From Paracoccaceae bacterium (GTDB lineage Bacteria; Pseudomonadota; Alphaproteobacteria; Rhodobacterales; Rhodobacteraceae): DNA of 64,000 nt. How positions within the stretch are numbered: the first letter of the stretch is position 1; each line of letters begins with the position of its first letter. This document shows positions 1 to 64,000 of the stretch, piece after piece. The translations under genes were made by a program, and so were the position numbers. The stretch covers positions 62,001-126,000 of the forward strand of contig JAPUEK010000005.1 of NCBI GenBank assembly GCA_027492585.1, given 5' to 3'. Under the pieces are notes generated by a model. It made no database searches and was not told where the DNA came from. It saw only the letters and a list, made by a program, of their open reading frames with translations.

Positions 1-655
1 GCGGCGGCTGGATGCCGAGCCCGAGGAACGAGAGCGTGGAGATGAAGAGCACCGCAAAGATGAAGCGCAGGCCGAATTCGGCGACCAGCGGGGAAAGGGC
101 ATTGGGCAGGATCTCGCGGAAGATGATCCAGCCCTGCTTTTCGCCGCGCAGCTTTGCGGCCTCGACGTAATCCATCACCGCGATATCCATGGCAACGGCG
201 CGGGAAAGCCGGAACACCCGCGTTGCGTCCAGGACCCCCATCAGCAGGATCAGCACCGTGAGGCTGATCGGCAGCACCGACAGCACGACAAGCGCGATGA
301 TCAGCGAGGGGATCGCCATGACCAGATCGACCGCCCGCGACAGGAGCTGGTCGATCCAGCCCCCTTGCGTCGCCGCGACGAAGCCGAGGATGGAGCCCAT
401 GGAAAAGGCCAGGAGCGACGAGATCGTGGCCACGAAGATGGTGATCTGGCCGCCGTAGATCAGCCGGCTGAGAATGTCCCGACCGATGGTATCGGTGCCG
501 AGCCAGAACTGCGCCGAAGGCGCCTCCCAGACCTTGCCCACCGCCGCATCGAGCGGATAGGGCGCAAGAAAATCGGCAAAGATCGCGGCCAGAAAGAAGG
601 CGCCGGTGAAGATCAGGCCCAGAAGGGCGGACAGGGGGATCTGGGTGATCTTCAT
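1..655 (-). CDS. Peptide ABC transporter permease, DppC/OppC type (partial, 3' end outside window)
   Basis: Inner-membrane subunit of a dipeptide/oligopeptide-type ABC importer. The visible 218 residues begin MKITQIPL, with a first membrane segment at about residues 8-30. A GTDTIGRDILSRLIYG stretch follows, which is typical of the DppC/OppC subfamily, then several hydrophobic helices. The ATPase-contacting EAA loop is visible (EAAKLRGEKQGWIIFREILP, about residues 165-184). The start ATG overlaps the stop of the upstream permease by four bases (ATGA), so the two are translationally coupled. Gene order is binding protein, DppB, DppC on the minus strand, and the ATPases are expected just beyond the left edge. 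The substrate cannot be read from the sequence. Confidence 0.9.
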   Translation of the reverse strand, partial: MKITQIPLSALLGLIFTGAFFLAAIFADFLAPYPLDAAVGKVWEAPSAQFWLGTDTIGRDILSRLIYGGQITIFVATISSLLAFSMGSILGFVAATQGGWIDQLLSRAVDLVMAIPSLIIALVVLSVLPISLTVLILLMGVLDATRVFRLSRAVAMDIAVMDYVEAAKLRGEKQGWIIFREILPNALSPLVAEFGLRFIFAVLFISTLSFLGLGIQPP

Positions 656-1608
656 TTCGGATGCCTCAGGCGCGGGTTGGCGACGATGGCGATCACATCG
701 GCAAGGATGTTCAGACCGATATAGACGGCGGCAAAGATCAGCCCCACCGCCTGCACCACCGGCAGGTCGCGCTTGGCCACATGGTCCACCAGATACTGCC
801 CGAGGGCGTTGTAGGAAAACACCACCTCGACCACCACCACGCCCACCACCAGATAGGCAAGGTTCAGCACCACCACCGAAACGATGGGGGCAATGGCATT
901 GGGCAGGGCATGTTTCCAGATCACCTGCATCGGACCGAGGCCCTTCAGCTCCGCCGTCTCGATATAGGCCGATTGCATGACGTTGAGGATCGCCGCCCGC
1001 GTCATCCGCATCATGTGGGCAAGGACGACCAGCACCAGCACGATGACCGGCAGGGCGACGGCATTGAGCTTCTCCCAGAAGCCCATGCCCGGAAAGACCA
1101 TGGCGACCGGCTGGAAGAGGTGGAATACCTGCGTCAACAGGTAGATCACGAAATAGCCCGCCACGAATTCCGGCAGCGAGATCGTCGAAAGCGTGATCCC
1201 CGAGATCACCTTGTCCGGCCAGCGCCCGTTGTAGCGCGCCGCCACCAGCCCCAGAAGGATCGCCAGCGGCACCGAGATCACCGCCGCGCATCCCGCAAGG
1301 AACAGCGTGTTGCCGAACCTCTGCCCGATGGCCTGGGCGATATCCTGTCCGTTCGTCAGGGCCTTGCCGAGGTCGCCGGTCAGCACCCCGCCAAGCCAGC
1401 TGAAATAGCGCACGAAGGAAGGCTCGTTGAGACCGAGCTGCTCGCGCAGGTTGGCCAGGGCCTCCGGCGTCGCCGATTGCCCGAGAATGGCCGTGGCCAC
1501 ATCGCCGGGCAGGGCTTCCGTTCCGGCGAAGATCACCAGCGACACGGCAAGCAGCAACAGCAGGCCCAGCGCAACGCGCTGGACCACGAGTTTAAGGACA
1601 GGATGCAC
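652..1608 (-). CDS. Peptide ABC transporter permease, DppB/OppB type
   Basis: 318-residue integral membrane permease of a binding-protein-dependent importer. It has an N-terminal membrane helix (residues 8-28), the family motif GDVATAILGQSATPEALANL in the first periplasmic region, further helices, and the EAA cytoplasmic loop (ETAELKGLGPMQVIWKHALP, about residues 220-240). The length is normal for DppB/OppB. The start codon is GTG. It lies 12 bases downstream of the binding-protein gene and overlaps the next permease by four bases, as in a standard transporter operon. The substrate class (peptide, nickel, sugar or other family 5 solute) is not determinable here. Confidence 0.92.
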   Translation of the reverse strand: MHPVLKLVVQRVALGLLLLLAVSLVIFAGTEALPGDVATAILGQSATPEALANLREQLGLNEPSFVRYFSWLGGVLTGDLGKALTNGQDIAQAIGQRFGNTLFLAGCAAVISVPLAILLGLVAARYNGRWPDKVISGITLSTISLPEFVAGYFVIYLLTQVFHLFQPVAMVFPGMGFWEKLNAVALPVIVLVLVVLAHMMRMTRAAILNVMQSAYIETAELKGLGPMQVIWKHALPNAIAPIVSVVVLNLAYLVVGVVVVEVVFSYNALGQYLVDHVAKRDLPVVQAVGLIFAAVYIGLNILADVIAIVANPRLRHPK

Positions 1609-1620
1609 GATACCCCCGGA

Positions 1621-3210
1621 TCAGGTGTTGAGCCAGCACTTGGCCAAGGCGCGGCCGTTCATCAGCTCTCCGTTCGGGTCGGGCTGCCAGCCGCCCACCT
1701 CGTCGCGCTTGGCCTCCACGAAGTCGTTGAACATCGGGCAGATCAGGCCGCCGGTGTCGCGCACGATATGGGCCAGCTCCGAATACATCCCCTTGCGCTT
1801 GGCCGGGTCCAGTTCGGCCCGTGCGGCGATCAGGATCTCGTCGAACTTCGCATCCTTGAACTTGGTGTCGTTCCAGTCCGCCGTCGACAGGTAAGCCGTC
1901 GAATACATCTGGTCCTGCACCGGACGCCCGCCCCAATAGGAAGCGCAGAAGGGCTGGACGTTCCAGACATCCGACCAGTAGCCGTCATCGGGTTCCAGCT
2001 TCACTTCAAGCGGGATTCCCGCCGCCACCGCCGATTGCTGGAAGAGCTGCGCCGCTTCGACCGCACCGGGGAAGGCCCCCGCCGCCGTCCGCAGGATGAT
2101 CGGGCTGCCGTCATGGCCGGATTTCTTGTAGTATTCCGCCGCCGCCGCCGCATCATATTCGCGCTGCGGGATGGTGTCGTCGAACAGCGGATAGGCGGAG
2201 TTGACCGGAAAGTCATTGCCGCGCGAACCGTAGCCGCCAAGGATCTTGTCCACCATGTCCTGCCGGTTGATCGCCAGTTTCAGCGCCATCCGCAGGTCGT
2301 TGTTGTCGAAGGGCGCCTTGTCCACATGCATGATGAAGACATAATGGCCCCGGCCCGGCACATGCTGGATCGAGATCCCCGGCGCGCCTTTCAGAAGCTC
2401 CACGATCTTCGGATCGACCCGGTTCATCATGTGGATCTGGCCGGACTGGATCGCCGCCGTCCGCGCCGTATTGTCGTTGATCACGAGGATCTCGACCTGA
2501 TCGGCATGGCCCATGCTGCTGTCGAAATAGTTCGCGTGCTTCTCAAAGGCATGGCGCACGCCCGGCTCGTTGGTGACGACCTTGTAGGGTCCGGCGCCGA
2601 TCCCCGCCGCCGGGGCATCGAAGCCGCCGCCGGGCTGGATGATCAGGTGATAATCCGCCATCAGGAAGGGAAGGTCGGCATTGCCGGCGGCAAGGGTCAG
2701 CGTGACCATGTCGCCTTCGGCCTTCATCTCGGAGATGCCCTGCACGATGCCGAGCGCGCCCGATTGCGACTTCTCGTCGGTATGGCGTTTCAGCGTCGCC
2801 ACCACATCCTCGGCCGTCAGGGTCTGACCGTTGTGGTATTCGACGCCGGAGCGGATCTTGAACTTCCACTCCTTGGCATCGGCGGAGGAGGAGATCTCCT
2901 CGGCGATCCGGTAGTCGATCTCGCCCTTGGCGTTCACGTCGACCAGCATCTCGCCCCAGATCATGTTGACCGCGAACGGAACCTCGGAAGCCGCAAGCGC
3001 CGGATCAAGCGTGTTGGTGCTCTCACCGCCCTGCATCCCGGCCCGCAGGGTGCCGCCCTTCTTCGGCTCTTCCGCCCGAGCCGCCGTAGCGAAAACGGAA
3101 GAGGCCATGGCCGCCGAAACCCCGAGCGCCGCCGCGGTCCCGTTGAACTCCCGCCGCGTCATGCGGCCCTTGGCCGCCAGCCGGGCAAGTCGGTCCAGTT
3201 GATCTGACAT
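1621..3210 (-). CDS. ABC transporter substrate-binding protein, family 5 (peptide type)
   Basis: 529-residue periplasmic solute-binding protein of the DppA/OppA family (SBP family 5), first gene of the importer operon. The N-terminus carries a Tat-like signal: MTRREFNGTAAALG after a short leader, a hydrophobic stretch, then an Ala-rich cleavage region ending AARAEEP. The mature part has family features such as the PKKGGTLRAGMQ start and repeated YHNGQTLTAEDVV-type segments. The start at 3210 is chosen because an upstream GGGAGAACAGGA lies directly before this ATG; an in-frame start 24 bases upstream lacks such a site. The neighbouring CocE-type hydrolase suggests a peptide or amide substrate, but that is inference. 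Confidence 0.9.
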   Translation of the reverse strand: MSDQLDRLARLAAKGRMTRREFNGTAAALGVSAAMASSVFATAARAEEPKKGGTLRAGMQGGESTNTLDPALAASEVPFAVNMIWGEMLVDVNAKGEIDYRIAEEISSSADAKEWKFKIRSGVEYHNGQTLTAEDVVATLKRHTDEKSQSGALGIVQGISEMKAEGDMVTLTLAAGNADLPFLMADYHLIIQPGGGFDAPAAGIGAGPYKVVTNEPGVRHAFEKHANYFDSSMGHADQVEILVINDNTARTAAIQSGQIHMMNRVDPKIVELLKGAPGISIQHVPGRGHYVFIMHVDKAPFDNNDLRMALKLAINRQDMVDKILGGYGSRGNDFPVNSAYPLFDDTIPQREYDAAAAAEYYKKSGHDGSPIILRTAAGAFPGAVEAAQLFQQSAVAAGIPLEVKLEPDDGYWSDVWNVQPFCASYWGGRPVQDQMYSTAYLSTADWNDTKFKDAKFDEILIAARAELDPAKRKGMYSELAHIVRDTGGLICPMFNDFVEAKRDEVGGWQPDPNGELMNGRALAKCWLNT

Positions 3211-3337
3211 TCCTGTTCTCCCTGTGTTGGCCAAACGGCCTTTTTGTTGATTTGAGGATCAATAAAACCCGATTCCCCAATTGGACCAAGCCTTTTCTCA
3301 GTCACGGGGGCATTTGCCCTCCCGGCGCGCCCGAAGC

Positions 3338-5374
3338 TCAGACGAAGCGCCGGGCCACCTCCTCCTCGTAGTTCCGTTCAAAAACCACGGTCTCGCCCTC
3401 ATAGGCCGTGAGCCGCGCCACCATCCGCAGATGCGTGCTCGTCCCGGTCATCCCGGCTTCCGCCACCGTCCGCACCTGCCAGTCGCCGCGCGACAGCCGC
3501 TGCTCCCAGCGGTGATGCGCCCGCGCGCTCAAGGGGTCCTCCGCGCCGATCTCCCAGATCTCGGTCAGGCTCTCGCCGGTGCAAAGCCCGTGGTCGAGGT
3601 TCTCGACCTCGCCGCTGTCCTCCACGACCACCAGGCGCTGAAGCCCGGAAAGAAGATCGCTCTCCACCCGCCGCTCCGACCGGCCCGGCCGCAGTACCCG
3701 ATGCTTCCAGGGGGCGGCGATCTCGGGCGCAGGCGGCTGCCATTCGGCAGCACCCTGCTCATGCACCGGCAGGCGCAGACCGCCGCCCGTGACCACCAGC
3801 CGCCCCGCCTCCGGCGACGGCCAGACGAACGGCCAGTAGCTGTTCGACAGCGCCAGCCGCAACCGATGCCCCGGCGCGAGCCGGTAGCCCATCTGGTCGA
3901 GGTCGAAGGCCAGATCGACCGCCTCGCCCGGCACCATCGGCTCCGGCGCCTCCCGGCTGTTGCGGTGGCAGAGGTTCGCCATCCCATGCGCGATCCGCAC
4001 CGAAGCCCCGTCCGGCGCTACATCGCAAAGCCGCGCCACCACGAAGCCCAAAGGCTTGTCGGAGGCGATCCGCAATTCCAGCCGCGCCGCGCCCAGCAAC
4101 TCCAGCGGCGCCTCCAGCACCGGCCCGTCGAAACACAGCGACAGCGCATCGTCGCGCCGCTGATCCCCCGGCATCTCGGCATTGAGCCCCATGGGGAAGA
4201 ACTCCCCCGCCTCCATGCCCAGGGTCTGCGGCGTGGCGATCACCGCCTCGAACCCCGCCCTTTCTTCTCTTTCCAAATATCCCCGCCGGAGGCTTCCCCC
4301 CTCCCCGCCGGACGCAAGGCTCCAATCCTGCCACGCGACCCGCGCCGGCGGCCATTCCGCCTCCGCCACCCAATGCCCGGCCCGATGGGGCGCCGAGGCA
4401 TCCGGCGGCTCGGAATGGAGGATATAGGCGCGATAGGCCGGGTCCTCCCCCGCGCCGGTGTCGATGCCCTTCAGCCAGCGATCCCACCAGCGCAAAGCCT
4501 CCTGCAGAAAGCCGATGCGCGGCCCCGGCACGGCGGTATGGGGGTATTGATGGACCCAAGGCCCGACGATCCCCTTCACCGGCGCCGGAACATTCTCGAC
4601 CAGCGCCGACACGGTGTTCATGTAATTGTCCGCCCAGCCGCCGACCGACAGCACCGGCACCGTCATCCGCGCATAATCCTCGCAAACCGAGCCATGCTTC
4701 CAATAGGCGCTGCGCGATTGCTCCGCCGCCCAGCGCGGCGCGAGCCAAGGCTCCGCCTCCAGCCGCGCGAGCCAGACCTCCCGCCAGTCGGCGCGCAACG
4801 CCGGGTCCGGCGGGCGGCTCGAATAGGCCAGCATCACCGCCCCCCAGCCGAAATTCTCGCCCAGAAGGCAGCCGCCCTTGAAATGGATGTCGTCGGCAAA
4901 GCGGTCGGTGGTCGAGCAGACCGAGATCACCGCCTTCAGCGCCGGCGGCTGCAGGAAGGCGGTCTGCAGGCAGTTGAACCCGCCCCAGCTCTTGCCCATC
5001 ATCCCGACCGCGCCGGAACACCACGGCTGGGCGGCCAGCCAGGCGATGACCTCGCAGGCATCGGCCAGCTCCTGCTCGGTATATTCATCGGTCATCAGAC
5101 CGTCGCTGTCGCCATTGCCGCGCATGTCCACCCGCACCGAGGCATAGCCATGCCCGGCGACATAGGGATGCATCATCTCGTCCCGCGGCAGGGTGCCGTC
5201 GCGCTTGCGATAGGGAATGTATTCGAGCACGGCGGGAACCGGATCGGCGCCGGCATCCTCCGGCATCCAGACCCGCGCCGAAAGCCGGCAGCCGTCCGCG
5301 AGAACGATCCCCATGTCCGGGATTTCGACGACGCGGCGAGGGAAATCGGTGACGGTCCTGGTGGCTGTCTGCAT
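3338..5374 (-). CDS. CocE/NonD family alpha/beta hydrolase (S15 peptidase-like)
   Basis: 678-residue serine hydrolase of the CocE/NonD family, related to X-Pro dipeptidyl-peptidase (S15) and cocaine esterase. The nucleophile elbow GKSWGG places the catalytic Ser at residue 129. A GGWADNYMNT segment supplies the likely Asp, and GPWVHQYPH the likely His. The C-terminal half is the beta-rich jelly-roll domain of this family. The gene sits behind the peptide importer on the same strand but is separated by 127 bases, so cotranscription is uncertain. Oddity: residues about 359-372 (LRRGYLEREER and flanks) are encoded by a copy of the dispersed intergenic repeat, read in frame without a stop. The substrate is unknown; ester, amide or dipeptidyl hydrolysis are all possible. 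Confidence 0.9.
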   Translation of the reverse strand: MQTATRTVTDFPRRVVEIPDMGIVLADGCRLSARVWMPEDAGADPVPAVLEYIPYRKRDGTLPRDEMMHPYVAGHGYASVRVDMRGNGDSDGLMTDEYTEQELADACEVIAWLAAQPWCSGAVGMMGKSWGGFNCLQTAFLQPPALKAVISVCSTTDRFADDIHFKGGCLLGENFGWGAVMLAYSSRPPDPALRADWREVWLARLEAEPWLAPRWAAEQSRSAYWKHGSVCEDYARMTVPVLSVGGWADNYMNTVSALVENVPAPVKGIVGPWVHQYPHTAVPGPRIGFLQEALRWWDRWLKGIDTGAGEDPAYRAYILHSEPPDASAPHRAGHWVAEAEWPPARVAWQDWSLASGGEGGSLRRGYLEREERAGFEAVIATPQTLGMEAGEFFPMGLNAEMPGDQRRDDALSLCFDGPVLEAPLELLGAARLELRIASDKPLGFVVARLCDVAPDGASVRIAHGMANLCHRNSREAPEPMVPGEAVDLAFDLDQMGYRLAPGHRLRLALSNSYWPFVWPSPEAGRLVVTGGGLRLPVHEQGAAEWQPPAPEIAAPWKHRVLRPGRSERRVESDLLSGLQRLVVVEDSGEVENLDHGLCTGESLTEIWEIGAEDPLSARAHHRWEQRLSRGDWQVRTVAEAGMTGTSTHLRMVARLTAYEGETVVFERNYEEEVARRFV
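4258..4297 (+). repeat. Dispersed AAATATCC repeat, solitary copy inside a CDS
   Basis: Left module CTTTCTTCTCTTTCC, core AAATATCC and right module CCGCCGGAGGCTTCC. This matches the intergenic copies at 32564 and, in its left module, at 7134 and 28013. Unlike all others it lies inside a gene (CocE-family hydrolase, minus strand), which reads it as an open frame encoding LRRGYLEREER. Its core points in the plus direction like every other solitary copy in the window. Confidence 0.9.
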
Positions 5375-5408
5375 CGCTGGCTTCCCCTCGTCCAGCCCCC
5401 ATCAGGCA

Positions 5409-5428
5409 GGGGTTTTTCTCAAAACCCC
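5409..5428. promoter_or_regulatory. Perfect 8-bp dyad between divergent hydrolase and sulfatase genes
   Basis: GGGGTTTT, a four-base spacer TCTC, then AAAACCCC. It lies in the 170-base gap between the divergently transcribed CocE-family gene and the choline-sulfatase gene. Position and symmetry suit an operator or a short hairpin; no regulator is assigned. Confidence 0.45.
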
Positions 5429-5544
5429 GAACTATTACGCCGCTTTCTCGCCAATTGCGACAGAGCCGCCACCCTTACGATTTTCTCCCCTTGCCGAACG
5501 GCAAAACCCGCTCCACCCATGACAAAACCACGCCGGAGCCGCCG

Positions 5545-7053
5545 ATGACCAACCGCCCGAACATCCTGATCCTGATGGTGGACCAGCTCACCGGAACCCT
5601 GTTCGAAGATGGTCCGGCAGAGTTTCTTCATGCTCCCAATCTGAAACGTCTCGCCCGCCATTCGGTGCGCTTCGCCAAAAGCTATACCGCCTCGCCGCTC
5701 TGCGCCCCGGCCCGCGCCGCCTTCATGTCGGGCGCCCTGCCGCGCCGCACGCGGGTCTATGACAATGCCGCCGAATTCGCCTCCGACATCCCCACCTATG
5801 CCCATCACCTGCGCCGCGCGGGCTATTACACCGCGCTCTCGGGCAAGATGCATTTCGTCGGTCCCGACCAGCTCCACGGCTTCGAGGAACGGCTGACGAC
5901 AGACATCTATCCGGCCGATTTCGGCTGGACCCCGGATTACCGCAAACCCGGCGAACGCATCGACTGGTGGTATCACAACCTCGGCTCGGTGACGGGGGCG
6001 GGCGTCGCGGAAATCACCAACCAGCTCGAATACGACGATGACGTGTGCCACCAGGCGGTGCAGAAGATCTACGACCTCTCGCGCGGGCTCGATCCGCGGC
6101 CCTGGTGCCTGACGGCCAGCTTCACCCATCCCCATGACCCCTTCGTCGCCCGCCGCAAATACTGGGACCTCTACGAAGGCGCCCCGGAACTGGAGCCGCC
6201 GGAAGCCCTCGCCTACGAAGACATGGACCCCCACTCCCGGCGCCTGATGGACGCTTGCGACTGGCGCAGCCTCGAAGTCACGCCCGACCATATCCGCCGC
6301 GCGCGTCAGGGCTATTTCGCCAATATTTCCTATGTGGACGACAAGATCGGCGAGATCTTCGCCGCCCTCGAAGCCTCCCGGCAGGAAGCGGTGGTGGTCT
6401 TCGTCTCCGACCACGGCGAGATGCTCGGCCGCAAGGGCCTGTGGTTCAAGATGAATTTCTTCGAGGGCGCCTCGCGGGTGCCGCTGATGATCGCCGCCCC
6501 CGACCTCGCGCCGGCCCGCATCGACACGCCGGTCTCCACCATCGACCTGACGCCGACGCTCTGCGATCTCGCCGGCATCTCGATGGAGGAAGTCATGCCC
6601 TGGACCGACGGGATGAGCCTGCTGCCGCTGGCGCGGGGCGAAGAACGGCGGGAACCCGTCGCCATGGAATATGCCGCCGAAGGCACGATCACGCCGATGG
6701 TCGCGCTGCGCCAGGGCGCATGGAAATACATCCACTGCCCCGCCGACCCCGACCAGCTCTTCGACCTCGCCGCCGATCCGGAGGAGGAGGTGAACCTCGC
6801 CGCCGATCCCCGCGCGGCTGAAATCCTCGCCCATTTCCAGACCGAGGCCGCCGCCCGCTGGGACCTGCCCGCCTATGACGCCGAAGTGCGCCAGAGCCAG
6901 GCGCGCCGCTGGGTGGTCTACGAGGCGCTCCGCAACGGCGCCTACTACCCCTGGGACCACCAGCCCCTCCGCGCCGCCTCCGAACGCTACATGCGGAATC
7001 ACATGGATCTGAACGTGCTGGAAGGCAGCAAACGCTTCCCGCGCGGGGAATAG
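5545..7053 (+). CDS. betC: Choline-sulfatase
   Basis: 502-residue arylsulfatase-superfamily enzyme that hydrolyses choline-O-sulfate to choline and sulfate. The formylglycine motif is Cys53 in SPLCAPARAAFMSG. Metal ligands are visible in the N-terminal NILILMVDQ segment and in FVSDHGEMLG (about residue 320). The C-terminal module around VYEALRNGAYYPWDHQP and RNHMDLNVLE is characteristic of choline-sulfatases rather than sulfatases in general. The start at 5545 is the one that begins the conserved MTNRPNILIL; an in-frame extension of 30 residues upstream has no homologous character. No formylglycine-generating enzyme lies nearby. A GMC oxidoreductase of choline-dehydrogenase type faces it downstream, so choline-O-sulfate to betaine aldehyde conversion could be encoded here. 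Confidence 0.92.
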   Translation: MTNRPNILILMVDQLTGTLFEDGPAEFLHAPNLKRLARHSVRFAKSYTASPLCAPARAAFMSGALPRRTRVYDNAAEFASDIPTYAHHLRRAGYYTALSGKMHFVGPDQLHGFEERLTTDIYPADFGWTPDYRKPGERIDWWYHNLGSVTGAGVAEITNQLEYDDDVCHQAVQKIYDLSRGLDPRPWCLTASFTHPHDPFVARRKYWDLYEGAPELEPPEALAYEDMDPHSRRLMDACDWRSLEVTPDHIRRARQGYFANISYVDDKIGEIFAALEASRQEAVVVFVSDHGEMLGRKGLWFKMNFFEGASRVPLMIAAPDLAPARIDTPVSTIDLTPTLCDLAGISMEEVMPWTDGMSLLPLARGEERREPVAMEYAAEGTITPMVALRQGAWKYIHCPADPDQLFDLAADPEEEVNLAADPRAAEILAHFQTEAAARWDLPAYDAEVRQSQARRWVVYEALRNGAYYPWDHQPLRAASERYMRNHMDLNVLEGSKRFPRGE

Positions 7054-7086
7054 CCTTTCCGGAAAAGCCGCGCGGGTGGGGACCGC

Positions 7087-7172
7087 GGAAGCCTCCGGCC
7101 GGGATATTTGAGAAGAGAAGAAACCCGGAAAGGCCCTTTCTTCTCTTTCCAAATATCCCCCGCGGAGCGTTC
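7087..7172. repeat. Dispersed AAATATCC repeat, inverted pair
   Basis: Two units head to head. The left unit (7087-7123) is on the minus strand with left module TTTCTTCTCTTCT and right module CCGGCCGGAGGCTTCC. The right unit (7134-7172) is on the plus strand with CTTTCTTCTCTTTCC and right module CCCGCGGAGCGTTCC. The arms are partly complementary and could form a long imperfect stem. It lies between the convergent sulfatase and GMC genes, where it may act as a bidirectional terminator. Confidence 0.88.
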
Positions 7173-7203
7173 CCCGGCCGGTGCAGGGCGCGCGGGCGGA
7201 AAA

Positions 7204-8817
7204 TCAACGCGCGTCGGACAGCACCCTCTCCGCACCGAGCCAGCCCATCAGCATCGAGGGCGCATTGGTATTGCCGGCGATGAGGTTCGGGAAGGCGCTC
7301 GCGTCGATGACCCGCAGGCCGTCGACCCCATGGACCTTCAGCCGCGCATCGACCACCGAAGACCCCGCCTCCCGCCCCATCCGCGCCGTGCAGGACGGGT
7401 GATAGACGGTGCCGGAGCGCAGGCGGAAATCGGCGATCAGTTCCGCATCCGACTGCAGCGCCGGTCCGGGGCGGAGTTCCTCGGCGATGAGGTTTGAAAG
7501 CGCCGGCTGTGCGGCGATATGGCGGAGGTATTTCACCGCCGCCAGCATCTCCTCGACATCAGTGTCGGTGGAAAAGGCATTGGCGGTGATCTTCGGATGG
7601 GCGAGGGGATCGGCGCTCGCCAGCCGGATATGGCCGCGGCTTGTCGGGCGGCAGTTGGAAAGGCCGATCGACAGGCCCGGAAACGGGTCCGGCGTGAGAA
7701 GCGGACGCTCCCCCGCCTTGGGCAGCAGGGTGGAGAAGGCCTGGAAGTAAAGCTGCATGTTCGGGCGCGGCAGATCGGCCCGCGTACGGAAGAAGCCGCC
7801 GCCATGGTTGATGGATTTCGACAGGGGACCGCCCCCGGTCAGGAAATACTGCAATCCGACGAAGGCCTTGCCCCACCAGGGCCGCAGCATGTCGTTGTAG
7901 GTCGCCACCTTCATCCGCCAGGTGTAGTTGATGCCCTGATGGTCGCTCAGATGGTCGCCGACATTGGGGTTGTCGCGCAGCACCGGCAGCCCCAGCCCTT
8001 GCAGCAGCGCCCCCGGCCCGATCCCCGAAAGCTGCAGGAGCTGCGGCGAATTGATCGCCCCGCCGGAAAGGATCACCTCCCCGCCGCAGCGCAGCTCCCG
8101 CCGCTCGCCGCCCTGCACATATTCGACCCCCACCGCCCGCGCACCCTCGAAAAGCACCCGCGTCACCTGCGCCCCGGTGATCACCCGCAGGTTCGCCCGC
8201 TTCATCGCCGGGCGCAGGAAGGCGCGGGCGGCGGAATTGCGGCGCGCGCCCTTGATCGTCATCTGATAGGTGCCGGCGCCCTCCTGCTCGGCCCCGTTGA
8301 AATCGCGGTTGTGCGGCAGGCCCGCCTGTCCGCAGGCCGCGATGTAATTCTCCACCAGCCAGTGCAGACCCCTGCGGTTCTCGCTGATGAACAGCGGCCC
8401 GCCCTTGCCGCGGAAGGCGTCGCCGCCGGCCTCGGTATCCTCCATCGCGCGGTAGGCGGCCAAGCACTCGTCCCAGCCCCAGCCTGGGTTTTCAACCCCC
8501 CATTCCTCATAATCGGCGCGGTGGCCGCGGATCCACACCATCGCATTGATGGAGGAGGACCCGCCCAGAAGCTTGCCCCGCGGCCAATGGTCCTGTTGCC
8601 CGGCCAGACCGGGATCAGGTTCGGTTCTGTAAAGCCAGTTCACCGCCGGGTCGTAGAAGAGCTTGCCGTAACCCAAGGGAAGCTGGACGAAAAACCGCCG
8701 GTCGGTCCCGCCCGCCTCCAGCACCGTCACGCGATGCCTGCCGGATTTCGTCAAGCGGTCCGCCAGCACGCATCCTGCCGATCCCGCCCCCACGATGATG
8801 TAATCGGTCTCGGCCAT
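7204..8817 (-). CDS. GMC family oxidoreductase (choline dehydrogenase-like)
   Basis: 537-residue FAD-dependent alcohol oxidoreductase of the glucose-methanol-choline family. It has the dinucleotide-binding motif YIIVGAGSAGCVLADRL at the N-terminus, GMC signature 1 (PRGKLLGGSSSINAMVW, about residue 80), signature 2 (GGAINSPQLLQLSGIG, about residue 255), the active-site His in HPSCTARMG, and the Asn in NTNAPSMLMG near the C-terminus. It is annotated in many relatives as choline dehydrogenase, and the convergent choline-sulfatase neighbour supports choline, but the family oxidises many alcohols. The betaine-aldehyde dehydrogenase usual in a bet operon is absent here, so the specificity call is held back. 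Confidence 0.85.
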   Translation of the reverse strand: MAETDYIIVGAGSAGCVLADRLTKSGRHRVTVLEAGGTDRRFFVQLPLGYGKLFYDPAVNWLYRTEPDPGLAGQQDHWPRGKLLGGSSSINAMVWIRGHRADYEEWGVENPGWGWDECLAAYRAMEDTEAGGDAFRGKGGPLFISENRRGLHWLVENYIAACGQAGLPHNRDFNGAEQEGAGTYQMTIKGARRNSAARAFLRPAMKRANLRVITGAQVTRVLFEGARAVGVEYVQGGERRELRCGGEVILSGGAINSPQLLQLSGIGPGALLQGLGLPVLRDNPNVGDHLSDHQGINYTWRMKVATYNDMLRPWWGKAFVGLQYFLTGGGPLSKSINHGGGFFRTRADLPRPNMQLYFQAFSTLLPKAGERPLLTPDPFPGLSIGLSNCRPTSRGHIRLASADPLAHPKITANAFSTDTDVEEMLAAVKYLRHIAAQPALSNLIAEELRPGPALQSDAELIADFRLRSGTVYHPSCTARMGREAGSSVVDARLKVHGVDGLRVIDASAFPNLIAGNTNAPSMLMGWLGAERVLSDAR

Positions 8818-9020
8818 GCCCGCCTCGTTGTCCTTCCGCAGGGTTTCAGCCTATCGCCACCCCGGCGCCGCTCAGGGTCGATATGCGACAAATCCGTCGT
8901 ATTTGATCCATTCCTTCGCAAAACTGTCATGCGACCTGCAACCTGCCGCTCGCCCTGTCCCTGCCGCTTGGCCCTTCGCAGCCGCGCCTCTCCTGCCGGC
9001 ACAAGCACGGAAGACCTCCG

Positions 9021-9349
9021 ATGCGGGTCATGGTTCTTGTGAAAGCGACAGCCGAAGCGAAGCAGGCACGCAGCCCGGCACCGCAGAAATGGCCCTCATG
9101 GGCAATTTCAACGAACGTCCCGTCAACGCCGGGATCATGCGCGACGGCGAAAGCCGCGAGGCCGTCTCCGGCCCCTTCGCCGCGCCGGGCGAATTCGTCG
9201 CAGGCTTCCGGATCTGGGAGGCCAAGGACATGGAGGAGGCCCTCCACTGGCTCCGCCAATGCCCGATCCCGCCGCAGAGGCGCACCGAAATCGAAATCCG
9301 CCCCTGCGTCGAGCCCGCCGATTTCGGCGATGCCCAGACCAGCAGATAA
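9021..9349 (+). pseudogene. YCII-related domain protein, frameshifted
   Basis: The start MRVMVLVKATAE is read from 9021 in one frame. The rest of the protein (EAGTQPGTAE, NFNERPVNAGIM, SGPFAAPGEFVAGFRIWE, TEIEIRPCVEP) continues in a different frame up to the stop at 9349. The two parts join perfectly if one A is restored at about 9056, in GCCGAAGCGAAG. The joined product would be about 109 residues and matches the YCII-related/DGPF family (PF03795), small dimeric proteins of mostly unknown role. A single lost base in a short A run may be a true recent mutation or a sequencing error. A weak GGAAGA site precedes the ATG. Confidence 0.8.
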
Positions 9350-9377
9350 CCGAGCAGGTGGAGCGCCCGAGCCGACA

Positions 9378-9396
9378 GGCTCAGGGCCGCTGAGCC
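9378..9396. terminator. Stem-loop between convergent genes
   Basis: GGCTCAG, five-base loop GGCCG, CTGAGCC: a perfect seven-base stem ending directly against the stop codon of the minus-strand hydratase gene. It has no T tract, so it may be a hairpin-only or Rho-assisted terminator. Confidence 0.45.
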
Positions 9397-10191
9397 CTAG
9401 CGCCCCTTCCAGACCGGATCGCGCTTTTCGGCGAAGGCTTTCGCCCCCTCCAACTGGTCCTCGGAGGAATAGAGCTTGTCCACCGTCGGCATCAGCCGCT
9501 TGGTGATCCGGTTCAGCGCATCCTGGAAGCGCATGTTTTCCGCCTCGCGCACCACTTCCTTGATCGCGGCATAGACCAGCGGCGGACCGCTCTCCAGCAG
9601 CCGTGCCAGATCCCAGGCCTTGGCCAGCAGATCCTCCGGCGTGGTGATCTCCTTCACCAGACCCCAGCGCAGCGCCTCTTCGGCATCGAACCAGCGCCCG
9701 GTCAGAAGCAGGTCCATCGCCACATGATAGGGGATGCGCTTCGGCAGCTTGATCGAGGCGGCATCGGCCACCGTGCCGGAGCGGATCTCCGGCAGGGCGA
9801 AGGTCGCATTGGAGGAGCAGAGGATCAGATCGGCAGACAGCGCCAGTTCCAGCCCGCCGCCGCAGCAGATGCCGTTGACCGCCGCGATCACCGGCTTGTT
9901 GAGGTTCGGAAGCTCCTGCAACCCGCCAAAGCCGCCCACCCCGTAATCGCCATCAACCGCATCGCCCTCCGCCGCCGCCTTCAGATCCCAGCCGGGGCAG
10001 AAGAATTTCTCCCCCGCCGCGCGCAGGATGCAGACCCGCAGGCTGTCGTCATCGCGGAAGTCGCGGAAGACCAGACCCATCACGCGGCTGGTCTTCAGGC
10101 TGATCGCATTGGCCTTCGGGGCATCCAGCGTCACTTCCAGCACCGCCCCTTCGCGGCGGGTCTTCACCGGGCCTTCGCTCCGCATTTCCAT
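9397..10191 (-). CDS. Enoyl-CoA hydratase, carnitinyl-CoA dehydratase (CaiD) type
   Basis: 264-residue crotonase-fold enzyme, last gene of the carnitine/butyrobetaine operon. The oxyanion-hole region KPVIAAVNGICCGGGLELALSA (given in part) and the catalytic Glu in ALPEIRSG are both intact. The overall character fits CaiD-like hydratases, which interconvert crotonobetainyl-CoA and L-carnitinyl-CoA. It starts three bases after the stop of the acyl-CoA synthetase gene, with an AGGAAGG site inside the end of that gene, so the two are coupled. Clustering with an acyl-CoA dehydrogenase and a carnitine dehydrogenase supports hydration of crotonobetainyl-CoA; a general enoyl-CoA hydratase role remains possible. 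Confidence 0.85.
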   Translation of the reverse strand: MEMRSEGPVKTRREGAVLEVTLDAPKANAISLKTSRVMGLVFRDFRDDDSLRVCILRAAGEKFFCPGWDLKAAAEGDAVDGDYGVGGFGGLQELPNLNKPVIAAVNGICCGGGLELALSADLILCSSNATFALPEIRSGTVADAASIKLPKRIPYHVAMDLLLTGRWFDAEEALRWGLVKEITTPEDLLAKAWDLARLLESGPPLVYAAIKEVVREAENMRFQDALNRITKRLMPTVDKLYSSEDQLEGAKAFAEKRDPVWKGR

Positions 10192-10194
10192 GGC

Positions 10195-12186
10195 TTACAC
10201 CTTCCTGATCAGGGCATCGACCGCCACCGCGCCAGTTTCGCGCAGCAGGATCGGGTTGATTTCGATTTCCTCAAGGCTGTCATCGGCCAGCATCAGCGCG
10301 CCGAGCCGCACGGCGATCGTGGCAAGCGCGGCCACATCCGCCTTCGGACGCCCCCGGTAGCCGTCGAGCAGCGGCCAGAGCCGCAGGCCGCGCAGCGCCG
10401 CGGCGATCTCGTCTTCCGTCGCGGGCAGGATCAGCGTGACGGTATCGGCCAGCACCTCCGCCGTGACCCCGCCCATGCCGAGCGTCAGGCTGACGCCGTA
10501 AACCGGGTCGCGCCGCAGCCCCAGAAGGATCTCGGCGACCGTCCCCGTCACCATCTCCTCGACGAGATAGCCGGTGGCACCGGCCATCTCCGCCTGCCCG
10601 TCGAGAGTGGAAAGGCCAAGCCGCACCGCCCCGGCTTCGGTCTTGTGGGCAAAGCCCAGACCCTTCAGGGCAAAAGGCGCGGTCAGCCCCTTCGCCGCCG
10701 CCTGCACCTCGGCAAGGCTCGCCCCGCTCACCGCGCGCGGCACGGACACGCCCGCGGCCGCAAGGATCGCCTTGCCCTCCGCCTCGGACAGCGTGCGGCT
10801 GTCGCGGGCAGCCAGGGCCGGCGCCGGACGCCAGCCCGCCACGCCCGGCGCCGCCTGCGCCGCCTTCACCGCCGCCAGAGCGGTCTCCAGCCCCATCAGC
10901 ACCGACACGCCCTGATCCATCAGCTCCGCCGCCCGCGCCTCGCTGAAATTTTCCGGCATCGAGGCGACCGGCAGGGCGATCTTGCCGGTCGCCCGCTGCG
11001 CCGCAACGATAGCCTCCAGCGCGGGATTGTAGCCCGAGGGATCGCAGCGGTCGTCCCGCGGCGGGTCGATGATATAGAGCCCGGCGTCATAGGCCTCCAG
11101 CATGGCGGTGAAAACTTCGGTGGTCTTCGGCCCGTCACCCCAGATGAAGGTGTGATAATCCAAGGGGTTGGAGATGGTCGGGATCTCCCCCAGCACGGTG
11201 AAGAGCCGCTCGTGCGTCGCCTGCGGCACCGGCGGGAAGTCGATCCCGTAAGGTGCGGCCAGATCCGCCACCAGCCCCGCCTCCCCGCCCGAACAGGAGA
11301 GCGAGCAGATCCGTCTGCCGATCTGCGGCCCATGGACATGGAAGATCTTCAGGGTCTCGATCAGCTCCGACGGCGTGTCCACCTCGGCCACACCGACCCG
11401 CTTCAGAAAGGCCGAGGACGCCGCCCCGCCCCCCGCAAGCGAAGCGGTGTGGGAGGCGGCCGCCGTCCGGCTCAACTCGGTCTTGCCGGATTTGATGCAG
11501 ACGACCCCCTTGCCCAGCGCCCGCGCCCGCTCCGCCAGCCCGGCAAAGGCCGCCGCATCGTCGATCCCCTCGATATACATGCCAAGCGCGGTCACCCGCG
11601 GGTCCTCCAGCAGCGCCCCGGCCAGCTCCGCCAGCCCCACCACCGCCGCATTGCCGAGACAGGCGACATAGGCCACCGGCAGGGCGCGCTTCTGCATCGA
11701 CATGTTGATGATGATGTTGGAGGACTGGCTGAGCAACGCCACCCCCTTCTCCACCCGCACCCCGCCATGCTGATCGGGCCAGAGGAGGGCGCCGTCGAGA
11801 TAGTTGATCACCCCGTAGCAGTTCGGCCCGAGGATCGGCATCTCCCCCGCCGCCGCGATCAGCCGCGCCTGCAACTCCGGCTCCCCCGCCTCTGTCCAGC
11901 CCGAGGCGAAGCAGATCGCCCCCCCGGCCCCCATGGCGGCAAGCTCCGCCACCACATCGAGCGTGGCATGGCGGTTGACCCCGATGAAGGTCGCATCCGG
12001 CGGCTCCGGCAGATCGGCCAGCGAGGCATAGGCCTTCAGCCCGCCGATCTCGGCCTTGGTGGGATGGACCGGCCAGACCGGCCCGTCAAAGCCCATCTTG
12101 CGGCATTGCTCGATGACATTGAGCGCCCAGCCCGCCCCCAGAACGGCGATGTGGCGCGGACGCAGCAGGCGGTCGAGGCGCGTCAT
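10195..12186 (-). CDS. NDP-forming acyl-CoA synthetase (acetate-CoA ligase family)
   Basis: 663-residue enzyme with both halves of NDP-forming acyl-CoA synthetases in one chain. There is an N-terminal CoA-binding Rossmann domain (about residues 5-120, RPRHIAVLGAGWALNVIEQC), two succinyl-CoA-ligase-like domains with the phospho-His motif ASHTASLAG (about residue 230), and a C-terminal ATP-grasp domain (about residues 445-663, APFALKGLGFAHKTEAGAVRLG, ending DSLEEIEINPILLRE). It activates a carboxylic acid to its CoA ester with ATP. In this operon the plausible substrate is gamma-butyrobetaine, crotonobetaine or carnitine (inference from neighbours only). The start at 12186 begins the conserved MTRLDRLLRPRH. 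The gene is 221 bases from the next upstream gene, across a repeat pair. Confidence 0.88.
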   Translation of the reverse strand: MTRLDRLLRPRHIAVLGAGWALNVIEQCRKMGFDGPVWPVHPTKAEIGGLKAYASLADLPEPPDATFIGVNRHATLDVVAELAAMGAGGAICFASGWTEAGEPELQARLIAAAGEMPILGPNCYGVINYLDGALLWPDQHGGVRVEKGVALLSQSSNIIINMSMQKRALPVAYVACLGNAAVVGLAELAGALLEDPRVTALGMYIEGIDDAAAFAGLAERARALGKGVVCIKSGKTELSRTAAASHTASLAGGGAASSAFLKRVGVAEVDTPSELIETLKIFHVHGPQIGRRICSLSCSGGEAGLVADLAAPYGIDFPPVPQATHERLFTVLGEIPTISNPLDYHTFIWGDGPKTTEVFTAMLEAYDAGLYIIDPPRDDRCDPSGYNPALEAIVAAQRATGKIALPVASMPENFSEARAAELMDQGVSVLMGLETALAAVKAAQAAPGVAGWRPAPALAARDSRTLSEAEGKAILAAAGVSVPRAVSGASLAEVQAAAKGLTAPFALKGLGFAHKTEAGAVRLGLSTLDGQAEMAGATGYLVEEMVTGTVAEILLGLRRDPVYGVSLTLGMGGVTAEVLADTVTLILPATEDEIAAALRGLRLWPLLDGYRGRPKADVAALATIAVRLGALMLADDSLEEIEINPILLRETGAVAVDALIRKV

Positions 12187-12206
12187 GCCCGGCCTCCCCG
12201 CCCGGC

Positions 12207-12393
12207 GCCGGCAGCCGGGGGCGCTTCGCCCCCCGGACCCCCCGAGGATATTTGGGACCAGGTGAAAGGGCAAAGGGCGCAAGGCGCCCCTGTCATGCCC
12301 TGACCGCCTGTCTCTTGGATCGAAATCGCCATGGTTCTTCTTCTCTTTCCAAATATCCTCGGGGGTCCGGGGGCAGACAGCCCCCGGCGCCGG
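12207..12393. repeat. Dispersed AAATATCC repeat, inverted pair with large hairpin modules
   Basis: The left unit (about 12207-12270, minus strand) has left module CCCTTTCACCTGGTCCC, core AAATATCC and a GC hairpin module built on CCGGGGGGC/GCCCCCCGG. The right unit (about 12333-12393, plus strand) has left module TTCTTCTCTTTCC, core, then TCGGGGGTCC and the hairpin CCGGGGGCAGACAGCCCCCGG split around GCAGACAGC. The pair fills the 221-base gap inside the carnitine operon and could uncouple expression of the upstream and downstream genes. Confidence 0.85.
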
Positions 12394-12407
12394 CCCCAGT
12401 CCCCCGC

Positions 12408-12716
12408 TCAGGTCGCCGTGCGATCCGCATGGCCAAGGTCCCGCTCCGGCCAGACCAGATCGCGCAGCCGCTGCTTCAGTACCTTCGCCTCGGGAAAGCC
12501 GCCATCCGCCTTGCGCTCCCAGATCTGCTGCCCGTCCAGAGTGATCACGAAGATCCCGCCGGTGCCGGGGATCAGCGTCACCGAGGCCAGATCCTGCCCG
12601 AAGCTTTGCAGCAGCTCCTGCGCCAGCCAGGCGGCGCGCAGCATCCAGTTGCATTGGGTGCAATAGGTAATCGAGACGGCGGGAAGGCCGGAAGCGGCGC
12701 GGGCCTCCTCCATCAT
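12408..12716 (-). CDS. SelT/SelW/SelH family (Rdx) thioredoxin-like protein
   Basis: 102-residue protein of the Rdx family, which has a thioredoxin-like fold. The redox motif CTQC lies near the N-terminus (SITYCTQCNWMLRAAWLAQELL), followed by the family pattern with GTGGIFVITLDGQQIWERK and GGFPEAKVLKQRLRD. In selenoproteins the second position is selenocysteine; here both are ordinary Cys. The start overlaps the stop of the acyl-CoA dehydrogenase gene. Bacterial members have no established substrate; a thiol-redox role in the cytosol is the usual assumption. Confidence 0.85.
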   Translation of the reverse strand: MMEEARAASGLPAVSITYCTQCNWMLRAAWLAQELLQSFGQDLASVTLIPGTGGIFVITLDGQQIWERKADGGFPEAKVLKQRLRDLVWPERDLGHADRTAT

Positions 12717-13876
12717 GCCCCCAAGGGCCGCAAAAGCTCGCGGCTGATGATGTGACGCTGGATTTCCGAGGTGCCTTCCCAGATCCGCTCCACCCGCGCA
12801 TCGCGCCAGATCCGCTCCAGCGGCAACTCGTCCATCAGCCCCATGCCGCCATGGATCTGGATCGCTTCATCGGCGATCATCGCCAGCACTTCGGTCGCCT
12901 TCAGCTTGGCCATCGACATATCGGCCTCCGTCACCGTCCCCTGATCGTATTTCCACGCCGCCTCGCGGGTCAGCAGCTCCGCCGCCTTCAGCTCCATCGC
13001 CATATCGGCAAGCTTGAAGGAGATCCCCTGGAACTTGCCGATCTGCTGGCCGAACTGCCGCCGCTCCGCCGCATAGCCGATCGCATGGCCCAGCGCCCGC
13101 TCCGCCCGGCCGAGGCAGGTGGAGGCGACCTGCAACCGCGTCGCGCCGAGCCAGGAATTCGCCACCTCGAAGCCCTTGTGGACCTCGCCCAGCACCTGCC
13201 GCCTGTTCAGCCGGCACTCGTCGAATTCAAGGATCATGTTGTTGTAGCCGCGGTGGCTCACGTTGCGGTAGCCGTCGCGGACGGTGAAGCCCGGCGTCCC
13301 TTTGTCCACCAGAAAAGCGGTGATCCGCTTCTTCCTGCCGCGCGGGGTGTCCTCTTCCCCTGTCGCCATCCAGACGATGGCGAAATCCGCGACATCGGCA
13401 TGGGAGATGAAATGCTTGGTGCCGTTCAGGACGAAATCCTCGCCGTCCTCGCGCGCCGAAGCCTTCATCGACCGCAGATCGGAGCCGGAGCCGGGCTCCG
13501 TCATCGCCTGGCAATCATGGCGCTCACCGCGCACGCAGGGCAGCAGGTAACGCTCGCGCTGCTCGCCCTCGCAGGCCAGAAGGATGTTGGAGGGCCGCGA
13601 CACGCAGGTCCAGTGCAGGGCGTAGTTCGCCTTGCCGAGTTCCTTTTCGTAAAGGAGCCAGCTCAGCGTATCGAGGCCCGCCCCCCCGACCTCCTCCGGC
13701 ATGTTGGCGGCATAAAGGCCGGCCTCGATGGCCTTTGCGGCGATTTCCTCACGCAGTTCCGCGCGCAGGATGCCGGTGCGCTCCACCTCGGCCTCATGGG
13801 GGAAAAGTTCGTTTTCCACAAAGGCACGGGTGGCCTCCACGATCATCCGCTGCTCTTCGGTCAGTCCGAAGTTCAT
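12713..13876 (-). CDS. Acyl-CoA dehydrogenase (putative gamma-butyrobetainyl-CoA dehydrogenase)
   Basis: 387-residue FAD-dependent acyl-CoA dehydrogenase. It shows the N-terminal helical domain (MNFGLTEEQRMIVEATRAF), FAD-binding motifs CQAMTEPGSGSDLRSMKA and KHFISHADVADFAIVW, and the C-terminal IHGGMGLMDELPLERIWRDAR with EGTSEIQRHIISREL. The start at 13876 has AAGGAG upstream. It lies four bases after the carnitine dehydrogenase fusion and overlaps the Rdx gene. In this operon it would desaturate gamma-butyrobetainyl-CoA to crotonobetainyl-CoA, the substrate of the CaiD-like hydratase. Substrate assignment is from context. Confidence 0.88.
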   Translation of the reverse strand: MNFGLTEEQRMIVEATRAFVENELFPHEAEVERTGILRAELREEIAAKAIEAGLYAANMPEEVGGAGLDTLSWLLYEKELGKANYALHWTCVSRPSNILLACEGEQRERYLLPCVRGERHDCQAMTEPGSGSDLRSMKASAREDGEDFVLNGTKHFISHADVADFAIVWMATGEEDTPRGRKKRITAFLVDKGTPGFTVRDGYRNVSHRGYNNMILEFDECRLNRRQVLGEVHKGFEVANSWLGATRLQVASTCLGRAERALGHAIGYAAERRQFGQQIGKFQGISFKLADMAMELKAAELLTREAAWKYDQGTVTEADMSMAKLKATEVLAMIADEAIQIHGGMGLMDELPLERIWRDARVERIWEGTSEIQRHIISRELLRPLGA

Positions 13877-13880
13877 GGGG

Positions 13881-15347
13881 TCACTCCTTCTTCTGGCCGA
13901 CGGCGCGGCCCGCGCCTTCCGGCAGCGGCAGGGCGGCATGGGCGTCGGCGATGGCCTTGAGCCTGGCCCAGACCTCGGGCGCGGCGGGAACCGTCTTGCC
14001 TGCGGCCATGTCCACATGCAGGCAAAGCTGCTCGATGGTGGCCACCACCTCCTCGCCCTTCATCACCCGCACGAAGGACCGGAACCGTTTCTCATCGGCG
14101 CTGAGGATCTGCACCGTGCCGGTCAGACGGTCGCCGAGCTTGGCCTCGCCGAGATGGCGGATATGGGTTTCGGCCGAGTAATAGGAATGGCCTGCCGCCA
14201 CATACTCCATCCCCGCCCCGATCAGCCGCAGGAAGGCGTCGATGGTCTCGGAATTGGCGAAGTAATAGCGGCTTTCGGTCATATGGCCGTTGTAGTCGAT
14301 CCAGCCCGGCAGGACCTGCATATGGGCCATGACCAGCGGCTCGGATTTCGGCCCGCTATCGGTCCGGGCATGGAAGGCCACCGCGCGCGCCTCGTCATGT
14401 TCGCGCAGCACCTTGCCCGCGCCCCAGTTCCGCTCCTTCAGCGCGCGCAGGAAGCCCACGAGGTTCTGGTCGCGGATGCGTTCCAGCTCGCGGATGCCAT
14501 ACATGCCCGACTGCGCGTCGGATTGGGAGGAGACCAGCTCCACCAGCTCGTCGTTGAACTCCGGCACATCCATCAGTTTGGTCCAGGGCCATTTCAGCGC
14601 CGGGCCGAACTGGGCCATGAAATGCTTCATCCCCGCCTCGCCCCCCGCGATCCGGTAGGTCTCGAACAGCCCCATCTGCCCCCAGCGCAGGCCGAAGCCC
14701 ATGCGGATCGCCTCGTCGATCTCTTCGGTCGTGGCCACCCCGTCCTTGAGCATCCACAAAGCCTCGCGCCAGACCGCCTCAAGGAAGCGGTTGCCGAGGA
14801 AGGCGTCGATCTCCTTGCGGATCACCAGCGGGAACATCCCGATGTCCTTCATGATCTGCACGGTTTTGGCCACCACCTCCGGCGGGTTCGCCTCCGACCC
14901 CGAGACCTCGGACAACGGCAAGAGGTAGACCGGGTTGAACGGATGGGCGACGATGATGTTCTGCGGCGCGGGCGAGCCCTTCTGGAGATCCGAGGCCTTG
15001 AAACCAGAGGTCGAGGAGCCGATCAGCACGTCCGGATTGGCCTGCTGCAACTGGGCATAGACCTTGTGCTTCAGCTCGATCCGTTCCGAGACGCTTTCCT
15101 GCACATATTCCGCACCCTCCACCGCCTCGCCGAGCGTATCGGCAAAGGAGAGCCGCCCTTCCGGCGGCATCGGCACATCCGACAGGGCCGGCAGCGCCAG
15201 CCGCGCATTGGCCAGCACCGCGCCGATCTTGCGCTCCGCCTCCGGGTCGGGATCGAAGACCGCCACATCCCAGCCGTTGAGCAGGAACCGCGCCGCCCAA
15301 CCGCCCCCGATCACCCCGCCGCCAATGATTGCCGCCTTGCGTGTCAT
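13881..15347 (-). CDS. L-carnitine 3-dehydrogenase fused to betainyl-CoA thioesterase
   Basis: 488-residue bifunctional protein. Residues 1 to about 330 are an NAD-dependent 3-hydroxyacyl-CoA-dehydrogenase-like domain: IIGGGVIGGGWAARFLLNGW nucleotide-binding motif, VQESVSERIELKHKVY, SSTSGF, and HPFNPVYLLPL with the catalytic His. From about residue 336 a hot-dog thioesterase domain follows (VLPGWIDYNGHMTESRYYF, then a strand-rich tail to residue 470). This fusion is known from alphaproteobacteria: the dehydrogenase oxidises L-carnitine to 3-dehydrocarnitine, and the thioesterase hydrolyses betainyl-CoA to glycine betaine. The BKACE enzyme encoded directly upstream supplies the intermediate step. 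The C-terminal 20 residues are low-complexity. Confidence 0.92.
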   Translation of the reverse strand: MTRKAAIIGGGVIGGGWAARFLLNGWDVAVFDPDPEAERKIGAVLANARLALPALSDVPMPPEGRLSFADTLGEAVEGAEYVQESVSERIELKHKVYAQLQQANPDVLIGSSTSGFKASDLQKGSPAPQNIIVAHPFNPVYLLPLSEVSGSEANPPEVVAKTVQIMKDIGMFPLVIRKEIDAFLGNRFLEAVWREALWMLKDGVATTEEIDEAIRMGFGLRWGQMGLFETYRIAGGEAGMKHFMAQFGPALKWPWTKLMDVPEFNDELVELVSSQSDAQSGMYGIRELERIRDQNLVGFLRALKERNWGAGKVLREHDEARAVAFHARTDSGPKSEPLVMAHMQVLPGWIDYNGHMTESRYYFANSETIDAFLRLIGAGMEYVAAGHSYYSAETHIRHLGEAKLGDRLTGTVQILSADEKRFRSFVRVMKGEEVVATIEQLCLHVDMAAGKTVPAAPEVWARLKAIADAHAALPLPEGAGRAVGQKKE

Positions 15348-15394
15348 ACTGCGCCTTCCTTCCCTGTCCGTGTCTCAGGGTCTGCGGCCCTGCA

Positions 15395-15430
15395 TTTCTG
15401 TCGGAAATATCCCCGCCGGAGGCATCCGCC
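15395..15430 (+). repeat. Dispersed AAATATCC repeat, solitary copy
   Basis: TTTCTGTCGG as a degenerate left module, core AAATATCC, right module CCGCCGGAGGCATCC. It lies in the 96-base gap between the BKACE and carnitine dehydrogenase genes of the minus-strand operon, with the core pointing in the plus direction. Confidence 0.8.
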
Positions 15431-15443
15431 CGGCACGGGCGGT

Positions 15444-16358
15444 TTACTTCGCCACCGGCGGCCGCTTTTCGAGCTTCAGCTTCGCGCGCACCTCTGCCGG
15501 GGTGATCACCCGCGCGCCGAGGTTCGAGATGATCGACACCGCCCGCTCCACCAGTTGCGCGTTGGTGGCGAGCACGCCCTTGTCGAGCCAGAGATTGTCC
15601 TCCAGCCCCACCCGCACGTTGCCACCTGCCAGCACCGCCGCGGCGACATAGGGCATCTGGTTGCGTCCGATGGAAAAGGCGCTCCAGAACCAGTCGGCCG
15701 GCACGTTGTTCACCATCGCCATGAAGGTGTTGAGGTCATCCGGCGCGCCCCACGGCACGCCCATGCACAGCTGCACCAGCGTCGGCGCCGGGATCGCGCC
15801 TTCCTTCGCCAGTTCCTTTGCCAGCCACAGATGGCCGGTGTCGAAAGCCTCGATCTCGATCCGCACCCCGGCTGCCGTCATCCGCCGCGCCATGTCGCGC
15901 AGCATCCCCGGCGTGTTGACCATGACGTAATCGGCTTCGTTGAAATTCATCGTCCCGCAGTCGAGCGTGCAGATCTCCGGGCGGCACTCGACGACATGCG
16001 CCACCCGCTCCGTCGCCCCCGCCATGTCGGAGCGTGAGCCCAGCCGGCCCATGTCCTCGGAGCCCTCGAAGTAGATGTCGCCGCCCATCCCCGCCGTCAG
16101 GTTCAGCACGACATCCGTGCCGCTGTCGCGGATGCGCTCCGTCACCTCGCGGTACAGCCTGCCATCGCGGGAAGGCTTTCCGGTCTCCGGATCGCGCACA
16201 TGGCAATGGACGATCGCCGCCCCCGCCTTGGCCGCATCGATCGCCGAGACGGCGATCTGTTCGGGCGAGCGCGGCACATGCGGGCTTTTATCCTGCGTGC
16301 CGCCCGATCCGGTCACGGCACAGGTGATGAAGACTTCGCGGTTCATGGCCAAGGGCAT
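15444..16358 (-). CDS. BKACE family enzyme, 3-dehydrocarnitine:acetyl-CoA trimethylamine transferase type
   Basis: 304-residue beta-keto acid cleavage enzyme (DUF849, TIM barrel). It shows FITCAVTGSG at the N-terminus, metal-binding His residues in AAIVHCHVRDPETG, TLDCGTMNF, EAFDTGHLW, and a late VRVGLEDNLWLDKG motif. BKACE enzymes condense a beta-keto acid with acetyl-CoA to give acetoacetate and a new CoA ester. Next to carnitine dehydrogenase, the natural reaction is 3-dehydrocarnitine plus acetyl-CoA to betainyl-CoA plus acetoacetate. The start at 16358 has a strong AGGAGG site six bases upstream. It is the first gene of the operon, divergent from the GlxA/CdhR-type regulator. Confidence 0.9.
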   Translation of the reverse strand: MPLAMNREVFITCAVTGSGGTQDKSPHVPRSPEQIAVSAIDAAKAGAAIVHCHVRDPETGKPSRDGRLYREVTERIRDSGTDVVLNLTAGMGGDIYFEGSEDMGRLGSRSDMAGATERVAHVVECRPEICTLDCGTMNFNEADYVMVNTPGMLRDMARRMTAAGVRIEIEAFDTGHLWLAKELAKEGAIPAPTLVQLCMGVPWGAPDDLNTFMAMVNNVPADWFWSAFSIGRNQMPYVAAAVLAGGNVRVGLEDNLWLDKGVLATNAQLVERAVSIISNLGARVITPAEVRAKLKLEKRPPVAK

Positions 16359-16429
16359 GGGAATCCTCCTGAGATCGGCGCCAGCATAACCGCCTTGCCC
16401 CCCTGCGCGTGACGCATTACGAAAGTTTC
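16359..16429. promoter_or_regulatory. Divergent control region of the carnitine operon and its regulator
   Basis: 71 bases between the start codons of the BKACE gene (minus) and the GlxA/CdhR-type regulator (plus). It must hold both promoters and the regulator's site. I see the AGGAGG of the BKACE gene but no clear dyad, so no operator is called. Confidence 0.5.
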
Positions 16430-17398
16430 ATGGCAAAATCCGCAACGATCTTCGCGCCCTCAAACCAGCCGCTGACCCTCGCGCTGCTGGTCCTGCCGCA
16501 GTCCTCGATCCTTGAGGTGGCCTCCACCCTCGACCCCCTGCGCTCCGCCAACCGCCATCTCGGGGTCGAGGCCTATCGCTGGCGCGTCGTCTCCCCCGAA
16601 GGCCGGGCGGTGCCTCTGACCTGCGGGATCGAACTGCCCTCCCATGGCCCCCTCGCGGCGGCCGAAGGGGCGGAGGCGCTCGCCGTGATCGCGGGCTTCC
16701 GCCAGTCGCAGGTGGCGACGGCGCCGCTGATCCGCGACCTCTCGCGCATGGCGGGCCGGTTCGCGGCCCTGGGCGGGATCGACGCCGGGGCCTGGGTTCT
16801 GGCGCGGGCGGGCCTCCTGAACGGCCACCGCGCCACCGTCCATTGGGAGGATCTGGAGGATTTCGCCGCCGCCCATCCGCAGGTCGATGTGGTGCCGGAC
16901 CGCTATGTGATCGACCGCAGCCGCTTCACCGCCGGGGGGGCGGCCCCGGCCGCCGATCTCATGCTGCATCTGATCCGCGCCCGCCACGGACCCGCGCTCG
17001 CGCTTCAGGTGGCCGCAAGCTTCATCACCACCGCCCGCGACGGGCATGAGCCGCAGGTCAGCCCCGCCCAGCCCGATCCCCGCCTCGACCACCGGGTCGC
17101 GCAGGCCATCGCCCGGATGGAGGCGCGGCTCGACGCGCCGGAGACGACGGCGGAGACCGCCGCCGCGGTCGGCCTCTCCCCCCGGCGGCTGGAACAGATC
17201 TTTGCCGGAAATCTCGGGATGACCCCGGCGGCCTATGCGCTGACCCTGCGCTTGCAGGCAGCGCGGCGGATGATCTCCGACACCAGTCATCCGCTGGCCG
17301 AGGTGGCGCTGCGCTGCGGCTTCTCCTCCGCCTCCGCCCTGTCGCGGGCCTTCGCCGCGCGCTTCAGCCAGCCGCCCTCTGCGCTGCGAAGAACGTGA
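16430..17398 (+). CDS. GlxA family transcriptional regulator (CdhR-like)
   Basis: 322-residue activator with an N-terminal DJ-1/PfpI-like (amidotransferase-fold) domain (about residues 10-190) and a C-terminal AraC-type helix-turn-helix (about residues 220-320: PRRLEQIFAGNLGMTPAAYALTLRLQAARRM in part, then EVALRCGFSSASALSRAFAARF). Regulators of this architecture include CdhR and GbdR, which respond to carnitine and glycine betaine in Pseudomonas. The divergent position against the BKACE-carnitine dehydrogenase operon supports carnitine control. Start 16430 begins MAKSATIF; a GTG seven codons upstream (16409) is possible, and neither has a clear Shine-Dalgarno sequence. Confidence 0.88.
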   Translation: MAKSATIFAPSNQPLTLALLVLPQSSILEVASTLDPLRSANRHLGVEAYRWRVVSPEGRAVPLTCGIELPSHGPLAAAEGAEALAVIAGFRQSQVATAPLIRDLSRMAGRFAALGGIDAGAWVLARAGLLNGHRATVHWEDLEDFAAAHPQVDVVPDRYVIDRSRFTAGGAAPAADLMLHLIRARHGPALALQVAASFITTARDGHEPQVSPAQPDPRLDHRVAQAIARMEARLDAPETTAETAAAVGLSPRRLEQIFAGNLGMTPAAYALTLRLQAARRMISDTSHPLAEVALRCGFSSASALSRAFAARFSQPPSALRRT

Positions 17399-17418
17399 GC
17401 AAGCCGACCGGCCCGCCC

Positions 17419-17481
17419 CCTTCATCTTGCCTCAAATATCCTGCGGGGAGGTCCGGAGGGGTGCAAAACCCCTCCGGCGCC
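17419..17481 (+). repeat. Dispersed AAATATCC repeat, solitary long copy with hairpin
   Basis: Left module TTCATCTTGCCTC, core AAATATCC, then TGCGGGGAGGT and a perfect nine-base hairpin CCGGAGGGG / CCCCTCCGG with loop TGCAAAA. It sits between convergent genes (GlxA-type regulator and extradiol dioxygenase), so the hairpin can serve as a terminator. Confidence 0.9.
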
Positions 17482-17497
17482 CGCCGAAGATCGCCCC

Positions 17498-18292
17498 TCA
17501 GCCGAACCGGTAGCTGGAGGCGGTGACGCCGCCGAAGACATTGGTGTCGTGATAAACCCGCGTGGCCTTCTCCCCTTCTGCCGCACCGACAGCCGCGAAA
17601 AGCGGCACCAGATGATCCTCGCGCACATGGCAGACACGGGCATAGGGCGCCTTGTCCCAGTCCAGCAGCGCCCTGGTCCGCGCCTCCGGCGCCGCGTTCA
17701 CCGCCCCGTCGAGCCAGGCGTCGAAAGCCGCCGAAGGCTCCTTCGCCCCCGGCCCGAAGAGCCGCAGATTGTGGTAGCTGAGGCCGGAGCCGACGATCAG
17801 AACCCCCTCGTCGCGCAGCGGTGCCAAAGCACGACCAAGGGCGAAATGTGCAGCAGGATCATAGCCATGCTGGAGAGAGACCTGATATATCGGCACATCC
17901 GCCTCGGGATACATCACATAGGCGGGCGCGAAGGTGCCGTGATCGAAGCCCTGATCCGGCGCAAGCCGCGTCGGAAGACCGGCGGCCTTCAGCAGGCCCG
18001 CCGTCCGCTCCGCCAGATCCGGAGCACCGGGGGCGGGGTAGACGATCTTGTAAGTCTCGGGCGGGAAGCCGGAATAGTCGTAAACCATTCCCGGCCTCGC
18101 CCCGCTCATCACCGCGAATTCCGGCTCTTCCCAATGGCCGGACACCATCAGGATCGCCTTCGGCTTGACCCCGATCTCCTCCGGCATCCGCGCCAGCGAC
18201 ACCTCAAGGCTCGCCAGCCGCTGCCGCATGTCGGACAGCCAGGGCCACGGCCCGCCACCATGGGAAATGAAGTAGGTCGGAAGTCTGGACAT
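17498..18292 (-). CDS. Class III extradiol ring-cleavage dioxygenase (DODA/YgiD type)
   Basis: 264-residue non-haem iron dioxygenase of the LigB superfamily, the group that includes plant-type 4,5-DOPA dioxygenase and E. coli YgiD. Iron ligands and active-site residues are visible in PTYFISHGGGPW (first His), MVSGHWEE, FDHGTFAPAYVMYP and GSGLSYHNLR. The length matches YgiD. The start at 18292 opens the conserved MSRLPTYFISHGG; upstream in-frame sequence lacks homologous character. It is divergent from the amino-acid ABC binding-protein gene, with no obvious catabolic partner nearby. The in vivo substrate is unknown. Confidence 0.9.
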   Translation of the reverse strand: MSRLPTYFISHGGGPWPWLSDMRQRLASLEVSLARMPEEIGVKPKAILMVSGHWEEPEFAVMSGARPGMVYDYSGFPPETYKIVYPAPGAPDLAERTAGLLKAAGLPTRLAPDQGFDHGTFAPAYVMYPEADVPIYQVSLQHGYDPAAHFALGRALAPLRDEGVLIVGSGLSYHNLRLFGPGAKEPSAAFDAWLDGAVNAAPEARTRALLDWDKAPYARVCHVREDHLVPLFAAVGAAEGEKATRVYHDTNVFGGVTASSYRFG

Positions 18293-18488
18293 GGCCGCCT
18301 CGCAAGTGACGTGGTGATCCGCTCGGATCTTGAAGCGAAGATGCGCCTCCGCCCCTTTGCACACAAGTTCGGGAAATGGGCCGTGGCGCGCGGGTCTTGT
18401 GCTTTGTCGCACCATCGCGCGCCCCCTTGCCCCTGCCCCCGGCCTTCGCGCATAATTCCCCATCACCTCTGGACCGGAGACCTCCCAC

Positions 18489-19274
18489 ATGAAATTCGCC
18501 GCCGCCCTCGCGGGCCTCGCCCTGACCCTTGCCACCACCGCCTTCGCCGAGGGCCTGCCCGATCTCGGCGGCAAGGAAATCACCGTCGTCACCGAAAACG
18601 CCTATCCGCCGCTCCAGTTCCTCGACAAGGACGGCAAGGCGATCGGCTGGGAATACGACGCCATGGCGGAAATCGCCAAGCGCCTGAACCTGAAGGTGAA
18701 ATACGAAAACACGAGCTGGGATGCCATGATCCCCGCCGTCTCCGAAGGCCAGTTCGATGTCGGCATGACCGGCATCACCATCAAGGACGACCGCAAGGAG
18801 AAGGTCGATTTCTCCGACCCCTACATGCGCTCCGAGATGCTGATGATCGTGCGCGGGGACGAGGCCCGGTTCACCGATGCCGCCTCCTTCGCCGCCAATC
18901 CCGATCTGCTGGTTTCCGCACAGCCCGGCACCTCGCCCTTCTATGCGGCGGTCTACAACATCCTCGACGGCAACGAGGAAAACCCCCGCATCATCAAGTT
19001 CGAGACCTTCGGGGCCGGGCTTGAGGCGCTGAAGGCCGGCGACGTGGACCTGACCCTTTCGGATTCGACCGCCGCCAACGGCTATGTCGCCGCCTCCGAA
19101 GGCAAGCTGAAGATCATCGGCGAGCCGCTCGCCTCCGAGGATTTCGGCTTCATCTTCCCGAAAGGTTCCGAGCTCGTCGCCCCGATCAATGCCGCGATTG
19201 CGGCGATGAAGGCCGATGGCACGCTCGATGCGTTGAACAAGACCTGGTTCCTCGACTACAAGATGGGCCAGTAA
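18489..19274 (+). CDS. Amino-acid ABC transporter substrate-binding protein (SBP family 3)
   Basis: 261-residue periplasmic binding protein. It has an N-terminal Sec signal peptide ([20 protein letters not shown], cleaved before EGLPD). The mature part has family 3 features: [61 protein letters not shown], and KTWFLDY at the end. Family 3 proteins bind polar or basic amino acids and some opines; the ligand cannot be told here. A permease gene follows after 42 bases containing a strong hairpin. No ATPase gene follows, so the complex probably borrows one encoded elsewhere. Confidence 0.9.
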
Positions 19275-19283
19275 CGACCCCTC

Positions 19284-19309
19284 TGCCCCCGCCGGTCGCG
19301 GCGGGGGCA
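19284..19309 (+). promoter_or_regulatory. Intercistronic stem-loop between binding protein and permease
   Basis: TGCCCCCGCC, six-base loop GGTCGC, GGCGGGGGCA: a perfect ten-base GC stem with no T tract, starting ten bases after the binding-protein stop. Such hairpins in ABC operons often protect the upstream mRNA from 3' exonucleases, so the binding protein is made in excess over the permease. Confidence 0.6.
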
Positions 19310-19316
19310 AGTGCCG

Positions 19317-20120
19317 ATGTCCCCCCGCCCCCCTTCTCCCGCAAAAGACGACTTTCCCTGGTGGCTGGTGCTGCTGGCCGGGATCGTGCTTTGGCTTTTC
19401 TATGAAATCTGGGCCAATGCGGTCTATTCGGCCGTGCTGCAAACCCTGGCCAAGGGCATCGGCATCACCATCGGCGTGACGCTGGTGGCCTATACCGGGG
19501 CCTGCCTTCTGGGTCTCGGGCTTGCGGTCGCGGGGCTGTCGCGGCACCTCTTCCTGCGGCAGGCGGCGCGCTTCTATGTGGAGGTGGTGCGCGGCGTTCC
19601 GATCATCGTTCTGCTGCTCTATGTCGCCTTCGCCGCCGCCCCCGCCCTTGTCGCCGCCGTCAACTGGCTTACCGGCTGGTTCGGAATAGAGCCTTGGCGG
19701 ACAAGGGATTTCCCGCTGCTCGCCCGCGCCGTCATCGCCCTGACCATCGCCTATTCCGCCTTTCTGGCCGAGGTTTTCCGGGCCGGCCTGACCTCGGTGG
19801 ACAAGGGCCAGATCGAGGCGGCGCAGGCGCTCGGCCTCAACGGCTGGCAGCGCTTTCGCCACATCGTCTTTCCGCAGGCCTTCCGGATGATCCTGCCGCC
19901 CCTCGGCAATGATTTCGTGGCCATGGTGAAGGACAGCTCGCTCGTCTCCGTTCTGGGCGTGACCGATGTGACCCAGCTCGGCAAGGTCTCCGCCGCCGGG
20001 AACTTCCGCTATTTCGAAACCTACAACGTCGTGGCGCTGATCTATCTGACCATGACCATCACCCTGAGCCTGATCCTGCGGCGGCTGGAGCACCGCTTGC
20101 GGGCGCGCAGCGAAAGGTGA
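19317..20120 (+). CDS. Amino-acid ABC transporter permease (HisMQ/GlnP family)
   Basis: 267-residue inner-membrane permease. After a short Pro-rich N-terminus there are about five to six hydrophobic segments, the first at residues 15-35. The EAA-type loop is visible (EAAQALGLNGWQRFRHIVFPQA, here residues about 170-190 in part) with the following MILPPLGNDFVAMVKDSSLVS typical of the HisMQ family. The start is ATG 19317; a GTG two codons upstream is also possible. It is partner of the binding protein encoded just before. A second permease and the ATPase are not adjacent, so it may form a homodimer. Confidence 0.9.
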   Translation: MSPRPPSPAKDDFPWWLVLLAGIVLWLFYEIWANAVYSAVLQTLAKGIGITIGVTLVAYTGACLLGLGLAVAGLSRHLFLRQAARFYVEVVRGVPIIVLLLYVAFAAAPALVAAVNWLTGWFGIEPWRTRDFPLLARAVIALTIAYSAFLAEVFRAGLTSVDKGQIEAAQALGLNGWQRFRHIVFPQAFRMILPPLGNDFVAMVKDSSLVSVLGVTDVTQLGKVSAAGNFRYFETYNVVALIYLTMTITLSLILRRLEHRLRARSER

Positions 20121-20193
20121 TCCGGCAAAGGTGAAGGCGCCGCTCTGGACCTTCGCGGCCCAAGGTCCTAGCCTTGCCGCAAAGGAGATTTCC

Positions 20194-22224
20194 ATGAGCG
20201 ATCCCATCCAGAACCCGCTGCTGTCCCCCTGGACCGGCGACTTCGGCCTGCCGCCCTTCGCCGCGATCCGCGACAGCGATTTCGCCCCGGCCTTCGACGC
20301 CGCCCTTGCCGAGGCGCGCGCCAATATCGCCGCCATCGCCGCCAATCCCGAGGCGCCGGATTTCGACAACACCATCGCCGCCATGGAACTGGCCGAAGGG
20401 CTGCTCGATCGGGTCGCCGGGGTGTTCTACAATCTCTCCGGGGCGGATTCGACCGAGGCGCGCGAGGCGCTGATGCGCGATCTCGCCCCGAAGATGAGCG
20501 CCTTCGCCTCCGAGACCACCAACAACCGCCCCCTTTTCGAGCGGATCGAGACCCTGTGGCAAGGCCGCGAAAGCCTTGACCTTTCACCCGAGCAGCTCCG
20601 CGTCCTGACGCTGTACCGGCAGATGTTCGTCCGCTCCGGCGCGCTTCTGGAAGGGGCGGAGGCGGAACGGCTGACGGCGGTGAAATCCCGGCTCGCCGTG
20701 CTCGGCACCCAGTTCAGCCAGAACCTTCTGGCGGATGAGCGGGAGTGGTCGATGCCCCTGCCCGAGGCCGATCTTGCCGCCCTGCCGGGGTTCGTGCAGA
20801 CTTCCGCCCGCGCGGCGGGGCAGGAGAAATCCGCCCCCGGCCCGGTCGTCACCCTCAGCCGCTCGCTCATCGTTCCCTTCCTGCAATTCTCGCCGAACAG
20901 GGCGCTGCGGCAGCGCGCCTATGAGGCCTGGGTGGCGCGCGGGGCGAATGGCAATGCCAATGACAACCGCGCGATTGCCGCCGAAATCCTGAAGCTGCGC
21001 GAGGAGCGCGCCCATCTGCTCGGCTATCCGACCTTCGCGGCCTACAAGCTGGAGCCGGAGATGGCCAAGACGCCGGAGGCGGTCGGGACGCTGCTTCACC
21101 GGGTCTGGACCCCGGCCAAGGCCAAGGCGGCGGCGGATGCGGCGGTGCTGGAGACGATGCTCCATGCCGACGGCATTGCCGGGCCGCTGGAAGCCTGGGA
21201 CTGGCGCTACTATTCCGAGAAGCGGCGTCTGGCGGAGCATGATCTCGACGAGGCGGCGCTGAAGCCGTATCTGTCGCTCGACGCCATGCTGGCCGCGCAA
21301 TTCGATTGCGCCAACCGTTTGTTCGGGCTGGAGTTCCGCCCGCTCGACATCCCCCTTTACCACCCCGATGCCCGCGCCTGGGAGGTGACCCGCAAGGGCG
21401 AACATGTCGCGGTCTTCATCGGCGATTACTTCGCCCGCGGCTCCAAACGCTCCGGCGCCTGGTGTTCGGCGATGCGGAGCCAGAAGAAGCTCGGCGGCGA
21501 TCAGCGGCCCGTCGTGGTCAATGTCTGCAACTTCGCCAAGGGAGAGCCGGCGCTGCTGTCCTATGACGATGCGCGCACGCTCTTCCACGAGTTCGGTCAT
21601 GCGCTGCATCAGATGCTGTCGGATGTGACCTATGGCTTCATCTCCGGCACCTCGGTCGCCCGTGATTTCGTGGAACTGCCGAGCCAGCTTTACGAACACT
21701 GGCTCGAAGTGCCGGAGGTGCTGGAAAAACACGCCCGCCATGTGGAAACCGGCGCGCCGATGCCGGCCGATCTCCTCCGGCGGCTCCTGGCGGCGGGGAC
21801 CTATGACCAGGGCTTTGCGACGGTGGAATTCCTCGCCTCCGCCTTCGTCGATCTGGCCTTCCATGACGGCCCCGCGCCCGCCGATCCGATGCAGAAACAG
21901 GCGGAGGTGCTGGAAAGCCTCGGGATGCCGCGCGCGATCCGGATGCGCCATGCCACCCCGCATTTCGCCCATGTCTTTTCGGGCGACGGCTATTCCTCGG
22001 GCTATTACAGCTACATGTGGTCCGAGGTGATGGACGCCGACGCCTTCGCGGCCTTCGAGGAGGCGGGAGATCCCTTTGATCCCGCGACCGCGGCGCGGCT
22101 CGAACGCTTCATCCTGTCGGCGGGCGGATCGGAAGAGCCGGATGCGCTTTATACGAAGTTCCGCGGCAGGATGCCGGGGGTGGAGCCGCTTCTGAAAGGC
22201 CGCGGCCTGCTGGACGTGGCCTGA
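20194..22224 (+). CDS. M3 family oligopeptidase (oligopeptidase A / Dcp type)
   Basis: 676-residue zinc metallopeptidase of family M3. The zinc site HEFGHALHQ is at about residue 465 and the third ligand Glu follows in [15 protein letters not shown]. The N-terminal helical region ([19 protein letters not shown]) is typical of OpdA/Dcp. These cytosolic enzymes degrade short peptides, including cleaved signal peptides. The start at 20194 has an AAAGGAG site. The gene stands alone on the strand, 100 bases before leuS. Oligopeptidase A and dipeptidyl carboxypeptidase cannot be separated safely by reading. Confidence 0.92.
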
Positions 22225-22324
22225 GCCGCACGCCGCGGGCCTTCTTTGCCGGAAGGCCCGCTGGCTCTGGACCTTGGCCCGCCTCGCGGTGTATCCCGCC
22301 TGCGATCAGAGCATGAGGCCGCCC

Positions 22325-24869
<2,545 letters not shown>

Positions 24870-24883
<14 letters not shown>

Positions 24884-25358
24884 CCGCCGCAGCCTGCTGA
24901 TCCTGCCGCTGGCGCTCGCCGCCTGCGGCTTCCAGCCCGCCTATGGGCCGGGTGGCCCCGCGCGCGACCTCATGGGCCGCATCAGCGCCGCCACCCCCGC
25001 CGACAAGAACGGCTTCGATCTGGTGGAGCGGCTGGAGGAACGGCTCGGCCGCCCGCAGGCGCCGCGCTATGATCTGGCCTATGCGATCCGGACCGTGCCG
25101 GTCGGTGTCGGCATCACCCCCGACAACGCCATCACCCGCTACAACCTGACCGGAGAGATCGACTGGACGCTCACCGACAGGGAAAGCGGCGCGCGGGTGG
25201 CCGGCGGCACCGTCAGCGGCTTCACGAGCTGGTCGGCCACCGGATCGACCGTCGCGGGCCTTTCCGCCGAGGAGGACGCCGCCTACAGGTTGATGCGGCA
25301 ACTCGGCGACCAGATCGTCGCGCATATCCTCGCCGCCTCGGCGCGCTTCGCGCAATGA
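24870..25358 (+). CDS. lptE: LPS-assembly lipoprotein LptE
   Basis: 162-residue lipoprotein. A short positively charged N-terminus, then a hydrophobic stretch and the lipobox [13 protein letters not shown] give Cys at about residue 19. The GFQPxYG sequence directly after the Cys is typical of LptE, the outer-membrane partner that plugs LptD for lipopolysaccharide insertion. The gene starts inside leuS and its stop overlaps the holA start by four bases, so all three are translated in succession. Confidence 0.92.
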
Positions 25359-26368
25359 TCCTCAAAGGCATCGAGGCCAACCGCTATCTGTCCCGCCCCG
25401 ATCCCGCCCGCGCCGGACTGCTGATCTTCGGCGCCGATACGATGCGGGTGGCGTTGAAGCGGCAGGATGCGGTACGCGCGCTGATCGGCCCGGAGGGGGA
25501 GGCGGAGATGCGCCTGACCCGGATGGGCGGGGCGGAGCTTCGCAAGGATGGCGCGCTGCTTCTCGATGCGATCAAGGCGACGGGCTTCTTCCCCGGCCCG
25601 CGCGTGGCCCTTGTCGATGAGGCGACCGACGGGCTGACCGAAACCATCGGCCTCGCCCTGAAGGACTGGAAGCCGGGTGACGCGCAGATCGTGGTGACGG
25701 CAGGCAACCTGACCGGGAAATCGGCGCTGAAGACGCTTTTCGAAAAGCACCTGAACGCGGTCTGCATCGGGCTCTACGATGACCCTCCGAGCCGGGAGGA
25801 AATCGAGGAAGCCCTGCGGAAAGCCGGCCTGACCGAGGTGGAACCCGCCGCCCTCGCCGATCTGAACACCCTGGCGCGCAGCCTCGATCCCGGCGATTTC
25901 CGCCAGACGCTGGAGAAGGTGGCGCTCTACAAGTTCAGGGACCGGACGGCGCTGACCTCCGCCGAAGTGGCCGAGCTTGCGCCGGTGACCATCGAGGCGG
26001 AGGTGGACGACCTGATCCACGCGACCGCCGACCAGAAGGTCGCCGCCATCGGCCCCCTGCTGCGCCGGCTCGAAGGCCAGGGCATCGCCCCGGTCACGCT
26101 CTGCATCGGCGCGCTGCGCCATTTCCGCACCCTGCACAGTGCGAGCGCCGATCCGGGCGGCCTTTCGGCCGGCATCCAGAAGGCGCGGGTGAACTTCAAG
26201 CAGAAGGATGCGCTGCAACGGCAGGCGAGCCAATGGGGCCTGCGCCGGCTGGAGGATGCGCTGAGCCTGCTGATCGAGACCGACCTCACCCTGCGCTCCG
26301 CCTCCAAGGCCCCGGCCATGGCGGTGATGGAGCGCGCCCTGATCCGTCTTGCGATGATGCGGCGCTGA
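25355..26368 (+). CDS. holA: DNA polymerase III subunit delta
   Basis: 337-residue clamp-loader delta subunit. The N-terminal AAA+-like region (GLLIFGADTMRVALKRQDAVRALIG) lacks a functional P loop, as usual for delta. The middle (PREEIEEALRKAGL-like segment) and the C-terminal collar domain (KVAAIGPLLRRLEGQG through ALIRLAMMRR) fit HolA length and order. It works in loading the beta clamp during replication. It overlaps lptE by four bases and is the last gene of the leuS-lptE-holA group; a repeat pair follows after 33 bases. Confidence 0.93.
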   Translation: MILKGIEANRYLSRPDPARAGLLIFGADTMRVALKRQDAVRALIGPEGEAEMRLTRMGGAELRKDGALLLDAIKATGFFPGPRVALVDEATDGLTETIGLALKDWKPGDAQIVVTAGNLTGKSALKTLFEKHLNAVCIGLYDDPPSREEIEEALRKAGLTEVEPAALADLNTLARSLDPGDFRQTLEKVALYKFRDRTALTSAEVAELAPVTIEAEVDDLIHATADQKVAAIGPLLRRLEGQGIAPVTLCIGALRHFRTLHSASADPGGLSAGIQKARVNFKQKDALQRQASQWGLRRLEDALSLLIETDLTLRSASKAPAMAVMERALIRLAMMRR

Positions 26369-26401
26369 GATCGTCCTGACGCCGCCTGCCGGTGGAGGTT
26401 G

Positions 26402-26480
26402 CGGAACGCTCCGCGGGGGATATTTATGAAGAGAAGAAAGCCCTTTCATACTGGCTCAAATATCCCCGCCGGAGGCTTCC
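26402..26480. repeat. Dispersed AAATATCC repeat, inverted pair
   Basis: The left unit (26402-26440, minus strand) has right module CCCGCGGAGCGTTCC and a left module of the CTTTCTTCTCTTC type. The right unit (26441-26480, plus strand) has left module CCTTTCATACTGGCTC and right module CCGCCGGAGGCTTCC. The two units abut directly. It lies just after holA and may terminate that operon. Confidence 0.88.
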
Positions 26481-26568
26481 TGAGACGATGCAGGGCGCGA
26501 CATCTGACGCGCCCCTTGACAGCACCGCCGAACCTGCGAGGAAGCCCCATCCTTTCAGGGAGCCGCCC

Positions 26569-26910
26569 ATGGCCCGCAGTCTTTCCCCCGCGCAATCCTT
26601 TCTGGCACCGCTCAGCCGCCTCGCCATGAGCGCCGGGATCGAGGGCCATGTGGTCTGGTGGGAGGAAGGCGGTTGGACCGCGCAGGAGGATGCGACGGAT
26701 CTCCTCGACGCCGAAGAGATCGGCTTCTATGCCGAGGGGCTGATGGCCGAGGGCTTCGGCCTGATCTGGCAGGTCCTCGCCGAGACCGAAACCCCGGAGG
26801 AGCCGGCGGTGGCGCTGCTCTTCTTCTGGCAGGGACAGGAGATGCCGGCCCCTCCGCCGGCGCAGGAGGGCTGGCGGGTCCTCGCCTCGGACCGCTGGCC
26901 TGCCGCCTGA
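26569..26910 (+). CDS. Hypothetical acidic protein upstream of HPP-CBS gene
   Basis: 113 residues, rich in Glu, Ala and Trp, with no signal peptide and no membrane segment. Segments such as VWWEEGGWTAQEDATDLLDAEE and LLFFWQGQEMPAP suggest a small folded cytosolic protein, but I do not recognise a family. The start MARSLSPAQ at 26569 is chosen because the region upstream is the repeat pair; an AGGGAGCC site precedes it. Its stop overlaps the start of the HPP gene (TGATG), so the two are cotranslated. Confidence 0.65.
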   Translation: MARSLSPAQSFLAPLSRLAMSAGIEGHVVWWEEGGWTAQEDATDLLDAEEIGFYAEGLMAEGFGLIWQVLAETETPEEPAVALLFFWQGQEMPAPPPAQEGWRVLASDRWPAA

Positions 26911-27971
26911 TGCTGCGCGGTTTCGGTCCTGCCCTGCCCCGGCCGCGCGCGGGGGATGCGATCCGCTCTGCACTCGGAGCTCTCCTCGGGCTGGTGCTGG
27001 CGGCAGGGCTTTGCTGGCTCCTGACGCCGGAGGGCAAGCCGCTCCTCTGGCAGCCGCCGCTGATCGCGCCCTTCGGGGCTTCGGCCTTCCTGATCTTCGC
27101 GGTGCCGAACAGCCCTCTCGCACAGCCGTGGTCGGTACTGGTCGGCAATCTGGCCTCTGCCGCTCTGGCACTGGCGCTCCTGCAGCTTTCGCTGCCGAGC
27201 CTCCTGACCGCCCCCCTTGCGGTTGCCGGGGCCATCGGCGCCATGGCGATCCTGCGCGCCTACCACCCGCCGGCAGGCGCCGTCGCCTTGTTCACAGCCC
27301 TGGCGCCGAATCATCCCGAGCCGGCTTTCCTGCTGAACCCCGTGCTTGCCGGGTCATTGGCGCTCGTTCTCGCCGGGCTCTTGTGGAACCGCGCCACGGG
27401 CCGGGTCTATCCCTTCCGTCAGCCGCCGCCTTCCCCCCATGGCACCCATGATCCGCTGCCGGAGCGCCGCCATCTGCCGCCGCCGGGCGCGCTTGCCGAT
27501 CTTCTCAGCCAGTTGCGTCTGGGCGCCAACATCGGGGTGGAGGATCTGTCGCGCCTGATCACCGCCGCGGAGGCTGAAGCTGCAGCCCGCCCGCTTGCCG
27601 GCCTCACGGCCCGGCACCTCATGTCGCGCGATCTCGTCACCGTGGCACCGGACACCGCCCTGCCCGTGCTGGCCGAGGAATTCCGCCAGCACCGTTTCAA
27701 GACCCTGCCGGTCGTGGACCGCGGCCGCTATGTCGGGCTTGTCAACGAATCCGCCCTGACCGGGCGCGCGGACCCCGCGCTTCATGCCCATGAGCTGACC
27801 GATCCGAAGACCGAAACCGCGCAGCCCGACACCCCCGCCGCCGCCCTTGTAACCCTGCTGTCCGACGGCCATCAGCAGGCGGTTCCGGTGCTGGAGGCGG
27901 GCCATCTGACGGGCCTCGTCACCCGGTCCGACCTGATCGCCCTCCTTGCCCGCGCCCTGCCCGGTAGCTGA
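26910..27971 (+). CDS. HPP family membrane protein with two CBS domains
   Basis: 353 residues. The first 170 form an HPP domain with four hydrophobic segments and the name-giving HPPAG (RAYHPPAGAVALF, about residue 115), together with PFGASAFLIFAVPNSPLAQPW in part. Residues about 225-350 hold a CBS pair (LTARHLMSRDLVTVAPD, then KTLPVVDRGRYVGLV and QQAVPVLEAGHLTGLVTRSDL). HPP proteins of this build have been linked to nitrite transport in plastids and cyanobacteria, and CBS pairs usually bind adenine nucleotides. The function here is not known. It is coupled to the small protein gene before it. Confidence 0.85.
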   Translation: MLRGFGPALPRPRAGDAIRSALGALLGLVLAAGLCWLLTPEGKPLLWQPPLIAPFGASAFLIFAVPNSPLAQPWSVLVGNLASAALALALLQLSLPSLLTAPLAVAGAIGAMAILRAYHPPAGAVALFTALAPNHPEPAFLLNPVLAGSLALVLAGLLWNRATGRVYPFRQPPPSPHGTHDPLPERRHLPPPGALADLLSQLRLGANIGVEDLSRLITAAEAEAAARPLAGLTARHLMSRDLVTVAPDTALPVLAEEFRQHRFKTLPVVDRGRYVGLVNESALTGRADPALHAHELTDPKTETAQPDTPAAALVTLLSDGHQQAVPVLEAGHLTGLVTRSDLIALLARALPGS

Positions 27972-27974
27972 GAG

Positions 27975-28052
27975 GGGAGCCTCCGGCGGGGATATTTGAG
28001 CCAGTATGAAAGGGCTTTCTTCTCTTTCCAAATATCCCCCGCGGAGCGTTCC
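27975..28052. repeat. Dispersed AAATATCC repeat, inverted pair
   Basis: The left unit (27975-28013, minus strand) has left module GCCCTTTCATACTGGCTC and right module CCGCCGGAGGCTCC. The right unit (28013-28052, plus strand) has CTTTCTTCTCTTTCC and right module CCCGCGGAGCGTTCC. It uses the same two module sets as the pair at 26402, swapped between arms. It follows the HPP-CBS gene by a few bases. Confidence 0.88.
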
Positions 28053-28148
28053 GCCGCTTTCCTCCCGCGACCGGCGCGGCGCCCGTGCCGCCCCTTGCCA
28101 GCATCCTGCCCCCGTGATCCTGTGGCGCATCGAAACCCGGAGCCTGCG

Positions 28149-28589
28149 ATGACCGACACCAATGCCCTTTTCCAGCCCCTCCACCAGGCCTGCGCCGCGC
28201 TCGGCACCCGGCTTTTCACGCTGTCGATCCTCGATCCGGAGGCGGGGGTGAGCCGACGGGCGTATACGTCGCATCCGGCGGAATATCCGGCGGGGGGGAC
28301 GAAGCCGATGACCCATGACGACTGGCATGAAAACTGCATCGTCAGGCGCATCACCTTCGTCGCCAATACCCCGGCGGAATTCGAGAAGGTCTTTTTCGAC
28401 CATGCGCTCATCACCTCCATGGGGCTGGCCTCCGCCTGCAACATCCCGGTGGCGGATGCGGAGGATGAGGTGCGGATGACGGTCAACCTTCTGGCCGGGG
28501 CCGGACATTTCACGGCCGAGAAGCTTGCCGCCTATCATGCGCTCGTGGCCGAGCACCGTCCCGCGCTTCTGGCCGGCCTCGCGGGGTGA
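28149..28589 (+). CDS. GAF domain-containing protein
   Basis: 146-residue single-domain protein that fits a GAF fold: NALFQPLHQACAALGTRLFTLSILD at the N-terminus, then EFEKVFFDHALITSMGLASACNIPV and VNLLAGAGHFTAEKLAAYHALV at the C-terminus. GAF domains bind small ligands; no output domain is present. A CCGGAG site precedes the ATG. The LysR regulator gene begins nine bases after its stop, so the two may form one unit and the GAF protein could act in the same sensing pathway (inference). Confidence 0.7.
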   Translation: MTDTNALFQPLHQACAALGTRLFTLSILDPEAGVSRRAYTSHPAEYPAGGTKPMTHDDWHENCIVRRITFVANTPAEFEKVFFDHALITSMGLASACNIPVADAEDEVRMTVNLLAGAGHFTAEKLAAYHALVAEHRPALLAGLAG

Positions 28590-28598
28590 CGGCGGGGC

Positions 28599-29501
28599 AT
28601 GGCCTTCACCCTGCGCCAGTTGCAGTTCTTCATCGGGGCGGCCGAGGCCGGCTCGGTGTCGGGCGCGGCGCGGGCCTTGTCGATCTCGCAATCCTCGGTG
28701 ACGGAGGCGATCCGCGCGCTTGAGGACGATCTCGGCGTGCAGCTTTTCGACCGGCAGGCGCGGGGGCTGCTGATCACCCAGAAGGGATCGGCCTTCCTGC
28801 GCCACGCCCGCCAGATCCTCGCCGATGTGGCGACCGCCCGCAGCGCCTTTGCCGAGGAGGCCGGGCCGCTGACCGGGCGGCTCTCTCTCGGCGTCACCAG
28901 CCTTGTCGCGGGCTATGTGCTCTCCGACATCCTGCAACGTTTCCGCCGTGCCTTTCCGCAGGTGGAGCTGAACGTGATCGAGGACAACGGCGACTATCTC
29001 CAGCATCTGCTGATCGGCGGGGAGCTGGACGTGGCCGTGCTCCTCACCTCTTCGGTCAAGGACCGGCTGGCGCTGCATGTGGAGACGCTGCTCGTCTCGC
29101 CCTACCGGCTCTGGCTGCCGCTCGGCCATCCGCTCGCCGATCAGGAGAGCATCGCGCTCGACCAGCTGGCGGGGCAGCCGCTCATCCAGCTGATGGTGGA
29201 CGAGATCGAGGAAAGCACCCGCCGCCTGATGGGCGCGCTTGCGGTGAAGCCGCAGATCGCCTTCCGCACGCGGTCGGTGGAGGCGGTCCGCAGCCTGGTC
29301 GCCACCGGGGCGGGGCTGGCCATCCTGCCGAGCCTCGTCTACCGGCCCTGGTCGCTGGAAGGCGACCGGATCGGCATCCGCGATGTCTCGGGCGACCTGC
29401 CCTCGGTGCAGGTCGGCCTGGCGTGGAGACGCGGGGCGCCGGTCTCGGCCCCCGCGCTCAACTTCATCCGTTCCGCGCAGGAAAGCCTGCCGCAGCGCTG
29501 A
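28599..29501 (+). CDS. LysR family transcriptional regulator
   Basis: 300-residue LysR-type regulator. The N-terminal winged helix-turn-helix is clear (MAFTLRQLQFFIGAAEAGSVSGAARALSISQSSVTEAIRALE in part, residues 1-60), followed by the linker helix and a two-lobe effector-binding domain (about residues 90-295). It follows the GAF gene closely and precedes, across the opposite-strand CAP-domain gene, the YdcSTUV-like transporter operon. That operon or the GAF gene could be its target; the sequence does not decide. Confidence 0.9.
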   Translation: MAFTLRQLQFFIGAAEAGSVSGAARALSISQSSVTEAIRALEDDLGVQLFDRQARGLLITQKGSAFLRHARQILADVATARSAFAEEAGPLTGRLSLGVTSLVAGYVLSDILQRFRRAFPQVELNVIEDNGDYLQHLLIGGELDVAVLLTSSVKDRLALHVETLLVSPYRLWLPLGHPLADQESIALDQLAGQPLIQLMVDEIEESTRRLMGALAVKPQIAFRTRSVEAVRSLVATGAGLAILPSLVYRPWSLEGDRIGIRDVSGDLPSVQVGLAWRRGAPVSAPALNFIRSAQESLPQR

Positions 29502-29506
29502 TCCTG

Positions 29507-29995
29507 TCAGCCGCGCTTGGGCCGCGCCGCTTCCATCACCCAATAGACCTTGCCGTTGCCGGTGGTCAGGGCGATGCCGATGTCGCGGAAGGAAGGGTCG
29601 ATGATCGCGGCCCAGTGCGGCGGCGAATTGCGCCAGATCTCGGCCGCGGTCGTCGCGGCGGGGTGGCGGGCATAGGCGATGTTCTCATTGGCGCTTTTCG
29701 GCCGGTAGCCGGTGGCCTTGATCCGGGCCGCAAGCTTCGGCCCGCCGGGACGCGAATGGTTGAAGTAATTGTGGTCCACCATGTCGCAGGCATGGAAACG
29801 CGCCGCCCGGTCAAGCCTGGCATTGCGGGAATAGGGCCGCAGACCGCGCGCCTCACGCTCGGCGTTGATCCAGCCGAGCAGCGCCTGCTCCTGTGCCGCA
29901 GCCCCTTCCGGCACCGCGCAATCCGCCCGCACCAGACCCGCGCTTCCCGCGACAAGAGCCGCCCCCATCATGACCACCCGCAACAAGACCTTCAT
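29507..29995 (-). CDS. CAP (SCP/PR1-like) domain secreted protein
   Basis: 162 residues with an N-terminal Sec signal peptide (MKVLLRVVMMGAALVAGSAGLVRA). A CAP domain follows: LLGWINAEREARGLRPYSRN, LDRAARFHACDMVDHNYFNHS with a characteristic His, GYRPKSANENIAYA, and WRNSPPHWAAIIDPSFRDIGIAL with the second His. Bacterial single-domain CAP proteins are periplasmic or secreted and mostly of unknown activity. The start at 29995 opens the signal peptide; longer in-frame sequence upstream is not protein-like. It is convergent with the LysR gene (five-base gap) and divergent from the polyamine-type transporter. Confidence 0.88.
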   Translation of the reverse strand: MKVLLRVVMMGAALVAGSAGLVRADCAVPEGAAAQEQALLGWINAEREARGLRPYSRNARLDRAARFHACDMVDHNYFNHSRPGGPKLAARIKATGYRPKSANENIAYARHPAATTAAEIWRNSPPHWAAIIDPSFRDIGIALTTGNGKVYWVMEAARPKRG

Positions 29996-30114
29996 TCCCC
30001 GCCCACTCCATGCTTCGGCTTCCGCCTGCGTCATTATCCCGGCCAATCCGACAATTCCAAGGCAACGCCCCTGCGGCCTTTCCGCTGTTCGGCAAATTCC
30101 CGCAACATCAACCA

Positions 30115-30162
30115 TCGGAAAATCCGATACATCGTTTCTGCGTTTTGATATTGCGAAATATC
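30115..30162. promoter_or_regulatory. Two neighbouring dyads upstream of the polyamine-type transporter
   Basis: ATCGGA-AA-TCCGAT (30115-30128) and GATATT-GCGA-AATATC (30147-30162) lie 32 bases apart, start to start, about three helical turns. They are about 90-140 bases before the binding-protein start at 30253, in an AT-richer stretch of the divergent gap. They look like operators or a promoter-proximal regulator site. Confidence 0.5.
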
Positions 30163-30252
30163 CCCTGCTCCCTAACCTGTGATGTGACCGGGAACCCGGC
30201 ACCGCGCCGCAGGGCCTCCTCGCCTGCGGCGGAAACCACAGGGAGTTCGCGC

Positions 30253-31410
30253 ATGAAAACCATGAAACTGATGGGCACCACCGCACTGGCGCTCATGACG
30301 GCCATTGCTCCGGCCATGGCCCAGATCACCGCAATCGGCGACGGCGAAGGGGAAGTCTCCATCGTCGCCTGGGCCGGCTATGTCGAGCGGGGCGAGACCG
30401 ACAAGGCCTATGACTGGGTGACGAAATTCGAGGCCGACACCGGCTGCAAGGTCTCGGTCAAGACCGCCAATACCTCCGACGAGATGGTGGCGCTGATGAA
30501 CGAGGGCGGCTTCGACCTCGTGACCGCCTCGGGCGACGCCTCGCTGCGGCTGATCGCCGGGGGCCGCGTGCAGCCGATCAACACCGACCTGATCCCGAGC
30601 TGGTCCACCGTCGATGACCGGCTGAAGGATGCGCCCTGGTATACGGTCGGCGGCGTCCACTACGGCGTTCCCTACATGTGGGGACCGAACGTGCTCATGT
30701 ACAACACCGAGGTCTTCAAGGAAGCGCCGAAGTCTTGGAGCGTGGTCTTCGAGAAGATGGACCTGCCCGACGGCAAGTCCAACGAGGGCCGCGTACAGGC
30801 CTATGACGGCCCGATCCACATCGCCGATGCCGCGCAGTACCTGATGTTCCACAAGCCGGAGCTTGGCATCAAATCGCCCTATGAGCTGAACGAGGATCAA
30901 TACAAGGCCGCGCTCGAACTCCTGCGCGGGCAGCGCCAGCTTGTCAGCCGCTACTGGCACGACGCCTATATCCAGATGGATGACTTCAAGAACGAGGGCG
31001 TGGTCGCTTCCGGCTCCTGGCCCTTCCAGGTCGGACTGCTGAAATCCGAAGGCCTTCCGATCGCCTCGACGATCCCGGAAGAAGGGGCGACCGGCTGGGC
31101 CGACACGACCATGATGCATGTGGACGCCAAGCACCCGAACTGCGCCTACAAGTGGATGGAACATTCGCTGGCTTCCAACCTACAATCCGACCTCGCGGTC
31201 TGGTTCGGCGCCAACCCCTCGGTTCCGGCGGCCTGCACCGACGGGCGCGGCATGTCCACGGCCGAGACCTGCAAGGCCAACGGCATGGATGACTTCGACA
31301 AGATCCGCTTCTGGACCACCCCAACGGCGAATTGCGCGCAAGGCGAAGGCGCCTGCGTGCCGTATTACCGCTGGGTTTCCGACTATATCGGCGTGATCGG
31401 CGGCCGCTGA
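30253..31410 (+). CDS. ABC transporter substrate-binding protein, PotD/YdcS type
   Basis: 385-residue periplasmic binding protein of the spermidine/putrescine group. A Sec signal peptide (MKTMKLMGTTALALMTAIAPAMA) precedes a mature part with VSIVAWAGYVERG, TGCKVSVKTANTSDEMVALM, FDLVTASGDASLRLIAGGRVQ, and GVPYMWGPNVLMYNTEVF, all typical of PotD relatives. It is the first gene of a five-gene operon with ATPase, two permeases and an aminobutyraldehyde-type dehydrogenase, the same set as ydcSTUV-patD of E. coli. A polyamine or its aminoaldehyde product is therefore the likely ligand. An AGGGAG site lies before the ATG. Confidence 0.9.
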   Translation: MKTMKLMGTTALALMTAIAPAMAQITAIGDGEGEVSIVAWAGYVERGETDKAYDWVTKFEADTGCKVSVKTANTSDEMVALMNEGGFDLVTASGDASLRLIAGGRVQPINTDLIPSWSTVDDRLKDAPWYTVGGVHYGVPYMWGPNVLMYNTEVFKEAPKSWSVVFEKMDLPDGKSNEGRVQAYDGPIHIADAAQYLMFHKPELGIKSPYELNEDQYKAALELLRGQRQLVSRYWHDAYIQMDDFKNEGVVASGSWPFQVGLLKSEGLPIASTIPEEGATGWADTTMMHVDAKHPNCAYKWMEHSLASNLQSDLAVWFGANPSVPAACTDGRGMSTAETCKANGMDDFDKIRFWTTPTANCAQGEGACVPYYRWVSDYIGVIGGR

Positions 31411-31421
31411 GGCTCCGCAGT

Positions 31422-31501
31422 TCCCCCGCAAAGGGGGAGCCTCTCACCGCTCCCTCCCTCCCCGCCCGGCCGGGGCCTCCCTTCCCCCTCGTGGGGAAGG
31501 G
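31422..31501 (+). promoter_or_regulatory. Two stem-loops between binding-protein and ATPase genes
   Basis: The first hairpin has stem TCCCCC/GGGGGA with loop GCAAA (31422-31438). The second has stem CCCTTCCCC/GGGGAAGGG with loop CTCGT (31479-31501). Neither has a T tract. They sit right after the binding-protein stop and can stabilise its mRNA or reduce read-through to the ATPase gene. Confidence 0.6.
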
Positions 31502-31561
31502 ATGGGGCCTGTCTCCATCAACCGGCCCCGTCCCCCCCAAACCCCATCCGCAAGGCTTCCC

Positions 31562-32560
31562 ATGACCGCCGCCGTCGAATTCCAGGCCGTTTCGCGCCAT
31601 TTCCCCTCCGCGCAGGGCATCGTCAAAGCCGTGGATGCCGTCGATCTGACCATCGCCGAGGGCAGCTTCTTCGCCATGCTCGGCCCCTCCGGCTCGGGCA
31701 AGACGACCTGCCTGCGGCTGATCTCGGGGTTCGAGAAACCCAGCTCCGGCAGCCTCCGCATCTTCGGGCAGGATGTCTCGGACGTGCCGCCCAACCGGCG
31801 CAATGTGAACACCGTCTTTCAGGATTACGCGCTCTTCCCGCACATGAACGTGCGCGACAACGTGGCCTACGGGCTGATGGTCAAGGGCATGGCCCGCGCC
31901 ACCCGCCACGCCAGGGCCGAGGAGATGCTGGCCCTCGTCCATCTCGACCGCTACGGCGACCGCAAGCCCGGCCAGCTTTCCGGCGGCCAGCGGCAGCGCG
32001 TCGCCCTCGCCCGCGCCCTTGTCAACGAACCCCGCGTGCTGCTGCTCGACGAGCCCCTCGGCGCGCTCGACCTCAAGCTGCGCGAGGCGATGCAGGATGA
32101 ACTCAAATCCCTGCAACAGCGCCTCGGCATCACCTTCGTCTTCGTCACCCATGACCAGCATGAGGCCCTGTCGATGGCCGACAGCCTCGCCGTCTTCAAC
32201 GAGGGCAGGATCGCCCAGATCGGCACTCCCGCCGAGGTCTATGCCAAACCCCGCACCCGCTTCGTCGCGGATTTCGTCGGCTCCTCCAACGTCCTGCCGC
32301 CGGAGCTGACCCGCGCCCTCGGCGGCCCGGCGCAATGGGCCTCGCTCCGCCCCGAGAACACCCGCCTCGCCGCCACGGGTCCCGTCACCGGCACCGTCAC
32401 CGCCCTGCGCTACCTCGGCGCCGCCACCCGCGTCGTCCTCAAGATCGGCGAGACCGATCTCGCCGCCCTCCTGCCCGCCGGCCAGCCCCTGCCCGCCCTC
32501 GGCAGCCAGAGCGCCATCGCCTTCGATCAAAGCGCCCTGCATCTGATGGAGGCGCAGTGA
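31562..32560 (+). CDS. ABC transporter ATP-binding protein, PotA/YdcT type
   Basis: 332-residue ATPase. The Walker A motif GPSGSGKTT is at about residue 40, the Q loop in NTVFQDYALFPHMNV, the signature LSGGQRQRVALARAL at about residue 140, and Walker B VLLLDEPLGALD followed by FVTHDQHEALSMAD. The C-terminal 90 residues form a TOBE-like regulatory domain (VYAKPRTRFVADFVGSSN onward), as in PotA. The start at 31562 follows the two intercistronic hairpins. It drives the two permeases encoded after it. Confidence 0.93.
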   Translation: MTAAVEFQAVSRHFPSAQGIVKAVDAVDLTIAEGSFFAMLGPSGSGKTTCLRLISGFEKPSSGSLRIFGQDVSDVPPNRRNVNTVFQDYALFPHMNVRDNVAYGLMVKGMARATRHARAEEMLALVHLDRYGDRKPGQLSGGQRQRVALARALVNEPRVLLLDEPLGALDLKLREAMQDELKSLQQRLGITFVFVTHDQHEALSMADSLAVFNEGRIAQIGTPAEVYAKPRTRFVADFVGSSNVLPPELTRALGGPAQWASLRPENTRLAATGPVTGTVTALRYLGAATRVVLKIGETDLAALLPAGQPLPALGSQSAIAFDQSALHLMEAQ

Positions 32561-32563
32561 TGC

Positions 32564-32601
32564 CCCTTCTTCTCTTTCCAAATATCCCCGCCGGAGGCTC
32601 C
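32564..32601 (+). repeat. Dispersed AAATATCC repeat, solitary copy inside operon
   Basis: CCTTCTTCTCTTTCC, core AAATATCC, right module CCGCCGGAGGCTCC. It starts three bases after the ATPase stop and fills most of the 70-base gap before the first permease gene. It lies within a cotranscribed unit, so it does not appear to be a full terminator. Confidence 0.88.
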
Positions 32602-32630
32602 GCCCTCCCCTCCCGCGCAAGGGGGCAGGC

Positions 32631-33569
32631 ATGAGCGCCCCGGCCATCCTTCCCGAACGCGGGCTGGGCGACCGGCTGACCGCGCTCTTCTGGCGCCGCC
32701 CGAAGGTGCTTCTGGCGCTGATGCTGACCCCGCCTCTCCTTTGGCTCGGGGTGGTCTATGTCGGCTCGCTCGCAGCACTCCTCCTGCAAAGCTTCTACCG
32801 GATCGACGAGTTCTCCGGCATGGTCGTGCAGGAATTCACGCTCAAGACCTATGCGGAACTCCTGCGCCCGGCCAATTATGACGTGATCGTCAGGACGATC
32901 CTGATGTCGGCCGCCGTGACCCTCGGCTGCGCCACCCTCGCCTTCCCGATCGCCTATTACGCCGCCCGCTTCGCCCGTGGCCGCTGGAAGGCGGTCTTCT
33001 ACCTCGGGATCATGCTGCCGCTGTGGTCGAGCTATCTGGTCAAGGTCTACGCCTGGAAGCTGATCCTGGCCAAGGAAGGGATCATCACCTGGGCGGCGGA
33101 AGGCACCCATACCAGCGGTCTCCTCAACGCGCTCCTCTCCCTGCCGGTGATCGGAGGCAACTCGCTTTCCACCAGCTACATCGGCATGTTCCTCGTCTTC
33201 GTCTATGTCTGGATCCCCTACATGATCCTGCCGATGCAGGCGGCGCTCGAACGCGTGCCGTCCTCGATGCTCGAAGCCTCCGCCGACCTCGGCGCCACCC
33301 GCGCCCAGACCTTCCGCACGGTGATCCTGCCCCTTGCCCTGCCGGGGGTGATCGCCGGGTCGATCTTCACCTTCTCGCTGACGATGGGCGATTACATCAT
33401 CCCCCAGATCGTCGGAAACTCGGCCAATTTCATCGGCATGGCGGTCTACCAACTGCAAGGCACCGCCGGCAACATCCCGCTGGCCGCCGCCTTCGCCGTG
33501 GTCCCCATCGTCATCATGCTGGTCTATCTGTGGCTGGCCAAACGGGCGGGGGCTTTCGATGCACTCTGA
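32631..33569 (+). CDS. ABC transporter permease, PotB/YdcU type
   Basis: 312-residue inner-membrane permease with six predicted hydrophobic segments (first at about residues 25-50, MLTPPLLWLGVVYVGSLAAL). The EAA loop is visible as [20 protein letters not shown] (about residue 225). A conserved LPLWSSYLVKVYAWKLIL segment in the middle is typical of PotB. The start has a GGGGGCAGGC stretch upstream, and its end overlaps the second permease by 11 bases. Confidence 0.92.
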   Translation: MSAPAILPERGLGDRLTALFWRRPKVLLALMLTPPLLWLGVVYVGSLAALLLQSFYRIDEFSGMVVQEFTLKTYAELLRPANYDVIVRTILMSAAVTLGCATLAFPIAYYAARFARGRWKAVFYLGIMLPLWSSYLVKVYAWKLILAKEGIITWAAEGTHTSGLLNALLSLPVIGGNSLSTSYIGMFLVFVYVWIPYMILPMQAALERVPSSMLEASADLGATRAQTFRTVILPLALPGVIAGSIFTFSLTMGDYIIPQIVGNSANFIGMAVYQLQGTAGNIPLAAAFAVVPIVIMLVYLWLAKRAGAFDAL

Positions 33570-34365
33570 ACGCGCCTCCCTCGGGCTGAAGATCGCGGCC
33601 ATCGGCGGGCTTTTGTTCCTGCACCTGCCGATCCTCCTGATCTTCCTCTATGCCTTCACCACCGAGGAGCGGACCTATGCCTTCCCGCCTCCCGGCCTGA
33701 CGACGCAATGGTTCGCCGCCGCCTGGAACCGTCCCGACATCTGGGAGGCGCTCGCCCTTTCCCTCAAGGTCGCCACGGTCGCCACCTTTCTGGCGATGAT
33801 CCTCGGCACCCTCGTCTCCGCCGCCATGGCGCGGGCGCGCTTCTTCGGACGGGAGCAGATCAGCCTCCTGATCGTGCTGCCGATCGCCCTGCCGGGGGTG
33901 ATCACCGGGATCTCGCTGCGCTCCGCCTTCGGGATGATGGAGATTCCCTTCTCCACCTGGACGATCATCCTCGGCCATGCGACCTTCTGCATCGTCATCG
34001 TCTACAACAATGCGGTGGCCCGCTTCCGCCGCCTCTCCGGCGGCATCCTCGAAGCCTCTGCCGATCTCGGCGCCAATGCCTTCCAGACCTTCTGGCACAT
34101 CCTGCTGCCGAACCTCGGCACCGCGCTTCTGGCGGGCGGGATGCTGGCCTTCGCGCTCTCCTTCGACGAGGTGATCGTCACCACCTTCACCGCCGGCCAG
34201 CAGGCGACCCTGCCGATCTGGATGCTGGAGGAGCTGATCCGCCCCCGTCAGCGGCCCGTCACCAATGTCGTGGCCATGGTCGTCTTCGCCGCCACCTTCT
34301 TCCCCATCCTCGCCGCCTATTACCTCACCCGCAACGGGTCCGAGACGGCCGGCTCGGGCAAATGA
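33559..34365 (+). CDS. ABC transporter permease, PotC/YdcV type
   Basis: 268-residue permease, second half of the transmembrane channel. It has a first helix at residues 10-35 ([20 protein letters not shown]), the PotC-like [14 protein letters not shown], and the EAA loop [20 protein letters not shown] at about residue 175. The C-terminal [21 protein letters not shown] is also characteristic of PotC proteins. The start lies inside the end of the first permease gene; the dehydrogenase gene follows after 13 bases. Confidence 0.92.
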
Positions 34366-34378
34366 CCGGAGTATTCCC

Positions 34379-35809
34379 ATGACCATCCAGACCCAACTCC
34401 TGATCGGCAACGGCTTCGAGGCAGGCGAGGAGGCCCGCGAACAGGTGCTGAACCCGCGCACCGGCGGCCTGATCCTCGAAGTGCCGGAAGCCTCGACCGC
34501 GCAGGTGGACCGCGCCGTGGCCGCCGCCCGCCGCGCCTTCGCCCATTGGTCGCGCACCACCCCGGCGGAACGCTCCGCCGCCCTTTTGCGGATCGCCGAC
34601 CGGGTTGAGGCGGAGGCGGAAGCCTTCGCTGCCCTGGAGGCGCTGAACTGCGGCAAGCCGATCAATGCCGCGCTGAACGACGAGATCCCTGCCATCGTGG
34701 ATTGCTACCGCTTCTTTGCGGGGGCGGTGCGCTGCCAGCATGGCGCGGTCGCGGGGGAATATCTTTCCGGCCATACCTCCATGATCCGCCGCGATGCGAT
34801 CGGGGTGATCGCCTCGATCGCGCCCTGGAACTATCCGCTGATGATGATGGCCTGGAAGCTCGGCCCGGCCATCGGCGGCGGCAATACGGTGGTCTTCAAG
34901 CCGTCCGAGCAGACGCCGCTCACCGCGCTCAAGATGGCGCGGATACTGGCGGAGGAACTGCCGGAAGGGGTCGTCTCGGTGATCACCGGGCGCGGGCAGA
35001 CGGTGGGCAGCTATCTGATCAACCACCCCGGCGTGGACATGATCAGCCTGACGGGAGACGTGGCCACGGGCCGCAAGATGCTGGATGCGGCGGCGAAAAC
35101 CGTGAAGCGCACCCATCTGGAACTGGGCGGCAAGGCCCCGGTCCTCGTCTTCGACGATGCCGATGTCGGTGCCGTGGTCGAGGGCCTGCGCGCCTTTTCC
35201 TTCTACAACGCCGGGCAGGATTGCACGGCCGCCTGCCGGGTCTATGCCGGCCCGAAGGTCTATGACAATCTCGTGGCCGACCTGACCTCCGCCGCCGCCT
35301 CCATCACCCTTGGCGCCGAGGACGACACCACGAACGAGATCGGCCCCCTGATCAGCCAGCGGCAGCGCGACCGGGTGGCGAGCTTCGTCAACCGCGCCCG
35401 CGAGGTGAACCATATCGAGGTGACCACCGGCGGCGAGGTCATGGATCAGGGCTTCTACTACAAGCCCACCGTCATCGCCGGGGCAACGCAGGCCGATGAG
35501 ATCGTCCGCCGCGAGGTCTTCGGCCCGGTCGTCTCCATCACCCCCTTCACCGAAGTCGACGAAGCGGTGAACTGGGCCAATGACAGCGACTACGGCCTCG
35601 CCTCCTCGGTCTGGACCCGCGATGTCGGCCGCGCCATGGAAACGGCGGCGCGGCTTCGCTACGGCTGCACCTGGATCAACACCCATTTCATGCTGACCAA
35701 TGAAATGCCGCATGGCGGGCTGAAGCAATCGGGCTACGGCAAGGATATGTCAGCCTATGCGCTTGAGGATTATACCGTCGTGCGCCATGTGATGATCAAG
35801 CACGGCTGA
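34379..35809 (+). CDS. Aminobutyraldehyde-type dehydrogenase (PatD-like)
   Basis: 476-residue NAD(P)-dependent aldehyde dehydrogenase. The catalytic Cys is residue 282 ([11 protein letters not shown]) and the general-base Glu is residue 248 (LELGGKAP). The cofactor-binding [18 protein letters not shown] and [16 protein letters not shown] at the end are typical of the gamma-aminobutyraldehyde/betaine-aldehyde group. A GGAG site precedes the ATG. Position as last gene of a polyamine-type importer operon matches E. coli patD, where it oxidises 4-aminobutanal from putrescine to GABA. Betaine aldehyde is a possible alternative because of the choline-related genes elsewhere in the window. Confidence 0.88.
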
Positions 35810-35842
35810 GCAGGGTCCCGGCCTCCTCCCTTGCCCCATCCA

Positions 35843-35938
35843 CTGTGCATAAATATCCTGCGCGGTTTGCCACCGGTTCCGCCACCGGTTCGAGGGACCG
35901 GTGGCATGGCGGGGGGGTGCAAAACCCCTCCGGCGCCC
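35843..35938 (+). repeat. Dispersed AAATATCC repeat, solitary long variant
   Basis: Degenerate left part, core AAATATCC, TGCGCGGTTTGCC, then an inserted segment with CCACCGGTTC repeats (a CCACCGGT/ACCGGTGG dyad), followed by the usual GGGGTGCAAAACCCC hairpin. A similar insert type is found at 62418. It lies between the convergent dehydrogenase and small membrane protein genes. Confidence 0.82.
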
Positions 35939-35963
35939 AACAAAGGCGCAACGCCGCCCGATC

Positions 35964-36212
35964 TCACCCCATCCGGCCGGCAAGCCCGAAGAGCCGCTGG
36001 AAGAGCGTGCCGCCCACCCGCTTCATCCCCCAGAAGTAGGCGATGATCAGCACCAGCAGCGCAAGCGCAGGCCCGCCGCTGAGCGCGAAGCCGCTCTCGG
36101 TGATGCCTCCGGTCAGCCGGGCGATCAGATAGCCGCCGACGAGGAAGACGAGCAGGAAGTCGAGGATCGCGGCCAGAACCACTTTCCAGGTTTTCGGACG
36201 GTCATCGGGCAT
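35964..36212 (-). CDS. Small membrane protein, RDD-like
   Basis: 82 residues with two membrane segments (about residues 10-32 and 45-63). The C-terminus MKRVGGTLFQRLFGLAGRMG resembles the conserved GGTLxxRxLG segment of RDD proteins. The gene starts at 36212 after a CAGGAG site; the sequence upstream in frame has no homology character. It is downstream of the flavoprotein gene in reverse order (separate, opposite side of a 55-base gap, same strand). The function is unknown. Confidence 0.75.
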   Translation of the reverse strand: MPDDRPKTWKVVLAAILDFLLVFLVGGYLIARLTGGITESGFALSGGPALALLVLIIAYFWGMKRVGGTLFQRLFGLAGRMG

Positions 36213-36267
36213 GGAACACTCCTGTTTTGGGGGAGTGTGGCAGGCCGATGCGCCTGCGGCAAGCCTT

Positions 36268-37407
36268 TCAGCCCGCCGCCCTTCCCGCCCACCGTCCGGT
36301 CGCAAGGCAGGCGGTCAGCAGATAGCCGCCCGTCGGCGCCTCCCAGTCGAGCATCTCGCCGCAGACGAAAACCCCCGGCAGGGCGCGGAGTTCGAGATCC
36401 CCCGTCACCGCCTCCCAGGCGACGCCGCCGGCGACCGAGATCGCCTCATCCATGGGGCGCGGCGGCAGCGGCGGCAGGGCAAGCGCCTTGACCGCCTGCA
36501 CCGGCGCCATCCCGCGTCCGAATTCAAGGATCAGCGCAATCGCCGGGGCGCCGAGGCCAAGCTTCCGCAGGCGGTTGGTCAGGCTCTGCCCCGGCTTCAT
36601 CCGGGCGAGGCGGGCCGCCACCTCCGCCTCCGCCAGATCGGGGAGGAGGTCGAGCGCCAGCCGCCCGCCCTCGCGCAGATCGCGGCTGACGGCGTAGATC
36701 CCGCCACCCTCCAGCCCCTTGGCGGAAATGACGAATTCCCCCCGCTCCCGCCGCGCGCCGACCAGAAGAGCCGCGCCTTTCACCGCCTGCCCGAACTGCC
36801 GCGCCATCTGCGGCGACCAGTCCACGGCAAAGCCCATGTTGGCGGGCTGGAAGGGCCGCAGCGCCACCCCCGCCGCCGCAAGCGGCCCGGTCCAGAGCCC
36901 GTCCGAGCCGAGCCGAGCCCAGCTAGCCCCGCCGAGCGCCAGCACGATGCGCGGCGCCGCCAGAACCTGACGCCCCTCCGGCGTCTCGAAAACCGCGCCA
37001 CCGTCAAACCCCGTCCACCGCCAGCGGGTCCGCAGGTCCACCCCCAGCCCTTCCAGCCGCCGCAACCAGGCGCGCAGCAGGGGCGAGCCCTTCATCGCCA
37101 CCGGAAAGACCCGCCCGGAAGATCCGGTGAACACCTCCTGCCCGAGGCCCCGGCACCAGTCCTGCACCGCCTCGGGCCCGAAGGCCTCCAGCATCGGGCG
37201 CAGGCGGTCCGGAGCATCGTAATGGCCGAGGAAGGCCGGCAGCGCCTCCGCCTTGGTCAGGTTCAGCCCGGATTTCCCGGCCATCAGGAACTTGCGCGCG
37301 GGGGAGGGTCTGGCCTCGCAGACCACCACCCGATGCCCGGCCCGTGCCAGCTCTTCCGCCGCCATCAGCCCGGCGGGACCGGCGCCGATGACGAGCGCGT
37401 CACGCAC
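36268..37407 (-). CDS. TIGR03862 family flavoprotein (HI0933/BaiN-like)
   Basis: 379-residue FAD protein of the HI0933/BaiN type. The N-terminal dinucleotide motif is ALVIGAGPAGLMAAEELARAGH, followed by GKSGLNLTKAE; ALGGASWARLGSDG lies in the middle; the C-terminus has PGVFVCGEMLDWEAPTGGYLL with a second FAD-contact region. The start codon is GTG at 37407, which overlaps the mscS-type gene stop by eight bases, so translation is coupled. The substrate is unknown. Confidence 0.9.
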   Translation of the reverse strand: MRDALVIGAGPAGLMAAEELARAGHRVVVCEARPSPARKFLMAGKSGLNLTKAEALPAFLGHYDAPDRLRPMLEAFGPEAVQDWCRGLGQEVFTGSSGRVFPVAMKGSPLLRAWLRRLEGLGVDLRTRWRWTGFDGGAVFETPEGRQVLAAPRIVLALGGASWARLGSDGLWTGPLAAAGVALRPFQPANMGFAVDWSPQMARQFGQAVKGAALLVGARRERGEFVISAKGLEGGGIYAVSRDLREGGRLALDLLPDLAEAEVAARLARMKPGQSLTNRLRKLGLGAPAIALILEFGRGMAPVQAVKALALPPLPPRPMDEAISVAGGVAWEAVTGDLELRALPGVFVCGEMLDWEAPTGGYLLTACLATGRWAGRAAG

Positions 37408-38728
37408 CCCTGGCGTCCCGCATCTCCATCACCCGGCGCGGATAGGGCATCTCGATCCCCTCGGCCTTCAGGGCCTTCCAGATGGCGAAAAGCGCGCCGG
37501 AGATGAAGCTGTCGGTCAGCCCGTCGATGCCGTTGACCCAGAATTCGACCCCGAACTCCACGCCCCTTTCGCCAAACGCCTTCAGCTCGCATTGCGGGGC
37601 CGCCGGCTGTTGCAGGGTGAAGGGCAGGGTCAGGACCGCCGCCTCCACGATCTCGGGAACCAGAGTGATATCCGTCTCGTAACTCACCACGAATTCCGCC
37701 GTATAGCGGTGCAGCTTGCCGGCATCCGAATAGTTCACCACGCGCGAGGTGATGAAATTGTCGTTCGGCACCACGACCCAGCGGCCGTCCACCGTCTCGA
37801 TGATGCAGGCCCGCGCGGTCATGCGGATGATGGTGCCGGCAGAGCCGTCGTCCAGCTCCACATAATCGCCCACCGTGGTCTGGCCCTCGACCAGCAGGAT
37901 GATGCCGGAAACGAAATTCGCCGCGATCTGTTGCAGGCCAAGCCCGATCCCGACACCGAGCGCGCCCCCCAGAACGGCAACGGCGGTCAGGTCGATCCCC
38001 ATGATCGACATGAGCAGAAGGAAGGCCGCACCGAAGATCGCCACCTCGATCGCCTTGGCCGCCAGCTCGCGCGTGGCGGGGCGCAACTCCTCCTGCCGCT
38101 TGATGTAATCGGCGCTTTGCCGGTTCGACCAGTTGCCGAGCCAGAAAAGCAGCGACCCGGCGATCATCCCGCGGATCAGCGACATCACAGAAAAGCGGAT
38201 GTTGCCAAGCGCCACGACCGTCTCTTCCAGCCGCAACGCAATGTCGTCGAGCAGGCCGACCGCATAAAGCGCCGCGGCCGGAATGAGCACATAGCGCCCC
38301 AGCAGCCGCAGGAACGGGTCGCGCAGCACCTCGCGCACGAAGGCGCGGGCGGCGAGGAAGAGGAAGACGCGCTTGCCGAAAGCGATCACGTCGCCCGACC
38401 CGAAGAGGGAGCGCGTCACCTCCTCGCCAAGGGCGGTCAGCCCATAGGCCAGAAGCGGAAGGATGAGCGGCAGAAACCGCAGCCCGAACCGCAAGGCCGT
38501 CGGGATCAGCCCCTGCTTGTCTTCCGCCGGGGTCAGCGCCTTGGAGACGATGGGCAGAACCCGGGCCGTCAGAAGCCGGGCCGCGAGATAGGACAGGGCC
38601 AGAAGGCCGAACTGCGACCAGGCCGCAGGCGACAGGAGCCAGCTCAGCGCGATCTGCCCGGCCTGATCCAGCCCGTCGAGGATCTTCGCCATCAGCTCTG
38701 AATTGCCCGCCATCCCGTCCCCCGTCAT
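37400..38728 (-). CDS. Mechanosensitive ion channel, MscS family
   Basis: 442-residue channel. An N-terminal region has four to five membrane helices, then the pore helix and beta domain: LGGALGVGIGLGLQQIAANF followed by SGIILLVEGQTTVGDYVEL (about residues 255-295), and VVVPNDNFITSRVVNYS. MscS-type channels open under membrane tension and release solutes during osmotic downshock, which fits a genome region rich in osmolyte genes. Start 38728 has a GGGGGGTG stretch before it; ATG 38713 is an alternative. Confidence 0.92.
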   Translation of the reverse strand: MTGDGMAGNSELMAKILDGLDQAGQIALSWLLSPAAWSQFGLLALSYLAARLLTARVLPIVSKALTPAEDKQGLIPTALRFGLRFLPLILPLLAYGLTALGEEVTRSLFGSGDVIAFGKRVFLFLAARAFVREVLRDPFLRLLGRYVLIPAAALYAVGLLDDIALRLEETVVALGNIRFSVMSLIRGMIAGSLLFWLGNWSNRQSADYIKRQEELRPATRELAAKAIEVAIFGAAFLLLMSIMGIDLTAVAVLGGALGVGIGLGLQQIAANFVSGIILLVEGQTTVGDYVELDDGSAGTIIRMTARACIIETVDGRWVVVPNDNFITSRVVNYSDAGKLHRYTAEFVVSYETDITLVPEIVEAAVLTLPFTLQQPAAPQCELKAFGERGVEFGVEFWVNGIDGLTDSFISGALFAIWKALKAEGIEMPYPRRVMEMRDARGA

Positions 38729-38819
38729 CGAACACCCCCCTGTCGCAAAGATGGGGCCGCAAAACAAGCCGGCCTTAGCGTCAATCGGCAGTCGTCCAGA
38801 CTTGGCAGCGCCCCCTGCC

Positions 38820-38884
38820 CCCTTCTTCTCTTCTCAAATATCCTGCGGGGAGGTCCGGAGGGGTGCAAAACCCCTCCGGCGCCG
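38820..38884 (+). repeat. Dispersed AAATATCC repeat, solitary long copy with hairpin
   Basis: Left module CCTTCTTCTCTTCTC, core AAATATCC, TGCGGGGAGGT and the CCGGAGGGG/CCCCTCCGG hairpin with loop TGCAAAA. It combines the left module of the short type with the right module of the long type. It lies between the mscS-type start and the end of the enoyl-CoA hydratase gene, 38 bases downstream of the latter in its reading direction. Confidence 0.9.
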
Positions 38885-38921
38885 GAGCAGGACGCCCACG
38901 CCGGATGTCACGGCCCCGGTG

Positions 38922-39533
38922 TCAGCCCCGCATCATCCGCTTGATCGCCGCGACATGGGCCGGGCTGGCGGCAAGCGCATCCCCCGCCAGCTCCCGTGCG
39001 GCGGCCAGCAGATCCTCCGGCGGCAGGATACGGTCGACGAGGCCCCAGCCGAGCGCCTCCTCCACCGGGATCTTCGCGCCCGCCATCAGGATCATCGCGG
39101 CCCGCGACGGCCCGACGAGGGCCACAAGCCGGGCCGGATCAGGAACCTGCGGCAGATAGCCGAGCCGCATGACCGGGTAGAAGACCTTCGCGCCCGGCAC
39201 CGCGATCCGCAGGTCGCAGGCAAGCGCCATGCCCATGGCCCCGCCCGCCAGCGTGCCGTTCAGCGCCGCGATGGTCAGGCCCGGAAAGGCCGCGATGCGG
39301 GAGGACAGCGCTTCCCACAGGGGGCTGGTCGCCAGCCCCGCCCGCGCCGCATCGAGATCCGCCCCGGCGGAAAAGACCTTGCCCTCTCCGGTCAGGATCA
39401 GGGCCTGCGCCCCTGCCGCACTCTCGACCGCGGCGATCAGCGCCTCCAGCATCGGGCCGGTCAGGGCATTGGCCTTTTCCGGCCGTTGCAGGGTCAGGGT
39501 GACAAGCGCCCCCTCGCGCGCCACCCCGATCAT
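38922..39533 (-). CDS. Short enoyl-CoA hydratase/isomerase family protein lacking the usual Glu
   Basis: 203-residue crotonase-superfamily protein, shorter than the usual 255-260. The oxyanion-hole motifs are present (GEGKVFSAGADLDAAR and ALNGTLAGGAMGMALACDLRI). At the position of the first catalytic Glu, normally FxxPExxLG, the sequence reads FYPVMRLGYLP, so that Glu is replaced. The C-terminal helical part is also reduced. It may be an isomerase, thioesterase or non-hydratase variant. It overlaps the SDR gene by four bases and is transcribed with it. Confidence 0.82.
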   Translation of the reverse strand: MIGVAREGALVTLTLQRPEKANALTGPMLEALIAAVESAAGAQALILTGEGKVFSAGADLDAARAGLATSPLWEALSSRIAAFPGLTIAALNGTLAGGAMGMALACDLRIAVPGAKVFYPVMRLGYLPQVPDPARLVALVGPSRAAMILMAGAKIPVEEALGWGLVDRILPPEDLLAAARELAGDALAASPAHVAAIKRMMRG

Positions 39534-40276
39534 TGGATAAGCCCCACGGCCCGACGCACCTCCGGATCGCGCAGGGAGATGTCCCGCCCGAGCCAGCCAT
39601 CCGCCCCCTCCCCGCACATCCACAACAGCGCCCGCGCCGGCCAGTCCGGCGGGATGTGGTCGGAAACCTCCAGCTTGGAGACCGGGTTGATGCCGCTCGC
39701 CCTGATCTTCACCTGCATCTCCGTCGCCACCGTCCCCGGCGACAGGCCGAGCACGCGGATGCCGTTGCCCCCCTCCTCCAGATGGGCGGCGCGGGTCAGC
39801 ATCAAGGCCCCGGCCTTGGCCGCGCAATAGGAGGACCAGCCCTCATAGGGGGTCTGCGCCGCGCCGGAGGAGACGGTGATCACCGTCCCGCACCCTTGCG
39901 CCCGCATCGCCGGGATCGCGGCGCGCATCCCGTGGAAGACCCCCTTGAGGTTCACGTCGATCCCCAGACCCCAAAGCGCCGCATCCGCATCGGCGAGCCG
40001 GGCAATCGGCTCGATCACCCCGGCATTGCCGATCCAGACATCGAGCCGCCCGAAACGGCCCAGCACGGCCTGTACCGCCGCCTGAACCGAGGCCCAATCG
40101 GCCACGTCGCAGCCAACGGCCATGGCCTGCGGCCCGATCTCCGCCGCAAGTTCCCCGACCACCGCCCCGTTGCGCGCCAGAAGCGCCACCTGCGCGCCCG
40201 CCCCGGCAAAAACCCGCGCCGCCGCCGCCCCTATTCCCCGGCCTGCCCCGGTGATCGCCACAACCCTGCCCTGCAT
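39530..40276 (-). CDS. SDR family NAD(P)-dependent oxidoreductase
   Basis: 248-residue classical short-chain dehydrogenase. The N-terminal TGxxxGxG motif is VVAITGAGRGIGAAAARVF. The NAG motif is IGNAGVIEP. The active-site Ser and Tyr-Lys are in TVSSGAAQ and YCAAKAGAL. The start at 40276 opens the Rossmann fold; an in-frame extension upstream has no family character. It is coupled to the short enoyl-CoA hydratase-like gene downstream (ATGA overlap). The substrate is unknown, possibly a hydroxyacyl compound. Confidence 0.88.
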   Translation of the reverse strand: MQGRVVAITGAGRGIGAAAARVFAGAGAQVALLARNGAVVGELAAEIGPQAMAVGCDVADWASVQAAVQAVLGRFGRLDVWIGNAGVIEPIARLADADAALWGLGIDVNLKGVFHGMRAAIPAMRAQGCGTVITVSSGAAQTPYEGWSSYCAAKAGALMLTRAAHLEEGGNGIRVLGLSPGTVATEMQVKIRASGINPVSKLEVSDHIPPDWPARALLWMCGEGADGWLGRDISLRDPEVRRAVGLIQ

Positions 40277-40410
40277 CCGCGCCCCCGTCCGAATTCCGCT
40301 GCCAATGACAATTCCGTTTACCCCATGGGCAGCGGCAACGGAAACCCTTGACCTTTCCGGCACAACACGGATGCTCGCCGGATCGTTTTTCCTTCGGAAG
40401 AGGCTGCATT

Positions 40411-41922
40411 ATGCAAAAGTGGAAATTGGCGGGAAGCACCGCCGCAATGGCCCTCATTTCGGCTACGGGCGCCTTCGCCGATGTCACCCCTGAAGAGGTC
40501 TGGCAGAACTGGCAGGACATGAGCGCCTCTTACGGCCAGACCGTCACCACCGACAGCGCCGCCCGCGACGGCGACACGCTCGTCGTCAAGGGGCTGAAGA
40601 TCGCCGCCGACAAGGACGGCAACAAGATCGACAGCGCCATCGACGAAGTGCGCTTCAAGGACAAGGGCGACGGCACCGTCGAAGTCACCATGTCCGAAAC
40701 CTATTCGATGACCCTCTCCACCGAAGGCGGCGGCGAGATCGAGCCCTCGCAGATGGATGTGACCATCTCCCAGCCCGGCAGCGTGGCCATTGCCAGCGGC
40801 ACGGCGGCGGAAACCGCCTATGCCTTCACCTCCCCCAGTGCGACCATCGCCATCAAGGCCAAGGAAGGCACCGAGGGCGCTGAACCCGCAGCCGATATCG
40901 GCGTCACCCTGACCAATCTGACCGGCAGATACCTCGTTGCCGGCCCGGCGGATGCCAAGACGCTCGACAGCGAATTCGCCATCGAGACCCTCGGCCTGAC
41001 CGTGACCGCCGCCGATGCGGATGCCAGCAGCGATGTGAAGATGACCGCCACCGTGGCCGACATCGCCGGCAAAGGCATGGGCAATTTCGTCGGCATCGAC
41101 ATGGCGGAACTTTCCGACGCCCTGAAAGCCGGCTTCAGCATCGACGGCAGCCTGACCCATGGCGCCGTGAGCTTCAACATGGATGTGGTCGAAGGCGGCG
41201 CGCCGACGAAGCTCGCAGGCTCCATCGAAAGCGGCAGCTTTGCCATGGCGATGGATCAGGGCAAGCTGAAATACTCCTCGGGCGGCAAGGGCGTCGAGCT
41301 GACCCTCTCCGGCGCCGATATCCCGATCCCGGAAGTGAAGCTCAGCTATGCGGAAGCAGCCTTCGACCTGCTGATGCCGATCAGCAAATCGGAAGAAGCC
41401 TCCGATTTCACCTTCCTGACCAAGATCGTCGATCTCTCCGTCTCCGATGAGATCTGGGCGATGCTGGACCCCGCCGGCAGCCTGCCGCGCGATCCGGCCA
41501 CGGTGATCATCGACACCAAGGGCAAGGCGAAGCTGACCACCGACATCATGAACGAAGCGGAGATGGCAGCGCTTGGCGAAGCCCCTCCCGGTGAGCTGCA
41601 ATCGTTCGACATCACCGAGCTGAAGGCGAAGATCGCCGGAGCGGAGCTGACCGGGACCGGCGCCTTCACCTTCGACAATACCGACATGGCGACCTTTGGC
41701 GGGATGCCTGCCCCGACCGGCAAGCTCGATCTGAAGCTCACCGGCGGCAATGGCCTGCTCGACAAGCTGGTGGCGCTCGGCGTGCTCAGCGACGAGGATG
41801 CCATGGGCGCGCGGATGATGATGAGCATGTTCGCCAACCCCGGCGCGGGCGAGGATGAGCTGACCTCGACGCTGGAATTCAAGGACAAGGGCTTCTACGC
41901 CAACGGCCAGAAGCTCCAGTAA
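40411..41922 (+). CDS. DUF2125 domain-containing periplasmic protein
   Basis: 503-residue protein with a Sec signal peptide (MQKWKLAGSTAAMALISATGAFA). The mature part is rich in Thr, Ala, Gly, Asp and Glu and in beta-strand-like alternation (VTPEEVWQNWQDMSASYGQTV, GTGAFTFDNTDMATFGGMP), matching DUF2125 proteins of alphaproteobacteria. It is probably periplasmic or outer-membrane-associated, with no known activity. A clear terminator follows 16 bases after the stop. Upstream a divergent 134-base gap faces the SDR gene. Confidence 0.85.
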   Translation: MQKWKLAGSTAAMALISATGAFADVTPEEVWQNWQDMSASYGQTVTTDSAARDGDTLVVKGLKIAADKDGNKIDSAIDEVRFKDKGDGTVEVTMSETYSMTLSTEGGGEIEPSQMDVTISQPGSVAIASGTAAETAYAFTSPSATIAIKAKEGTEGAEPAADIGVTLTNLTGRYLVAGPADAKTLDSEFAIETLGLTVTAADADASSDVKMTATVADIAGKGMGNFVGIDMAELSDALKAGFSIDGSLTHGAVSFNMDVVEGGAPTKLAGSIESGSFAMAMDQGKLKYSSGGKGVELTLSGADIPIPEVKLSYAEAAFDLLMPISKSEEASDFTFLTKIVDLSVSDEIWAMLDPAGSLPRDPATVIIDTKGKAKLTTDIMNEAEMAALGEAPPGELQSFDITELKAKIAGAELTGTGAFTFDNTDMATFGGMPAPTGKLDLKLTGGNGLLDKLVALGVLSDEDAMGARMMMSMFANPGAGEDELTSTLEFKDKGFYANGQKLQ

Positions 41923-41938
41923 CACCCGCACGATCCGG

Positions 41939-41964
41939 AAAGGCCGCCTCCGGGCGGCCTTTTT
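41939..41964 (+). terminator. Rho-independent terminator after DUF2125 gene
   Basis: AGGCCGCC, loop TCCG, GGCGGCCT, then TTTT. A strong eight-base GC stem with A run before and T run after, so it can also work from the other strand. Confidence 0.88.
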
Positions 41965-41973
41965 CATGGACGG

Positions 41974-42002
41974 ACCGCGGGGGGGTTGCACTTCCCCGCG
42001 GT
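41974..42002. promoter_or_regulatory. Nine-base dyad before the PmbA gene
   Basis: ACCGCGGGG and CCCCGCGGT enclose an 11-base centre (GGGTTGCACTT). It lies 46 bases before the PmbA start, between the upstream terminator and the ribosome-binding site; it could be an operator or a leader hairpin. Confidence 0.4.
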
Positions 42003-42047
42003 TCGGTGACTTTAAGGCATCCCGCCCGTGCGGGAGGGAAGGACGCC

Positions 42048-43391
42048 ATGGCCACAGCACTCTCCGATCTTGCCCCGGCTCTGCTGGAGGCGGCCCGCCG
42101 CGCCGGTGCCGAAGCCGCCGATGCGATCGCCCTCGACGGCCGGTCGCAATCCATCGACATCCGGCAGGGACGGCTCGAACAGGCCGAACGCGCCGAGGGG
42201 GTGGAGATCGGGCTGCGCGTGCTGATCGGCGGGCGGCAGGCCTGCGTCTCGGCCTCCGACACCTCTGCCGCCACGTTGGAACGTCTGGCGGAACGCGCCG
42301 TCGCCATGGCCCGCGAGGCCCCGGATGATCCCTATGCCGGGCTTGCCGACCCCGCCGATCTGGCGCGGAACTGGGATATGGATGCGCTCCAGCTTGCCGA
42401 TCCGACGGCGGAACCAAGCGCCGCCGCTTTGGAGGCCGACGCCCGCGCCGCCGAAGCGGCGGCCCTGGAGACCGCCGGGATCACCCAGGCCGAAGCTGCC
42501 TCCGGTTATGCGGCACGGCGGGTTTACCTCGCCGCAAGCAACGGATTTTCCGGGAATTATGCCCGCACCTCCCGCTCGGTTTCCGTGGTCGCCTTCACCG
42601 GCGAAGGCACGGGGATGGAGCGGGATTATGCCGGGGAAGGCCGGGTCTTTCAGGCGGACATGCCCGATGCCGCCGGCATCGGCGCCCTCGCGGCAGAACG
42701 CGCGCTTGCCCGGCGGGGAGCCGTCAAGCCAAAGACCGGCAGCTATCCGGTTCTCTTCGATGAGCGGGTCGCGGCCTCGCTCATCGGGCATCTGCTTTCG
42801 GCGGTGAACGGCACGTCGATTGCCCGAGGCGCGTCGTTTCTGCGCGACAAACTTGGGCAGCAGGTGCTTCCGGCGGGGCTGTCGGTGATCGAGGACCCGT
42901 TGCGGCCGCGCGTCTCCGGCAGCCGCCCCTTCGATGCCGAGGGCCTGCCGGTGCAAAAGCGAATGATCGTTCAGGATGGGGTGCTGACCGGCTGGACCCT
43001 GGACCTTGCGACGGCACGGCAGCTCGGGATGCGCTCCACCGGCAATGCGACGCGCGGCACCTCGGCGCCGCCTTCCCCGTCCACCAGCAACATCGACCTG
43101 ACGCAGGGCAGCGCCAGCCGGGCCGATCTGATCCGTGACATGGGAACGGGCCTGCTCGTAACCTCGCTGATCGGCTCCACCGTGAACGGCATCACCGGCG
43201 ATTATTCGCGCGGCGCCTCGGGCTTCTGGGTGGAAGGCGGGGAGATCCGCTATCCGGTCAACGAATGTACGATTGCCGGAAACCTCCACGCCATGCTGCG
43301 CGGCATGATCCCGGCGAATGATGCGCGGATGCACCTTGCCACCCGTGTCCCGAGCCTGCTGCTCGAAGGCATGACGCTTGCCGGGGCCTGA
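42048..43391 (+). CDS. pmbA: TldE/PmbA family metallopeptidase-like protein
   Basis: 447-residue member of the TldD/PmbA family. The N-terminus (DAIALDGRSQSIDIRQGRLEQAERAEGVEIGLRV in part) and the C-terminal half (YPVLFDERVAASLIGHLL, NGTSIARGASFLRDKLGQQV, RGTSAPPSPSTSNI) are typical of TldE/PmbA. This subunit lacks the HExxxH zinc site that its partner TldD provides; TldD is not in the window. The TldD/E complex degrades unfolded short peptides and processes some modified peptides. A GGGAGGGAAGG site lies before the ATG. Confidence 0.9.
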   Translation: MATALSDLAPALLEAARRAGAEAADAIALDGRSQSIDIRQGRLEQAERAEGVEIGLRVLIGGRQACVSASDTSAATLERLAERAVAMAREAPDDPYAGLADPADLARNWDMDALQLADPTAEPSAAALEADARAAEAAALETAGITQAEAASGYAARRVYLAASNGFSGNYARTSRSVSVVAFTGEGTGMERDYAGEGRVFQADMPDAAGIGALAAERALARRGAVKPKTGSYPVLFDERVAASLIGHLLSAVNGTSIARGASFLRDKLGQQVLPAGLSVIEDPLRPRVSGSRPFDAEGLPVQKRMIVQDGVLTGWTLDLATARQLGMRSTGNATRGTSAPPSPSTSNIDLTQGSASRADLIRDMGTGLLVTSLIGSTVNGITGDYSRGASGFWVEGGEIRYPVNECTIAGNLHAMLRGMIPANDARMHLATRVPSLLLEGMTLAGA

Positions 43392-44151
43392 CCTCCACCT
43401 GCTGATCGAGGCCGCCGAAGAGGCGGGCCGCATCGCCATGCGCTATTGGAAGGCCGATCCGAAAGTCTGGGAGAAATCCGGGCAGGGGCCGGTCACGGAG
43501 GCCGATCTGGCGGTGAACGACATGCTGCGCGACCGGCTCCGGGCGGCAAGACCGGACTATGGCTGGCTGTCGGAGGAAACGCCGGACAACAGGGACCGGC
43601 TCGATTGTGAATATGTGTTCATCGTCGATCCGATCGACGGCACCCGCGCCTTCAACGCGGGGGAAAAGCACTTTTCCCATTCGCTCGCCATCGCCCGCAA
43701 CGGCATGGTGACCGCCGCCGCGATCTGCGTGCCAGCCATCGGCCAGACCTATGCGGCAGAGGCAGGCAGGCCGGCAAGCCTGAATGGCGAAGCGATCCGC
43801 GCCAACCCGGATGCGAAGCTCGAAGGCGCCAACATCCTGATGTCAAAGGCCGGCCTGACCGCCGATCATTGGAATGGCGAGGTTCCGCCCCTGCGCCGCA
43901 GCTTCCGCTCCTCCATTGCCTATCGTCTTTGCCTCGTCGCCGAAGGGGCTTTCGATGGAATGATCGTGCTGCGCGACAGTTGGGAATGGGACATCGCGGC
44001 GGGATTGCTGATTGCGGAACAGGCCGGCGCGAGAGTGACGGACCGACATGGCAACGCAATCCGCTTCAATACCGAAGCAACCAGATCCGCCGGGATCATC
44101 GCCGCCCCGCCCGTCCTGCACGACAGCCTTCTGTCCCGCATGAAACGATAG
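43378..44151 (+). CDS. Inositol monophosphatase family phosphatase, CysQ-like
   Basis: 257-residue magnesium-dependent phosphatase, 3'(2'),5'-bisphosphate nucleotidase or inositol monophosphatase type. Metal-site motifs are GPVTEADLAVNDML, WLSEETPDN and FIVDPIDGTRAF; the C-terminal WEWDIAAGLLIAEQAGARVTD is the second family signature. The start is a TTG at 43378, inside the last 14 bases of the PmbA gene in another frame, which points to translational coupling. A terminator overlaps its stop codon. The exact substrate (PAP or inositol phosphate) is not decided. Confidence 0.9.
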   Translation: MPGPDLHLLIEAAEEAGRIAMRYWKADPKVWEKSGQGPVTEADLAVNDMLRDRLRAARPDYGWLSEETPDNRDRLDCEYVFIVDPIDGTRAFNAGEKHFSHSLAIARNGMVTAAAICVPAIGQTYAAEAGRPASLNGEAIRANPDAKLEGANILMSKAGLTADHWNGEVPPLRRSFRSSIAYRLCLVAEGAFDGMIVLRDSWEWDIAAGLLIAEQAGARVTDRHGNAIRFNTEATRSAGIIAAPPVLHDSLLSRMKR

Positions 44152-44173
44152 GGCCGCCCGAAGGCGGCCCTAT
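44148..44173. terminator. Stem-loop terminator between CysQ-like and helicase genes
   Basis: ATAGGGCCGCC, loop CGAA, GGCGGCCCTAT: a perfect 11-base stem that includes the stop codon TAG of the phosphatase gene. It is placed between convergent genes, so it can serve both strands. No long T tract. Confidence 0.75.
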
Positions 44174-44192
44174 GTGAAGGATTATCCGTTCA

Positions 44193-46481
<2,289 letters not shown>

Positions 46482-46633
46482 GTTCCAAAAGGGGGGCGCA
46501 ACCTTGCGCCCGTGAAGCCCGAACGGCACCTCATCCCCTTTGCGCCCGAGCCTCCCTGGCCTTGGGCGTCCCGGAATCCTCGGGCCGAAGGCGGTCCTCT
46601 ACAGGGGAAAGGGCGCGCTGTATAGCCGCCCTT

Positions 46634-47932
46634 TCAGCTTTCGCGGAAGGCAAGCCCGAAATAATCGGTAAAGGGCTTCAGCAGATAGGCCATGGGCGAA
46701 CGCGCGCCGGTCTCGATGAAGGCTTCCACCGGCATACCGGGCAGCAGGGTCTGGTCCTTCAGCTTGTCGAACTGACCCTCATCCGGGACGATTTCGGCGC
46801 GGTAGTAGGTCGCCCCCGTGCGCTGATCGGTCAGCGCATCGGCGGAGATGGTGGCGACATGGCCCCAAAGCTCCGGCGTGGTGCGGGCAGAGAAGGCCGG
46901 GAAGACCAGCCGCACCTTCTGGCCGACATGGACCTCATCGACATGCAGCGGCGAGATCTGGGTGTTGATCACCAGAGGCCGGTCCTGCGGGATGATGTAA
47001 AGCACCGGATCGGCGGGCCGCAGCACCGACCGCGGCGAAGTCACCTGAAGGCCAAGCACCAGCCCCGCCACCGGCGCCCGGATGTCGAGCCGCGCGATGC
47101 GTTCCACCAGGGAGCGGCGGCGCTCGGCCAGTTCCAGCATCTGCGGGCCAAGATCCCGAAGCTGGGTGACGGCCTCTTCCCGGCGGACGGCGGCGAGGCG
47201 GAGGATCTCCAGATCCACCTCGGTCGCGCGCCCCTCGGCCTCGGCGCGCGAAGCGGTCAGTTCGCCCACATCGCCCTGCATCCGCGCGGCCTCCCGCTCA
47301 AGCGCCAGCACCCGGCTCGACTGGGCGAGGCCCTTGGCGAGAAGTTCCTTCTGATCCGCCAGCTCCCGCTGGATCAGCGCAAGCTGCTCGTTCAGCGCCC
47401 TGGCCTGGGCATCCACCCCGTCGATCTGCGACGCGATCTGGCCGGAGCGGCGCTGCAGCTGCTCCGTCTGTTTGGCGAGCGATTCGCGGCGGGCGCTGAA
47501 AAGGCCGCGCTGCCCTTCGATCTGCTCGGCAACCTCGGGGCGGGTCCTGGCAAGCTCCGCCAGCTCGCCGGTAAAGGCCGGCTCCGCCCGGTCGTCGCGC
47601 TCTGCCTCCAGCCGGGCGGAGCGGGCCATGACCTCGAAAAGCTGGCCCTCCACGATGGCAAGCTCAGAGTTCAGGAGCGAGCCGTCGAGCCGGATCAGCA
47701 GATCGCCCGCCTTCACCGCCTGCGCTTCCTTGACCGCGATCTCCTCCACCACCCCGCCATCGGGATGCTGGACGACCTGCCGGTTCTCCGCCACCTCGAT
47801 CTGGCCGGCGGAGACCACCGCCCCGTCGATGGAGGTCGCAACGCTCCACCCTCCGAAGCCGCCGACGAGGATCAGCAGCGTCAGCATCCCGATCACGACG
47901 GGGCCGCGCGCAGACAGGACGGAGCGGCTCAT
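46634..47932 (-). CDS. HlyD family type I secretion periplasmic adaptor
   Basis: 432-residue membrane fusion protein. One N-terminal membrane helix (about residues 10-32) is followed by a biotinyl-lipoyl-like region (VVQHPDGGVVEEIAVKEAQAVKAGD in part), a long coiled coil (about residues 100-270), and the second lipoyl half and beta barrel (RIARLDIRAPVAGLVLGLQ, then YRAEIVPDEGQFDKL). It connects the inner-membrane ABC exporter with a TolC-like outer-membrane channel, not present here. Its ATG overlaps the stop of the exporter gene by four bases. Confidence 0.93.
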   Translation of the reverse strand: MSRSVLSARGPVVIGMLTLLILVGGFGGWSVATSIDGAVVSAGQIEVAENRQVVQHPDGGVVEEIAVKEAQAVKAGDLLIRLDGSLLNSELAIVEGQLFEVMARSARLEAERDDRAEPAFTGELAELARTRPEVAEQIEGQRGLFSARRESLAKQTEQLQRRSGQIASQIDGVDAQARALNEQLALIQRELADQKELLAKGLAQSSRVLALEREAARMQGDVGELTASRAEAEGRATEVDLEILRLAAVRREEAVTQLRDLGPQMLELAERRRSLVERIARLDIRAPVAGLVLGLQVTSPRSVLRPADPVLYIIPQDRPLVINTQISPLHVDEVHVGQKVRLVFPAFSARTTPELWGHVATISADALTDQRTGATYYRAEIVPDEGQFDKLKDQTLLPGMPVEAFIETGARSPMAYLLKPFTDYFGLAFRES

Positions 47933-49665
47933 GACACGCCTCCCGGCCCGGTGGATCGCACGATTTCCGTGTGGTTCTTGACCATATCCCGCAACACCTG
48001 ATCGCGCGGCCCGAAGGCGCGGCGCATCCCGTCTTCCATGACCAGCAGCAGGTCACATTCCTGAATGGCCGCCGGGCGGTGCGCCATGATCAGCACAGAT
48101 CCCCCCCGTGCCTTCAGCCCCCGGATCGCAAGGTTCAAGGCCAGGGTCCCGTCATTGTCGAGGTTGGAGTTCGGCTCATCCAGCACCAGAAGCACCGGAT
48201 CGCCGTAAAGCGCGCGCGCAAGGCCGATCCGCTGGATCTGCCCGCCCGAGAGCCGCCCGCCGAGCGCCGAAATGCGGGTATCATAGCCCTCCGGCAGCTT
48301 GACGATCATGTCATGCGCCGCCGCCGCCTTCGCTGCGGCCACCACGGAAGCCGAATCCGGATTGGCCTGAAGCCGGGCGATATTGTCGGCGATCGTGCCT
48401 TCGAACAGCGTCACCCGCTGCGGCAGGTAGCCGATATAGCTGCCGAGCCGGTCCGGATCGTATTGCTCCAGCGTCGCGCCATCGAGCCGGACCTTGCCGC
48501 CCGCCGGCTTCCACACCCCGATGAGCGCGCGGGCGAGCGAGGATTTCCCCGCCCCCGACGGCCCGATCACCCCGAGCGCCTGACCCGGATCGAGCCGGAA
48601 GGACACCATCCGCAGCACCGCCTGCGTCTCGCCCGGCGGCACGACCGTCAGGCCCTGCGCTTCCAGAACCGCCTTCGGGCGCGGCAGTTCGGTGCGCTCC
48701 GGCTCATCCGGCACACGGGAAAGAAGCTCGGCCAGCCGCCGCTGCCCCTCGCGCGCGCGGGTGACGATCGCCCATTGTCCGACCGCCTGTTCGATCGGCT
48801 GCAGCGCACGTCCCATCAGGATCGAGCCGGCGATCATCGCACCGCCGCTCAGCTCCCCCTTCAGCACCAGCCAGGCCCCTGCCCCGAGCATCGCCGATTG
48901 CAGGAACATCCGGAAGGTCCGCGAAACGGAGCCGAAGCGCGAGCCGAGATCGCCCGCCGCCAGCCCCTGTTCGAGCGCCGCATTGCGCGCCCTGTGCCAA
49001 CGGTCGAAGGCGGCTCCGGTCATGCCCATGGCCTGCACCGCCTCCGCCTCGGTCTTGATGAGGTCGGACATGCGTTCGGCCTGCATGGTCAACTGGTTGG
49101 TCCGGTTGATCGGCCCTTCGGTCATCCGCTGGTTCAGAAGCGTCAGCAGGATCAGAAAGATCCCGCCCCCGACCGCCAGCCAGCCGAGCACCGGATGGAA
49201 GACGAAGATCGCGGCGACGAAGAATGGCGTCCAGGGAATGTCGAAGAGCGCGACCAGCACCGGCGAGGCCCAGAGCCGCTGCACCGCCTCCAGATCGCGC
49301 TGTGCGGCAAGCGCCACGGGATCGTTCGGCTGCGCCGTCAGCCGCTTCATCGCCGCGGCAAAGACCCGGCGATCCAGCCGGTCCTGCATCTTCGCCCCGA
49401 TCCGCGCCATGATCCGCGCACGGGCATTGTCGAGCACGCCCATGGCGAGGAACAGAAAGGCCGCCAGCACCGAAAGCGCCACCAGCGTCGCTTCCGACCG
49501 GCTGCCGAGCACCCGGTCATAGACCTGAAGCATATAGAGCGGCCCGGTCAGCAACAGCAGGTTGACGAAGACCGAGAACAGCCCGACGGCCCAGAGAAGC
49601 CCCCTCTGCCCCGACCGCGCGGCCCGAAGCTCCGCCAGACCCCGGCGGAATTCATTCTGTCCCAT
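47929..49665 (-). CDS. Type I secretion ABC exporter (PrtD family permease-ATPase)
   Basis: 578-residue fused permease-ATPase of the PrtD/AprD group. The N-terminal half has about five to six membrane helices (VFVNLLLLTGPLYMLQVYDRV near the start). The ATPase half has GPSGAGKSSLARAL, the signature LSGGQIQRIGLARALYG, and VLLVLDEPNSNLD. No C39 peptidase domain is present, so substrates would be RTX-type proteins with C-terminal signals. I see no RTX protein nearby. The start at 49665 (MGQNEFRRGL) has a CAGGTG site; a GTG further upstream at 49722 would add 19 residues. Confidence 0.92.
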   Translation of the reverse strand: MGQNEFRRGLAELRAARSGQRGLLWAVGLFSVFVNLLLLTGPLYMLQVYDRVLGSRSEATLVALSVLAAFLFLAMGVLDNARARIMARIGAKMQDRLDRRVFAAAMKRLTAQPNDPVALAAQRDLEAVQRLWASPVLVALFDIPWTPFFVAAIFVFHPVLGWLAVGGGIFLILLTLLNQRMTEGPINRTNQLTMQAERMSDLIKTEAEAVQAMGMTGAAFDRWHRARNAALEQGLAAGDLGSRFGSVSRTFRMFLQSAMLGAGAWLVLKGELSGGAMIAGSILMGRALQPIEQAVGQWAIVTRAREGQRRLAELLSRVPDEPERTELPRPKAVLEAQGLTVVPPGETQAVLRMVSFRLDPGQALGVIGPSGAGKSSLARALIGVWKPAGGKVRLDGATLEQYDPDRLGSYIGYLPQRVTLFEGTIADNIARLQANPDSASVVAAAKAAAAHDMIVKLPEGYDTRISALGGRLSGGQIQRIGLARALYGDPVLLVLDEPNSNLDNDGTLALNLAIRGLKARGGSVLIMAHRPAAIQECDLLLVMEDGMRRAFGPRDQVLRDMVKNHTEIVRSTGPGGVS

Positions 49666-49725
49666 GCCTGCACCTGCTAGCCCGCCCCGCTCCGGGGATC
49701 GGCGGAAATCAACCTGCGTCACCTC

Positions 49726-49786
49726 ACGGCCACGCTTGGCCGTTGTCTTGACCGGGGGTGCGGCTTATCCCTTGTCTTCCCCCGGT
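49726..49786. promoter_or_regulatory. Hairpin and wide dyad between exporter and MlaA genes
   Basis: ACGGCCA-CGCT-TGGCCGT (49726-49743) forms a seven-base hairpin. A second symmetric pair ACCGGGGG (49751-49758) and CCCCCGGT (49779-49786) encloses 20 bases. Both lie in the divergent gap between the type I exporter and MlaA genes, where the promoters must be. Confidence 0.45.
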
Positions 49787-49827
49787 GAAACCTGTGCTAC
49801 CAAAGGCCTCGGACCGAACGTAGAAAA

Positions 49828-50607
49828 ATGATCCTTACGATTCCATCACTTTCCAGCCGGGAGGAACGAAAAATCCGCGGGCATTTCCTTTTTGTCGCGC
49901 TGACGGCTGCGGCGGGCGCCCTCGGCGGCTGCGCGGCCCCGGCTCCCGAAGGGATCGACGACCCGTATGAGGTCGAAAACAGGTCCACCCATGCTTTCAA
50001 CCTCGCCCTGGACAGCAAGATCCTGAGGCCGGCCGCCACGGCCACCCATGCCGGCAACGGGCCACTCGGCCGCGGGATCGCCAATTTTGCCGACAATCTC
50101 GATGCGCCGGGCGATGTGGTCAACAGCCTGCTGCAATTCCGCATCGGCAAGGCCACCGAGAACACCCTGCGCTTCGCCATCAACACCGTGATCGGCGTCG
50201 GCGGCATCTTCGACCCGGCGACGGCCATGGGCGTCCCCGGCAAGAAGACCGACTTCGGCGAGACGCTGCATGTCTGGGGCGTGGGCGAGGGCAGCTATCT
50301 GGAGGTTCCCTTCGTCGGGCCTTCCACGCAGCGCGACGCGCTCGGCGATGTGGTCGATTTCGTGATCGACCCGCTGAACTACATCCTGCCCGCCCCGGAA
50401 AGCTACTTCGGCACGGCGGCGAAACTTGCTGCAAAGGTTGGTGATCGCGGGCGCTATTCCGCAACCGTCGATTCCATCCTATATGAAAGCGCAGACAGCT
50501 ATGCCCAGGCGCGCCTGCTTTACTTGCAGAACCGCCGGTATGAGCTGGGACAGACCGCAGACGAAGGCAGCTTCGTCGATCCCTACGAGGACCCCTATGG
50601 ACAATGA
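49828..50607 (+). CDS. mlaA: MlaA family outer-membrane lipoprotein (VacJ)
   Basis: 259-residue lipoprotein. The lipobox LGGCAAP puts Cys at about residue 35. The mature part has the VacJ pattern: DPYEVENRSTHAFNLALD, GIANFADNLDAPGDVVNSLLQ, RFAINTVIGVGGIFDPA, DFGETLHVWGVGEGSYLEVPF and DALGDVVDFVIDPLNY. MlaA takes mislocalised phospholipids out of the outer leaflet and passes them to MlaC. The mlaC-type gene overlaps its end by 11 bases. The inner-membrane MlaFED complex is not in the window. No good Shine-Dalgarno sequence is visible. Confidence 0.93.
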   Translation: MILTIPSLSSREERKIRGHFLFVALTAAAGALGGCAAPAPEGIDDPYEVENRSTHAFNLALDSKILRPAATATHAGNGPLGRGIANFADNLDAPGDVVNSLLQFRIGKATENTLRFAINTVIGVGGIFDPATAMGVPGKKTDFGETLHVWGVGEGSYLEVPFVGPSTQRDALGDVVDFVIDPLNYILPAPESYFGTAAKLAAKVGDRGRYSATVDSILYESADSYAQARLLYLQNRRYELGQTADEGSFVDPYEDPYGQ

Positions 50608-51208
50608 CCTGACCCAGATGTCCCGCCGCCGCTTTGCGGCCGGCTTTGCGCTCGGCTCGGTGGCGCTCGCGCTGCCGCTGCCCGCCATGGCGCTTGACGT
50701 GGACGAGGCCCGCGACCTGATCAACCGCGCCATCGGCGAGATCAACGGCGTGATCAGCTCCGGCAAGGGCGAAGCCGCCATGCTCGGCGATTTCGAGCGG
50801 ATCTTCGTGAAATATGCCGATGTGCCGACCATCGCCCGCTCCGCCCTCGGCGTCGCCGCCAAACAGGCAAGCAAGGCGCAGATGACCTCCTTCACCAAGG
50901 CTTTCCAGGGCTATATCAGCCGCAAATACGGTCGCCGCTTCCGCGAATTCATCGGCGGCAGCATCGAAGTGACCGATGCCAGACCGCTGAAAAGCTATTA
51001 CGAGGTGATCTCGGTCGCCCATCTGAAGGGCGAGGCGCCCTTCGACCTGCGGTGGCATGTGTCGGACAAATCCGGCAAGAACCTGTTCTTCAACATCATC
51101 ATCGAGGGGGTGAACATGCTCGCCTCCGAACGCACCGAGATCGGCGCCATGCTCGACAAGCGCAAGGGCAATCTCGATGCGCTGATCGAAGACCTGAAAA
51201 AGGCCTGA
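50597..51208 (+). CDS. mlaC: MlaC family phospholipid-binding periplasmic protein, Tat-like signal
   Basis: 203-residue protein. The N-terminus MSRRRFAAGFALGSVALALP (preceded by MDNDLTQ) looks like a twin-arginine signal peptide. The mature domain has the MlaC pattern: AMLGDFERIFVKYADVPTIARSALG in part, YISRKYGRRFREFIGGSIEV and RWHVSDKSGKNLFFNIIIEGVNM. MlaC ferries phospholipids between MlaA-OmpC and MlaFED. Its coupling to mlaA supports the assignment. Confidence 0.92.
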   Translation: MDNDLTQMSRRRFAAGFALGSVALALPLPAMALDVDEARDLINRAIGEINGVISSGKGEAAMLGDFERIFVKYADVPTIARSALGVAAKQASKAQMTSFTKAFQGYISRKYGRRFREFIGGSIEVTDARPLKSYYEVISVAHLKGEAPFDLRWHVSDKSGKNLFFNIIIEGVNMLASERTEIGAMLDKRKGNLDALIEDLKKA

Positions 51209-51211
51209 GCC

Positions 51212-51682
51212 TCAGGCCAGAAGGGCGGCGGCCTTGCCCCCCGTCGCCCTGAGCGCCTCCGAGGGCGCGATCCCGAGCAGAAGCCCCCGCGCCCCGGCAT
51301 TGATCCAGACCCTCTCCGCCGCGCAGACCGACACCTCGAACGCCGTCGGTACTACCCGTTTCTGGCCGAAAGGCGAAATCCCGCCGACATGATAGCCGGT
51401 CAGCCGCTCCGCCCTGGCGGGCGGCATCATCGCCGCCGCCTTGCCGCCAAAGGCCGCCGCCACCCGCTTCATCGACAATTGCCCGTCCGAGGGGATCACG
51501 CAGCAGCCCGGCTGCCCGTCCACCTCGACCATCAGGCATTTCAGCGTGAAGGCCGGGTCCAGCCCAAGGGCCTCGGCCGCCGCCATGCCGATCTGCGCCG
51601 CCCCCGGATCATAGTCATAGGGATGCAGGCTCACCACGACCCCCGCCGCCTCCAAGGCCTTCAGGCCCGGTGTCGATGCCAT
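51212..51682 (-). CDS. ybaK: YbaK/EbsC-type Cys-tRNA(Pro) deacylase
   Basis: 156-residue trans-editing protein of the YbaK/ProX superfamily, which hydrolyses misacylated Cys-tRNA(Pro). Motifs are FTLKCLMVEVDGQ with the conserved Lys, VIPSDGQLSMKRVAAAFGGK, and the ISPFG segment typical of YbaK (YHVGGISPFGQKRVVPT). The start at 51682 opens MASTPGLKALEAAG; upstream in-frame sequence runs into the repeat. It is convergent with mlaC (four-base gap). Confidence 0.9.
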   Translation of the reverse strand: MASTPGLKALEAAGVVVSLHPYDYDPGAAQIGMAAAEALGLDPAFTLKCLMVEVDGQPGCCVIPSDGQLSMKRVAAAFGGKAAAMMPPARAERLTGYHVGGISPFGQKRVVPTAFEVSVCAAERVWINAGARGLLLGIAPSEALRATGGKAAALLA

Positions 51683-51715
51683 GACCCTCGCAGTCCTTTC
51701 CTGCCAGCCTTGCGG

Positions 51716-51774
51716 CCTTTCATACTGGCGCAAATATCCTCGGGGGGTCCGGGGGGCAGACAGCCCCCCGGCGC
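51716..51774 (+). repeat. Dispersed AAATATCC repeat, solitary long copy with hairpin
   Basis: Left module CCTTTCATACTGGCGC, core AAATATCC, TCGGGGGGTCC and a CCGGGGGGC/GCCCCCCGG hairpin around AGACA. It shares the hairpin type of the copy at 12333 and the left module of 26441. It lies downstream of the formaldehyde dehydrogenase gene. Confidence 0.88.
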
Positions 51775-51793
51775 TGAGGCCCCCGCCCCGGTC

Positions 51794-52924
<1,131 letters not shown>

Positions 52925-53001
52925 GGCAGATCCTTCCCCCTGTTGTTCGCAGACAGGCTGTGCCAAGAAAGAGGCAATTGCAACGCGGGAAACGACACGA
53001 A

Positions 53002-53331
53002 ATGACGACCGCCGCCTCTCCTCTCGCCCTTCTTGCCCTTCTGGCGACCCTCGCCGCCTGCACGAAACCGCCGGAGCCGGACCCCGTTCCCGTCTATGAC
53101 CCGAATGTCGATGTGACCCCCGGCTGGAACGAGAAAGAGCCCGATACCTGCCATGCCGGTGATTACGCGCATCTGATGGGCCAGCCCGCCTCGATCCTGC
53201 CCTCGGCCGGGATCAGCCGCGAATACCGGGTGATCGCGCCCGGCTCCATCGTCACGCAGGAATACAATTCCGCGCGGATCGACATTTCGACCGACGCGAA
53301 CGGGCTGATCGTGCGGATGTCCTGTGGCTGA
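53002..53331 (+). CDS. I78 family peptidase inhibitor lipoprotein, copy 1
   Basis: 109-residue lipoprotein with lipobox [10 protein letters not shown] (Cys at about residue 20), a Pro-rich linker and an I78 inhibitor domain: [35 protein letters not shown] and [19 protein letters not shown]78 proteins inhibit subtilisin-like serine proteases. This one is anchored on a membrane face in the periplasm. It is the first of three tandem I78 genes; the second starts within its last eight bases. Confidence 0.85.
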
Positions 53332-53623
53332 GGTCCGGCGGGCTTGCCTTGCCGCCGTCCTCCTGCTCGCAGGCTGCGCCGGGTTCGGTGCGATGCGGAT
53401 GGGTCCGGCCGAGCGGATGATCCCGCCGCAGCCGGACCGCTGCGGACTCGCCGCCCTGCCAGATCTCACCGGACAGGAGATGTCGCGGCTCGCGGATTTC
53501 CGCCTGCAGGGTCCGCTGCGTGTGATCTGGCCGGGGCAGGAGGTCACCGCCGAGATACAATCCAACCGCATCAACGCCGAAGTGGATGTGGAGGCGCGAA
53601 TCCTCCGCCTCTTCTGCGGCTGA
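53324..53623 (+). CDS. I78 family peptidase inhibitor lipoprotein, copy 2
   Basis: 99 residues, GTG start at 53324 overlapping the end of copy 1. Lipobox LLLAGCAGF (Cys at about residue 18), then an I78-type domain: DRCGLAALPDLTGQEMSRLADF, LRVIWPGQEVTAEI and RINAEVDVEARILRLFCG. Less similar to copies 1 and 3 than those are to the family pattern, but the Cys pair and overall spacing agree. Confidence 0.8.
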   Translation: MAEVRRACLAAVLLLAGCAGFGAMRMGPAERMIPPQPDRCGLAALPDLTGQEMSRLADFRLQGPLRVIWPGQEVTAEIQSNRINAEVDVEARILRLFCG

Positions 53624-53644
53624 CCCGTTTTACCGGAGGACAGG

Positions 53645-53929
53645 ATGACCCGACTTTCCCTGCTTTTCTGCCTGCCGCTGCTCGCCGCCTGCGTCGAGCC
53701 GCCCGCCCCTCCGACCCCGGAACCGCGCCCCCCCGCCGGGGAAAGCTGCGGGGCCGAAGCGTTGCAAGGGCTGGTCGGTCAAAGCGCCAAGGTGCTGGAA
53801 ACCATGCGTTTCGGCACGACGACCCGCATCCTGCGCCCCGGCATGGCGGTGACGATGGATTACAGCCCGACGCGGCTCAACATCAGCATTGACGAACATG
53901 AGCGCATCCGTCGCGTCACCTGCGGCTGA
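53645..53929 (+). CDS. I78 family peptidase inhibitor lipoprotein, copy 3
   Basis: 94 residues with lipobox LPLLAACVEP (Cys at about residue 16), a Pro-rich linker and a compact I78 domain: ESCGAEALQGLVGQSAKVLETM, TRILRPGMAVTMDY and RLNISIDEHERIRRVTCG. A GGAGGACAGG site lies before the ATG. It is the last gene of the triplet, followed by a bidirectional terminator. Confidence 0.85.
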   Translation: MTRLSLLFCLPLLAACVEPPAPPTPEPRPPAGESCGAEALQGLVGQSAKVLETMRFGTTTRILRPGMAVTMDYSPTRLNISIDEHERIRRVTCG

Positions 53930-53934
53930 CAGCG

Positions 53935-53963
53935 AAAAGCCCCCGGCCTGTCGCCGGGGGCCT
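53935..53963. terminator. Bidirectional terminator between I78 triplet and cytochrome c'
   Basis: AAAA, then GCCCCCGGC, loop CTGTC, GCCGGGGGC, then CTT. The nine-base stem with an A run on the left gives a proper T run for the minus-strand cytochrome gene and a weaker one for the plus strand. Confidence 0.8.
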
Positions 53964-53982
53964 TCCGCAGCCGCAGACGGGC

Positions 53983-54417
53983 TTACATGCGATAGCTGAC
54001 GTGGCAATCCTTGCAGGCGCCGCCGATGGCGCCCATGCCGGCACCGATCGTCTCGGCGCTGCTCGTGTCCACCGCGGTCGCGGCGGTTTCCAGAGCCTTG
54101 GCCTTGGCGACGAAATCCTCCCAGCCGGTCCAGACCTCGGGCTTGGCTTCCGAGCCGGGATCGGCGGCATTGGTCTCGAATTTCGCGGCGATCTCTGCTG
54201 CACCCGCGGTCAGCGTGGCTTTGGCCGCTTCTGCCGCCGCCGCATCATAGGCGACCTTGCCGCCGGCCATTTCGCCGAGCGTCTTGGCCGCGCCGCCGAA
54301 GCTTTTCATCAGATCCTGCCGTGCGATGACGGCAGGATCGGTCGCTGCCGTCTCGGCAACAGCCATGCCCGCACAGAGCATCAGCCCGGCCACGATGGTT
54401 TTGGTCAAAGGTTTCAC
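53983..54417 (-). CDS. Cytochrome c' (class II c-type cytochrome)
   Basis: 144-residue periplasmic cytochrome. The N-terminus is a Sec signal (starting at GTG 54417: KPLTKTIVAGLMLCAGMAVA). The haem-binding CKDCH sits at the C-terminus (GAIGGACKDCHVSYRM), the position typical of class II cytochromes with a four-helix bundle. Cytochromes c' bind NO and are thought to protect against nitrosative stress. A GGAGAG site precedes the GTG. The transglycosylase gene lies upstream on the same strand after 97 bases but is a separate unit in direction of reading order. Confidence 0.92.
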   Translation of the reverse strand: MKPLTKTIVAGLMLCAGMAVAETAATDPAVIARQDLMKSFGGAAKTLGEMAGGKVAYDAAAAEAAKATLTAGAAEIAAKFETNAADPGSEAKPEVWTGWEDFVAKAKALETAATAVDTSSAETIGAGMGAIGGACKDCHVSYRM

Positions 54418-54513
54418 TCTGGCTCTCCTGCTGGAATTGAGCGGACAGGATAACCACGGGACCGGCAACAGAGCCATGACGAATCCGGGCCGGCGGGCGG
54501 CCTCACGCGATTG

Positions 54514-55767
54514 TCATTCACCTGCCTCCGGCAAGGCCTCCAGCACGGCGAGCGAGGGGTAGCCATCCGCCACCATCCCCCGCGCCTTCTGGAAGGCCTT
54601 CACCGCGGCAATGGTCTTCGGCCCCATCTTGCTGTCGATACCGCCGGTATCGAAGCCCGCCGCCGTCAGCCGCCGCTGCAACGCCACCCGTTCGTCAAAG
54701 CTCAGCGCCCGCAACTCCCGCGGCCAGGTGGCCCTGATCGCCGGGCCCCCCCCGATCCGGTCGGCCAGATGGCCCACGGCGATCACATAGGCATCGGCGG
54801 TATTGTAGCGCTCGATCACATGGAAATTCTGGAAGATCAGGAAGGCCGCGCCGCGCGCGCCCCCCGGCAGCAGGACCGAAGCCGCGCCGTGATCCGGCAG
54901 GTCGCCGCCGCCCGCCAGCCGCAACCCCATACCCTGCCAGTCGGCCACGGGCTTCTTCACCCGCTCCCCGGACAGGTCATAGTCGAAGCCCTTGGGCAGC
55001 GTCACCTCCACCCCCCAGGGGGCGCCCTTCTGCCAGCCGAAGCCCGCCAGATAGGCCGCTGTGGAGGCGAGCGCATCCGTCGGATCGTCGCTCCAGATGT
55101 CGCGCTTGCCGTCGCCGGTGAAATCGACGGCATGGGCAAGAAAGGAGGAGGGCATGAACTGCGTATGGCCCATGGCCCCGGCCCAGCTTCCCCTCATCGC
55201 CTTTGCGGTCACATCGCCCTTTTGCAGGATGGTCAGGGCGGCCAGCAATTCGCTTTCGAAAAATGCCCCCCGCCGCCCGTCATAGGCGAGCGTCGCAAGC
55301 GCCTCCACCGTCTGCACATCGCCGCGCACCGCGCCATAGGCGCTTTCGAGCCCCCAGATCGCCGCGACGATCTTGCCGTCTACGCCGTAAGTCGCCTCGA
55401 TCCGCGCCAGAACCTCCGCCTGCCGCGCCACCGCCTTGCGGCCGCTGGCGATGCGATCCTCCGAGACGGCCCTGTCGAGATAATCCCAGATCGTCTTGGT
55501 GAATTCGTTCTGGTGGCGGTCCTTGTGGACGACATCGGGCAGGTAGTGGAGCCCGGTCATCGCCCCCTCCCATGTCGCCGAAGAAATGCCCGCACCAAGC
55601 GCCCGCTCCCGGAAGCCGGTCAGCCAGTCCTGAAATCCCGCTTCGGTTCCCGTGCCTTCGCTCAACACCGCTTCTCCCGCAACCGGGGTATCGGGGACCT
55701 GCTGCGCGCGTGCCATGCCGGCGGTCAAGGCCGCCAGCATCAGGACAATCGCCACCCGGTTCCACAT
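54514..55767 (-). CDS. Lytic murein transglycosylase (MltB type) with C-terminal peptidoglycan-binding domain
   Basis: 417-residue enzyme with Sec signal peptide (MWNRVAIVLMLAALTAGMARA). The catalytic Glu is in IWGLESAYGAVRGD (about residue 135). Family motifs GHTQFMPSSFLAHAVDFTGDG and IWSDDPTDALASTAAYLAGFGW follow. The C-terminal about 60 residues form a PG_binding_1 domain (VALQRRLTAAGFDTGGIDSKMGPKT in part). It cleaves peptidoglycan glycan strands to 1,6-anhydro products. It lies 22 bases after the RNase R gene in the same direction, so the two may be cotranscribed. Confidence 0.93.
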   Translation of the reverse strand: MWNRVAIVLMLAALTAGMARAQQVPDTPVAGEAVLSEGTGTEAGFQDWLTGFRERALGAGISSATWEGAMTGLHYLPDVVHKDRHQNEFTKTIWDYLDRAVSEDRIASGRKAVARQAEVLARIEATYGVDGKIVAAIWGLESAYGAVRGDVQTVEALATLAYDGRRGAFFESELLAALTILQKGDVTAKAMRGSWAGAMGHTQFMPSSFLAHAVDFTGDGKRDIWSDDPTDALASTAAYLAGFGWQKGAPWGVEVTLPKGFDYDLSGERVKKPVADWQGMGLRLAGGGDLPDHGAASVLLPGGARGAAFLIFQNFHVIERYNTADAYVIAVGHLADRIGGGPAIRATWPRELRALSFDERVALQRRLTAAGFDTGGIDSKMGPKTIAAVKAFQKARGMVADGYPSLAVLEALPEAGE

Positions 55768-55789
55768 CCTGCCCCCGAACTCCCAATCC

Positions 55790-58048
55790 TTACCGCCGCT
55801 TGCGGACGACCTTGCGCTTCACCGCCGCGGCCTTGGCCTTTGCCGCCCCGGCGCGGCGTTGCGGCGCCTTGCCGCGCCCGCCCCGACCGCCTCCGGCCGG
55901 AAGGCTGCGCCCCTCCACCTCCAGCAGGTCGAGCGTCAGCCCCCCCGTCACCGGCGTCGCCTCGGCAAGCCGCACCAGTACCCGCTGACCGATGCCCAAG
56001 ACCTGCCCCGTATCCGATCCGGTCAGGGTCTGGCTCGCCTCGTCGAAATGGAAGAACTCCCGCCCCACGGCGCGGATCGGGATGAGCCCATCCGCCCCGG
56101 TCTCATCCAGCTTCACGAAGAGGCCGAAGCGCTGCACCCCGGAAATCCGCCCCGCGAATTCCGCCCCCACCCGGTCGGCGAGGAAGGCGGCAAGATAGCG
56201 GTCGGTCGTATCCCGCTCCGCCATCATGCTGCGCCGCTCGGTGTCGGAGATGAGCTTGCCCGTCTCCTCTAGGTTTTCCACATCCCAGGCCGACAGCCCG
56301 TCATCGCCCCAGCCATGTCCGGCAATCAGCGCCCGATGCACGATCAGATCGGAATAGCGCCGGATCGGCGAGGTGAAATGCGCGTAATTCCGCAGGGCGA
56401 GGCCGAAATGGCCGAAGTTTTCCGGGTGGTAATAGGCCTGCGTCATGCTCCGCAGGGTGGAGATGTTGATCAGCTCGTCGAACTCCGACCCTTCCGCCTG
56501 CGCCAGCAGCCGGTTGAGATGCGAGGTCTTCAGCACCTGTCCCTTGGCCAGCGTGAAGCCCGAAGCCTCCGCCACCTCGCGCAGGGCGTCGAGCTTCAGC
56601 GGCGAGGGTTCCTCATGGACGCGGAAGAGAAGCGGGCGCTTCAGCCGGATCAGCTCCTCCGCCGCCGCGACATTGGCGAGGATCATGTACTCCTCGATCA
56701 GCCGATGCGCGTCGAAGCGGTCGCGGAAGGCGATCGAAAGCACCTTGCCGTCCTCATCCAGCACGATCTTGCGTTCGGGCAGATCGAGATCGAGCGGCTG
56801 ACGCGCCGCGCGCGCTTTCTTCAGCGCCTCATAGGCGGCGTAAAGCGGTTTCAGGACCGGATCGAGCAGCGGCTCCGTCACCGGATCGGGGCTGCCGTCG
56901 ATTGCGGCCTGCACCTGCGCGTAATGCAGCGACCCGGCAGAGCGCATCAGCCCGCGTACGAACCGGTGGCTGATCTTGCGGCCCTCGCCGTCGATCCGCA
57001 TCCGCACGGCAAGGCAGGCGCGGTCCACATGCTCATGCAGCGAGCACAGATCACCGGAGAGCACATCCGGCAGCATCGGCACCACGCGGTCGGGGAAATA
57101 GGTGGAATTGCCGCGCCGCCGTGCCTCCCGGTCAAGCGCGGAGCCGGGGCGGACGTAGAAGGCCACATCGGCAATCGCCACCCAGATCACGAAGCCGCCG
57201 GGATTGCCCGGTTCGCGGTCATGCTCGGCAAAGACCGCATCATCGCGGTCGCGCGCATCCACCGGGTCGATGGTGACGAGGGGGATGTCGCGCAGATCCT
57301 CCCGCCCCTTGAGGGTGGCAGGCTGGGCGCGGTCGGCCTCGGCGATCACCGCATCGGGGAACTGGTCGGGGATGCCGTGCTGATGGATGGCGATGAGGCT
57401 GACCGCCTTCGGCCCGGTCGGATCGCCGATGCGGGCCGTGATCCGCGCCTGCGGCAGGCCGAGCTTGCGGTTGCCGACGGCCTCGGCCTCCACCAGTTCG
57501 CCATCCTTGGCGCCAAGGCTCTGATCGGCGGCGACGCGCCATTCCTTGTCCTGGCCCTTGTCGATCGGCACGATGCGCCCGCCTTCGGCGCCGAGGCGGA
57601 AGACGCCCAGCACCTTCAAGGGGTTGGCGCCAAGCCGCCGGATGAGCCGCGCCTCATAGGCGTGATCCGCCGCCGCGACGGGGGCGAGGCGCGCCAGAAT
57701 CCGCTCCCCCGCGCCAAGGGCCGGATCGCCCTTCTGCGGCAAGATCAGGATGCGCGGCACATCCTCCACCTCCGGGCCAAGCTCCAGCGGGCGGGCGAAG
57801 AGATCGCCTGCCGCATCGGGCGCCAGCACCAGCAGCACCGAGACCGGCGGCAAGGCCCCCGGTGCGCGGAACCGGCGCGCGGTCCGTTCCACCACGCCCT
57901 CCGCCTCCAGCTCCTTCAGGAGCCGCTTGAGGTCGATGCGGGCATCGCCCTTGATCCCGAAGGCCTTGGCGATGTCGCGTTTGCCGGTCAGGTCGGGATG
58001 CTCGGCGATCCACTGGCGGATCTGGTCTTTGGTGGGGATCGGGTTCAT
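55790..58048 (-). CDS. rnr: Ribonuclease R
   Basis: 752-residue 3'-5' exoribonuclease. It has an N-terminal winged helix (KDQIRQWIAEHPDLTGKRDIAKAFG in part), two cold-shock domains, the RNB catalytic core with the metal-binding DPVDARDRDDAVFAEH (about residue 265) and NSTYFPDRVVPMLP, an S1 domain (about residues 640-715), and a Lys/Arg/Ala-rich tail. It degrades structured RNA. The gene is first of a minus-strand pair with the lytic transglycosylase. Confidence 0.95.
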   Translation of the reverse strand: MNPIPTKDQIRQWIAEHPDLTGKRDIAKAFGIKGDARIDLKRLLKELEAEGVVERTARRFRAPGALPPVSVLLVLAPDAAGDLFARPLELGPEVEDVPRILILPQKGDPALGAGERILARLAPVAAADHAYEARLIRRLGANPLKVLGVFRLGAEGGRIVPIDKGQDKEWRVAADQSLGAKDGELVEAEAVGNRKLGLPQARITARIGDPTGPKAVSLIAIHQHGIPDQFPDAVIAEADRAQPATLKGREDLRDIPLVTIDPVDARDRDDAVFAEHDREPGNPGGFVIWVAIADVAFYVRPGSALDREARRRGNSTYFPDRVVPMLPDVLSGDLCSLHEHVDRACLAVRMRIDGEGRKISHRFVRGLMRSAGSLHYAQVQAAIDGSPDPVTEPLLDPVLKPLYAAYEALKKARAARQPLDLDLPERKIVLDEDGKVLSIAFRDRFDAHRLIEEYMILANVAAAEELIRLKRPLLFRVHEEPSPLKLDALREVAEASGFTLAKGQVLKTSHLNRLLAQAEGSEFDELINISTLRSMTQAYYHPENFGHFGLALRNYAHFTSPIRRYSDLIVHRALIAGHGWGDDGLSAWDVENLEETGKLISDTERRSMMAERDTTDRYLAAFLADRVGAEFAGRISGVQRFGLFVKLDETGADGLIPIRAVGREFFHFDEASQTLTGSDTGQVLGIGQRVLVRLAEATPVTGGLTLDLLEVEGRSLPAGGGRGGRGKAPQRRAGAAKAKAAAVKRKVVRKRR

Positions 58049-58119
58049 CCCTAGGGCCTAGCACGGGCGGGGCTTCAAGAAAACCACAAGAAGACCACCC
58101 TTGGTGCAGCGCAAAGAGA

Positions 58120-58275
58120 GGGAGCCTCCGGCGGGGATATTTAAGGCAAGATGAAAAGCCACGGGTCCCCGCCTGTCCGGAATCAGACCGGGCATGACGG
58201 ACCCGAACGCCCCCCTTCATCTTGCCTCAAATATCCTGCGGGGAGGTCGGGAGGGGCGCAAAGCCCCTCCGGGGC
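58120..58275. repeat. Dispersed AAATATCC repeat, inverted pair with 57-base spacer
   Basis: The left unit (58120-58156, minus strand) has left module TTCATCTTGCCTT and right module CCGCCGGAGGCTCC. The right unit (58213-58275, plus strand) has TTCATCTTGCCTC, core AAATATCC, TGCGGGGAGGT and a CGGGAGGGG/CCCCTCCGG-type hairpin. The spacer is longer than in the other pairs. It fills the gap between the AlkB gene end and the RNase R start. Confidence 0.87.
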
Positions 58276-58294
58276 CGCAGCCGGAGCGCCGCCC

Positions 58295-58921
58295 TCAGAC
58301 CCCCTCCACCACCCGCAGGGTGAGGTTGATGCGCCCGCCCTTCGGCAGCAGGCCGGAGGAGCCGAAGCGCAGGCGGTCCACCCCGTGCCAGGCGAGGCGG
58401 GCGGGACCGCCCATCAAAAGCACATCGCCGGAGCGCAGCCAGAAGCTTTCGGTGCCGTCGCTGCGGTCGGTGCCGCCGATGCGGAAAAGCGCCTCATCGC
58501 CGAGAGAGACGGAGAGGACCGGCCAGGTGAAATCACCTTCGTCGCGGTCCTGATGCAGGCCCATCCGCGCGCCTTCCCCGTAGAAGTTCACGAGGCAGCA
58601 GTCGGGGCTGCGGGTGAGACCGGTGATCTCATGCCAGATCGCCAGCACCCCGGCGGGGATCGGCGGCCAGGGCCGGCCGGCCGGATGGCGGCTCTGGTAG
58701 CGATAGCCCTTCCGGTCCGTCACCCAGCCGAGCCGCCCCGCCGCCGTCATCCGCACCGACATCGGGCGTCCGCCCGGCGTCACGGGGCTTTGCAGGGGGG
58801 CCGCGGCCACCACCTCGCGCAGGGCCGCCACCAGGGCCGCCTGTTCGGCAGGATCCAGCCATTCCGGCCAATACCGCAGACCCCGGATCTCGCGCATCTG
58901 CGGCTTCGTTCCGCTTTTCAT
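58295..58921 (-). CDS. AlkB family alpha-ketoglutarate-dependent dioxygenase
   Basis: 208-residue Fe(II)/2-oxoglutarate dioxygenase. The iron ligands are His and Asp in [11 protein letters not shown] (about residue 132) and His in LAWHGVDRL; the 2-oxoglutarate-binding Arg is in [13 protein letters not shown]. AlkB proteins remove methyl groups from DNA and RNA bases by oxidation, releasing formaldehyde. The conserved [13 protein letters not shown] and the last [11 protein letters not shown] are present. The start at 58921 opens [11 protein letters not shown] with a GGGGAAG stretch before it. It is divergent from dnaK. Confidence 0.92.
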
Positions 58922-58952
58922 CACTTCCCCTGCCCTTCCGCCCCCTGCACCG

Positions 58953-58982
58953 CTTGCAGCCCTCAAGACCCCTCCTTATATA
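58953..58982 (+). promoter_or_regulatory. Candidate RpoH-type promoter for dnaKJ
   Basis: CTTGCAG at 58953 as the -35 box and CCTTATATA ending at 58982 as the -10 box, with a spacing of about 16 bases, 108 bases before the dnaK start. The CTTG element and the spacing agree with alphaproteobacterial heat-shock sigma-32 promoters. Not proven by sequence alone. Confidence 0.6.
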
Positions 58983-59089
58983 CGCCCGGAAGCCGGAACG
59001 GGCGGTGCCTTTTCCGGGTCTCAATGGGATCGGGTCGGGATGCCATCTTGGGTCCCGCCCACAACATCGCCGAAGGAAAGGGACCACTC

Positions 59090-60997
<1,908 letters not shown>

Positions 60998-61070
60998 GAC
61001 CGCGTGAAACGGGTCAGGGGGCGGTTCGGAAACGGGCCGCCCCCACCCGGTTCGGGAAAGGGCTTTTGCC

Positions 61071-62225
61071 ATGGCAAAGCGCGACTATTATGAGGTTCTC
61101 GGGGCCTCGAAAGGCGCCTCGGCGGAGGAGCTGAAGAAGGCCTATCGCAACAAGGCGAAGGAACTTCACCCTGACCGCAACTCCGACAACCCCGATGCCG
61201 AGGCCCAGTTCAAGGAAGTGAACGAGGCCTATGACGTTCTGAAGGATGCCGACAAGAAGGCGGCCTATGACCGCTACGGCCATGCGGCCTTCGAGGGAGG
61301 CATGGGCGGCGGCGGTCAGCGCGGCGGCTACGGCGGCGGTCAGGGCGATTTCGCCTCGGCCTTCTCGGATGTGTTCGAGGATCTCTTCGGCGATTTCATG
61401 GGCGGCCGGGGTGGTGGCGGCGGCGGGCGGGCGCGTCCGCAGCGTGGTTCCGACCTGCGCTACAACCTCCGCGTCACGCTGGAGGAAGCGCATCAGGGCG
61501 TCCAGAAGACCATCAACGTCCCGACCTCGGTGGCCTGCGAGACCTGCCGCGGCACCGGCGCCGAAGGCGGGGCGGAGCCTGTGACCTGTCCGACCTGCTC
61601 CGGCATGGGCAAGGTGCGGGCGCAACAGGGCTTTTTCACGGTGGAGCGCACCTGCCCGACCTGCTCCGGCGCGGGGCAGATCGTCAAGAACCCGTGCAAG
61701 TCCTGCGGCGGCGCCGGTCGGGTCGAGAAGGATCGCTCGCTTTCCGTCAACATCCCGGCAGGGGTGGAGACCGGAACCCGCATCCGCCTTGCCGGCGAGG
61801 GTGAGGCCGGGATGCGCGGCGGGCCTTCGGGCGATCTCTACATCTTCATCGAGGTGAAGGATCACCCGATCTTCCAGCGGGACGGGGTGAACCTCTTCTG
61901 CCGGGTGCCGATCTCCATTGCCTCCGCAGCCCTTGGCGGCGAGGTCGAGGTGCCGACGATCGACGGCGGCAAGGCGCGGGTGAAAGTGCCGGCGGGCAGC
62001 CAGACCGGCAAACAGATGCGCCTGCGCGCCAAGGGGATGCCGGCTCTGCGCGGCGGCGGGACCGGCGACATGCTGATCGAGCTGGCCGTTGAAACGCCGG
62101 TCAACCTCACTGCCCGCCAGAAGGAGATCCTGCGCGAGTTCGACCAGCTCTCCGAGGAAAACAATCCGGAAGGCTCCTCCTTCTTCTCGAAGGTCAAGGG
62201 CTTCTGGGACGGGATGAAGAGCTGA
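61071..62225 (+). CDS. dnaJ: Chaperone DnaJ (Hsp40)
   Basis: 384-residue co-chaperone of type I. The J domain (residues 4-70) has the HPD motif in [21 protein letters not shown] Gly/Phe-rich linker follows (residues 75-125). Four zinc-binding repeats are [24 protein letters not shown] and CKSCGGAG (residues 145-215). C-terminal substrate-binding domains complete the protein. It delivers clients to DnaK and stimulates its ATPase. A hairpin follows the stop codon. Confidence 0.98.
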
Positions 62226-62232
62226 ACCGGCG

Positions 62233-62253
62233 GGACGGGCAGATTGCCCGTCC
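62233..62253 (+). terminator. Stem-loop after dnaJ
   Basis: GGACGGGCA, loop GAT, TGCCCGTCC: a perfect nine-base stem seven bases after the dnaJ stop. No T tract; probably ends or stabilises the dnaKJ transcript. Confidence 0.65.
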
Positions 62254-62667
62254 TGCGCGGAGAGGCCAGCACCGGACGGGTCCGCCGCCAATGGTGCCAC
62301 ACCCGCAATGGGAAGGCCTGCCGGTGGCGGGCCGGTTTGCACTTGCCTCCGCACATACAGCGTAGCGCGAGAGAAATCGTCCCTCAGACCCGAGCCGGTG
62401 ACCCCGGCCGCCCTCCCCGTTCATCTTGCCTCAAATATCCTGCGGGGTTTGCCATCGGTTCAAGGGACCGAAGGCAGGACGGAGGGGTGCAAACCCCTCC
62501 GGGGCCGAACGGGGCGCCCCGGTCGGCGAAGTAGATAAGACCACAAAACCAGGCCGGGGCGGTAACCATCCGACACGGGCCGACGGACCGGGGGCCGCCG
62601 GGCCCGCGACAGGCGGACGGGGGTGGCGTTAACCACTTCTCAACCCTCCCCATGCCAGCCTCCCCGC
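62254..62667. other. Gene-free stretch between dnaJ and radC
   Basis: About 410 bases without a credible gene. It holds the long AAATATCC repeat (62418-62505) and GC-rich sequence on both sides. The promoter of radC must lie in its right end; no clear -35/-10 pair was found. A GTG at 62623, in frame with radC and preceded by a GGCGGACGGGG stretch, could give a 15-residue longer product. Confidence 0.6.
62418..62505 (+). repeat. Dispersed AAATATCC repeat, solitary long variant with hairpin
   Basis: Left module GTTCATCTTGCCTC, core AAATATCC, TGCGGGGTTTGCC, an inserted segment similar in position to that at 35843 (ATCGGTTCAAGGGACCGAAG in part), then the hairpin CGGAGGGG/CCCCTCCG with loop TGCAAA. 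Solitary, plus direction. Confidence 0.87.
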
Positions 62668-63327
62668 ATGACACAGCGCGGCTTTCATGATTCTGCCCTG
62701 CCCCTCTTCGCCCTCGATGCGGATGAGGCCGCACCTGCCCCGCTGCCCGCCCGCCTCCCCTCCTATATCGCCGATCACCGCAAGCGCCTGCGGGACAGGT
62801 TCATGGAGGGCGGCGCGCAGGCCATGCCGGATTATGAACTGCTGGAACTGCTGCTGTTCCGCGCCATCCCCCGACAGGATGTGAAACCGCTTGCCCGGCT
62901 GCTGCTGGAAACGTTCGGCGATTTCAACCGGGTGATCTCCGCCACCCCTGCCCGGCTTCTGATGGTCCGGGGCGTGGGGGAAGCCGTGGTGCAGGAGCTG
63001 AAGATCGTCGAGGCCTCGGCTCAGCGCCTCATGCGTGCCAGGGTGATCAACCGGCCTGTGCTGTCCTCCTGGGATGCGCTCCTTGACTACTGCCATACCG
63101 CCATGGCCCACCGGGAGACGGAGCAGTTCCGCATCCTGTTTCTCGACCGAAAGAATGTGCTGATCGCCGATGAGGAGCAGGCGAAAGGCACGGTGGACCA
63201 TGTGCCGGTCTACCCGCGCGAGGTGGTCAAGCGGGCGCTTGAACTGAACGCGAGCGCGCTCATTCTGGTGCATAACCATCCCACTTGGCCCTTTTTGATC
63301 ACGATGGATCACGCTCAAGCATCGTAA
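62668..63327 (+). pseudogene. radC: radC, truncated at the JAMM motif by element insertion
   Basis: RadC-family protein (JAB/MPN domain). The helix-hairpin-helix region (DYELLELLLFRAIPRQDVKP and RLLMVRGVGEAVVQELKIVE) and the start of the metal-binding domain (EQFRILFLDRKN, GTVDHVPVYPREVVKRALEL, ALILVHNHP) are intact. Family members continue SGDPTPS and about 60 more residues with the third metal ligand Asp. Here, directly after HNHP (ending 63282), the frame runs into unrelated TWPFLITMDHAQAS and stops at 63327. The 219-residue product therefore lacks part of the active site. The break is the left junction of the integrated element whose integrase gene follows. The remaining radC 3' part is expected at the far end of the element, outside the window. 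Confidence 0.88.
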
Positions 63328-63474
63328 AACACTGGCTTTTTTTGGGTTGTCGCAGGGGCGGATACCATGGCATAGTGGGGGCGGTTTTAAGGGGATCGGA
63401 GCCCTTTTTGACCCCAGTTGCCGGCACCACAAACCCGTCTGGCGACCCCACCAAAAAGCCGATGGAGAACCCCA
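63283..63474. other. Left end of an integrated element (attL region)
   Basis: 192 bases between the radC break point and the integrase start. They contain a seven-codon stretch reading NPSGDPT (63432-63452) that equals the residues missing from radC after HNHP, with two extra bases of context but no further radC similarity. An imperfect inverted repeat links GGCTTTTTTTGGGTTGTCGC (about 63334) with the complement of the same NPSGDPT segment through about 63460, possibly integrase arm sites. This suggests the attP region of the element mimics its target. Confidence 0.6.
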
Positions 63475-64000
63475 GTGCCGAGCCTTACAGATGGAGAAAT
63501 ACGCCGCGCCCTGAAGCAGGTTGAGCAGACCCAAAAACAGCTAAGCCTCGTTGACGGCGAAGGACACGGCACCGGCCGCCTGGTCCTCGTCATGAAGCCG
63601 ATGCCTACCCGTGTGACTGCGGACTGGATGGCGCAGCAATGGCGCGATCAGAAGCGGATCAAGAAGAAGCTCGGCTCATATCCGGCGATGCCGCTCAGCA
63701 AGGCGCGAGAAGTGTACAACCGCGATTTCGCGGGGATGATTCAGAAGGGCCGCAGCATCAAGATCGCCGGAGACACCCGCCCCGGTACGGTCGCTGACCT
63801 GTTCGAAGCCTATGTCGCGGCCCTCAAGGAGGCCGGAAAGCCATCTTGGAAAGAAGCCGAAAAGGGCCTCAACAAAATCGCCGATACGCTCGGGCGCAAC
63901 CGCCCGGCACGCGACATCGAACCGGAAGAGATCACGGCGATCATTCGCCCGATCTATGAGCGTGGGAAGCGGTCAATGGCCGACCATGTGCGATCCTACA
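63475..64000 (+). CDS. Tyrosine-type integrase of a phage/genomic island (partial)
   Basis: 175 residues seen, continuing past the right edge. GTG start at 63475 with a GGAG site eight bases upstream. The N-terminal part fits the DUF4102 arm-binding domain of P4-type integrases (KKKLGSYPAMPLSKAREVYN), followed by the core-binding helical domain (GTVADLFEAYVAALKEAGKPSW, DIEPEEITAIIRPIYERGKRSMADHV). The catalytic R-H-R-Y domain lies beyond the window. Codon use is less GC-biased than in neighbouring genes, in line with transfer. It inserts the element in radC. Confidence 0.9.
   Translation, partial: MPSLTDGEIRRALKQVEQTQKQLSLVDGEGHGTGRLVLVMKPMPTRVTADWMAQQWRDQKRIKKKLGSYPAMPLSKAREVYNRDFAGMIQKGRSIKIAGDTRPGTVADLFEAYVAALKEAGKPSWKEAEKGLNKIADTLGRNRPARDIEPEEITAIIRPIYERGKRSMADHVRSY

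Follow-up and report, generated by a model that had tools for sequence, protein, structure and literature searches.

A copy of a dispersed repeat is read in frame within an intact gene coding for a CocE/NonD-type hydrolase, in a 64,000-nt stretch of the genome of a Paracoccaceae bacterium (hereafter the window; Table 1). The identity of positions 4260-4297 as a member of this repeat family was confirmed, and the copy does not match those found at the same site in orthologous genes, all of which belong to one well supported clade of CocE relatives. The capture appears to be old, clade-wide and ancestral to the whole clade. We consider it likely that a single ancestral capture was followed by survival, decay or loss of the segment, with block overwriting or re-acquisition in some lineages.

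The hydrolase gene codes for a protein with two Pfam domains over cut-off, Peptidase_S15 (residues 27-277) and PepX_C (residues 324-555), whose nearest solved relative by sequence is cocaine esterase. Residues S129, D249 and H275, which we take to be the catalytic Ser, Asp and His of a CocE-type hydrolase, are invariant in 29 aligned relatives; the presence of both domains together with Ser, Asp and His identifies the product as a CocE/NonD hydrolase. A second CocE-like gene, 44% identical, is found in the same genome (G000:C51:37980-39974). The minus strand from 4297 to 4260 reads GGAAGCCTCCGGCGGGGATATTTGGAAAGAGAAGAAAG and is followed by GGC; it gives the peptide G-S-L-R-R-G-Y-L-E-R-E-E-R, so that the protein across the repeat reads ..SLRRGYLEREER.. 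(translation of gene 3338-5374). The original prediction had placed a repeat inside a CocE-family gene, adding LRRGYLEREER at about residue 360 with neither a stop nor a frameshift. All of this was borne out: the 38-mer on the minus strand occurs exactly at 3 other places, the peptide occupies residues 362-372, and the ORF is open over its full length. The G-rich stretch that directly precedes the copy is possibly a remnant of an older hairpin copy, namely of its G-rich arm.

Table 1. Hydrolase gene, its in-frame repeat copy and intergenic copies of the repeat in the window.
Coordinates	Strand	Feature	Basis
3338..5374	-	CocE/NonD-type serine hydrolase gene, 678 aa, intact	ORF + Pfam (Peptidase_S15 + PepX_C)
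4260..4297	-	In-frame repeat copy: short arm GGAAGCCTCCGGCGGGG + ATATTT + tail GGAAAGAGAAGAAAG	3 other exact 38-nt copies
4275..4280	-	ATATTT core: third base of GGA, then TAT TT of Gly-Tyr-Leu	
4298..4311	-	G-rich stretch directly 5' of the CocE repeat copy	
7059..7173	.	Tail-to-tail intergenic pair between convergent genes	Repeat survey of window
17412..17481	-	Intergenic copy with long hairpin arm	
26403..26480	.	Tail-to-tail intergenic pair, 27-nt register	
27975..28054	.	Tail-to-tail intergenic pair, 27-nt register	
32562..32602	-	Intergenic copy very close in sequence to the CocE copy	Families D2, D4, D7
38814..38883	-	Intergenic copy with long hairpin arm	
58207..58276	-	Intergenic copy with long hairpin arm	

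The segment had been expected between the alpha/beta core and the C-terminal beta domain. This was wrong, since it sits within the PepX_C beta domain itself. Modelling of the loop position, which had been proposed as a check, was carried out with AlphaFold2 (29 sequences, mean pLDDT 86.8) and located the insert as a turn between strands 346-355 and 364-368 inside this domain, its Gly-Tyr-Leu forming the start of the second strand. The turn is modelled with a pLDDT of about 72, which falls below 50 at residues 358-360. The length at this site varies also among CocE relatives lacking the repeat, and the insertion may have been tolerated for this reason.

The core pattern GGATATTT-N10-GAA has 401 matches in the 4.14-Mb genome and the reversed-pattern control none, which excludes chance for the CocE repeat. 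The 38-mer of the CocE copy has, besides its 3 further exact genomic copies, another 22 with 1-2 mismatches (reversed-pattern control, 0). A fortuitous resemblance arising in a G+C-rich gene, in favour of which nothing was found, has thus a negligible probability; the 38-nt identity to three other places stands against it, and so does the presence of further members of the repeat family at the same place in orthologous genes. The repeat unit is directional, of about 40-60 nt, and consists of an arm, ATATTT and a tail of about 12 nt. The arm is either short (CCTCCGGCGGGG or CGCTCCGCGGGG) or long, the latter being a hairpin such as CCGGGGGTTTCACACCCCCGG followed by ACCCCCGnGG. Tail-to-tail pairing in a constant 27-nt register is frequent, and the minus-strand copy of the pair located between convergent genes in the window has the same tail type as the CocE copy.

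A survey of 458 kb of the genome, in which genes called by our own simple caller account for 88% of the DNA, yielded 67 pattern matches: 65 intergenic, one in the CocE gene, and one chance match without a tail. The claim that the repeat is intergenic everywhere else therefore holds within these 458 kb, with 65 of 66 copies outside genes. Sixty-one intergenic copies had both neighbours called; 27 of them are flanked by convergent genes and 34 by co-directional ones. Divergent gaps contained none, yet they represent 51 of the 198 gaps of at least 60 nt. Copies between co-directional genes showed no orientation preference (18 sense and 16 antisense). This unbiased orientation, together with a wrong spacing (the long hairpin is located about 12 nt from ATATTT and not directly ahead of a T run), led us to set aside a classical intrinsic terminator as the identity of the repeat.

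Searches of the window with the Rfam 15 covariance models gave no family at the gathering threshold, and in loci L062, L072 and L088 the repeats were touched by chance-level Rfam matches only (E 0.17 and weaker). A match to the guanidine-II riboswitch was obtained in L072 (6274-6318, minus strand), with an Rfam score of 37.2 against a gathering threshold of 32. The Y1 transposase (PF01797) search was negative in the window's genome (0/1) and positive in 5 of 14 control genomes. Neither terminal inverted repeats nor a target duplication of the repeat were recognised by eye, and a description of the ATATTT repeat family was not found in the portions of the literature covered by our search, which included parts of PMC2267715, PMC2229807 and PMC8632094. 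Repeat tails are uniform within a genome and different between genomes (ACAGAAAATG, GAACAGGTGAA, TTGAACAGATGAA and GGAAAAGATGAA; L082, L089, L120, L093 and others), and some genomes have two or three tail classes. This pattern points to concerted evolution or to a changing binding partner. In 14 named loci (L066-L133) a short-arm (CCTCCGGCGGGG) intergenic copy is located at a similar minus-strand position (around 4741-4878), some 5 kb downstream of the CocE gene. It is also present outside the clade described below (L113, L123 and L127), and its tails differ between genomes; apparently, this orthologous intergenic copy has been maintained for a long time. Repeats with two hairpins were observed within the gene in L087 and in intergenic DNA at L088:2361 and L062:3223; in this form a second, variable hairpin is located between the first hairpin and the C-rich run preceding ATATTT. 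Elsewhere in the window (44524-44747), a 33-nt direct repeat array with at least 5 in-register copies (61-85% identity to the reference) probably corresponds to an 11-residue repeat within a coding region.

Relatives of the CocE protein came from two sources. A set with a single genome for each genus of the family gave a match in 91 of 198 genomes, and 30 loci were used; a named collection contained 294 relatives, for which 80 loci were retained. The length of the segment was measured between the conserved Trp (residue 335) and the conserved ..TPQHL motif, and the segment was scored as missing when fewer than 45 residues separated both anchors. The CocE tree was built without the segment using 107 rows, 98 of them different, after dropping L083, L138 and L140 as incomplete. 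All core-bearing rows fell within a single set of 47 rows (support, 99%). A careful tree of 52 rows chosen from the first one (40 inside and 12 outside) supported this clade with 100/99 and did not fix the place of the window's genome within it. The Trp-to-TPQHL interval was mostly of 34-43 residues outside this group and mostly of 45-77 within it. Using a core pattern slightly wider than that of the first tree, and applied to the 47 clade rows only, these were divided into 31 with the core, 13 long without it and 3 short. The 60 rows outside the clade comprised 57 short and 3 long ones, and the core was found in none of them.

In most clade genes the extra DNA is a member of the repeat family, commonly with the full hairpin, and it often carries the tail type of the host genome. 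The in-gene copy of L072 (CCGGGGGTTTCACACCCCCGGGCCCCCGTGGGATATTTGAGCCACATTGAA) gives the peptide PGVSHPRAPVGYLSHIE, and those of L098 and L131 are read in frame as PGGFTPPGPPVGYLGTDE and GGLSAPRTPRGYLQTDE, respectively; the in-gene peptide of L073 and L098 is PGGFTPPGPPV(E/G)YLG, L087 contains the two-hairpin form and L085 a doubled core. The proposal that a dispersed element contributes protein sequence is supported by the absence of the segment from 57 of 60 homologues outside the clade; the homologue alignment suggested for checking it agreed, the segment not being conserved in non-clade homologues, of which the 3 longer ones lack the repeat core. What the sequence alone could not reveal is that the capture would be ancestral to the whole clade and not private to one genome. 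Since loci outside the clade carry intergenic copies, the repeat family is older than the capture and the direction was from the repeat into the gene. The reverse, a repeat family derived from the CocE coding sequence, has nothing in its favour beyond the shared sequence and is very improbable, given that the repeat is present in genomes whose CocE gene lacks the segment (e.g., L107, L110 and L127) and that most homologues are devoid of it.

Other genes with in-frame copies were sought in 198 genomes of the family with a 22-residue peptide that resembles one hairpin type only, and no convincing mid-gene case was detected in the 30 best loci; these were mostly shadow frames as judged by codon-position G+C, and those in L180 and L188 were located just before a gene. 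Fourteen of the 170 pattern matches in the window's own and related loci were in coding-like open frames, 11 of them being CocE in-gene copies (a filter that missed some other in-gene CocE copies). The remaining three look like chance or non-coding matches and were rejected as further captures.

The in-gene copy of the window showed an identity of 1.00 to local copies and of at most 0.65 to any other in-gene copy. Since it equals the subfamily of its own genome and is far from its orthologues, it has probably been overwritten by this subfamily or inserted separately. When local sampling was limited to the 22-kb loci, 20 of the 22 in-gene copies were closer to another in-gene copy than to local intergenic ones, a pattern expected of descent that speaks against general overwriting; the two copies departing from it include that of the window. 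The strongest competing account is a separate second insertion in the window's lineage, and more generally this codon region could be an insertion hot spot with several independent entries, one of them recent in the window's genome. Such a history would account for a window copy that equals local ones and is unlike every in-gene orthologue, for the four different hairpin loops carried by sister rows L077, L094, L095 and L131, and for tail classes differing between hosts, and the loose place of the window's genome in the careful tree leaves room for a second insertion. However, the insertion is confined to one well supported clade, the core being absent from the 60 rows outside even though several of those loci carry the repeat; short rows are only 3 of 47 inside the clade, and Pseudotabrizicola and Cypionkella have decayed forms at this site, in line with an old insertion. 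We therefore regard a hot spot as rather unlikely, and infer a single insertion in the clade ancestor with later exchange in at least the window's lineage.

The reading phase was identical in all 29 in-gene cores examined, and the Tyr-Leu of the core was encoded by TAT TTG in 28 of 35 cases, TTG representing 22% of the Leu codons elsewhere in the same genes. By reading the sequence of the canonical tail (..TTTGAG..GATGAA), stops were found in both remaining sense frames, which leaves GYL as the sole frame able to survive. Pairing was analysed in 14 stems hand-picked as single-hairpin forms, leaving out double or strongly decayed ones (e.g., L074, L085, L087 and L133) and the short-arm copy of the window: 114 of 121 positions pair, compensatory changes occur (e.g., T-A to C-G, G-C to A-T), and none of 5000 arm shuffles of the 13 odd-length copies reached the observed pairing. 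The codon and pairing tests fit both selection on DNA or RNA and recent copying, and cannot separate them. In-gene tails fit those of their own genome (score of 168 versus a permutation mean of 140 and maximum of 163; 0/2000) in a test restricted to the 20 of 27 in-gene copies with local copies, using up to 8 local tails per genome in the permutation, removing local tails identical to the in-gene one, and without correction for the kinship of genomes. Among the nine genomes with at least 5 local tails, eight match a local copy at 10-11 of 11 tail positions and L072 at 7; in the same eight genomes the best other in-gene copy agrees at 9-11 positions.

These features bear on a further explanation, in which the captured copy would be kept for a role of the DNA or RNA element within the gene, for instance as a conditional transcription or mRNA-processing signal, and would follow the tail type of its genome via selection. 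The preservation of pairing by compensatory changes, the maintenance of the ATATTT codons, in-gene tails that follow the genome, and the location of intergenic copies at gene ends, avoiding divergent gaps, are in line with it. It is nevertheless unlikely, as the core has been lost in 13 clade members and the segment in three, the balanced orientation of co-directional copies is unlike that of a terminator, and the long hairpin is separated from ATATTT instead of standing right before a T run.

According to the preferred reading of a single ancestral capture, REP-like short directional repeats are spread through the intergenic DNA of many Rhodobacteraceae, and a full-length copy would have entered the CocE/NonD gene in the ancestor of one clade, at the turn of the C-terminal beta domain. 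The insert may have survived through tolerance, because it was in the repeat's only stop-free sense frame (Gly-Tyr-Leu-...-Asp-Glu) and lengthened a surface turn. Later, lineages would have differed in whether the captured copy persisted, decayed or was deleted. In some of them, including that of the window, it would have been overwritten as a block by the genome's own subfamily or re-acquired from it, most simply by conversion from, or insertion into, an existing copy.

Known cases in which selfish or repeat DNA has been captured in frame come mainly from Rickettsia and a few others (PMC2229807). REP/BIME elements are short G+C-rich intergenic hairpins present in hundreds of copies and often paired in opposite orientation. 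The family described here resembles them in its hundreds of G+C-rich hairpins (401 core matches), its opposite-orientation, fixed-register pairs, and its location outside genes (65 of 66 copies) and outside divergent promoter gaps. It differs from REP/BIME in the conserved ATATTT, the purine-rich tail, the 27-nt tail-to-tail register, and the negative search for a Y1 transposase in the window's genome. According to PMC2229807, Rickettsia palindromic elements (RPE) measure 105-146 bp, combine a long stem-loop with terminal inverted repeats, and have been reported from 19 reading frames. Like RPE (PMC2229807), the CocE repeat is a dispersed hairpin repeat, also intergenic, inserted in frame in a conserved protein-coding gene and apparently tolerated. 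Unlike them, its family has a unit of about 40-60 nt with a directional tail, which does not correspond to 105-146 bp with terminal inverted repeats, none of which were seen; CocE is the only capturing gene found so far; and the captured copy differs between relatives and equals the host subfamily in the window's genome. By analogy, the CocE capture would work like that of RPE, with a different family involved. Correia/NEMIS and other bacterial MITEs are, according to the same source (PMC2229807), small non-autonomous repeats able to form in-frame fusions with genes, and are similar in this respect; the repeat studied here differs from them in having no terminal inverted repeats or target duplication recognised by eye and no known parent transposase.

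In this free-living family, one gene and one branch of origin offer intact, decayed and lost descendants together with host-specific inserts, a system in which the way a dispersed repeat turns into protein sequence, and any homogenisation of these repeats inside a genome, could be tested directly. Tentatively, and with somewhat more doubt than confidence, we propose that the captured copy may still be a live member of its family, remaining in frame while being overwritten by, or kept in step with, the changing subfamily of its host. If true, the sequence of one stretch of the protein would be set by how a dispersed non-coding repeat evolves, and related species would carry different peptides there.
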